IMG/VR virus record: IMGVR_UViG_3300021091_000246
Span: 1 to 32,742 of that record
Origin: a virus
Length of the DNA stretch: 32,742 nt
Reading direction: 5' to 3' (one strand)
Below the pieces are notes generated by a model that worked only from the letters and a program-made list of their open reading frames with translations, searched no databases and was not told the origin of the DNA. The position numbers and the translations under genes are program-made. Shown here one piece after another: positions 1-32,742 of this stretch (its first letter is position 1; every line of letters begins with the position of its first letter).

Positions 1-3000
1 TTTTCGTTCCAATTGAATCGGTGTGCGCGGAACTGTCGGATAATATCTAAGGCTTCACGATTGACTCGCCTGATATTTGTCTTGAGTCTTTCGTCAGACC
101 AATACGCAGACACATTTCCGGGGAAGTGTGCGTTTCCGCTCGAGAGGTAAAAGCGCCAGCCGGTGTCGTTCATGTGGAACCCAAACTCATCTCGGTTCAT
201 CATCAACGTCGTTGGTCCGCCGCTCTGCGGATTAAACTCAATCCCAGCCCATCCGTTGCGGGTGCCAGAAATTCTCCACGACCCATACGATCCGTCGTTC
301 GGATAGAAATGTGCGCCGTTATTATTCGAGTAAAAACCGTGATGACCGCTTAAATGCACCCAACTGTTAAAGTTTCCGTAGTTACTAGAATGTTGTGAAA
401 TTTGAAACCCGTTGTTCAACTGCAACAGGTTTGCAGCGTATATACCGTGGTTGTTAAGGTACATCGTACCGTACAGCCAGTTGGTGCCGGTGCTGTATAC
501 GCCAGCGGGGGCGTGAATTGCCTCGCCGGTTCCAGCGACATTTCCGTTGCCGCGATAGGCGTAGGAGTAAATCGTGTTGACGACGCGAACGTGTCCGTCG
601 CCTTTACCTACCGAGAATATCTCGGTGCCGTTGAACGGCGCGTCATTAAAGAATCTTGTGCCGCCGTATGCCGAGTGCGCGCCAATTTCGACACCCGTGT
701 GCCACGCATGGACGAGCCGGGAGTGGCTCGAGTACCCGTTGTTGTAGTAGCGCGAGTACATCATGTAGTACGGGTTGCCGTCCCCTCGCTGCCCCCAAGT
801 AATACCAGTACCAGTTACGTTCGATGGGTCGCTTTCGCTGTCGCCAAGGTTCAAGTGCCGCGTCGTACCGCTGTTAATGCCCTGCCGAAACAAGAAATTT
901 CCGTCGAAGTCCATCCAGCGATTTGTGCGGAACCCACCTGTCGCTTGCCATTGGTTGTACAGCAAACCGCCGCCATTGCTTCCGGGGTATATGCGAACAG
1001 CCCAGTTGCCGTTCTGATCCAGCAATCCGAAGTTGCCGCTTGTCTCCCCGTACAGATACCCAAGAATGGTGCCAGCGTGTCCATTGCGAAGGCGTATGCC
1101 AGTAGTGCCAGAGTACCCGACGTTCCAATACTGTCCGTCTGAGTAGAAGTGGTTTGCCGTGGCTGTGTTGTACAACCCCTGACCACTACCGTTGTTGCGG
1201 AACCACCCGTTTGAGTAAACCTCCCCGGCGGTCACCGCATTATTGATAATCACGCCGCTACCGGCAGCGTGACCGCCGATGGTCATCAACAGCGCCTCGC
1301 CTTGGTCTCCGTTCCCGTCGTTGTTAGCGTCAGTCGTCGGCGAGTTGTTGTAGAACCGAATGCCGGAATACGCAGCGCCGAGCCGGATGCCGGTGTGGTA
1401 TCCGATGATTAGATCAGAGTAATGCGGATGCGACCAACCGCCGTTGGCGACATCCTTGCCCATCGCGTAGTGGTTCGATCCAAATGACGCACCACCGCCG
1501 CCAGACCCAAACTCCACTCTTGTGACACTACCTCCGTTCGACAGGCTACTAGCACTCGCAGCATTACCGGAGATGTTTCCTTGAAATGTTCCATCATTGG
1601 CAATCCATGAAACATCCGCACCGTTTCGTCTAAATTGAACTATACGGTCTGACGAACTATCGCCGACGATGTACCACCGATTCGCGTGATATTGAATCTT
1701 GCCTTGTGCGCCCGGATCTCCGTCCCAACCCGAGGATGCGTTCGAGCGAATGCTGGTATTTGTAATTGTAAGTGCGCCAGTCAGCGTCCCGCCGCTCTTC
1801 GGGAGGAAATAGTCGTGCAGCCAGCCGTAACTGTTAGTCCATAAGTCGCCGCTGGTGCCAAGAATCATTCTGCGATTGCCGTCCGCACTTCCGCCGTGAT
1901 ACCAGATCGCGGAGTATCCGCCACCTCCATGTGGGTTATCGCTGCCGTCGGTGCGGAATATCAACGTGCGGCTGTTGCCGTAAATTTTAAACTGGTAGCT
2001 GTCAAATCCAGAACCGCCGTTGCTTGTGCGAAGCCAGTCGTCTGCTGAGTAGTAGCCGCCACCGTAATTGCCAAGTCGCTGTGCATAACCGGTGGCGTTA
2101 ATCCCCCAAGTACCTGACGCGCCGCTACCGGTTAGCGATGGACTGTAGGAGGTGTAGTTACCGCTGTGCAACGACTGGCGGATGTTCGCCGACAGCCCCA
2201 CCTCTTTCGTGCCGCTGGGCTTGGAGGTGTGTGTGATTGACGTTACTTTGTTGATCGCCTTTGTGGCGTATGCGGTATATACCTTGACGTTGTATCCGTT
2301 CCAGTAGCCCTGCGATGGGAACCAGAAGCACAGATTGCCACCGACGTTAAGGGCGACGAGTCCAGAGATGTTGTAACCGTTCGATAAACCGCCGTGATTG
2401 ATGATCGTGTCGTAGTAAATATATCCTTGATACTGAATGTCTAGCGGAACGATGTTTCCGTAAGAGTTGCCGCGAATCTCAAGTACAAACGGATCACCGC
2501 TTGAAACGGCGTAGTTGATACTCGTCGTGATAAGCGTACCATTCGGAAAATCACGATCAGAGTGCATCCACTCTGTGTACTGACTCCCGTTTATCGATGG
2601 CGCGTAGGATGTGAAGTTGCCAGCGTGGAGGACGGAGCTGCCGCGCCACGTTAAGTCGCCGCCACTCACAGCCCCAAGAGCATTGCCTGTCGTGGCGCTG
2701 AAATTCAAATACCCACGATCAGTATTTTGGTTACCCTCAAGGAAAAGGGTGTTCCCCACGTTCCTGTCGGCAAGCCTTGAGTCGTCACCAATAACAATGC
2801 CGTGCGTGCCGTTCGGCGTTGTTATAACGCCAGTCATGGTTCCGCCGCTTAGAGGTAGATAGCCCGACAGCGACGAACTAGTGATATAGCCGCTCGGGTT
2901 GCTGCTGTTGTACGGCGTGTAGCCAAGTGCAGTCGTGACATCGCTCGAAGCAAGTGACGCACCAGTCGTGACGCGACCCTTCGCGTCAACCGTGACCTTT

Positions 3001-3854
3001 GTGTAAGTGCCAGCGGTCGCTCCGCTGTTTGCAAGCGTCAAAGCGGTGCTTGATCCAGTATTACCTGAGCCTGTGACATCACCGGTAAACGTCAGCGAGC
3101 CAGACGGAATCGAAACGGCTGAAGTTGAAACGGTCGTAAGCCGACCCTTTGCATCAACCGTAATTACAGGAATGGCGCTTGCCGAACCGTAAGACCCCGC
3201 CGTCACACCGGAATTTGCAAGCGTCGTCGCGAAAGAAATATTCGCCGACCCATCAAATGCCGCGCTGGTTCCTGTAACGTCCCCCGTTACACCAATCGTG
3301 CGTCCTGTTTGGAGCTTTGTTGCCGTTGCGGCATTTCCAGTAATTGAAGCTGAACTTGTGATGTATCCCGAATCGTTTGTAAACGTCGAGACGTTTGTCG
3401 GCTGCGTGTACGAAAAGACACCCGTGCCGCTGTTATATGACAGCGACCCTGAAGCCGACACCGATGAACGCGCACGCGCCTGAGTGAAGTAAAGATTTGT
3501 TGCGCCTTCCGCGACCGAGTCTGTTGATCCCGGCGACGCGCTGATCTCAACGTATGCCGAGCCAGACCAGCGGTGAACCTTGTTCGTGTCGAGCGCGACG
3601 TAAATTTTGCCCGTCTCTCCGGTAACAGGGAACGAAGCAAGGTTCGCAAACTCTAGTACGTCATCGACGTATGACGGCAACTGCCCAGACGGAACGCGGC
3701 CCGAAGCATCGAGTGAGGCGTAGCCATTGGCGACGCCTTTGTTCGCTGAGATTTCCTTCTGGCCGAGTTCAGTATTTAACCCGGTGAAGTTGTCGTCAAC
3801 CTCTTGATGCGTTAGAGCAGCGCCTTTACCGGCGCGTGTGGTGAGGTTCGCCAC
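1..3854 (-). CDS. Giant tail fibre with C-terminal Peptidase_S74 (intramolecular chaperone) domain, partial
   Basis: An open minus-strand frame of 1284 codons runs from a GTG at 3854 to the left edge without a stop, so the C-terminus is missing. GAGG about 9 bases upstream, next to the stop of the previous gene, supports this start. The N-terminal part has the usual phage-fibre phrases (TNLYFTQARARSSVS, two VDAKGR repeats, LPLSGGTMTG). The middle is rich in Gly, Asn, Tyr and Trp, as expected of beta-structured trimeric shafts and receptor-binding regions. Near the end is SDERLKTNI at residues 1253-1261 (codon of Ser1253 at 96-98). This is the start of the Peptidase_S74 chaperone of endosialidase-type fibres. 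In that family the Ser and the Lys five residues later drive autocleavage just before the Ser, once the trimer has folded. Receptor binding is inferred. The receptor is unknown. Confidence 0.9.
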   Translation of the reverse strand, partial: MANLTTRAGKGAALTHQEVDDNFTGLNTELGQKEISANKGVANGYASLDASGRVPSGQLPSYVDDVLEFANLASFPVTGETGKIYVALDTNKVHRWSGSAYVEISASPGSTDSVAEGATNLYFTQARARSSVSASGSLSYNSGTGVFSYTQPTNVSTFTNDSGYITSSASITGNAATATKLQTGRTIGVTGDVTGTSAAFDGSANISFATTLANSGVTAGSYGSASAIPVITVDAKGRLTTVSTSAVSIPSGSLTFTGDVTGSGNTGSSTALTLANSGATAGTYTKVTVDAKGRVTTGASLASSDVTTALGYTPYNSSNPSGYITSSSLSGYLPLSGGTMTGVITTPNGTHGIVIGDDSRLADRNVGNTLFLEGNQNTDRGYLNFSATTGNALGAVSGGDLTWRGSSVLHAGNFTSYAPSINGSQYTEWMHSDRDFPNGTLITTSINYAVSSGDPFVLEIRGNSYGNIVPLDIQYQGYIYYDTIINHGGLSNGYNISGLVALNVGGNLCFWFPSQGYWNGYNVKVYTAYATKAINKVTSITHTSKPSGTKEVGLSANIRQSLHSGNYTSYSPSLTGSGASGTWGINATGYAQRLGNYGGGYYSADDWLRTSNGGSGFDSYQFKIYGNSRTLIFRTDGSDNPHGGGGYSAIWYHGGSADGNRRMILGTSGDLWTNSYGWLHDYFLPKSGGTLTGALTITNTSIRSNASSGWDGDPGAQGKIQYHANRWYIVGDSSSDRIVQFRRNGADVSWIANDGTFQGNISGNAASASSLSNGGSVTRVEFGSGGGGASFGSNHYAMGKDVANGGWSHPHYSDLIIGYHTGIRLGAAYSGIRFYNNSPTTDANNDGNGDQGEALLMTIGGHAAGSGVIINNAVTAGEVYSNGWFRNNGSGQGLYNTATANHFYSDGQYWNVGYSGTTGIRLRNGHAGTILGYLYGETSGNFGLLDQNGNWAVRIYPGSNGGGLLYNQWQATGGFRTNRWMDFDGNFLFRQGINSGTTRHLNLGDSESDPSNVTGTGITWGQRGDGNPYYMMYSRYYNNGYSSHSRLVHAWHTGVEIGAHSAYGGTRFFNDAPFNGTEIFSVGKGDGHVRVVNTIYSYAYRGNGNVAGTGEAIHAPAGVYSTGTNWLYGTMYLNNHGIYAANLLQLNNGFQISQHSSNYGNFNSWVHLSGHHGFYSNNNGAHFYPNDGSYGSWRISGTRNGWAGIEFNPQSGGPTTLMMNRDEFGFHMNDTGWRFYLSSGNAHFPGNVSAYWSDERLKTNIRRVNREALDIIRQFRAHRFNWNE

Positions 3855-3860
3855 GATCTA

Positions 3861-4292
3861 TTAGTCCTCGGAGATCGTCATCGTGCCGGTTGCAAACTCT
3901 GGAATGATGAGATTCGAGACAGCGAGTGACGCCGTGAGCGCCCCCTTGTACAGAACTTTGCCAGCGCCCGTCGAGGCCGTGCCGACAGCGAAGTGCGAAA
4001 TTGTGTTGGTGCCACCCGTGCATTGAGGGAAGGTGATCGCGGCAGCGTTCGTGACGCTGTTATCCGTCACCGTCCATCCAGCATTCGAGCGAGCAACAGC
4101 GACCCGAGCGTAGCCCGTGTATGTGGCTTCGTTTGCGGTTTGGTTGCCAGCCTCGCCAACATCATCGGTATGTAGCGAAACGTAAAGATTCGTGTTTGGC
4201 GAAGTCGCCGCGTTATCGGCGAGATTCGCAATAGCTGTCGCTTGAAACACGAGTTTCATCAGATCGTTCTCGAACGTATTGCCCTTTGACAT
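3861..4292 (-). CDS. Gp80-like virion protein (often named phage tail fibre protein)
   Basis: This 143-residue protein starts MSKGNTFENDLMKLVF and continues with NLYVSLHTDDVGEAG and a YTGYARVAVAR segment. I recognise this pattern from small structural proteins found beside capsid and fibre genes in many siphoviruses, grouped as Gp80-like. The start is an ATG with GAGGAA about 6 bases upstream. The stop lies seven bases before the GTG of the giant fibre, so the two are probably co-translated. The Thr/Ser/Ala-rich sequence with alternating hydrophobic residues suggests a beta-sandwich virion component. It may be a head or fibre-attachment protein. The exact position in the particle is unknown, and the family name comes from memory rather than a search. 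Confidence 0.65.
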   Translation of the reverse strand: MSKGNTFENDLMKLVFQATAIANLADNAATSPNTNLYVSLHTDDVGEAGNQTANEATYTGYARVAVARSNAGWTVTDNSVTNAAAITFPQCTGGTNTISHFAVGTASTGAGKVLYKGALTASLAVSNLIIPEFATGTMTISED

Positions 4293-4310
4293 TTTGAATT
4301 CCTCAAAAAA

Positions 4311-4553
4311 TTAGTTGCTAATCTTGACCCTGCGCGGACGGGCAGAAAATTCCCGACTCCCGCGTTGCGGCTCTGGCGCAGCGCCGAGCGACTGATGTTC
4401 TCGCGGGCCGGGTTCGCCTTGGCGAACAGCCCAGCCATTCTTTAATGCGACCTCGGCGAGAGACCCTTCGATCTCTTCACCGACTGCGATTGTCCGAGCG
4501 TGATATTCACCGTCTCGAACACCGCGAAACGAAATTCTGCAAATCGCTTTCAT
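4311..4553 (-). CDS. Small post-capsid protein, hypothetical
   Basis: This 80-residue protein lies between the capsid gene and the Gp80-like gene. The N-terminal half (RGVRDGEYHARTIAVGEEIEG, then a helix ending in ALKNGWAV) resembles the small proteins that often follow HK97-type capsid genes: an SH3-like strand pair and a short helix. The C-terminal half is Pro/Arg/Glu-rich and probably disordered. I chose the ATG at 4553. In-frame TTG codons just upstream would add two residues. No clear Shine-Dalgarno is visible, because the strong terminator hairpin at 4562-4592 sits directly upstream. Translation may therefore depend on read-through and refolding of that hairpin. The function is not known. 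Confidence 0.6.
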   Translation of the reverse strand: MKAICRISFRGVRDGEYHARTIAVGEEIEGSLAEVALKNGWAVRQGEPGPREHQSLGAAPEPQRGSREFSARPRRVKISN

Positions 4554-4561
4554 CAACAAAG

Positions 4562-4592
4562 AAAAAGGGGCGGGAAATTAATTCCCCGCCCC
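4562..4592 (-). terminator. Strong intrinsic terminator after the capsid gene
   Basis: On the minus strand, GGGGCGGG pairs with CCCGCCCC. The stem can extend with GAA against TTT around a TTAA loop and is followed by five T. It begins eight bases after the end of the capsid gene and ends just before the next ORF. It may cut transcription after the capsid gene so that capsid mRNA exceeds downstream fibre mRNA. Confidence 0.85.
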
Positions 4593-4599
4593 AGATTCA

Positions 4600-5805
4600 T
4601 TAGGCAGCGATCTTCAAGAACTTGACAGCCTGATTGTTCGTCACCTTACCACCGACTCGCTTGCGGACGTACCACTTCACGAAGCCCGGTGAAGTCACCT
4701 CGTCAAGAGTGATCGAGAGACCCACGCGGTCAACAATCGTGTACGCAGCGCGGAAGTCACCGAAGGCAATCGGAAGCGCGTTGGCCGCGACATCCGCCAT
4801 GTCTTCGTTCTCGATGACCGGATAACCGAGCAAAGTGCTCGGAACACCAGCCGCGAGGCCCTGCACCCACAGATAGTTGCCCGTGCTGTCCTTGAACTTA
4901 CGGACAGCCGCCAGCGTGCTCTTATTCATCATAAAAGCACCATTGGCCCGGTGACCGGCCTTCAACTTGTGTATGACGTTGAACAACGCATCGCTCGGGT
5001 TTGACGAGGCAAACGCTGCCGCAGCCCCCGAGTTAACGGCCTGAACGGAGCCGAACGCCAGCGAAGCGTCGTCATCGGCAGCAACCGTCGCAGCCATCAA
5101 GCCGGTCGGCTTGTTTGTGCCGTTGCCGGATGTGAACGCCGCACCTTCCGCAGCCGCGAACGCGGTCGCAATCGAGGAGGTCAACCACCCCTGAACATCA
5201 AAGAAGATGTCCTGCAACGCTTCCTCTGAAGCCTTCGGATAGGCATAAACCATACCGAAAGTCGGAGCGACTTCGTTGAGCGAAGGCGTGTTGGTCTCGG
5301 AGCGAGCGCCGCCCTCACCGACCCAACCGCTGCTCGTACCGAGCGAATCCACAAGAATCTTGTAGTCGCTGGTCGAAGCCGTCACCACATTGCAAGCCTG
5401 ACGCATCGGCGAAAGGTTCGTGAGTTGCGTGATGATGTTCCGCGAAATCTCCTCCGGCACCGCATAACCACCGGCCGAAGCCGTGCCAACCGAAACCGCC
5501 TTGCGCTCGATGTCGAGCAGGGCGGACTCGGCCTTACGATCACGCGGCGAGCGGATGTACTGAAAGAATGCCGAGGTGTGCTCGTCTTCTTTCTTGCCGC
5601 CGACCGAACCGGCAACGGCAATACGACCCACGTTCACGCGAACGTCTTCGATTGACTTCTGAAGTTCTGCGAAACGCGCATCGGCCTTCGCCTCGAACTC
5701 CTTGCGCTCACCTTCTGAACGCTTTTCAAACACTTCGCGAGCGACGCGCTCATCGGCGACGCCCTTGACCAGCGCGTCAACCGCGCCCTTAATTTCCGTA
5801 GACAT
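4600..5805 (-). CDS. Major capsid protein, HK97 fold
   Basis: This 401-residue protein forms the icosahedral shell. Residues 1 to about 105 are charged and helical, the delta or scaffolding domain that the neighbouring protease removes. The shell domain follows with family hallmarks: SAGGYAVPEEISRNIITQL, SPMRQACNVV, a WVGEGG stretch, PKASEEALQD, FTSGNGTNKPTGLM and LLGYPVIENEDM, ending in VGGKVTNNQAVKFLK. Length and domain order are normal for the HK97 family. The ATG at 5805 is chosen because GAGG sits eight bases upstream; a TTG two codons earlier is less likely. The upstream neighbour is the protease, and the downstream boundary is an intrinsic terminator. Confidence 0.97.
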   Translation of the reverse strand: MSTEIKGAVDALVKGVADERVAREVFEKRSEGERKEFEAKADARFAELQKSIEDVRVNVGRIAVAGSVGGKKEDEHTSAFFQYIRSPRDRKAESALLDIERKAVSVGTASAGGYAVPEEISRNIITQLTNLSPMRQACNVVTASTSDYKILVDSLGTSSGWVGEGGARSETNTPSLNEVAPTFGMVYAYPKASEEALQDIFFDVQGWLTSSIATAFAAAEGAAFTSGNGTNKPTGLMAATVAADDDASLAFGSVQAVNSGAAAAFASSNPSDALFNVIHKLKAGHRANGAFMMNKSTLAAVRKFKDSTGNYLWVQGLAAGVPSTLLGYPVIENEDMADVAANALPIAFGDFRAAYTIVDRVGLSITLDEVTSPGFVKWYVRKRVGGKVTNNQAVKFLKIAA

Positions 5806-5831
5806 TTTCAATACCTCAAAAATAGATTTTA

Positions 5832-6497
5832 TTAGCCCGGCTGCCCGAGCACCTTTGCGGCTTGCGCCAAATAGTCAACAAGCCCGTCATCCTCGACAGC
5901 GACCTCTACCTCTGCGTCGCACAGAGTCGTAGTTTCGCCGAAGCCATACGCTGTGATCTGCTTGGCTTCTCTGCGAGAAAATCCTGCATCACGCAAGAAT
6001 CGCTCGAAATCTTTCGGCGTGTTGATGGCTTCAGCCTTCACGCCAGTAATTCTCGCTTCGGAATTTGCCGGAAATGTAACCGGCGATACTTCCCAAAGCT
6101 CTAAGTCTGTAAGCAAGCGAACGTCGTTCTGCTTGTCTACCTCGTAACTGCGGGTCGTGTAGCCAATCGAAAGACCGCTCAGAGCGCCGAGTTTGATAAG
6201 TTCGCGAGCCTCGCGACCGCGCTGCGTGTCTGCGAGTTGACCCTTGACGTAAAGTCCGCGCTCGTCTTCTCGAAGGTCAGTCCATACGCCTATTGGCTCT
6301 TCTTGGTCGTGCTGCCAAAGCATTGCTGGCATACGGCCTGTCGATTTCGCTTCCTCGATTGACTTAGCAAACGCGCCCTGTACAACGACATCGCTGTACG
6401 AATCCACGTTGCCAAACACAGAACCGTAACCCTCTATGGTTCCCTTTTCATCGACCGCCTTAATCTCGGCGATCACTTTCATTGTTTTTGTTTCCAT
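5832..6497 (-). CDS. Prohead maturation protease, HK97 U35/S78 type
   Basis: This 221-residue serine protease is expected to co-assemble inside the procapsid and cut the capsid delta domain. The family pattern is clear: an N-terminal GYGSVFGNVDSYSDVV strand, the His motif LWQHDQEEPIG, the Ser motif LSGLSIGY, and a conserved ELWEVSPVTFPAN stretch. His in the WQHD segment and Ser in GLSIG are the catalytic candidates. The reading frame is open further upstream, but that would overlap the portal gene. The ATG at 6497 has GAGGTAGG just upstream and begins after the portal stop. The C-terminal tail is acidic. Portal, protease and capsid are in the standard HK97 order. Confidence 0.95.
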   Translation of the reverse strand: METKTMKVIAEIKAVDEKGTIEGYGSVFGNVDSYSDVVVQGAFAKSIEEAKSTGRMPAMLWQHDQEEPIGVWTDLREDERGLYVKGQLADTQRGREARELIKLGALSGLSIGYTTRSYEVDKQNDVRLLTDLELWEVSPVTFPANSEARITGVKAEAINTPKDFERFLRDAGFSRREAKQITAYGFGETTTLCDAEVEVAVEDDGLVDYLAQAAKVLGQPG

Positions 6498-6507
6498 TTT
6501 TCCTACC

Positions 6508-7734
6508 TCATGCCGCGCTGTCTGGCGCGACGCTTGATTCCTGCGGATCAGCACTTGCTGGAGCCATGTTTAGCGGCTGCAAGTACACATCGCCCTCGGC
6601 GATTGGATTCATATCTTCAAGAGCGCGGATATCGTTGACAGACAGCCACCCCCAATTACGACCAATCGCGTATGAGTCGTAACGTGATTTGAGATCGCCG
6701 CGCAGCAACGCCTCCGGCGACAATTTCGAGAAGTAAGTACCCGGCGCAGTTATTAGATCGCGTAAAATTGACTGCTCCCAACGCGCCATCCAAGGGCCGA
6801 TGCAATGCGCGACGAAATCGAGGGATTGATGCTCGATATTGCTGAAGGTTGCTCGCGACAGATCACCGATCATGTGCGGAGGAACTCGGAACAGCCCTGC
6901 AATCTCTGAACGCTGAAACTGCCGCGTTTCCAGAAATTGCGAGTCGTCGTTCGAGAGTGACAGTCTCTCAATCGTCATTCCTTCTTCAAGGAGCGCAGTA
7001 CGTCTCGCGTTTGCGCTGCTGGAGTACGCAGAGTTCCAAGTTTCTTTCAGTCGCGATGCCGCCTCTGAAGAAAGTTTTTGCGGATGTTTGAGGATTACGC
7101 CGGGCGTCGCGTCGTTTCGATAGAAACGCCCTGCGTACTCTTGCGTCGCGTATGCAACGCCGATTGCTTCGCGCCCTGCTTCGATTACTCCCTGCGGCTG
7201 CACTCCGTCGCTCGTCCTGTAGCGAACGGTGAAGATATCCTCTGCGGGAATTGAGATTGTGACTCCGTTCTCGCGGCGTAACTCGTAGACGAGTTGCATA
7301 TCCGGTAACTGTTTGATGGTCAATCGATCAGGGTGGAGCGGTATCAACTCGTCTACGATATTCGAGGCGCGACTGCGCCAGTTGATGTACGCAAAACCGG
7401 CACCTCGCAATAGCGAGTGCTCGGTCAGCATTTCTCGGAACTCCTGCGCGGTCTGCCAAGAGTTTGGGCGGTCGTGCAATAGAATTTGCAACGGGTGATC
7501 TGCGGCTCGCTCGCGTCCGCCATCGGTTCTGCGGCGGTACATATTAAGTGGCATCTGACCGACGGTTTCTGCAATCACGCGGACACACGCATAAACAGCG
7601 GCGACACGCATGGCAGTTTTTTCGTTTACATGGACGCCAGAGGCGGAACTTGCGCCTTCAAGCCGAAGGGTTAGACGGTCGAGCGCCGTCTGTCCTGCGT
7701 TTTTGCGACGCAAGATTCGATCCAGTAGAGCCAC
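6508..7734 (-). CDS. Portal protein, HK97 family
   Basis: This 408-residue protein would form the dodecameric ring at one capsid vertex, through which DNA enters and to which the tail docks. Recognisable segments are VYACVRVIAETVGQMPLNMY near the N-terminus, FREMLTEHSLLRGAGFAYI, a DIFTVRYRTSDG strand, and the conserved helix-loop with FRVPPHMIGDLSRATFSNIEH near residue 290. The length fits the family. The start is GTG, with AAGAGG about five bases upstream. It lies between the large terminase and the protease with short gaps, so it is part of the leftward packaging/head operon. Confidence 0.96.
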   Translation of the reverse strand: MALLDRILRRKNAGQTALDRLTLRLEGASSASGVHVNEKTAMRVAAVYACVRVIAETVGQMPLNMYRRRTDGGRERAADHPLQILLHDRPNSWQTAQEFREMLTEHSLLRGAGFAYINWRSRASNIVDELIPLHPDRLTIKQLPDMQLVYELRRENGVTISIPAEDIFTVRYRTSDGVQPQGVIEAGREAIGVAYATQEYAGRFYRNDATPGVILKHPQKLSSEAASRLKETWNSAYSSSANARRTALLEEGMTIERLSLSNDDSQFLETRQFQRSEIAGLFRVPPHMIGDLSRATFSNIEHQSLDFVAHCIGPWMARWEQSILRDLITAPGTYFSKLSPEALLRGDLKSRYDSYAIGRNWGWLSVNDIRALEDMNPIAEGDVYLQPLNMAPASADPQESSVAPDSAA

Positions 7735-7743
7735 GGAAACCTC

Positions 7744-9285
7744 TTACAGAGTAATAATGCCGCGATCTTCGTAGACGCTCGGGCCGTTTACGGTCGGAGC
7801 CGCTTTCGCGGCTGCGCCTATCGCCATCGCCAGCGCGACCATTCCGTCGATACGTCCGGTCGCTTTTGCCTTGTCCAGTTTTCGATTCCCCGCTGCATCG
7901 CGGGTCGCGACAGCGTTTGCCGCGTTCCATGTCAACACCGGATGTCCGCCATGCAACACCCGGCCAGCCATCAATTCACCTTCGAGCGCATCGAGGGCGG
8001 GAGCCATGTCTTTGAATCCCTGCCCGAACTCGACCATAGGTAACTCGCGCCCCATCCGCCCGAGTTCAGTTTTGAATACATCCATTCGCCAGCGGTCGAA
8101 TGCCACGGCTGCAACATCGTAGTCGTCGCACATCGAGCATAGTTGCTCGGCGACTGTGGCGTAATCGACGCTTGCTCCCGGCGTTGCCACCAAAAGCCCA
8201 CGGTCTCTCCAAACGTCGTAAGGCGCACGATCCCTCGATGCTCGATCAGATATGCCGAGACTAGGCGCAAAGAAAGTCGGCTTGATGTGCCAAACGCCGT
8301 TCAAGTCACGCGCCACCGCGACCATTGCGGTCAAGTCATTTCTCGCCGAAAGGTCGAGTCCAATGTAAACCGTGTTTTCGTAAAACGCGGACTCGTCTGG
8401 CTCTGCGCTGTTTTGCAGCCAAATCGGTCTGGGTATGAACGGCGATGTCTGATCGACACGCTGGTTCAAGACCAAATTTCTATAAGAACTTTCTCGGCTT
8501 GGCATTCGCTTCGCCGCCGCTGCTTGCTCGCGCACCTCAGTCGGATTTAGAAAGTCGCCAAACGCCGGGTTCGCAGAGCGCATAGCTTGCTCGCTGAACG
8601 GGTCGATTGACTCGTCCGCCGAGAACATAAAGAGTTTTGTTTTCGGGTCTGCGCCGCTCTTCGCGTCGTCGATCAACACAGAAAGCAAGTCAGCGTCCGT
8701 CGGTGCTTGTGTCGAGATCACTATCGACAGCGGCTCGGCCTGTGCGCCGCTTGCTGTTTCGAGGGCATCGTACAGTTCGCTTCGCGGCCCCTTCACTTGT
8801 CCAAGTTCGTCGTGAACTGTGAAGACCGGCGACAATCCGTAAGCGGTCGAGGCTTCTGCTGACAGCGCCCGGTACAACGTCCCCAGTTCAGCGCAAAACA
8901 ACTGCTTGGCTGTATCTCGTGTGGCGACAACAGCGTTTAGATCGGGCGACATACGCACAATTTTTGCCGCAAGCGCAAACAAAAGCGCGGCCTGATCCCT
9001 AGACTGAGCGGCGGAGAACAACTGCGAATTTGCTCGCGCCTCGGGGCCGCATAAGTGCAGCAGCAAAAGAAACGCGCTGATCGAAGTCTTGCCGTTCTTC
9101 CGTCCGAAACTAACTATCGCCCGTCGCGTCGGGGTGTCGTAAATGCCCCGAATTATCGAGCGTTGCCACTCTCGCAGCCGAACCGGCTGCCCTACCATCG
9201 CGCCCTCGGGGACTCGACAGGTCGATTCAATCCACAGAATGTTGCGGTCGCCGCGAGCTATCTGGTCTAGCCCGTGAACTCCCAC
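7744..9285 (-). CDS. Large terminase subunit (packaging ATPase-nuclease)
   Basis: This 513-residue motor pumps DNA into the procapsid and cuts concatemers. The N-terminus has the usual ILWIESTCRVPEG...LREWQ lead-in. Walker A is at about residues 61-68 (GRKNGKTS) and Walker B at about 155-160 (FTVHDE). The RNase H-like nuclease begins near residue 308 with YIGLDLSARNDLT, whose Asp is a metal-ligand candidate. I place the start at the GTG at 9285, 19 bases inside the small-subunit gene. An ATG at 9438 would add 51 Arg/Asp-rich residues that only mirror the small subunit's other frame. No strong Shine-Dalgarno is visible, so translation is probably coupled to the upstream gene. Confidence 0.95.
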   Translation of the reverse strand: MGVHGLDQIARGDRNILWIESTCRVPEGAMVGQPVRLREWQRSIIRGIYDTPTRRAIVSFGRKNGKTSISAFLLLLHLCGPEARANSQLFSAAQSRDQAALLFALAAKIVRMSPDLNAVVATRDTAKQLFCAELGTLYRALSAEASTAYGLSPVFTVHDELGQVKGPRSELYDALETASGAQAEPLSIVISTQAPTDADLLSVLIDDAKSGADPKTKLFMFSADESIDPFSEQAMRSANPAFGDFLNPTEVREQAAAAKRMPSRESSYRNLVLNQRVDQTSPFIPRPIWLQNSAEPDESAFYENTVYIGLDLSARNDLTAMVAVARDLNGVWHIKPTFFAPSLGISDRASRDRAPYDVWRDRGLLVATPGASVDYATVAEQLCSMCDDYDVAAVAFDRWRMDVFKTELGRMGRELPMVEFGQGFKDMAPALDALEGELMAGRVLHGGHPVLTWNAANAVATRDAAGNRKLDKAKATGRIDGMVALAMAIGAAAKAAPTVNGPSVYEDRGIITL

Positions 9286-9677
9286 GGCTTCTTGATCGCC
9301 GTCCGGTCGCTCGCCGTCGCCGCCGCTCTCGCCCCGTACCTCGACTGTTGCGTCAGTCGCATTTTGGTCGCGAGACTTGCGAGTTGTCCGCTTACCCTGT
9401 TTTGCAGCGCGATCAGTCTCTCGTAATCGTCGAGGCATTCTGGGCTTATTTCGCGAAGTTTTGAAGCGATGCGACGCGCTTCGGTCTGAACACAGCAGTA
9501 TTGTTCGAGCAGCGCAAGGTTATCCGAACCGAACCAATCGGCCGGTTTAGAATCAACAATACTTCCCCAGATCGAACGCTGATCGTCCGTGAGGCGATCC
9601 GGCGCAGAAACCCTTGCGCCCGGTGCGACTTGGACAACGGAGAGGCTCTCGATACTTCTGCGGCCGCGCTGCTGCAT
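9267..9677 (-). CDS. Small terminase subunit, P27 type
   Basis: This 136-residue protein probably recognises the packaging site and recruits the large subunit. It carries the P27-family pattern: a disordered basic N-terminus, APDRLTDDQRSIWGSIV, DWFGSDNLALLEQYC, a central helical pair, and the conserved tail with MRLTQQSRYGARAAATA. It starts at ATG with AAGGA about eight bases upstream and overlaps the large-subunit gene by 19 bases. The 70-base gap to the HNH gene is the only free sequence between the two and would be a sensible place for a cos or pac element. No such site can be identified by eye. Confidence 0.93.
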   Translation of the reverse strand: MQQRGRRSIESLSVVQVAPGARVSAPDRLTDDQRSIWGSIVDSKPADWFGSDNLALLEQYCCVQTEARRIASKLREISPECLDDYERLIALQNRVSGQLASLATKMRLTQQSRYGARAAATASDRTAIKKPWEFTG

Positions 9678-9747
9678 CTTCTGAATCCTTGCGATTTAGC
9701 GTTTGAAAAGCCAAGCGCCGGTCTACGTCCCCTACCCTGTAGAGATT

Positions 9748-10098
9748 TCATCCCCCCTCCCTTTTTTTCTGCCAAGGGTGAGATGGATCAACAGGGATTC
9801 CATCGAGGTTGCAGCCTCTCAGGATGCCGGTCGATTCGAGTTGCGCCTTTGCGCCGTTGTGACAGCCTTCGCAGAGAGGCTGCCAGTTATCCACACTCCA
9901 GAATAGTTGCCTATTGCCTCGATGTGGCGTGATGTGATCGACAACCGTCGCGGCGGTCACTTTGCCAAGGTCTATGCAGTAGACGCACAAAGGGTGCTCG
10001 GCAAGGAACGCTGATCGCGCTCGTCTCCATTGCCGGTTATACGGCGAATTTCGCTGCGAATCACGCGGCCACAGTCGATCCTTCTGTAGTTTCGTCAT
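9748..10098 (-). CDS. HNH endonuclease next to the terminase
   Basis: This 116-residue protein has a complete HNH fold. CVYC at residues 38-41 and CEGCHN at 76-81 form the structural zinc site. The catalytic beta-beta-alpha element runs from VVDHITP (Asp54, His55) through DNW (Asn71) to His80. Stand-alone HNH proteins beside terminases are known in HK97-type cos phages, where they help terminase make specific cuts. That role is inferred from position here. The ATG at 10098 has no clear ribosome site. It overlaps the stop of the minus-one frame of the upstream gene as ATGA (see the slippery site at 10118-10124), which could supply coupling. Confidence 0.93.
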   Translation of the reverse strand: MTKLQKDRLWPRDSQRNSPYNRQWRRARSAFLAEHPLCVYCIDLGKVTAATVVDHITPHRGNRQLFWSVDNWQPLCEGCHNGAKAQLESTGILRGCNLDGIPVDPSHPWQKKREGG

Positions 10099-10111
10099 GC
10101 AGAAAACGTAA

Positions 10112-10558
10112 TCAACTGTTTTTTTTCAGGTACTCATCTTCGACGATTAACGCGCCGAACATGGCAACACGAAATCGAGACAACAGGTCGTTATACCGCC
10201 GAACAGTAACCTTCATTCGCCTCGCCCGTGCCTCGTTCGGTTCGTCTTTTGGGGTCAAATACGTTGTGTGGATGACATCTGCCCAAGTCGTTCGGGTCCG
10301 GCATAAACGCACGACGCATTGCTCGACGGCAGTTACGTCTCGGGGCCAGAGTCGATCTGGGACGAATCCATGCGGGGCGTTGATCCCCAAGACGATCTCC
10401 CGCAGCAGCTTGGTGCTGATCGACTCGTTCGGGTATCCCAACTCGGTAAAGCGGTCGCGAGCGAAACGCGCCCATTGGTACATACGAAAGTCCACAAACG
10501 CGGTGATGTCCGATGCGTGACGAGGCTTTCGCTCGAATGAGTCAGCCGCCATGCTCAT
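10112..10558 (-). CDS. Putative late-gene regulator (antiterminator-Q-like), uncertain
   Basis: This is a 148-residue basic helical protein that I do not firmly recognise. It starts at an ATG overlapping the RusA stop (ATGA). The centre contains VTAVEQCVVRLCRTRTTW. The last third (ARRMKVTVRRYNDLLSRF) reads like the HTH of small phage transcription factors such as antitermination protein Q or ArpU. Its position between the replication genes and the HNH/terminase genes is where lambdoid phages keep Q. That analogy is the main support for the role. A DNA-binding or structural role unrelated to transcription remains possible. The last codons include an A8 run that forms a slippery heptamer. Confidence 0.4.
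   Translation of the reverse strand: MSMAADSFERKPRHASDITAFVDFRMYQWARFARDRFTELGYPNESISTKLLREIVLGINAPHGFVPDRLWPRDVTAVEQCVVRLCRTRTTWADVIHTTYLTPKDEPNEARARRMKVTVRRYNDLLSRFRVAMFGALIVEDEYLKKNS
10118..10124 (-). other. Candidate -1 ribosomal slippery heptamer A AAA AAC
   Basis: On the minus strand, the last codons of the preceding ORF read AAA AAA AAC AGT TGA, so the heptamer A-AAA-AAC is in the correct frame. Slippage back by one base would add QLITFSA and stop at a TGA that overlaps the HNH start codon as ATGA. The heptamer is of a known efficient class. Use in this gene is inference. Confidence 0.35.
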
Positions 10559-10956
10559 GGTTCCATTCCCCCGGTGTTAGTCGTGAATTGTGTTTCCGAC
10601 GTATATGGACGGATCAGCACGTTGACCTTCCCGTGCTCGAATACAGGGCCACGGGTGACCCTCAAATCGTCAATGTTGCTGTCGTCCTCGATGACCCGAG
10701 CAGCGACAACCGCATCGAGCAAAGCCTTCTGGAGATTATCGAGATCGCGTCTTCTACGATCCGGCGGACAGGCCAGCAGTTCAACTTGTAGCGGCCCTCC
10801 GAGTGCAACTATGGGTACGCCCTGTTCAAGAATTGAATCGGTCGCGTTCTTTCGGTAAGCGCGGCCGCGAGCACCGATCACCATGCGTCCTCGAAAATTT
10901 CGCCAGTAATGGTTCACAGATGGCGGCCACGGCAACGTAAACTCAACGACGTTCAC
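10555..10956 (-). CDS. rusA: RusA-type Holliday junction resolvase
   Basis: This 133-residue nuclease would cut four-way DNA junctions made during phage replication and recombination. After the family N-terminus (FTLPWPPSVNHYWR) comes the catalytic block RRRDLDNLQKALLDAV, then EDDSNIDDLRV. Asp71, Asp73 and Asp91/92 match the three acidic metal ligands of E. coli RusA. The start is set at a GTG (10956) because the family begins a few residues before TLPWPPSVNHYW and upstream codons would overlap other genes. The GTG overlaps the stop of a 23-codon ORF. The annotatable frame is open for another 133 codons upstream, but that part is composition-shadow of the neighbours. Confidence 0.92.
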   Translation of the reverse strand: MNVVEFTLPWPPSVNHYWRNFRGRMVIGARGRAYRKNATDSILEQGVPIVALGGPLQVELLACPPDRRRRDLDNLQKALLDAVVAARVIEDDSNIDDLRVTRGPVFEHGKVNVLIRPYTSETQFTTNTGGMEP

Positions 10957-11024
10957 AGGGGATTCGGCTCGTTTGGGTTTTGCTTCAGAACCCCGCAAAG
11001 ACCGACGGACTCTCCTGCGTCCAT
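10953..11024 (-). CDS. Tiny ORF (23 residues) coupled to rusA
   Basis: An ATG at 11024, with GAGG two bases upstream, opens a 23-residue frame (MDAGESVGLCGVLK...) that ends in a TGA overlapping the GTG of rusA. It exactly fills the gap between the stop of the small membrane protein (11028) and rusA. No family is recognised. It may be a real micropeptide or may serve only to bring ribosomes to rusA, which lacks a good ribosome site of its own. The Shine-Dalgarno spacing is tight, so confidence is low. Confidence 0.35.
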   Translation of the reverse strand: MDAGESVGLCGVLKQNPNEPNPL

Positions 11025-11027
11025 TCC

Positions 11028-11162
11028 TCAAGTGAGCGCCCGAAAAACTAAAACAGCCGCCGCTACCGTCGCGCCGATTGCAGAACCGATGAACGCGCCG
11101 GTTGCCGCGATGACGAAAAACGCCCACATCATCGCAAGCATCCACTCCACGGCGGTTCTCAC
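11028..11162 (-). CDS. Small single-span membrane protein
   Basis: A GTG at 11162 overlaps the TGA of the preceding gene and opens a 44-residue frame. After a short amphipathic start (RTAVEWMLAMM) it is almost entirely hydrophobic: WAFFVIAATGAFIGSAIGA and TVAAAVLVF, ending RALT. This makes one long or two short membrane segments with GxxxG-like small residues. A longer frame upstream of this GTG lies over the neighbouring gene and is not needed. The function is unknown. Small membrane proteins in early operons can act in exclusion or host takeover, but nothing here shows that. Confidence 0.6.
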   Translation of the reverse strand: MRTAVEWMLAMMWAFFVIAATGAFIGSAIGATVAAAVLVFRALT

Positions 11163-11425
11163 AGCACGACCTCCGTTTTTGCATAGCCCGACAGCGTGAC
11201 CGACTTTTCGCTCGCCAAAATGTCCGCAAGTCGTCGCGCTGTCTCTTCGTTGAGATCGGTACGGTAAACGCGCCAGTTCCAAAACCATTTTGACTTCCCT
11301 GCTGGGAGGTACTCGACATTCCAACCGCCAAGTGACTCTGTGCTATTAGCAACACGAACTCGCGAGATCGGAATCACGCGCTCGACAGTTTTAGAGAACG
11401 GGTTCATTGGCTCTTTGGTGTTCAT
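11159..11425 (-). CDS. Hypothetical early protein, 88 residues
   Basis: The ATG at 11425 overlaps the stop of the SSB-like gene (TGATG), and the stop overlaps the next gene's GTG, so it sits in a coupled chain. The protein contains a predicted beta part (WNVEYLPAGKSKWFWNWRVYR) and a helix (LNEETARRLADILASEKS). No known domain is recognised. It belongs to the replication block with SSB-like, DUF1376 and RusA genes and may have an accessory DNA-metabolism role. That is only by association. Confidence 0.65.
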   Translation of the reverse strand: MNTKEPMNPFSKTVERVIPISRVRVANSTESLGGWNVEYLPAGKSKWFWNWRVYRTDLNEETARRLADILASEKSVTLSGYAKTEVVL

Positions 11426-11742
11426 CAAAAAGGAATCTCATCGTTGAAATCGTCTATCGTTTTGACAAGGGTCGCCGAGCTTTCCTGTCTGGAATGCGGC
11501 GCTCCCGCTCCCGGCTGCTTTTTCTTCTCTGTAAACTTGATGGCGCGATACGCCTTGCCGCTCTGCGACATCTTGTCCCAAACATCGACAAAATAAGCTT
11601 TCCCGTCGATCAGCGCGGAACCCTTAAAATCAGCGTCTTTCGCGATGAAGGGTCTGCCGTCCTTGCCTGTGATTTCACGATCTGGGCGCTTTTCTTCGTT
11701 CACGAAGACTGATCCAGTATTGGGCTTGATTTCATACGGCAT
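11425..11742 (-). CDS. SSB-like phage replication protein with acidic DEIPF tail
   Basis: This 105-residue protein starts at an ATG (11742) with GGGAG nine bases upstream; the open frame further upstream overlaps the previous gene. The body (MPYEIKPNTGSVFVNEEKRP..., then FKGSALIDGKAYFVDVWDK) matches small phage proteins built as a short beta-barrel of OB or OB-like type. A flexible linker follows, and the C-terminus is DDFNDEIPF. This closely resembles the acidic DDDIPF tail of bacterial single-stranded DNA binding protein, which recruits partner enzymes. The tail is directly visible. Single-strand binding is inferred from the tail and from replication and recombination neighbours. Confidence 0.6.
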   Translation of the reverse strand: MPYEIKPNTGSVFVNEEKRPDREITGKDGRPFIAKDADFKGSALIDGKAYFVDVWDKMSQSGKAYRAIKFTEKKKQPGAGAPHSRQESSATLVKTIDDFNDEIPF

Positions 11743-11980
11743 CTGCTTCGATCTCCCTTCGCTGTAACGGTTGGCGGTAAATTCGTGTGAACAACTGCGA
11801 CCAAGTTTCCGGCTGACCTTTCCGATATCCCGCCCGATCTCCTGCAATCCCCCGTGACAGAATCGCGATTCGGATCATTTCTCGCCGCTGGTCAGATGTG
11901 GTGACGCCGGACGCCCAATTCAGGCCGAGTTCAAGTCTGCGAGCGAGCCATTGTTCGACGACAAGATCGCTGATGTTCAT
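11732..11980 (-). CDS. Hypothetical early protein, 82 residues
   Basis: The start ATG overlaps the stop of the preceding gene (ATGA), and the end overlaps the SSB-like gene by 11 bases. The protein is helical and basic: ISDLVVEQWLARRLELGLNW, then SDQRREMIRIAILSRGI and a Trp/Arg-rich C-terminus. No domain is recognised. Tight packing in the replication operon and normal codon use support a real gene. Confidence 0.65.
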   Translation of the reverse strand: MNISDLVVEQWLARRLELGLNWASGVTTSDQRREMIRIAILSRGIAGDRAGYRKGQPETWSQLFTRIYRQPLQRREIEADAV

Positions 11981-12471
11981 TTGGCAATCCCAGCCAGAAG
12001 ACCTTTCACCGGGTTTTCGTGCGACAGCGCCGGAACGTGCTCGCGAACTTGCGCGACATCCGCCAACTGATCGAAGTGCAACGCAAAACGCTTTTCAAGA
12101 AACGGGAGAGAGTCCACCGTTGACCAAGCGATTATTTTCCAACCGCCCATCGCGGTGACCGCTCGCTCAACTTCTGGGTGAGACGGCGCGTTGTGGTAAT
12201 TCCCAGAGCGAACGTGTTGAAGCGCGATTGCCCACGCCTCCCCGCTCGTCATCCGCTGTGCTTTGCGTAGTTGGCTAAAGTGCCAAGGGTTTGGGAAATA
12301 CTCCTCGGAGAGCATCAAGTGTTGCGCGGCTGCGCGGAACTCTTCGATTGACCAGCCCTGCATGGCTTTAAACCACAGTTCGAGCGATTCGGCCGTGATC
12401 TTTGCGCCGGGTTTCATCTCCGCGAGCGAAATCAAAATCCGAGCCATTTCCTCACGATCATCCGGCTGCAC
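11977..12471 (-). CDS. Phage replication-associated protein (possible helicase-loader type)
   Basis: This 164-residue helical protein starts with MARILISLAEMKPGAKITAESLELWFKAMQGWSIEEF if the first codons are read from the GTG at 12471. The segment EEYFPNPWHFSQLRKAQ and the WAIALQHVR helix resemble phage proteins encoded directly after DUF1376 or O-type replication proteins, where lambda P-like helicase loaders are found. No ATPase motif is present, so it is not a DnaC-type loader. The GTG overlaps the DUF1376 gene by 14 bases. The role is inferred from order and general shape. Confidence 0.5.
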   Translation of the reverse strand: MQPDDREEMARILISLAEMKPGAKITAESLELWFKAMQGWSIEEFRAAAQHLMLSEEYFPNPWHFSQLRKAQRMTSGEAWAIALQHVRSGNYHNAPSHPEVERAVTAMGGWKIIAWSTVDSLPFLEKRFALHFDQLADVAQVREHVPALSHENPVKGLLAGIAK

Positions 12472-13297
12472 TTGACTTCTCCAGCCACGCCCTCGCCGCA
12501 GCGACGTTCGAGTCCTGCGCGTTCTGTGCCTTTGTCGTCGGAAGCGGCCACGGCTGCGCCCACGGTTTATCGGAATCGCCGAAAAACCTCGCGGGATTAA
12601 GAACCATTCGGTTCGTTACCGTGACCAGCCGAGCGTAACGCTCGACCCCTTCGTGGATTTCTCTCCAAGTCGAACCGTTCGCAATATGTCGCCGGATATG
12701 GTGCTCTGCGGTTATCCAATCCGTTCGGCCTGAGTTTGGCGGGTACTTAGCTTTCAGAGCCGAAAACTCAGCCTTCTCGTCGGGTTCTTCGCGTGTGCTT
12801 TTCGCGACAGGTAGCGAAGACATCACACATACGGGTTCATGTGAGGTTTCAGATAGGTTCTGGCTTTGGCTATGGCTATGGCTATGACTATGAGATGGCA
12901 TTGTTTCGGCAATGCCAATGGCATTGCGGTTCGGATGACCGTTCGTACTGTTTTCGTTATGCGAACTCCGCTCACTTCGCTTTGACCATCGACGATTGGC
13001 GAGCCGCCGATTGGTCTCCCGATTCTCTTCGCTTTTCGCAAGTTCTTGAGCGGCACGGGCGTTCGTCCAGCCCTCCTCTGACTTGATCCAAAACTCCTCA
13101 AGAATGCGCTTCAGAGCGTCGCGCTCTGCTTTAGAGACCGCGCCGACCATCCGGCACAGTTGAGTCATATCGAGAGGCAGCGGACGCTCAGTTGCATAGA
13201 ATCCATCGAGCAATGCTCGATACGCCCCGCGCTCCGTCAGCGACAGGTGGCCGGTGTCTCGCTGAAAGTCACCGATGAAGTGTTTGTAATAGATCAA
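12458..13297 (-). CDS. DUF1376 replication protein (O-like)
   Basis: This 279-residue protein begins LIYYKHFIGDFQRDTGHLSL followed by TERGAYRALLDGFYATERPLP, which is the DUF1376 domain (residues about 1-90), a winged-helix-like module found in phage replication initiators. After a charged linker comes a run of Ser-His pairs encoded by a hexanucleotide repeat. A C-terminal region follows (DWITAEHHIRRHIANGSTW...), like the second domain of O-type replication proteins. The TTG at 13297 is chosen because it sits at the domain boundary, overlaps the previous stop (TTGA) and has GGAGAAA upstream. The 19 codons before it belong to the overlapping frame. A role in origin binding is inferred. Confidence 0.85.
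   Translation of the reverse strand: MIYYKHFIGDFQRDTGHLSLTERGAYRALLDGFYATERPLPLDMTQLCRMVGAVSKAERDALKRILEEFWIKSEEGWTNARAAQELAKSEENRETNRRLANRRWSKRSERSSHNENSTNGHPNRNAIGIAETMPSHSHSHSHSQSQNLSETSHEPVCVMSSLPVAKSTREEPDEKAEFSALKAKYPPNSGRTDWITAEHHIRRHIANGSTWREIHEGVERYARLVTVTNRMVLNPARFFGDSDKPWAQPWPLPTTKAQNAQDSNVAAARAWLEKSSAAG
12862..12897 (-). repeat. Hexanucleotide tandem repeat encoding (Ser-His)n
   Basis: Six hexamers of the form GGCTAT, three of them exact and three with one or two changes, lie in tandem. On the coding strand they encode alternating Ser-His (SHSHSHSHSH followed by SQSQ) in the linker of the DUF1376 protein. Because the period is six, slippage would change linker length without breaking the frame. 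Confidence 0.85.
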
Positions 13298-13548
13298 GCG
13301 GCTTTCTCCTGCGGAGTGCGTGTTCGCGCCCTCGATGCCCTGATCACCGACCAATCAACGTCTGGGCGAAGTTCCTCGACGGTTACCGCTCCGAGACTTT
13401 CACGCTCGATGAGAATCGCCAGTTCGGCAGCGGCGCTTTTGTAACCGTAACTGATGTTCCGAAGGTGACCGCCGGTTGTTCCACAACGCTCTGCAAATAG
13501 GTCTCTGTTGCGTAAAGGCATCGACTGAAGGAAAGCTTTGAGATTCAT
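13294..13548 (-). CDS. YdaS/Cro-like HTH regulator
   Basis: This 84-residue protein begins MNLKAFLQSMPLRNRDLFAE and has a helix-turn-helix (FAERCGTTGGHLRNISYGYK) followed by SAAAELAILIERES and the RPDVDW motif near residue 61. That is the YdaS family (Cro-like repressors, sometimes called antitoxins). It is the first gene of the leftward early operon, next to a region with four operator-like repeats, as Cro would be in a lambdoid phage. It probably binds those repeats and tunes both early promoters. No YdaT partner is visible. Confidence 0.85.
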   Translation of the reverse strand: MNLKAFLQSMPLRNRDLFAERCGTTGGHLRNISYGYKSAAAELAILIERESLGAVTVEELRPDVDWSVIRASRARTRTPQEKAA

Positions 13549-13557
13549 ATCGGCGCG

Positions 13558-13586
13558 ATCTTAATCATTTGGTAAATACTGTGCAA
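13558..13586 (-). promoter_or_regulatory. Candidate leftward early promoter
   Basis: On the minus strand, TTGCAC (13586-13581) and TAAGAT (13563-13558) are separated by 17 bases, and the spacer contains an operator copy. The predicted start point lies only a few bases before the YdaS ATG, so the mRNA would be nearly leaderless. Consensus match is moderate. Confidence 0.4.
13564..13577. promoter_or_regulatory. Operator-like site O1
   Basis: ATCATTTGGTAAAT carries the core ATTTGGT (ACCAAAT on the other strand) seen in O2-O4. It lies in the spacer of the leftward promoter candidate. A bound repressor would block that promoter. Confidence 0.45.
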
Positions 13587-13612
13587 GAGCAGACGGTGAA
13601 TGTTCCTGCCCC

Positions 13613-13640
13613 TTGCGCTCACCACACCAAATGGTGTAAT
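13613..13640 (+). promoter_or_regulatory. Candidate central rightward promoter
   Basis: TTGCGC (13613-13618) is followed after 16 bases by TGTAAT (13635-13640), a 5/6 match to the -10 consensus. The symmetric O2 operator overlaps the spacer and -10. The predicted start would be about six bases before the ATG at 13653. Confidence 0.35.
13624..13637. promoter_or_regulatory. Operator-like site O2 (symmetric)
   Basis: ACACCAAATGGTGT has five-base inverted arms (ACACC/GGTGT) around AAAT and is the most symmetric copy of the repeated element. This suggests binding by a homodimeric HTH protein such as the YdaS-like product. Confidence 0.5.
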
Positions 13641-13652
13641 CGTGCAAGACCA

Positions 13653-13811
13653 ATGAAAAATCAGTTGGCTTCAGCAATCGTTCAACAGATTCGCCGGAAA
13701 AACATGGCGAAACTTGTGGCCGAGCGGTACGAAACGCTCGCGGCGCTTGCTGCTGCTTGCGGCTGTCAAGCGTCTACGCAAAGACGTTTCGGGTTGGTGG
13801 CTCACAAGTGA
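13653..13811 (+). CDS. Possible 52-residue HTH-like ORF in the control region
   Basis: The ATG at 13653 opens a short basic frame (MKNQLASAIVQQIRRKN..., then ETLAALAAACGCQASTQRRF). The second half could form a helix-turn-helix, which would suit a small repressor. It lies where a divergent repressor would be expected and just downstream of a promoter candidate. Other frames are open over the same stretch, codon bias gives no clear winner, and the protein is short for a repressor. It may therefore be non-coding sequence or a degraded gene. Confidence 0.25.
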   Translation: MKNQLASAIVQQIRRKNMAKLVAERYETLAALAAACGCQASTQRRFGLVAHK

Positions 13812-13963
13812 CAATTCCGACAAGCGGCGCTTTCCCGACATCTCAGTCAATGTGACAGACAGCAGCCTCATCGGGCGCGTCGTCTACCGATCCAGCGAAA
13901 CGATCTAAACCCTCGGCAAAACACGGTTTGAGGTGGCATTTCTGTCGCCTTTAGCATCTGCTG

Positions 13964-13992
13964 TTGCATTGATGTTCACCATTTGATAAATT
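13964..13992 (+). promoter_or_regulatory. Candidate rightward early promoter
   Basis: TTGCAT (13964-13969) and TAAATT (13987-13992) are separated by 17 bases, with operator O3 in the spacer and O4 covering the start region. The layout mirrors the leftward candidate, including the TTGCA -35. The first gene then has a leader of about 27 bases with a good Shine-Dalgarno. Confidence 0.5.
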
Positions 13993-14006
13993 CACCAAAT
14001 GGACAT
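13975..14006. promoter_or_regulatory. Operator-like sites O3 and O4 (tandem)
   Basis: TTCACCATTTGATAAA is followed directly by TTCACCAAATGGACAT. The two are 16-base units carrying the CACC plus ATTT/AAAT core. The flanks GATGT and ACATC are also inverted, giving a larger imperfect symmetry. Spacing of 16 bases would place two dimers on about the same side of the helix. Confidence 0.5.
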
Positions 14007-14025
14007 CAATCAAGGGAGATTTCAG

Positions 14026-14238
14026 ATGTACCAGAAGCAAGTGAAGTTGCCCCCTAGAACCAAGCTGTACGGGTTTGACTACAGCAAGAACGCCGACCTG
14101 TGCATGACAGGTCGGGAATGGCACACCTACGCAAAAACGGATGCCTTCAAGGTCGTTCGGGATCGCGACAATCGCGACGCCACAGCCAACGGCTGCGAGG
14201 TTTACCTAGACGGAACCCGGCGAGGGGTGTCGCCGTGA
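14026..14238 (+). CDS. Hypothetical first protein of the rightward operon
   Basis: This 70-residue basic protein (MYQKQVKLPPRTKLYGFDYS...) starts at an ATG with GGGAGA about eight bases upstream. An in-frame ATG at 13999 lies inside operator O4 and has no ribosome site, so it is less likely. No domain is recognised. The stop overlaps the next gene's GTG. First position after the regulated promoter suggests early, strong expression. Confidence 0.6.
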   Translation: MYQKQVKLPPRTKLYGFDYSKNADLCMTGREWHTYAKTDAFKVVRDRDNRDATANGCEVYLDGTRRGVSP

Positions 14239-14438
14239 GCGGCCCAGACTTGGCCTTCGAGGGCGCTCTGTTGTTTGTGTGGCTACTGCTCGCCTTTGCG
14301 GCGGTTTCGACGCTTGGCGAACTTGCCGAGTGGGCGTACCGAATCTATCGGCAGCACCGACGCGGCCGTTTCGATGTTCTTCCGCCGCCAAACGTCAGAA
14401 GTCAACGCGCCCCTCGGAAATGGAGGGTTCCGCTGTGA
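14235..14438 (+). CDS. Small single-span membrane protein
   Basis: A GTG overlapping the previous TGA opens a 67-residue frame. It has an N-terminal hydrophobic helix (ALLFVWLLLAFAAVSTLG) followed by a strongly basic cytoplasmic tail (YRIYRQHRRGRF, later RSQRAPRKWR). The positive-inside rule predicts an outside N-terminus and an inside tail. An ORF start further upstream would run over the first gene. No family is recognised. Confidence 0.6.
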   Translation: MSGPDLAFEGALLFVWLLLAFAAVSTLGELAEWAYRIYRQHRRGRFDVLPPPNVRSQRAPRKWRVPL

Positions 14439-14659
14439 CTAGCGACGTTGAGCAAATTGATCCGCGAGACACCGCGAAGGTTTACGCCTTTATTCGTGAC
14501 ATTGAGAACGGCAAGCCAAGCAAGCCGACTCGTTTTGAACTCGACCCAGAGATTGCGCTTACGGAATTTTTGAGAGCGATTAACGCCGCTGGATTTGTTC
14601 TCTCGACCATTGCGGACGGCCGCCAACTGATTCACCGCGTACCGAAGGAGGCCGCCTAG
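14435..14659 (+). CDS. Hypothetical protein, 74 residues
   Basis: The GTG at 14435 overlaps the previous stop and has GGAGGG about seven bases upstream, an unusually good site. The protein (MTSDVEQIDPRDTAKVYAFI...) is acidic and mixed helix/strand, with EIALTEFLRAINAAGF then LIHRVPKEAA. An ATG 15 bases upstream would use part of the Shine-Dalgarno. No family is recognised. It immediately precedes the exonuclease gene without a gap, which suggests co-expression. Confidence 0.65.
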   Translation: MTSDVEQIDPRDTAKVYAFIRDIENGKPSKPTRFELDPEIALTEFLRAINAAGFVLSTIADGRQLIHRVPKEAA

Positions 14660-15277
14660 ATGGAACTTCAGCGAACGCAAGATTGGTTTGCGGCTCGAAT
14701 CGGACTTTGCACCTCGTCCAAATTTGCGGACGCGATGGCGAAACTCAAAAGCGGAAAGCCATCACAGGCTCGAACGAGTTACGCGCTGCAACTTGTCTGT
14801 GAACGAATCAGCGGTCAGCCAACACCGCATTTTGAAACCGCAGCGATGCGGTGGGGGACGGAGCACGAACCCGCAGCGCGGGTGGAGTACGCGTGGCGCA
14901 ACAAGATTGAAGTGCAGGAAGTCGGGTTTATCAGACATCCGACTTTAGAGGCCGGAGCTTCGCCAGACGGTTTTGTGACACTCGGTGGAATAGACGGTTG
15001 CGTCGAAATTAAGTCACCGACGACGCAGCGACATCTTGAAACATGGCTCAACGGGATGCCTGAAGACCACATTCCACAAATCCAAGGACAGATGTGGATC
15101 ACGGGTCGGCAGTTTGTTGACTTTGTGTCATTCGATCCCCGGCTTAATGGATACGAACTCTACGTCGAACGCATCGAGCGTGACGACGGTTATATCGCAA
15201 ACCTCGAAGAGGAGATTCGCGAGTTTCTCGCTGAGGTTGAAAGCATTCACAACCTTTTAAGGGAGAAAGCGAAGTGA
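14660..15277 (+). CDS. YqaJ-type viral recombinase exonuclease (lambda-exo-like)
   Basis: This 205-residue PD-(D/E)XK nuclease would chew the 5' strand of double-strand ends to give single strands for annealing. Landmarks are TQDWFAARIGLCTSSKFADA at the N-terminus, WGTEHEP (Glu70), GASPDGFV (Asp103), GCVEIKSPT (Glu116 and Lys118) and HIPQIQGQMWITGR. These match the YqaJ and lambda-exonuclease active site. The ATG follows the previous stop directly, with AAGGAGG upstream. The annealing-protein gene overlaps its end by four bases, the usual exonuclease/annealase pair. Confidence 0.94.
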   Translation: MELQRTQDWFAARIGLCTSSKFADAMAKLKSGKPSQARTSYALQLVCERISGQPTPHFETAAMRWGTEHEPAARVEYAWRNKIEVQEVGFIRHPTLEAGASPDGFVTLGGIDGCVEIKSPTTQRHLETWLNGMPEDHIPQIQGQMWITGRQFVDFVSFDPRLNGYELYVERIERDDGYIANLEEEIREFLAEVESIHNLLREKAK

Positions 15278-15987
15278 GCACGGAACTAGCGAACATCAGC
15301 GTTTCTGAAATCGAGCGCATGGCAAACGCAGTCGCGAAATCTGGAATGTTCGGAGTCCGAACGCCGGAACAGGCGATGAGTCTCATGCTCATTGCACAAG
15401 CCGAAGGTCTGCACCCGGCTATTGCCGCTCGCGACTACCACATCATCAGCGGAAAAGCCTCGCTCAAGTCCGACGCGCTGCTTGCGCGATTTCAAGCAAA
15501 CGGCGGTCGCATCGAGTGGCTCGAATACACCGACCAAGGTGTCAGCGCGAAAGTTTCGCACCCCCAAGGCGGAACGGTTGAGATTCGGTGGACGCTGGAG
15601 CGAGCCGAGCGAGCCGGGTTGCTGCGGAACCCAACATGGAAGTCGTACCCGCGCCAAATGCTTCGCGCTCGCGTGATAAGCGAGGGCGTCAAGACGGTTT
15701 TCCCCGGCGTTGCGGTCGGAATGTACACCTCGGAAGAGGTGCAGGACATGGTGATTCAAAACACTCCGTCGATGCCGACCCTTGTGTCCGTTCCGACCAG
15801 CGATCCGGTCGCGATGGTGCGCGAAGCGCCAGACATGGATTCGCTCAAGACTCGGTATCGAGACGGAATCGTTCTTGCTCGAAAGTTGAAAGATTCGGAA
15901 CTTGAAGCCGCGCTTGTTGCAGCAAAAGACAGCCGACGCGCCGATCTCGAAGCCGTAACGGCAGAAGCTCAGGAGATTTCTCAATGA
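15274..15987 (+). CDS. RecT-like single-strand annealing protein
   Basis: This 237-residue protein would coat and anneal the single strands made by the adjacent exonuclease. The start is GTG in a GTGA overlap. Conserved blocks are FGVRTPEQAMSLMLIAQAEG, HPAIAARDYHIISGKASLK, SDALLARFQANGG, the WKSYPRQMLRARVISEGVK segment and FPGVAVGMYTSEEVQDM. I know this arrangement from phage proteins annotated RecT or recombination protein. The C-terminal quarter is charged and likely flexible. The family match is from memory of the motif order. The pairing with YqaJ makes the role likely. Confidence 0.78.
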   Translation: MSTELANISVSEIERMANAVAKSGMFGVRTPEQAMSLMLIAQAEGLHPAIAARDYHIISGKASLKSDALLARFQANGGRIEWLEYTDQGVSAKVSHPQGGTVEIRWTLERAERAGLLRNPTWKSYPRQMLRARVISEGVKTVFPGVAVGMYTSEEVQDMVIQNTPSMPTLVSVPTSDPVAMVREAPDMDSLKTRYRDGIVLARKLKDSELEAALVAAKDSRRADLEAVTAEAQEISQ

Positions 15988-16160
15988 GCGACGCGGCGCT
16001 TCAAAACCTTATTGATTTGGTTGAAGGAGACAGGTCTAGTCTTATGATCGAAGAAATTATCAGGACCGCTTACGCTCTCGGTTACTTCGACGCGGCGCTG
16101 GATCAAACCAAGGCTCAACTCGCTAATAGTAAACCACTCTCTCGGGAGGTGTTGTCGTGA
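15984..16160 (+). CDS. Hypothetical small protein, 58 residues
   Basis: The ATG overlaps the RecT-like stop (ATGA), and the TGA overlaps the next gene's GTG, so it is locked in the operon. The protein (MSDAALQNLIDLVEGDRSSL...) is acidic and helical, with EEIIRTAYALGYFDAALDQTK resembling a small phage family of AALNYGYFDAA-like helices. GGAG lies about 12 bases upstream. The function is unknown. Confidence 0.6.
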   Translation: MSDAALQNLIDLVEGDRSSLMIEEIIRTAYALGYFDAALDQTKAQLANSKPLSREVLS

Positions 16161-16375
16161 CACAGACCGATCAAATCCGTGCCGATTTGCTTGCTGGCGT
16201 CGAACTCACTCCGCTTGATGCGCTTAACAAGTACGGCTGCTTCCGGCTCGCTGCTCGCGTCGCAGAACTTCGCAGAGAAGGACTATCCGTGGAAACGGTT
16301 GTCGATAAGGGAAGCGGCAAGAAATATGCGCGATATCGAATAGCCACTCCCGTTCAGGTCGCGCTAGACCTTTAG
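16157..16375 (+). CDS. Small HTH (helix-turn-helix domain) protein
   Basis: This 72-residue protein carries LTPLDALNKYGCFRLAARVAELRR. That is the helix-turn-helix seen in many phage proteins annotated only as helix-turn-helix domain, followed by a wing (VVDKGSGKKYARYRIA). It begins with GTG overlapping the previous TGA; GGGAGG lies about 10 bases upstream. It probably binds DNA as a small winged-helix regulator or a replication/recombination accessory. The target is unknown. Confidence 0.75.
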   Translation: MTQTDQIRADLLAGVELTPLDALNKYGCFRLAARVAELRREGLSVETVVDKGSGKKYARYRIATPVQVALDL

Positions 16376-16444
16376 TCGCCCAATCGAGATGTGTGCTCGA
16401 AATCCCTAGGGAGGCCGCGCCCCACACACAACGCGGCATCGAAG

Positions 16445-16951
16445 ATGCAAACAGTAAGTCAGTTTTCTTCGCTTGACGTTATGACATTTCGAGGTCGTCA
16501 AACTTTGGAAGATGAACGCAAAGTTGCATTATGGGTTGCGAAGCGAGGTTTTGTGTATGCACAAACGCCAAAAGAAGCGCCAGCAAAAGTTGATGCTGTT
16601 TTAATAAAGGAAGACAAAGCAATAGCTCTTTTGGAGACCAAATGCCGCTACGGGCTCGATCTTCAATGGCTTCAGACAAAATTTTCAAATGAGTGGCTGG
16701 TTACCGCCGAAAAGATTGAAGCTGGATTGAAAATTGCCGAAGGCCTGTGTTTGCCGTTTTGGGGAATGCTCTATTTGGTCAACTGTGACACGCTGCTTGT
16801 TCAAAGTATAAGCGGCGCTCAAATTCGATATGAAGATACGAAAACACAGGCAACTGTGAACGGCGGCGTTGCCATGCGTAAAAACGCATTTATAAAGATG
16901 GACAAAGCAAAAGTATTTGAAAACATTTCAAAGGTTGGGATTCGCTTGTGA
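16445..16951 (+). CDS. PD-(D/E)XK nuclease-like phage protein
   Basis: This 168-residue protein has VDAVLIKEDKAIALLETKCR at residues 49-68: Asp50, Glu64 and Lys66 form the D...ExK core of PD-(D/E)XK nucleases. Later LLYLVNCDTLLVQSI and the NGGVAMRKNAFIKM stretch match a phage family I recognise, often encoded in replication and recombination blocks. Base composition is visibly richer in A/T than its neighbours, which suggests recent acquisition. I chose the ATG at 16445. An ATG at 16391 adds a non-conserved stretch, and none has a clear Shine-Dalgarno. A repair, recombination or host-DNA role is inferred. Confidence 0.72.
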   Translation: MQTVSQFSSLDVMTFRGRQTLEDERKVALWVAKRGFVYAQTPKEAPAKVDAVLIKEDKAIALLETKCRYGLDLQWLQTKFSNEWLVTAEKIEAGLKIAEGLCLPFWGMLYLVNCDTLLVQSISGAQIRYEDTKTQATVNGGVAMRKNAFIKMDKAKVFENISKVGIRL

Positions 16952-17133
16952 AGCGTGGTGATCGTGTTTGCTTAAAGACAGGAAGTCGGGTGGCTCGCGT
17001 TGTCAAGGTTTACAGCAAGCATTCGGTCTGCGCGGGAACGATAGAGGTCAATCCGCCGCTGAAGTCGTACAAGAACTGGACCGTAAGCGAGTTGAAACTG
17101 CTTCCGCCGCTGCGAGCACAACGTAAGGTCTAA
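16948..17133 (+). CDS. Small KOW/SH3-like protein (YodC-like?)
   Basis: This 61-residue basic protein begins with GTG overlapping the nuclease stop. Its sequence (GDRVCLKTGSRVARVVKVYS, then CAGTIEVNPP and NWTVSELKLLPP) resembles a small SH3-like barrel such as the YodC/DUF2158 type, in which a GD-V-LKSGG start is followed by a strand pair. The match is partial. Its function and partner are unknown. Confidence 0.5.
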   Translation: MKRGDRVCLKTGSRVARVVKVYSKHSVCAGTIEVNPPLKSYKNWTVSELKLLPPLRAQRKV

Positions 17134-17136
17134 ACA

Positions 17137-17307
17137 ATGTTTTTGACACAGCAAGAGATCGAGCAACTGACCGGCCGTAAACGCCCGAGCCATCAGGTTC
17201 GAGTGTTGAAAAAGCAAGGCATCCCGTTCCAACTTCGGCCGAAAGGGCGAAAAATCTTTTTTGCCAAGTTTTTCGGTCTCTCAGCCCGACAACCCTTCGG
17301 TAAATGA
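17137..17307 (+). CDS. DUF4224 protein
   Basis: This 56-residue protein begins MFLTQQEIEQLTGRKRPSHQ and continues QVRVLKKQGIPFQLRPKGR. That is the DUF4224 signature: an HTH-like helical pair that reads target DNA or supports another factor. In many prophages DUF4224 lies next to an integrase. Here it closes the rightward operon, three bases after the previous stop and nine bases before a convergent gene. No integrase follows. There is no clear Shine-Dalgarno. Confidence 0.8.
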   Translation: MFLTQQEIEQLTGRKRPSHQVRVLKKQGIPFQLRPKGRKIFFAKFFGLSARQPFGK

Positions 17308-17309
17308 CT

Positions 17310-17326
17310 CGACGGTTTAGGCGTCG
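17310..17326. terminator. Hairpin between convergent operons
   Basis: CGACG pairs with CGTCG around a seven-base loop (GTTTAGG) at the junction of the two convergent units, covering the DUF3310 stop. No T-run follows on either strand. It may slow or terminate polymerases weakly. Confidence 0.3.
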
Positions 17327-17541
17327 TCTCTGGGGTCTTGATTGGCCAACCAGCGCAAGTACCAGATCGCTTTATGTGCCTCTTGGGGCGTTGCGTCCTT
17401 CCGGCCCATTCGCCATAGGTACGCCATCGCGGAGCCTCGGCAATAGCCTCTGAATTCGTCCGGCGTAAGGGCCGCCTTTATCGAATCAATGCACTCGATG
17501 TCGCCCTGCTTGTAGTGACAGGGATTAATCGCGTCGTTCAT
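17317..17541 (-). CDS. DUF3310 protein
   Basis: This 74-residue protein has the DUF3310 pattern: INPCHYKQGDIECIDSIKAA, LTPDEFRGYCRGSAMAYLWR and AIWYLRWL. In phages this family is linked to nucleotide metabolism or is part of larger kinases. The biochemical role is not settled. The ATG at 17541 overlaps the TGA of the metallophosphatase (ATGA) and has GAGG about five bases upstream. The eight codons before it belong to the overlapping gene. It ends the leftward unit that begins with the tail genes. Confidence 0.88.
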   Translation of the reverse strand: MNDAINPCHYKQGDIECIDSIKAALTPDEFRGYCRGSAMAYLWRMGRKDATPQEAHKAIWYLRWLANQDPRDDA

Positions 17542-18734
17542 GCCGCCCTCGCAATACTGACCCACTCGGTCTTAGACTCGGACGACCCACGCTGGACGTA
17601 GACGGGCATTCTGAACGTGATGCCGTGCTCGGGGTGAGTAATCCACATTGCTTGCTGTGCTGGCTCGACATCGAAGTTGTTTACGTCGGCGTACTCGTCG
17701 TAACCTTTCAAACAACCATTGACGATAAAACGGTTTGTGTGAAGGTACTGGTGCCAATGGCCGAGCAACATCACATCGAACGACTTATCGGTTTGGACGT
17801 TTCGAGCGCGTTTCTTCTTGTCACCGCGAGCAATCGGCCCAAGCGCCCCGATCATTCCATCGCCGCCCCTGAACTGGTCCCCGTGAGTCAGTAGGTAGCG
17901 GGTTCCAAACACCTTGTAATAAGCGTCCGGCCCTTCGGGGATCAAGAACGAAACCCGTTTGTCGGCCTCAAAGACCTTGGCGAGCATTTGATAGAGCAGC
18001 CAATCGAAGTTCGTGTGATTTCGACGCTTCGCTCTGGGCTTGCGGGAGGTTCGGCCGTGGTTTCCCGTGACGCACGGAACAAACACCGCTCCAAACTCGT
18101 CCGCCAGCGTTCGAGTACACCATGCTAAGACGCCTACCAATTCAATCAAGGCTGGCATCGTTGGCATCTCGTTCGTCTCTGACAGTTCTTCGTGAATGTC
18201 GCCAGAGAGCATATCGCCGCCGAGAATGAACACGCAGCCGGGGTACTTTCCACCTTGGATATGCTTTCGGAGCAACTCGATTGCGACTGTGATGAACGTC
18301 CGCGCTCGATCCTTCGCGATGTTGACGTTGTATTCGTTGATTCCGCCGATCTCGGCCGGTCTGACGACCTCGCCGAAATGCCAATCGCTCGCAAAGATCG
18401 TTGGAACACCAGCAAAATCGGAAACCGCCTTTGATGGTTTGGTTAGCCAACCCGGCGGACTAACTGATGACTTCGCGATCTTGAAAATTTCTTCGCGGAC
18501 AAGCGCGTCGTTTAACGCTCGCGCCTCTAAGTCTTTGATATGCGCCCTCGCCGCTCGAAGTTGCTCTTCGAGGGTGATTGGGCGCTGCTCCGCGCCCTCG
18601 ATCCTGTCAACATGAAGACGTACTGTCCTGTCGTTGACGCCGAGCGCGAGGGCCGCTTGGTGAAGATTTCTACCGTGTCTAATCCATGCCGCGTGAACGA
18701 CTGCCGAATCAAGATTCTTTTTTGCCGTTGTCAT
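17538..18734 (-). CDS. Metallophosphatase with N-terminal HTH
   Basis: This 398-residue protein has two parts. Residues about 10-45 (AAWIRHGRNLHQAALALGV followed by NDRTVRLHV) are a Fis-type helix-turn-helix. A charged coiled linker follows to about residue 90. The rest is a calcineurin-like phosphatase with all ligands in order: DWH (Asp117, His119), GGDMLSGD (Asp174), GNHG (Asn225, His226), THGD (His284) and GHWH (His326, His328). The phosphodiester substrate is unknown. DNA ends or repair substrates are plausible because the HTH could place it on DNA. I start at ATG 18734, overlapping the HExxH gene by 26 bases; the upstream 19 codons are in its shadow. Confidence 0.88.
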   Translation of the reverse strand: MTTAKKNLDSAVVHAAWIRHGRNLHQAALALGVNDRTVRLHVDRIEGAEQRPITLEEQLRAARAHIKDLEARALNDALVREEIFKIAKSSVSPPGWLTKPSKAVSDFAGVPTIFASDWHFGEVVRPAEIGGINEYNVNIAKDRARTFITVAIELLRKHIQGGKYPGCVFILGGDMLSGDIHEELSETNEMPTMPALIELVGVLAWCTRTLADEFGAVFVPCVTGNHGRTSRKPRAKRRNHTNFDWLLYQMLAKVFEADKRVSFLIPEGPDAYYKVFGTRYLLTHGDQFRGGDGMIGALGPIARGDKKKRARNVQTDKSFDVMLLGHWHQYLHTNRFIVNGCLKGYDEYADVNNFDVEPAQQAMWITHPEHGITFRMPVYVQRGSSESKTEWVSIARAA

Positions 18735-19038
18735 CAGGAAATTGATAGGTAGTGAGGGAGTTGTGAAGCAATGTTGCGAAGTTATCGACAAAGACTTCGT
18801 CGTGAGAAAGTTTTGAGTTCATCAGATCGAGTAGACAATGAACCTTTTCGTGAACGAAGGTCTGCGCGATCAGCGTCAACGGCTGATCAGAGCGAATCTC
18901 GATTCGTAAACGATCTGGAAGCCAAATGCCCAATACCTTCGCACCATGCTTCCACCGCGACTTTGGAATGATTGCAACGGATATCGTATGACCGCAGACA
19001 GAAAACGATTTTGGAATCCCCATTTCTGATCGCTTCAT
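18709..19038 (-). CDS. HExxH metallopeptidase-like phage protein
   Basis: This 109-residue protein contains FVHEKVHCLLDLM, a HExxH zinc-binding motif (His63, Glu64, His67), followed by SHDEVFVDNFATLLH. An acidic residue in that second segment probably gives the third ligand, as in gluzincins or ImmA/IrrE-like proteins. The N-terminal strands (FSVCGHTISVAIIPKSRW, GIWLPDRLRIEI) fit a small metallopeptidase fold. The ATG at 19038 overlaps the lysozyme stop. The frame is open upstream only over the lysozyme gene. A protease role in lysis, assembly or host control is not shown. Confidence 0.72.
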   Translation of the reverse strand: MKRSEMGIPKSFSVCGHTISVAIIPKSRWKHGAKVLGIWLPDRLRIEIRSDQPLTLIAQTFVHEKVHCLLDLMNSKLSHDEVFVDNFATLLHNSLTTYQFPDDNGKKES

Positions 19039-19478
19039 AACAATGCGGCCTCCGCTTTTCGTCGCCGAACAAGCCCCGGCAACACGCGGCCACCGCCGCG
19101 AACCCACCGCATCAGTTGTTCGCGAGCGCCTTCCCAATCGTGCGCGTTGAGTTTTCTCCGCAGCGTGCTCGACTGAAGACGACCGACACCGAGGTTGTAT
19201 GCCCAATCAATCGTCGCGTTGAGCGCGTTCGGGTGAGAAATTAACGAAGGGCAAAGGCGCAAAACGCCGGGCAGATAGATCGTGCGGATCGACATTTCGA
19301 GCATTTCGTCCGCTTGCGCTCGGGTGATTGGCGCGTCTTTCAGCGTCACCTTTCGCCCATCGAGGTAAAAGGTAGAACCCCAGCCGATAGTTGGGACCGA
19401 TGCGCTGCACAAATAAGGGCGCGACCGGAAGCCCTCAAACTCTCGACAGAGTTCAAGAGCGATTGCGATGTCGGTCAT
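19035..19478 (-). CDS. T4-type lysozyme (GH24) endolysin with Cys in the active site
   Basis: This 147-residue muramidase would cut peptidoglycan for release. Catalytic Glu is E15 in REFEGFRSRPY and Thr is T30 in VPTIGWGST, with family-like helices behind (IDWAYNLGVGRL, WVRGGGRVLPGLVRRR). Aligned with T4 lysozyme (Glu11, Asp20, Thr26), the Asp position is Cys24, giving E-8-C-5-T. The Asp-to-Cys change is known to keep activity in T4 lysozyme and occurs naturally in this family. There is no signal-anchor or signal peptide, so export needs a holin, and candidates lie just upstream. The ATG overlaps the preceding stop (ATGA). Confidence 0.93.
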   Translation of the reverse strand: MTDIAIALELCREFEGFRSRPYLCSASVPTIGWGSTFYLDGRKVTLKDAPITRAQADEMLEMSIRTIYLPGVLRLCPSLISHPNALNATIDWAYNLGVGRLQSSTLRRKLNAHDWEGAREQLMRWVRGGGRVLPGLVRRRKAEAALL

Positions 19479-19972
19479 AACCCGCGCTTGGCGAGTGTTC
19501 GGTCGAGGAACCAGTAGTTAATCGTTCCGGCTACCAACGCCGCAAAATCCGGCGTTAGCATAATTTTGAAGGAGGCCATCGGATCGAGGCCGACGCGCCA
19601 TGTTTCGTAGCAATACCACGCATGGAGGAAAGACCAAAGGCCGAGAATCCAGTAAGTAATAATAGGTCGAACTGACGCGCTTAATGATGCGACGAATCCG
19701 CTACCGCTTGCGGATACCATTTCGGCTTGCTGTGAGATCGCCAGTTTGAAGGCATCCATCGCTCCAGAGTCCACAGCCGCCTCGCGAGCCGCGCCAATCT
19801 CTGCGAGTTTCTGTGCGCCGCGCTGCTCTTCAAGTTTGCATTGCCGGTCGAACATCAAAAGTTCATGCGATCTCTCGTTCTTTCGATCAACCGCTTTGAT
19901 TACCTCCGGCGCGAGGCGAAATAATCCACCCAGCACCGACCCGAGAACACCTCCGCCCAACGCGTCAATCAT
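19475..19972 (-). CDS. Holin-like membrane protein (3TM gene-transfer-agent holin type)
   Basis: This 165-residue protein starts MIDALGGGVLGSVLGGLFRLAPEVI, followed by a charged helical stretch (DRKNERSHELLMFDRQ, then AAREAAVDSGAMDAF). It ends with two membrane helices (IITYWILGLWSFLHAWYC and PDFAALVAGTINYWFL). This matches the family described as holin of 3TMs from gene transfer agents and many proteobacterial phages. GAGG lies five bases before the ATG. The lysozyme follows with overlap, so it is the best holin candidate to release the cytoplasmic enzyme. Confidence 0.75.
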   Translation of the reverse strand: MIDALGGGVLGSVLGGLFRLAPEVIKAVDRKNERSHELLMFDRQCKLEEQRGAQKLAEIGAAREAAVDSGAMDAFKLAISQQAEMVSASGSGFVASLSASVRPIITYWILGLWSFLHAWYCYETWRVGLDPMASFKIMLTPDFAALVAGTINYWFLDRTLAKRGL

Positions 19973-19979
19973 GGGAACC

Positions 19980-20156
19980 TCACCGATCTCGCTTAATTAA
20001 AAGAAAGTGCCTGTACACAGCAAAAACCCCAGCCACAATCGCGACACATCCCGCGATCAGCGAAATGATTTCATTCGCGCTTGCGACCCAACTTGTCCCC
20101 GCTGCGGCGACAGAACCTACGGTTGCGACATCGGCCGCACTCTTTGGCGCACTCAT
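19980..20156 (-). CDS. Small membrane protein, second holin candidate
   Basis: This 58-residue protein begins MSAPKSAADVATVGSVAAAG and has one clear hydrophobic helix (IISLIAGCVAIVAGVFAVYRHF), plus a weaker one near the N-terminus (VATVGSVAAAGTSWVAS), ending LIKRDR. Two short helices and a basic end are like class II holins or antiholins. GAGGAG is eight bases upstream. The ATG overlaps the previous TGA, and the 3TM protein starts seven bases after its stop. It may work with that protein or control its timing. Confidence 0.65.
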   Translation of the reverse strand: MSAPKSAADVATVGSVAAAGTSWVASANEIISLIAGCVAIVAGVFAVYRHFLLIKRDR

Positions 20157-20374
20157 CCAGACGACTCCTCAATGCTGGTTGTTGTAATGTTTGCAATGTA
20201 CTGCGTGACTGTATTTTCTATCCTGTAGTAGCGAAGTTCCTGCGTTACAGGATTAAAGTTCTCTAAACTGACGACGGTGCATGGAAACCATGCGCCGCTT
20301 GTATCTCCCGGCTCTGACTGCGGTGAAGACTCGGGGCCGTGTTCACCCCAGCGAATAAACATTATTCTTTTCAT
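20153..20374 (-). CDS. Hypothetical small protein between tail tip and lysis genes
   Basis: This 73-residue protein starts MKRIMFIRWGEHGPESSPQS, followed by CTVVSLENFNPVTQELRYYRI and a Thr-rich tail. The ATG at 20374 shares one base with the TAA of the tail-tip gene; upstream in-frame codons lie within that gene. No domain is recognised. It is compact and may be a virion or tail accessory by position. Confidence 0.6.
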   Translation of the reverse strand: MKRIMFIRWGEHGPESSPQSEPGDTSGAWFPCTVVSLENFNPVTQELRYYRIENTVTQYIANITTTSIEESSG

Positions 20375-23300
20375 TAGCGAATACCCATCGCGAGAACGTC
20401 GCATCGAGCAAGCGCTGCTCTGTTGTTGATTTGAGCTCGAAGGCGTACTTGGTACGAGCGGCCGAGCGTTGTCGTCGATTCCGGTGCAAACAGAGTCACA
20501 CCGATCATGTCGTTAGCATCGAAGAACGTGCTCGTTAGCAGGGAATAGGTGCCGACTTGGCCGTTCGCGAGTCCGGCTCGGGTTCTCGTGTAAGTCGATG
20601 CGAGTGCGTCTTCAGAATAAACAAGAACTGTGGTTGCCGAACCGTTAAAAAAGACTGATGCGGCCGAGCCAGATTCGCCGTTGTTTCCTGTGACCGTATC
20701 GCTCGACTGAACGTCGATCTGTCCGGTGAAGACAAGGTTCCACCCAACTTGATAGGGAAACCCTAAATCGGGGTCATACTCGTACCAGATTTGTTGTGAG
20801 AGTGGGTTTCCGAGTGAAATTGTTGAAGGACTTGCGCTCGCCGATGTTCCGACAGGCGCGGAGTATAAGTAAACATAAACCAATGTGACGGCGTAAGCGA
20901 TGTCCTGCACGTTGACCTGAACAAATGGCTTATGACCGCTGGGGTGAGCGGACGCCGGAAGTTGCACGGTCAAAAACGGCATCTCAATCGTTGTGATTGC
21001 ACCGCCCGAGGTGTACCCCGTGACAAACTTCGTTACGTCACCGGACAACTTCTCTACGTTTAGCGATCCGATGTTTGCGCTTTGAATCACGCCATTTCCG
21101 ATTTGTGCAGACTGCGTGATGAGCGTCCCGGTGTCGAGTTTTGCTGCCGTGATTGATCCAGCGGATATCTTGTCGGCCGTGATCGCGTTCGACGCAATGT
21201 TTCCCGCGTTAATCGTGTTTGCGGCAATGCGGTCGCCAGTAATGCTCGATGCAGCAATTTTGTCGGCTGTGATTGCGCCAGCCGCAAGTTTCGCGGTCTC
21301 GATTGCCCCAGCCTGTATCTTGGCGGCCGAAATTGAGTCTGCGGCAATTTCCGATGCGGTCACAGCGCCAGCGGCAATTTTTGCTGTCGTGATGCTTCCC
21401 GCAGAAATGGCTCCAGCCGTAACTGAGTTTGCGGCCAGTTCATTTGCGGTGATCGCGCCAGCAGCAATTTTTGCCGTGGTAACGCTACCCGCAGAAATCG
21501 CACCGGCTGTGACGCTGTTGGCTTGTAGCGAACCGGCGCTTACAGAATTAGCCGCCAGTTCATTTGCGGTGACTGCGCCAGCGGCAAGTTTTGCTGTAGT
21601 AATAGCGCCCGACTGAATCTTTGCGGAGGTGATCGAGTTTGCGGCAATCTTGTCGGCGGTGACTGCATCGGCAGATAAAGTCGCCGTGGTAACACTACCA
21701 GCGGAAAGTTTCGCTGTTGAAACAGCGCCGTCCGTTATTTGTGTGCCTGTAATCTGCCCTGTCACCTTCGCCGCAGATATCGCAGCGACTTGACTATCGG
21801 CTAACTGGCCGGTGACCTTTACAGCCGCAACGTCGGCAATCTGAGAGTTTGCAAGTTGCCCAGTAACTTTCGCAGCGGCAATGTCCGCGATCTGAGCGTT
21901 TGTAAGTTGACCGGATACTTTTGTTGCCGCGACCGCTTCAATCTGCGAGTCTGACAACTGCCCGGTAATTTTTCCGGCTGCAATTCCAGCAATCTGAGCG
22001 TTTTGTATTTCCCCGCTAATATCTAGCGCAGGAACCGCCGTTGTCCACGCGGAGCCGGTGTATCGGTACAGTTTCGAGTCGGTGGTCAAAAAGACCATTC
22101 TTCCTTGAAACAGATTCGTAGACGGCAGCGTTGAGACGATCTCAAATCCAATTCTTGACTTAGAGATGGAAAAGTTTGCGGTGTATGTCTGCCCGTTGTA
22201 GGTCGCGTTGATTGTCAACGTGCCGGTATTCGCAGACATCGCGGTGATCCGGTAGTAGCCTTTCGGCTGCCCAGAAACAGGCACGTTGGCTGCCGTGTTT
22301 ACTGTTCCGGTGACGTTAACTCCCGACGATGAGAACGAAACCGCGCTCGAACTGCTGATATCGGAGGCGTTTGCGTAAAACTGTGCTCGTCCATCCGCAT
22401 CGTCAAAGTTAACAACTGTACCGTCTGCGAACGCTTGGACACCGATTGAACCGCGAGTTAATTGTAACGAAAGCGAATCGCCAGCGGGGCCATCTGCTCC
22501 CGCTTGTGACTTCGTGACTGAAAACACCTTCTCAACTGTAAAACTCCCGGCATAGGTCGCGACGAAAGTGGCGGTGCCAACGCTGGCAGACATCGCAGAC
22601 GCGGAATACCCGCCGGTTGTCGGGTTAATTGTCGCGGTAAGGTTACTTGATGCGGTAAGCGTAAAAGAGCATTGATTCGTGACTTCCGTCGTTCCGACGT
22701 ATACGCGGAAGAATCCGAAAGCGCCGTTGAATGACGTAACCGTGCCGACACTATCTGCGGGAACAACAAAGGAGTCGTTCGTAAGATAGCCGGTGAGTGT
22801 CGGCGGACGCGCAGCGGCAGAGAAAGAACTAGTGTTTGTGTTTGGGTAAAAGTCGGAGCGAATTCGTCCCTTGCGAGTGCGAATCCAGTAATACCGAGTC
22901 TGACTGCCGCTATAAACGTGCTTGAAGTCCGAGGCGTTGCCGTCGAAGACTTTGACGGAATCAGCGCGATTGTTTGTGCTCGATGCAAACAACTCGATTG
23001 CATCGAAGGAAGCCGGGTCTGCCGGTGGCGTCCACGAAATTAGATTGAACCCATCCTCGGCATTGATCGTCATCGCCGCGAGTGAGGGCGGCTTCTGCTC
23101 TTGATCAGCAACGGCCGCTTCGTCCGCTGGGACGTACTGAATCCGAAGCGCAGAACCGGCAAGCGAACGATTTGAAATGACCGCCGGGTCGGGAAAGCCA
23201 GCCCACGGGTCTTCGTTGTCGTCGTAACGATGAGCGCCTTCGTTGTCGAGAAAGGTTAAATATCCAAGATACGGCTGCGCGATGGGAACCGTGCCGGTGT

Positions 23301-25656
23301 TCGCAATAAAGCGATTCGTGAGGTCTGGCGGGGATACGCTTGACCCATCGAGCAACAGCAGGAACGCGCCGGGGCCACCCGCACCGCCAGCGCCGGGAAA
23401 ATACTTGTTTGGCAAAGGCCCGTGCATCGGCGGCATGACCGACGAGTTGCCCGAAAGATTGACTGTCGCTGACGCGCCCGTCGAAAAACCGCGAGACACC
23501 GTGTAGAGCCCTGCTCCACCAGCCGCGCCAGTACCACCCGAAGCTCTGAGATCGCGCTTATCACCGCTGGTAATGCTTCCGCCGGGGCCGCCGCCCGTCC
23601 CGCGCAAATCAGTCGGAATGCCAGAGAGCGTGATTCCACTCAACTTCAATTCTAAATAGGGGAAACTTGCGTGTTTGCCCTTCGTGACAGGCACCGGGCG
23701 CGTGATGAGTCTCGCGTTGCCTTCACGATAATCCTTCTGGGCGTCGATACCGTCCCAGCCGCGAGAGTTTCCGACAAAGCCCGGATTCCCGAGTGTGTCG
23801 GTTGTCGGACTGTTGTCGTCTGCAACACCGGGAAGTCCGCCGCCTATGCCATTGATTGCACCGTTGATCGTCAAATATCCCTTTACGCGCAGTTGCACGT
23901 TGCCGGTGATATTGATCGTACAGCCCTGCGGGATCGTCAGATCGTCGTTGTGGTACCAAATCGAGGCTGCGGCGGTTATGTCTGTAGTGCCATTCAGGGT
24001 GTAAGTTCCCGCTGCCATCACTCCATTCGTGATAGTCGCGACGCTCGATAGCGGTGTCCCGATTGCGGTGTAGAACGCATCGGGGAGAACAGTCTGTGCG
24101 GTTGTGGGTGACAACGCGGACGCCGGGGCCGTCGAGCCGAACAGTTCAAGTTGAACTTGTCCGGTGCGATGGTTCACCGACATATTCTGAATTTCAAACG
24201 AGCGGTCAATGCTCGCGCCGCTTCCCGAAAAGTCGCGGACGGTTGCGTAGTTGACGCGAACAACGTCGCCTATTTCTAGTCTATTCAGGGAGTGCAGAAC
24301 AGACACAGAGAGCCGTTGGGGCGGCGCGGCATAACGGTCGCGCACCGCATCAATCAATGTGAAAATCAGCGAATCAGTTGCTTTGCCGCCGTATAAACCT
24401 TTGAACTTGAGTTCCAGCGGATCAGCGCGGCCGTGTACCGAGGCCGACGTTGCGTCGATCAGGGTCGTCGTTCTTGTGTATTCTTTCCCGTTCCAATTCC
24501 ACGAAATGCGAAAGACATTGTGCAACTCGTCCATATCGTGAACGAGTTCGCCTACTTGGGTTGAGTTGCTCTCGTCCAAAGTTGCGACTGACGCGGCGTC
24601 CATAAGAACACGCGCCGAACGCTTTAGACCCAATGCGCCGTCGGAATAGACAGGCATAAAGAGGCCAACAAGTCGGCAGATTTCTTCTTCGAGAAACTTC
24701 TTTCCGTCTGTTTTTTTCAATCCTTCAAATCTGAGCGCGACGCCATCGTCTGCGCCATTCCAAATATCAACACCTATTCCCGTGAAGTCCGAAAGACGAA
24801 TAAGGTTTGGATTGATACCAAGGTGCCATGTCGAAGGGAAAGTGGCGTTGTCGCCGAATAGCGTGCCGGTTAGGATTGCGTAGGCGAGTTTGACAGCGGG
24901 AAGTTCTAGATAAATGTGCTCTGTGACCTTTTCACGCCTTGACGCGGCGACGGCTGCATCAACATCGTACTTGCTTGCGATGGTGCCGAGGACGCCTCGC
25001 GTACATCCGGTGAATGCGACGTTGGTTTTTCCGGTATAGCGAATGATTTCGTCACGAATCTTGATGTACCCAACCGTGGCGTTTGCCGCGTCCGAGTAAC
25101 TCGCGCCGTGGTAGACGGTTGAAAATCCGGTCGTTGAGGTGACAGGAATCGTGGTGTCTGTCGCAGATATTGATTGCGCGAGCGTAGTTTCCGCGAGTTC
25201 AAATATCTCTTTTTTTGCCGAACGCTGAATGTCCGCACAACGAATTGAGTATCTTCCTTTGTCGAAACTTGCCTCTACGACTTTTTGCGTTCCGATAAGA
25301 ACGAAGTCGGCAAACGCGAACCCGGCGTAGCCCATGTAAAAACGGACTTGACGATCTCGAAGACCCTCGTCGTCGTTAAGGCGCTCGCGGATTTCATCGG
25401 TGATCGACGCGCCAAGGTCTACAACGGCAAATGCCGCAGAGCCGATCTCGCTGCGCCCATCAATAGGATTGAGGCGCTGGGATACGATGTTTGGCTCTTG
25501 CAACGCGCCGTAGATGACGGTGCCGCCGATTCCTGTAGTGTCGGAATGGCTTGTGATGTACAGAGAATCGACCGGGTACTCAATCTTGACGACGAAGCGC
25601 GGCTCTTTAACTTGACTCCTGTTAGCGGCATCGAAAGCGGCTGGATCAGTCCGCAT
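20374..25656 (-). CDS. Tail-tip / central fibre protein (J-like), 1760 residues
   Basis: This very long protein follows tape measure and a distal-tail-like protein, the place of J-type tip proteins. From the N-terminus it shows a baseplate-hub-like region with beta-strand patches (residues 1 to about 520). A Gly-rich part (about 590-760) follows with GGG, GGTGAAGGAG and FPGAGGAGGPG runs like a polyglycine shaft. Next come an FN3-like segment (NLISWTPPADPASFDAIEL) and two Ig-like segments (about 900-1150). Then come five 17-residue repeats and twenty 10-residue repeats, and a terminal beta-rich domain. I infer a trimeric tail-tip fibre that docks to the tail hub and contacts the host. Confidence 0.87.
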   Translation of the reverse strand: MRTDPAAFDAANRSQVKEPRFVVKIEYPVDSLYITSHSDTTGIGGTVIYGALQEPNIVSQRLNPIDGRSEIGSAAFAVVDLGASITDEIRERLNDDEGLRDRQVRFYMGYAGFAFADFVLIGTQKVVEASFDKGRYSIRCADIQRSAKKEIFELAETTLAQSISATDTTIPVTSTTGFSTVYHGASYSDAANATVGYIKIRDEIIRYTGKTNVAFTGCTRGVLGTIASKYDVDAAVAASRREKVTEHIYLELPAVKLAYAILTGTLFGDNATFPSTWHLGINPNLIRLSDFTGIGVDIWNGADDGVALRFEGLKKTDGKKFLEEEICRLVGLFMPVYSDGALGLKRSARVLMDAASVATLDESNSTQVGELVHDMDELHNVFRISWNWNGKEYTRTTTLIDATSASVHGRADPLELKFKGLYGGKATDSLIFTLIDAVRDRYAAPPQRLSVSVLHSLNRLEIGDVVRVNYATVRDFSGSGASIDRSFEIQNMSVNHRTGQVQLELFGSTAPASALSPTTAQTVLPDAFYTAIGTPLSSVATITNGVMAAGTYTLNGTTDITAAASIWYHNDDLTIPQGCTINITGNVQLRVKGYLTINGAINGIGGGLPGVADDNSPTTDTLGNPGFVGNSRGWDGIDAQKDYREGNARLITRPVPVTKGKHASFPYLELKLSGITLSGIPTDLRGTGGGPGGSITSGDKRDLRASGGTGAAGGAGLYTVSRGFSTGASATVNLSGNSSVMPPMHGPLPNKYFPGAGGAGGPGAFLLLLDGSSVSPPDLTNRFIANTGTVPIAQPYLGYLTFLDNEGAHRYDDNEDPWAGFPDPAVISNRSLAGSALRIQYVPADEAAVADQEQKPPSLAAMTINAEDGFNLISWTPPADPASFDAIELFASSTNNRADSVKVFDGNASDFKHVYSGSQTRYYWIRTRKGRIRSDFYPNTNTSSFSAAARPPTLTGYLTNDSFVVPADSVGTVTSFNGAFGFFRVYVGTTEVTNQCSFTLTASSNLTATINPTTGGYSASAMSASVGTATFVATYAGSFTVEKVFSVTKSQAGADGPAGDSLSLQLTRGSIGVQAFADGTVVNFDDADGRAQFYANASDISSSSAVSFSSSGVNVTGTVNTAANVPVSGQPKGYYRITAMSANTGTLTINATYNGQTYTANFSISKSRIGFEIVSTLPSTNLFQGRMVFLTTDSKLYRYTGSAWTTAVPALDISGEIQNAQIAGIAAGKITGQLSDSQIEAVAATKVSGQLTNAQIADIAAAKVTGQLANSQIADVAAVKVTGQLADSQVAAISAAKVTGQITGTQITDGAVSTAKLSAGSVTTATLSADAVTADKIAANSITSAKIQSGAITTAKLAAGAVTANELAANSVSAGSLQANSVTAGAISAGSVTTAKIAAGAITANELAANSVTAGAISAGSITTAKIAAGAVTASEIAADSISAAKIQAGAIETAKLAAGAITADKIAASSITGDRIAANTINAGNIASNAITADKISAGSITAAKLDTGTLITQSAQIGNGVIQSANIGSLNVEKLSGDVTKFVTGYTSGGAITTIEMPFLTVQLPASAHPSGHKPFVQVNVQDIAYAVTLVYVYLYSAPVGTSASASPSTISLGNPLSQQIWYEYDPDLGFPYQVGWNLVFTGQIDVQSSDTVTGNNGESGSAASVFFNGSATTVLVYSEDALASTYTRTRAGLANGQVGTYSLLTSTFFDANDMIGVTLFAPESTTTLGRSYQVRLRAQINNRAALARCDVLAMGIR
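21130..21729 (-). repeat. Twenty 10-residue repeats in the tail-tip protein
   Basis: Exactly 20 units in register follow the pattern G/N-[SA]-[IV]-T-x-x-x-[IL]-x-A (for example GAITTAKLAA). Units 5-12 also form a higher-order repeat, in which TANELAANSVTAGAISAGS recurs. Such fibre repeats typically form a trimeric beta-helix or coiled shaft. Unit count is a natural length variable. Confidence 0.85.
21763..22017 (-). repeat. Five 17-residue repeats in the tail-tip protein
   Basis: Units follow the form TGQL-x-[DN]-[SA]-Q-I-x-x-[IV]-A-A-x-K-V, for example TGQLANSQIADVAAVKV. They lie directly before the 10-residue repeats, separated by an 11-residue junction that begins like a sixth unit. Confidence 0.85.
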
Positions 25657-26081
25657 TACGCTTCCTCCAACTCGAAGTTGACGCGCATTCCGTCCTCGGC
25701 TGGGTTACTACCTCCAGAGCCGTCGAGACGTTCGAGGTTGTAACTCCCGGCAACACGGCGAACGGTAAACGTCGTTCCCATGTTTCCAGCGACGCCATAC
25801 GGCGAGAGAGTGAAGGACTCTTGCGCCTCTACAGAGTGCAAAAACTCCTGAATCGCTAAAAGTTCAGCCGCGCTCATCACAAGTGCGGTGACGTTGTATG
25901 CAGACTTTCCAAAGTAGTAAAGAGTTTCGGTCTTGTCTGACAAGGTGCGCTGTATTTCTGCGCCGACCTTCCTGCTAATCGAAAGTCCACCCTCAACGAT
26001 TCTGAGGTTTAACGTGTACTGCGTTTCTACGGTATGCCCAGCGATCAGCGAACGCTTGGCGTTGTAAGTGACCGCTGCCAT
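25656..26081 (-). CDS. Distal tail / tail assembly protein
   Basis: This 141-residue protein (MAAVTYNAKRSLIAGHTVET...) lies between tape measure and the tip protein, where lambda M/L-like and Dit-like proteins occur. It is beta-rich and contains YNVTALVMSAAELLAIQEFL and TTFTVRRVAGSYNLERLD. The segment is typical of small phage proteins that connect the tube end to the tip. Its end overlaps the tip gene by one stop/start base (TAATG). The exact subfamily is not certain. Confidence 0.65.
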   Translation of the reverse strand: MAAVTYNAKRSLIAGHTVETQYTLNLRIVEGGLSISRKVGAEIQRTLSDKTETLYYFGKSAYNVTALVMSAAELLAIQEFLHSVEAQESFTLSPYGVAGNMGTTFTVRRVAGSYNLERLDGSGGSNPAEDGMRVNFELEEA

Positions 26082-27892
26082 CAGCCACCTCCCATCACGC
26101 CAGCTTGGCGAGAGTTCCCGTTAATAAAAACAACATCTCGGTCGTTGACCGCTTCGCTGATCTGCCCAATCAGCCAGTCTGCGGTTTCGCGTCCAGAGAA
26201 GAGGTTTCCGTTGACGATTACTTGGGCGACCTTCTTCTGATCTTGCTGCGATTGGTCAGCGTTTCCCTGCGTTGCTGCGCGAGCGGCATCTATCCCACCC
26301 GATCCTGATCCGCCGCCACCGACTGACGGAGCGCCGCCGGAGCCGCTTGGGTTTGTTGCACGAATTTTTGCAATCTGAATCGCACCTATCGCGGCGACTT
26401 TTGCCGCCATTTTTAGGTTTGCAGGAAATGGTAGGCCGAGGGCTTTTGTTATGTTTTCAGCGGTATTGATAATGGCGTTTGCTATCGCGAAGCCCTGCTG
26501 CACCTTGAAGAACTTTGTTCCCGCGCCACCAAGCACGGTAAACATCTCTCCAGCAAGATCAATTATCGACATATTTTTGATCTGCTCTAATTCAATAGTT
26601 TGCAGACCAAACGCTTGCTGAATGTCGAACTGGAGCCGCTGAAACTCCGACATTGCGAGGTATTTATCTTGATGAAACTGATAGTTCATCAACGCCATCC
26701 GGTCAAGATGCGCTTTTTCAATCGCCTCTTTTTGTTCGTTGTCTGTCATCAAAGAGGTCAGATCGAGCGTTGTAGCTCTCGCATCAATATCTGCCATACG
26801 ACGATCTTGTGCGCTAAGAGGCGCGGGTTTGAACTTCCCGGTCTTAGGATCAAATCCCTTGAGCGCGGCATCGACGTTTTTTGTTAGAAATGACAAATCA
26901 ACATCGACGCCGGGAATCGCCCCAGCGGCGTCAAGCATCTTTTTACTGTTGACGAGATTGTTTATTTCGCCCTGAACTTGCGCGATTGCTTTCCGAATCC
27001 CTTCTGGGCCAAGTATTGCGTCCTGCCCCTCGACGTATCCAAAGTTGAAAAATAACGGAACGCCGTCTTTTGCCTCTTGCAAAATTTGCAGTTTTTTCTG
27101 AAGCCGTTCGACTTCGCCGCCGCCGCCAGTAAGAATTCGGACTGCACCGACAGTCTCTGTCAGTTGATTTGTCAGGAAGGTAAGCGCACCCGCCGCAACA
27201 GAGGTCAACTCAATAAACAGCGATTTTGCACTAAACTTCAACCTATCGAACGAATCGGCTAACTGATCCACTTGCTGAACGGCTAGATCGGACGCTGGGC
27301 CGCCGAGCCGTGAGAACTGCTCGTTAAGTCCCTCCGCGTTTGTGCCAACCTCGACAAGCGTCGGGAGTAGTGACGCCCCAGATTTCCCGAATATGTCGAT
27401 GGCGGCTGCGGTTCTCCCTGCGGGGTCGGTAATGCTCGCAATGGCAACGGCGATTTGCTGAAACTGCTGGTCTGGCGCAAGAGCGAGAATTTGCTGCGCT
27501 GACAGACCTATCTTGTCCAACGCCGCCGACGCTGCGGCCGACCCTTCCCCCGCGCTGATCAGGTTGTTTTGCATCTTTGCAACAGCGCCAGCCACGGACT
27601 CGAGCGAACTGCCAGATAGCGTTGCCGCAAATTGCAAACTTTGTAGCGACTGAATCGAAATTCCCGTCTGTACGGATATGTCATTCAGCGCACTAGCCGC
27701 TTGGATTGCCTGAGAGACGACTTGTTGAAAACTGATCGCGCCGACAAGTCCGCCAATTTGCTTTAGCGAGATTCCAAGATTATTGAAGGAAAGACCCGTG
27801 TCTTTTGTGCCCTTTTTTACCTTGTCGAGTTCAGCGCGAAGTTGCGCCGTCTCCGCCGCCATTTTGACGACTAATGTGCCGATGTCAGCCAT
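26081..27892 (-). CDS. Tail tape-measure protein
   Basis: This 603-residue protein sets tail length. It has the family opening (ADIGTLVVKMAAETAQLRAEL and KVKKGTKDTGLSFNNLG), long helical Ala/Gln/Leu segments, FGKSGASLLPTLVEVGTNAE, and near the end the hydrophobic stretch PANLKMAAKVAAIGAIQIA followed by a Gly/Ser linker. At about 1.5 angstrom per residue a tail near 90 nm would be expected; this is a rule of thumb. The start overlaps the frameshifted chaperone by eight bases. It is short for some siphoviruses but normal for HK97-type ones. Confidence 0.93.
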   Translation of the reverse strand: MADIGTLVVKMAAETAQLRAELDKVKKGTKDTGLSFNNLGISLKQIGGLVGAISFQQVVSQAIQAASALNDISVQTGISIQSLQSLQFAATLSGSSLESVAGAVAKMQNNLISAGEGSAAASAALDKIGLSAQQILALAPDQQFQQIAVAIASITDPAGRTAAAIDIFGKSGASLLPTLVEVGTNAEGLNEQFSRLGGPASDLAVQQVDQLADSFDRLKFSAKSLFIELTSVAAGALTFLTNQLTETVGAVRILTGGGGEVERLQKKLQILQEAKDGVPLFFNFGYVEGQDAILGPEGIRKAIAQVQGEINNLVNSKKMLDAAGAIPGVDVDLSFLTKNVDAALKGFDPKTGKFKPAPLSAQDRRMADIDARATTLDLTSLMTDNEQKEAIEKAHLDRMALMNYQFHQDKYLAMSEFQRLQFDIQQAFGLQTIELEQIKNMSIIDLAGEMFTVLGGAGTKFFKVQQGFAIANAIINTAENITKALGLPFPANLKMAAKVAAIGAIQIAKIRATNPSGSGGAPSVGGGGSGSGGIDAARAATQGNADQSQQDQKKVAQVIVNGNLFSGRETADWLIGQISEAVNDRDVVFINGNSRQAGVMGGG

Positions 27893-28208
27893 TTGGGTTC
27901 ACCATCGCTTCGAGAATTGCTTTTTGCTCATCAACCGTTTGTACGGCGGGTGAATGCGATTTTTTCGGTATGAAGTCGGAAGGACGCCAAGGCTTACCGC
28001 CTTTCTTCGGCCCTGCGGCGTTGGCCGTCGTTGCCGAAATCATTGCCATGCGCCACGTTTCGATGTCGTAGCCCCACGGCTCCATGCCGAAGTAAGCGAT
28101 CCAATAGGTAAACTCTTCGGAACTTATACGTTCTTGGAGTTCGCCTACCGTCGCGCCAAGTTGAGACGCGAGGCGGAACCACATCAGCAGTTCCGTCTCG
28201 CCGTCTAT
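27885..28208 (-). CDS. Tail assembly chaperone T domain, made as a -1 frameshift fusion (GT)
   Basis: In the minus-one frame after the A8 run, translation continues from the G-like protein through KKIDGETELL into MWFRLASQLGATVGELQERI, SSEEFTYWIAYFGMEPWGYD and a Pro/Lys-rich tail: 107 residues beyond the slip. This is the classic gpGT arrangement, in which the longer product binds the tape measure and recruits tube subunits. The fusion would be 220 residues (113 + 107). An internal ATG at 28184 exists, but the frameshift is more likely because the frame has no ribosome site there. The end overlaps the tape-measure start. Confidence 0.85.
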   Translation of the reverse strand: MDGETELLMWFRLASQLGATVGELQERISSEEFTYWIAYFGMEPWGYDIETWRMAMISATTANAAGPKKGGKPWRPSDFIPKKSHSPAVQTVDEQKAILEAMVNPNG

Positions 28209-28546
28209 TTTTTTTCTGCGTCAGCAACCGCTGTTTGAGACAGACCGGATGCTTCCAGAATTTCCTTCGCCAGTTTGTCGAGGATCATCCCGTCGAGGTT
28301 TGAGACATCCTGCGGATTGTCAAAAAGTCGTAAGCCCTCGGAATCGCAGAGTCCGAGAGCGACGATTTTGTAATCCGCAAGCGGCTCGCCGCCCTGCTGG
28401 GCGACCCCCGCCATCTGCTGAAGTTGCACCCGTTCTGCGCCGGTAAGCCCTCGGACATACACGGTCAAGCCATGTACTTCGATCTGGCGGACAGACGCTT
28501 TTGCGAATGCGCTTGATATCTGAGCCTTCAGCAGATCGCGACTCAC
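28205..28546 (-). CDS. Tail assembly chaperone G
   Basis: This 113-residue protein has an opening helix (SRDLLKAQISSAFAKASVRQ), a central strand set (IEVHGLTVYVRGLTGAERVQ) and helices ending SGLSQTAVADAEKK. Its tail is the slippery A8 run and a TAG. This is the short G-like chaperone found upstream of tape-measure genes. It binds the tape measure before tube assembly. The start ATG overlaps the tail-tube stop (ATGA). Confidence 0.88.
   Translation of the reverse strand: MSRDLLKAQISSAFAKASVRQIEVHGLTVYVRGLTGAERVQLQQMAGVAQQGGEPLADYKIVALGLCDSEGLRLFDNPQDVSNLDGMILDKLAKEILEASGLSQTAVADAEKK
28208..28214 (-). other. Programmed -1 frameshift slippery heptamer A AAA AAA
   Basis: The minus strand reads GCA GAA AAA AAA TAG, so a run of eight A (28215-28208) gives A-AAA-AAA in the correct register, three bases before the zero-frame stop. 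One base back, the frame stays open into the T-like region. This is the classic tail-chaperone arrangement. Confidence 0.9.
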
Positions 28547-28968
28547 AGGGTCACCGTCGGGAGCGCGGTCAGGTTGAGGGTGACCGTGACGCTGATTTCC
28601 TTGCCTTCGGCGGTGAGCGAATCCACATCAAACTTCGTGATGAAGGCGTTGAACTGAACGGTGTACTGGCCGCTGTCAGGCAGTACGATCTGGTAGTTGC
28701 CAGAAGTTCCGTTAATCAACTTAGTTCGCATCGCCTCGTGCGCGGCCTCGGCCGGGTCGAAGAGAAGCGTGAGTTCCACGGTCTGCGGCTCGTGTCCGCC
28801 GACCATGATCGACGGGTGAGCAGCGCCCATCACGTTGATTTCGAGGGTCTTGCGGCTGTAGCCCGACCACTTGACCTCGGAAATCTGTGCAATAGTGGTG
28901 AAAGCCTCTGTGGGAGACGCGCCGTCGCCAACTTTGAACAAAGTGTTTGTAGATGAATATGCGGCCAT
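28543..28968 (-). CDS. Major tail tube protein
   Basis: This 141-residue protein (MAAYSSTNTLFKVGDGAS..., then FTTIAQISEVKWSGYSRKTL and GHEPQTVELTLLF) resembles phage tail tube proteins, which stack as hexamers around the tape measure. Position just upstream of the G chaperone and downstream of the tail terminator supports this. The strong Shine-Dalgarno GGAG...AAGGA sits next to a terminator hairpin. The stop overlaps the G-like start. Confidence 0.88.
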   Translation of the reverse strand: MAAYSSTNTLFKVGDGASPTEAFTTIAQISEVKWSGYSRKTLEINVMGAAHPSIMVGGHEPQTVELTLLFDPAEAAHEAMRTKLINGTSGNYQIVLPDSGQYTVQFNAFITKFDVDSLTAEGKEISVTVTLNLTALPTVTL

Positions 28969-28981
28969 TTTCCTTTACTCC

Positions 28982-29005
28982 AAAAAAAAGCCGCCTTCCG
29001 GCGGC
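28982..29005 (-). terminator. Intrinsic terminator upstream of the tail tube gene
   Basis: On the minus strand, GCCGCC pairs with GGCGGC around GGAA, followed by eight T. It is a textbook rho-independent terminator in the 85-base gap before the tail tube gene, where downstream genes still have to be expressed. Confidence 0.85.
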
Positions 29006-29029
29006 GACGTTGAAACGATGTATAAACAA

Positions 29030-29044
29030 TCCGCTTCAGGCGGA
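29030..29044 (-). terminator. Second hairpin upstream of the tail tube gene
   Basis: TCCGC pairs with GCGGA around a five-base loop, followed by TTGTTTA on the minus strand. It lies 24 bases before the stronger terminator. It may assist termination, but the T-run is short. Confidence 0.4.
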
Positions 29045-29053
29045 CTTACTCAT

Positions 29054-29440
29054 TCAGCGATATACGAACTCAAAATCCATTTGCACGACACGAAGAACGC
29101 TGTCCCCTTCGGCCTCTGCGTTTTCCTGTCGGTTTGACAGTCGAGAACTCAACACGGCAACCCCGCTCTGCGTTCCGCTCCAGCCATCAATCCCTGCTTG
29201 AACCGCATCGGCAACCGGGGCGACTTGCGCCATCGTTTCGCCGACGATCTCAATCCGAAGAGTAGCTCGGAAGAGAAGCGGGTTATTACCGAGAGTTCGT
29301 GCGAACCCCGACCCGCTCGTCCGGCTTACAGCAACCGCTGGAAGGGCTGGCTCCTGAACTATGATTTCTCGGTACACACGCGCCCCCGCCCCAGTATTCA
29401 GCGCGGCGATCTTTGCAATGACGGCGTTTTCTATGCTCAC
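29054..29440 (-). CDS. Tail terminator / tail completion protein
   Basis: This 128-residue protein (SIENAVIAKIAALNTGAGAR, LPAVAVSRTSGSGFART, RATLRIEIVGETMAQV) has the fold pattern of DUF3168-type tail completion proteins that cap the head-side end of the tube. The GTG start overlaps the stop of the HK97 gp10-like gene. It lies between that gene and the tail tube gene, in the standard order. Two hairpins follow it. Confidence 0.72.
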   Translation of the reverse strand: MSIENAVIAKIAALNTGAGARVYREIIVQEPALPAVAVSRTSGSGFARTLGNNPLLFRATLRIEIVGETMAQVAPVADAVQAGIDGWSGTQSGVAVLSSRLSNRQENAEAEGDSVLRVVQMDFEFVYR

Positions 29441-29937
29441 GGGTCAACAAGCCCCTCTGCGTTAACTGACGTTTGCGCTTTGCGCTTCTCAAGTCTGGCA
29501 AGTCCGACTTCAAGTATTCGTTGAAACTCAGGAATTATTCCTGCTCGGGTGGCGTTCCACGCCGGAACAAACCAAGGTTTTGCTTTTGAAAACTTGCTGC
29601 CACTCTCAACCATGTGGCCGTAAAAAATTCCTTTTCGCTTTCTGCTGTAGTACAGGTTATGCAAACCGATCGAGCGTTTGTCTCGGTACTTTGGGCCGAC
29701 TTGAATCTGAACAACTTCGTTTCCCGTCGGCTTGCCGTTTGCTATTTTGATCGACTCGGCCAAAGCGCCGGATCGACTAAACTGGCTCACATTTGACGTT
29801 GCTTTCTTTTCAAGCGGAACGAGCGAACGGCGAACAGCGCGTCGCAGCAACTTTTGTGACGCAATAGCATCTAATTCAAGAAGCCGCGCCTCTAGCGCTT
29901 GCAGCCCATCGACTTTGATGTCTATCCTCAACGCCAC
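29437..29937 (-). CDS. HK97 gp10-like head-tail joining protein
   Basis: This 166-residue protein (RIDIKVDGLQALEARLLELD, SGALAESIKIANGKPTGNE, GHMVESGSKFSKAKPWFVPA) carries the gp10 family pattern: an N-terminal helical part with basic residues, a central HNLYYSRKRKG stretch, and the HMVE-SG-KPWF block. It takes part in joining head and tail. The GTG start overlaps the upstream stop (TAGTG). Confidence 0.88.
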   Translation of the reverse strand: MALRIDIKVDGLQALEARLLELDAIASQKLLRRAVRRSLVPLEKKATSNVSQFSRSGALAESIKIANGKPTGNEVVQIQVGPKYRDKRSIGLHNLYYSRKRKGIFYGHMVESGSKFSKAKPWFVPAWNATRAGIIPEFQRILEVGLARLEKRKAQTSVNAEGLVDP

Positions 29938-30263
29938 TACGAGAAACGCTCAACGCAGAGCAGTTGCAACTCGATATTTCTTTCTTCGACATTGATCACA
30001 GACTGAATGTCGAAGTACCTAGAGCCAAACTTGACACGATCTTTCGGAGAAATTGACTGTCCTACAATCGGCCGAATCGTGATTCGGGTTGAGGTCTGTC
30101 CCTGTGTCTGCTGCGCGGCAAACAACTCGCGGCCGTTTAGCGGCTCGACCGCAGCCCAAACCGTCGCGAGGTTGGCCCAGCTTTTTGTTTGATCACCGTA
30201 TTGATCGATGGCGTCCGTCGCTCGTTGAACGACAACGCGATGTCGAAGCCTACCGGGACGCAT
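29937..30263 (-). CDS. Head-tail adaptor / head closure protein
   Basis: This 108-residue protein begins MRPGRLRHRVVVQRATDAID and continues TKSWANLATVWAAVEPLNGR, QTSTRITIRP and DRVKFGSRYFDIQSVINVEE. This is the pattern of SPP1 gp16/HK97 gp7-like stoppers: a small beta-barrel that closes the portal channel after packaging. Neighbours on both sides are connector and gp10-type genes. Confidence 0.9.
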   Translation of the reverse strand: MRPGRLRHRVVVQRATDAIDQYGDQTKSWANLATVWAAVEPLNGRELFAAQQTQGQTSTRITIRPIVGQSISPKDRVKFGSRYFDIQSVINVEERNIELQLLCVERFS

Positions 30264-30868
30264 CAGAACACCTTAAACGGCGTCAACAGCGCGGCAAAAC
30301 CAAGCGGGAATTCTGTCTTGAGAGACTTTGAATAGTTAAAGGGGTCGGAGGCTGCCGACTCGCGGTTCTCGTAAAGGTGCGCCGTCATCAATTTAATAGC
30401 GGCCTTCACACCCATCGGCACATCCGTCGGCGCGCCGTAGCCAGCAACGTAACGAACCCGAACGTCGTCGGTGTATCCGCGAGCAGACGGCCATCCGACC
30501 CCAAACGCCGGGACAATGCGTCCCGGCTGCGAGTACGGCCCGGTGTCCGCGATCACTAAGTAGTTGTTTGCAGAAAGCGTTTGAGTTGCGTTGTTCCCGT
30601 CGATGTAAGTGATGTAACTCACGCTCAAGAGCGGAGCCTTGTCGATAAAAAGGCTCGGGAACGCGGATTCTGGAAACTGGTTAATTCGAGTCTCCCATGT
30701 CGTACTCACAAACGAGCGGCCGGTGTAAAACTCGGCCGTCTCGCGAGCGGTGCGCGTCAAAATGTACAGCAGTTCGTCGTCGTAATTGCCGTCAATGCGG
30801 CAATGAGCGCGAGCCTCTTCAACTGTGACCGGCTCTGCGGCCGGTGCTGTGATTAAAAGTTGAGTCAT
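30263..30868 (-). CDS. Head-tail connector (gp6/gp15-type)
   Basis: This 201-residue protein (PAAEPVTVEEARAHCRIDGN, DDELLYILTRTARETAEFY, TGRSFVSTTWETRINQFP) is the HK97 gp6/SPP1 gp15-like connector that forms a ring under the portal. Features are the E-A-HCRI-D opening, the E-x-x-TGR motif and the DVRVRYVAGYG then PMGVKAAIKLMTAHLYENRE helix. Length fits. Confidence 0.92.
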   Translation of the reverse strand: MTQLLITAPAAEPVTVEEARAHCRIDGNYDDELLYILTRTARETAEFYTGRSFVSTTWETRINQFPESAFPSLFIDKAPLLSVSYITYIDGNNATQTLSANNYLVIADTGPYSQPGRIVPAFGVGWPSARGYTDDVRVRYVAGYGAPTDVPMGVKAAIKLMTAHLYENRESAASDPFNYSKSLKTEFPLGFAALLTPFKVF

Positions 30869-31137
30869 AGCTGGCGCACCTGAACCAAAACCGAGCGATC
30901 TTCAATTCGACCGCCGGGAGTGGTAATTCGATTTGTGATCGTGTAGTCGGTTCCCGCAACGCCGCCGGTTAGGAATGCTCGGGTCACATTGGAAGTGACG
31001 CCTTCGCTTTGAAGCGTGAAAGCCGCCGGTATTTCCCATGACGAACCGGTCACGGTGTCGTTGACTAGGAATTGATTCCAATCAATCGCGAAGTCAATCG
31101 TGCTGTTTGGGTCTTTCGTAAAAGCCGCGATTATCAT
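30865..31137 (-). CDS. Fibre-tail adaptor-like protein (Gp77-like)
   Basis: This 90-residue protein has FTKDPNSTIDFAIDWNQFL, SSWEIPAAFTLQSEGV, then AFLTGGVAGTDYTITNRITT and GGRIEDRSVLVQV. I recognise this as the protein annotated phage fiber-tail adaptor. It has a beta-sandwich with a Gly-rich loop. The ATGA overlap with the upstream repeat protein and the adjacent connector put it at the head-tail junction or fibre base. The family name is from memory. Confidence 0.68.
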   Translation of the reverse strand: MIIAAFTKDPNSTIDFAIDWNQFLVNDTVTGSSWEIPAAFTLQSEGVTSNVTRAFLTGGVAGTDYTITNRITTPGGRIEDRSVLVQVRQL

Positions 31138-32255
31138 GCAGCCACTCTCCTATTGTTTGTCCCGGCGCTTGCCGTCGAGCGAGGCTCAACCTCGACCGAA
31201 CGATCCATTTCGCCTCGGAAATCAATCTGCGCTCTCGGATCGACCACCACCATGCGCGGCCGGAACGACACGCCGAGAATTCTCGACTGTGCCGTGTACG
31301 TCTTAAATCTGCCCGTCGCGGTCGCGCTCGATGTCGCTGTCGCCGTACCCGGCGAGGAAATCTTGACTTGGCCGCTTGCCGCCGTTTCTGCAAAGCCAAG
31401 CAACGCAACGGTCGGTCGTCCTCGACCTTGCGTGACGCCCTCGACGTTCGCGGTTCCGGCCTCGGCTCCGTCAATCTGGCCGCGTCCGCGACCGTCTGCG
31501 GAGACGCTTGTCGAGCCTTGCAAAGCGCCATCAACGAGGCCAAAGCCGCGTATTTCGACGATGCTGGAGGCCGCCCCAATCGCGCCTCCGTCCGTTCTGC
31601 CGACGCCTTGAATCGCGGCGCTTGCAGATGCCGAAACCGACAGGTCAACTCGCATCGACAGGCGCGTTCTGCCGGTCGCATCGGTGATTGATGCTGAATC
31701 CGACGAGGCAGCGCATCGGCCAAAACCGCGCCCGTCTGAATTCGCCGCAGCAACGCCAAGACTTGCAGCAGAAAGCGCGGATCGCGCTCTGCCGACTGCC
31801 GAAACAAGCCCTTCGGTAGAGACATGGCCGGTCGTCATTCCGCGACCGTGTGCGTCCGCCTCTACGGTGGTCGCCGCGCTGATCGAGCCGTTTACAGGCC
31901 CGTGGCCAAGTATTATGGCGCTCGTCGTCGTTACACCGAGCGAGTCTCCATCGACCGCTCCGATTCCAAATACCGCCCCGGTCGAAACCGAGGAAGCCGC
32001 CAACGTGCCGGTCGCCGCAGCCCGTCCGCGAAGGTTTGCCGTACCCGCAGAGACGCCTGTTGCACTCGCGTTAATACGGCCGTCGGCTTGAACCGTTGCT
32101 GCAACGGTGGCGACACCGACGGTAGTGCCAGAGGCCGAAATCCTCGGCCGCATCGTCCCGGTAACAAAAGACGAAGCGACAGCGGAACCGTGGGCGGTGT
32201 CACCTACGGCATAGCCGAAGAGCCAGTAATCACTCTGGACGAATAGGCCGCTCAT
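31134..32255 (-). CDS. 20-residue-repeat structural protein (undescribed fibre type?)
   Basis: This 373-residue protein has a short opening (MSGLFVQSDYWLFGYAVGDT). Residues about 57-296 hold 12 tandem units, most of them 20 residues, each opening with a G-x-G or similar turn. The C-terminal region starts near residue 324 (SRILGVSFRPRMVVVDPRAQ) and ends with an acidic/basic strand. It is poor in aromatic and Cys residues and rich in Ala, Ser, Thr and Gly, which fits a long beta-solenoid or trimeric shaft. GGGGGA lies just before the ATG. I recognise no named family for the repeat. The overlap with the Gp77-like gene suggests that it is the fibre that adaptor carries; that is inference. Confidence 0.75.
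   Translation of the reverse strand: MSGLFVQSDYWLFGYAVGDTAHGSAVASSFVTGTMRPRISASGTTVGVATVAATVQADGRINASATGVSAGTANLRGRAAATGTLAASSVSTGAVFGIGAVDGDSLGVTTTSAIILGHGPVNGSISAATTVEADAHGRGMTTGHVSTEGLVSAVGRARSALSAASLGVAAANSDGRGFGRCAASSDSASITDATGRTRLSMRVDLSVSASASAAIQGVGRTDGGAIGAASSIVEIRGFGLVDGALQGSTSVSADGRGRGQIDGAEAGTANVEGVTQGRGRPTVALLGFAETAASGQVKISSPGTATATSSATATGRFKTYTAQSRILGVSFRPRMVVVDPRAQIDFRGEMDRSVEVEPRSTASAGTNNRRVAA
31368..32087 (-). repeat. Twelve tandem units of about 20 residues
   Basis: Units begin at residues 57, 77, 97, 117, 137, 155, 175, 195, 217, 237, 257 and 277. All are 20 residues except one of 18 and one of 22. A consensus is G-x-G-x-[VTI]-[DN]-G-x-[LIV]-x-[AG]-x-[ST]-x-[VA]-x-A-x-x-[RH]; an example is GFGLVDGALQGSTSVSADGR. 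Confidence 0.85.
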
Positions 32256-32298
32256 TTATCCCCCGAGCCGCTCTCGACATGGGACGCGGCCGTTGTAG

Positions 32299-32469
32299 TT
32301 ACGGAGCCTGATCAGCCCCGTGCTCGCTTTGCTGTGCTGCAATCTGCGGCTGCGCTTGCTGCTGCATCTTGCTAATCAGACCAGCCACCATTTCAAACGG
32401 CTGCTTTGCGAGCGCCGCCATCATTAAGTTGGCTTCTTCCGTCGTCATTTCAAACTTCAACGTACTCAT
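32299..32469 (-). CDS. Small hypothetical protein, 56 residues
   Basis: This protein begins MSTLKFEMTTEEANLMMAAL, followed by AKQPFEMVAGLISKMQQQ and a Gln/Ala-rich tail. It is similar in kind to small helical phage proteins with a TTEEAN-like opening that sit among fibre genes. GGGAG lies nine bases before the ATG. It may be a chaperone or accessory to the repeat protein downstream. No function is known. Confidence 0.65.
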   Translation of the reverse strand: MSTLKFEMTTEEANLMMAALAKQPFEMVAGLISKMQQQAQPQIAAQQSEHGADQAP

Positions 32470-32496
32470 CAAAATAAACTCCCGCTATGGGTAAAA

Positions 32497-32742
32497 CTAA
32501 ATCATAAAATATGACAAGCTGATATTGATGTCGTTGTAGACGCTTTGGCTACCCGACGTTACTGTCACTCGCCAAGTTTCTACGAATCCATTATTGCAGT
32601 AATAGGCAGCAAAAATAGGGCGTTGGACATCGGTCTGACTAATCGTCATTTCAAAAGATGCACTTATACGGGCCCAACTATAAGTGTAAACACCCGTACC
32701 ACCGGTTATCGTTGGCTGTCCAACTTGCGTGTTTGTTCCGCC
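32497..32742 (-). CDS. C-terminal fragment of an Ig-like fibre or virion protein, partial
   Basis: The window edge cuts this gene; 81 residues and the stop remain. They read TITGGTGVYTYSWARISASF, then PIFAAYYCNNGFVETWRVTV and end SLSYFMI. The GGTGxYTYxW pattern followed by alternating strands is that of Ig- or PKD-like domains at fibre tips. The rest of the protein lies to the right of the window. Confidence 0.65.
   Translation of the reverse strand, partial: GGTNTQVGQPTITGGTGVYTYSWARISASFEMTISQTDVQRPIFAAYYCNNGFVETWRVTVTSGSQSVYNDINISLSYFMI

Follow-up and report, generated by a model that had tools for sequence, protein, structure and literature searches.

Host range in phages depends largely on the fibre genes, the annotation of which is poor. 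One described module that resembles the locus analysed here is that of the Ralstonia podophage GP4 (PDB 8JOU), the phage to which 8jou chain D belongs and after which PF23148 is labelled (Gp77, 'Podophage GP4 fiber-tail adaptor protein'). A second is found in LSH1, where gp34, gp35 and gp36 (a payload, a GP4-like fibril and an Ig-fold protein) were proposed as one subassembly, the similarity to 8JOU chain g having led the authors to infer a module of Ig protein, fibril and payload (PMC13243795). It is gp35 that matches this chain, and a counterpart of the repeat shaft discussed below is not described for LSH1 (PMC13243795). The Gp80-family sequence 8jou_a occurs as ten chains, so that chain g is probably Gp80. 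Also comparable are the Lessievirus and Ittyvirus proteins BcepIL02 gp56, JC1 gp54 and Itty13 QRE00591, which are encoded directly upstream of Gp77; in Burkholderia phage BcepIL02, gp55-gp56-gp57 follow the order Gp80-like, R-tailed repeat protein, Gp77, and all three are annotated as virion-associated. The repeat protein gene of BcepMigl (gp57) is separated from Gp77 by a pectin-lyase-like gene. The Microcystis phage Mae-JY04 likewise has a Gp80-like gene, then a 20–22-residue R-tailed repeat protein (WWT39678.1), then Gp77.

The locus described here lies in a viral DNA stretch of 32,742 bases, the whole of which is referred to as the window, and its centre is a 373-residue repeat protein with an ATG start (Table 1). 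The open reading frame given in the preliminary description exists and is encoded by the minus strand; reading the plus strand from 31134 runs into stops. Its stop shares four bases (31134–31137) with the start of the Gp77-like gene, so the overlap claimed earlier holds, as does the adjacent small protein, which has 56 residues from an ATG or 57 from a TTG and gave no match in family searches. Beyond the Gp77-like gene follow genes for a head-tail adaptor, head closure, neck, tail terminator, tail tube, chaperone and tape measure, and the phage is therefore most likely a siphophage, whereas GP4 is a podophage.

Table 1. Features of the repeat-protein locus and its fibre module, in window coordinates.
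Feature	Position	Strand	Basis
Repeat protein gene	31134..32255	-	ORF reading; conserved in 21 IMG/VR loci
N-terminal cap, residues 1-22, MSGLFVQSDYWLFGYAVGDTAH, DYWxxGYAxGD motif	32190..32255	-	near-invariant in relatives; dN/dS 0.09
Array, fourteen 20-residue units, residues 23-302	31350..32189	-	self-match lags, unit count, phase model
Partial 15th unit, residues 303-315	31311..31349	-	unit count
R-tail, residues 316-373, degenerate R-x-x-x-V-x-x-E-x motif, ends NNRRVAA	31137..31310	-	R-tail profile E=2.3e-15 (family's own tails in training set)
Gp77-like fibre-tail adaptor, 90 aa	30865..31137	-	Pfam PF23148, E=1.8e-22; 8jou chain D, E=5.6e-4
Head-tail adaptor / gp6-like connector	30263..30868	-	PHROG 442 E=6.3e-30; PF05135
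Small upstream protein, 56-57 aa, conserved	32299..32472	-	64% identical to equivalent in relative L005
Gp80-like protein (GP4 fiber I family PF23140)	3861..4292	-	Pfam E=7.1e-21; same order on relatives' single contigs
Large fibre of 1284 aa or more, its C-terminal S74 chaperone truncated at the contig end	3..3854	-	PF13884 E=5.6e-6

As in GP4, Gp80-like and Gp77-like genes flank the module. The left end of the window carries, on the same strand, the capsid gene, an 82-residue ORF, the Gp80-like gene and the large S74 fibre gene. In relatives the order is capsid, Gp80-like, S74 fibre, small genes, repeat protein, Gp77 and head-tail adaptor, an order that recalls the GP4 fibre module; on contig G001, for example, the capsid (21367–22584), Gp80-like (20100–20528) and Gp77 (12963–13229) genes are all on the minus strand, with an S74 fibre gene of 1378 codons between the latter two. 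Since this order is found on single contigs, the window represents a permuted or broken view of a capsid-to-adaptor arrangement, and the suggestion in the preliminary description that the repeat gene is part of a fibre module is supported, this module lying next to the head-tail adaptor gene. The first 180 residues of the S74 fibre are 72% identical to those of the L005 fibre and its middle has diverged strongly, a pattern consistent with diversification of receptor binding.

The preliminary description had noted a regular 20-residue repeat in twelve units. The regularity was confirmed, with a lag-20 self-identity of z=5.9 against full shuffles (8–12 in relatives) and z=3.9 against shuffles preserving the odd/even alternation of strands, and with zero register slip across residues 21–313 in a phase-tracking model; the count has to be raised to 14 complete units, which make up 75% of the protein, plus a partial fifteenth. 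The strongest self-match lags are 60, 100, 20 and 40, and the unit approximates G-x-x-x-G-x-A-x-V-x-A-x-G-R-G-R-G-x-x-x. The units are old and diverged, their mean pairwise identity being 22% for amino acids and 37% for DNA; a search for DNA repeats here gave just a short 6-base array, tandem repeats of 60 bases being absent.

Searches of Pfam, PHROG and PDB gave no family match for the repeat protein (0 PHROG hits, so that phrog_19041 too was unmatched), in agreement with the earlier failure to recognise a named family. The best Pfam match, EipA (E=0.55), is a chance hit, and what the repeat profile matched in PDB (9lc0, E=0.002; ribosomal eL29) was judged a chance resemblance between periodic or low-complexity sequences rather than homology. 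Neither the repeat protein nor the cap/repeat and R-tail profiles matched any 8JOU chain, and tblastn of cultured phages with the window protein, its cap and its tail returned nothing convincing. AlphaFold gave all-beta monomers of low confidence, the window protein reaching pLDDT 41 and a relative 53; in the window model a strand recurs roughly every 10 residues. A fold search gave no match at E <= 0.001. We suspect that each unit contributes two strands of about 10 residues to an elongated, probably oligomeric beta rod, which may be a solenoid or a trimer, the two forms named in the preliminary description.

The 21 IMG/VR relatives hold about 22 units each, 20 of them encoding 513 residues and one 517–521 depending on the start chosen. 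In all 21, cap and tail are conserved and Gp77 is the next gene. The window protein is 140 residues, or 7 units, shorter than the 513-residue form, and the alignment of the 517-residue member contains two gaps of exactly 20 columns each, so that the length-tunable unit predicted earlier is matched by whole-unit differences between related phages. Since 20 relatives are all of one length, the number of units looks stable within the close clade and would vary only over deeper time; register analysis found a single-residue slip, one per relative examined. Between the window and its relatives, identity is about 80% for Gp77 and 70–75% for the capsid, and 34–38% for the repeat protein. In eight relatives dN/dS is 0.09 for the cap, 0.23 for the R-tail and 0.38 for the array, showing that the gene is a real coding sequence under purifying selection that is strongest on the cap, then the tail, and weakest in the array. 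No prophage relatives were present in the genome collection, and a profile scan added no further members. The repeat protein is thus a real, conserved and unannotated phage protein, and most likely a fibre shaft. It could alternatively be a head or neck decoration protein rather than an extended fibre, given that the module sits between capsid and connector genes and that the Burkholderia counterpart family, phrog_19041 (BcepMigl gp57 and Itty13 QRE00591), is filed under head and packaging. However, whole-unit length variation suits a rod and the names of the nearby GP4-family proteins mark them as components of fibres, and we regard a decoration protein as improbable.

The preliminary description did not mention the two ends of the protein, the aromatic N-terminal cap (SDYWLFGYAVGD) with its conserved DYWxxGYAxGD motif and the arginine tail. 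In the window protein this tail is a degenerate form of R-x-x-x-V-x-x-E-x, and the repeat protein is the sole significant ORF in the window for an R-tail profile (E=2.3e-15), the training set of which contained the family's own tails. The Lessievirus and Ittyvirus proteins share a C-terminal R-x-x-x-V tail and, in the Burkholderia phages, repeats of 20–22 residues; they differ in having another N-terminus (YALNxTPINGWAT in the Burkholderia phages) and a looser period. When the window family profile was compared with these Burkholderia and Pseudomonas phage proteins using hhalign, the C-terminal region alone aligned, at 9.7% probability, and these cases may therefore be analogous. Mae-JY04 WWT39678.1 differs in its unrelated N-terminal region of about 230 residues ahead of the repeats.

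A DNA pattern for the Gp77 motif gave at least 80 Gp77 loci. Among the matches listed, the gene directly upstream of Gp77 had a strong 20–24-residue period in 50 of 68 non-redundant cases, as did 14 of the 569 other genes (Fisher p about 5e-46, a descriptive value because the loci lack phylogenetic independence). When half of the set was used for training and the other half for testing, the R-tail profile recovered 117 of 204 held-out tails (57%) against 20 of 3414 background sequences (0.6%) among the matches listed, and it did not match shuffled tails. On these results the window protein, which lies directly upstream of Gp77 and has both a C-terminal R-tail and a period within 20–24 residues, belongs to a class defined in this analysis, the R-tailed Gp77 partners, which is widespread and for the most part lacks annotation. 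No natural fusion of shaft and Gp77 was found among the at least 80 loci listed, and three long N-terminal extensions look like out-of-frame readings. Separately, of the 349 residues of phrog_4137 only the C-terminal end (257–348) matches the Gp77-like protein of the window, a hint that Gp77 may in nature be fused to something encoded upstream. In Gordonia phage Moosehead, gp28 (6273–7781 of its locus) lies downstream of Gp77 and has an arginine-rich N-terminal segment followed by 24-residue repeats; a reversed arrangement is possible there, the R-tail profile being non-significant.

Because the same pairing recurs in many different phages, the repeat protein is probably an unnamed, length-variable fibre part. 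Our preferred reading, held with reasonable though incomplete confidence, is that it forms a shaft component of the siphophage virion within a GP4-type, neck-proximal fibre module made up of the Gp80-like piece, the large S74 fibre, the repeat shaft and the Gp77-like adaptor. The R-tail would dock on Gp77 near the head-tail junction, the cap and array would extend outward to, or alongside, the receptor-binding fibres, and gain or loss of units would set their reach. Among the matches listed, Gp77 partners carry varied N-terminal caps (e.g. YGTGxYG, FSQxPF), and because the tail is constant where N-terminal parts vary, it is the likeliest adaptor-binding element. The same shaft might instead be mounted with its cap towards the virion and its R-tail distal, gripping the S74 fibre or the Gp80-like piece; phage fibres usually attach via the N-terminus and the cap is the most conserved part of the protein, but the N-terminus varies freely among Gp77 partners while the R-tail tracks Gp77, and we consider this polarity unlikely. 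The coupling of tail and Gp77 suggests a modular docking peptide. We propose, tentatively and at somewhat short of an even chance, an undescribed attachment rule wherein Gp77 receives a short arginine nonapeptide tail fitted to many beta-repeat shafts and caps, a plug-in system operating in podophages and siphophages. In practice, probable fibre shafts of many environmental phages could be recognised and named by simple means, namely the tail motif together with a register-locked repeat beside Gp77.

The fibre role put forward in the preliminary description agrees with the genomic module and the coupling to Gp77. A further alternative, which we judge very improbable, is that the protein helps to assemble the adjacent fibres without itself entering the virion; proteins with long beta repeats are not typical chaperones, and the virion-associated annotation of BcepIL02 gp56 also argues against such a role. 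What speaks for it, and against a fibre, is that virion proteomics of JC1 detected the Gp80-like gp53 and the Gp77-like gp55, with the repeat protein gp54 absent from the list (PMC9144972).

With a DNA pattern for the cap, many loci were recovered, and nearly all of those listed encode the cap together with a period of exactly 20; the best lag was 20 in 44 of 62 of the listed proteins and 40 or 60 in 16 more. The window protein, with the cap inside its first 20 residues and a 20-residue period, belongs to this DYW-cap family. Among its listed members, most have a tryptophan motif at the C-terminus, and for these the contig DNA covered contains no Gp77. All 11 complete R-tailed members listed have Gp77, in contrast to the W-tailed ones, which lack both R-tail and Gp77. 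The W-tailed IMG/VR proteins thus share the DYWxxGYAxGD cap and the exact 20-residue period and differ in the tryptophan motif that replaces the R-tail. They form a large family in environmental phages (L029–L108; e.g. L097, 7509–8429), and two members tested had no significant PHROG assignment. In named records, W-tailed relatives sit near stabilisation-protein or tail-collar genes. They are labelled as a HERC6 E3 ligase (gp51 of Methylophilales phage Venkman, which resembles the family in array and tail and is without the cap) or as serine-rich adhesin, so that probable misannotations as E3 ubiquitin ligase and serine-rich adhesins are exposed in this sister family. Elsewhere in the window, direct DNA repeats, mostly at 90-base spacing, occur at 21143–21692, inside a 1760-residue tail fibre gene (20374–25656).
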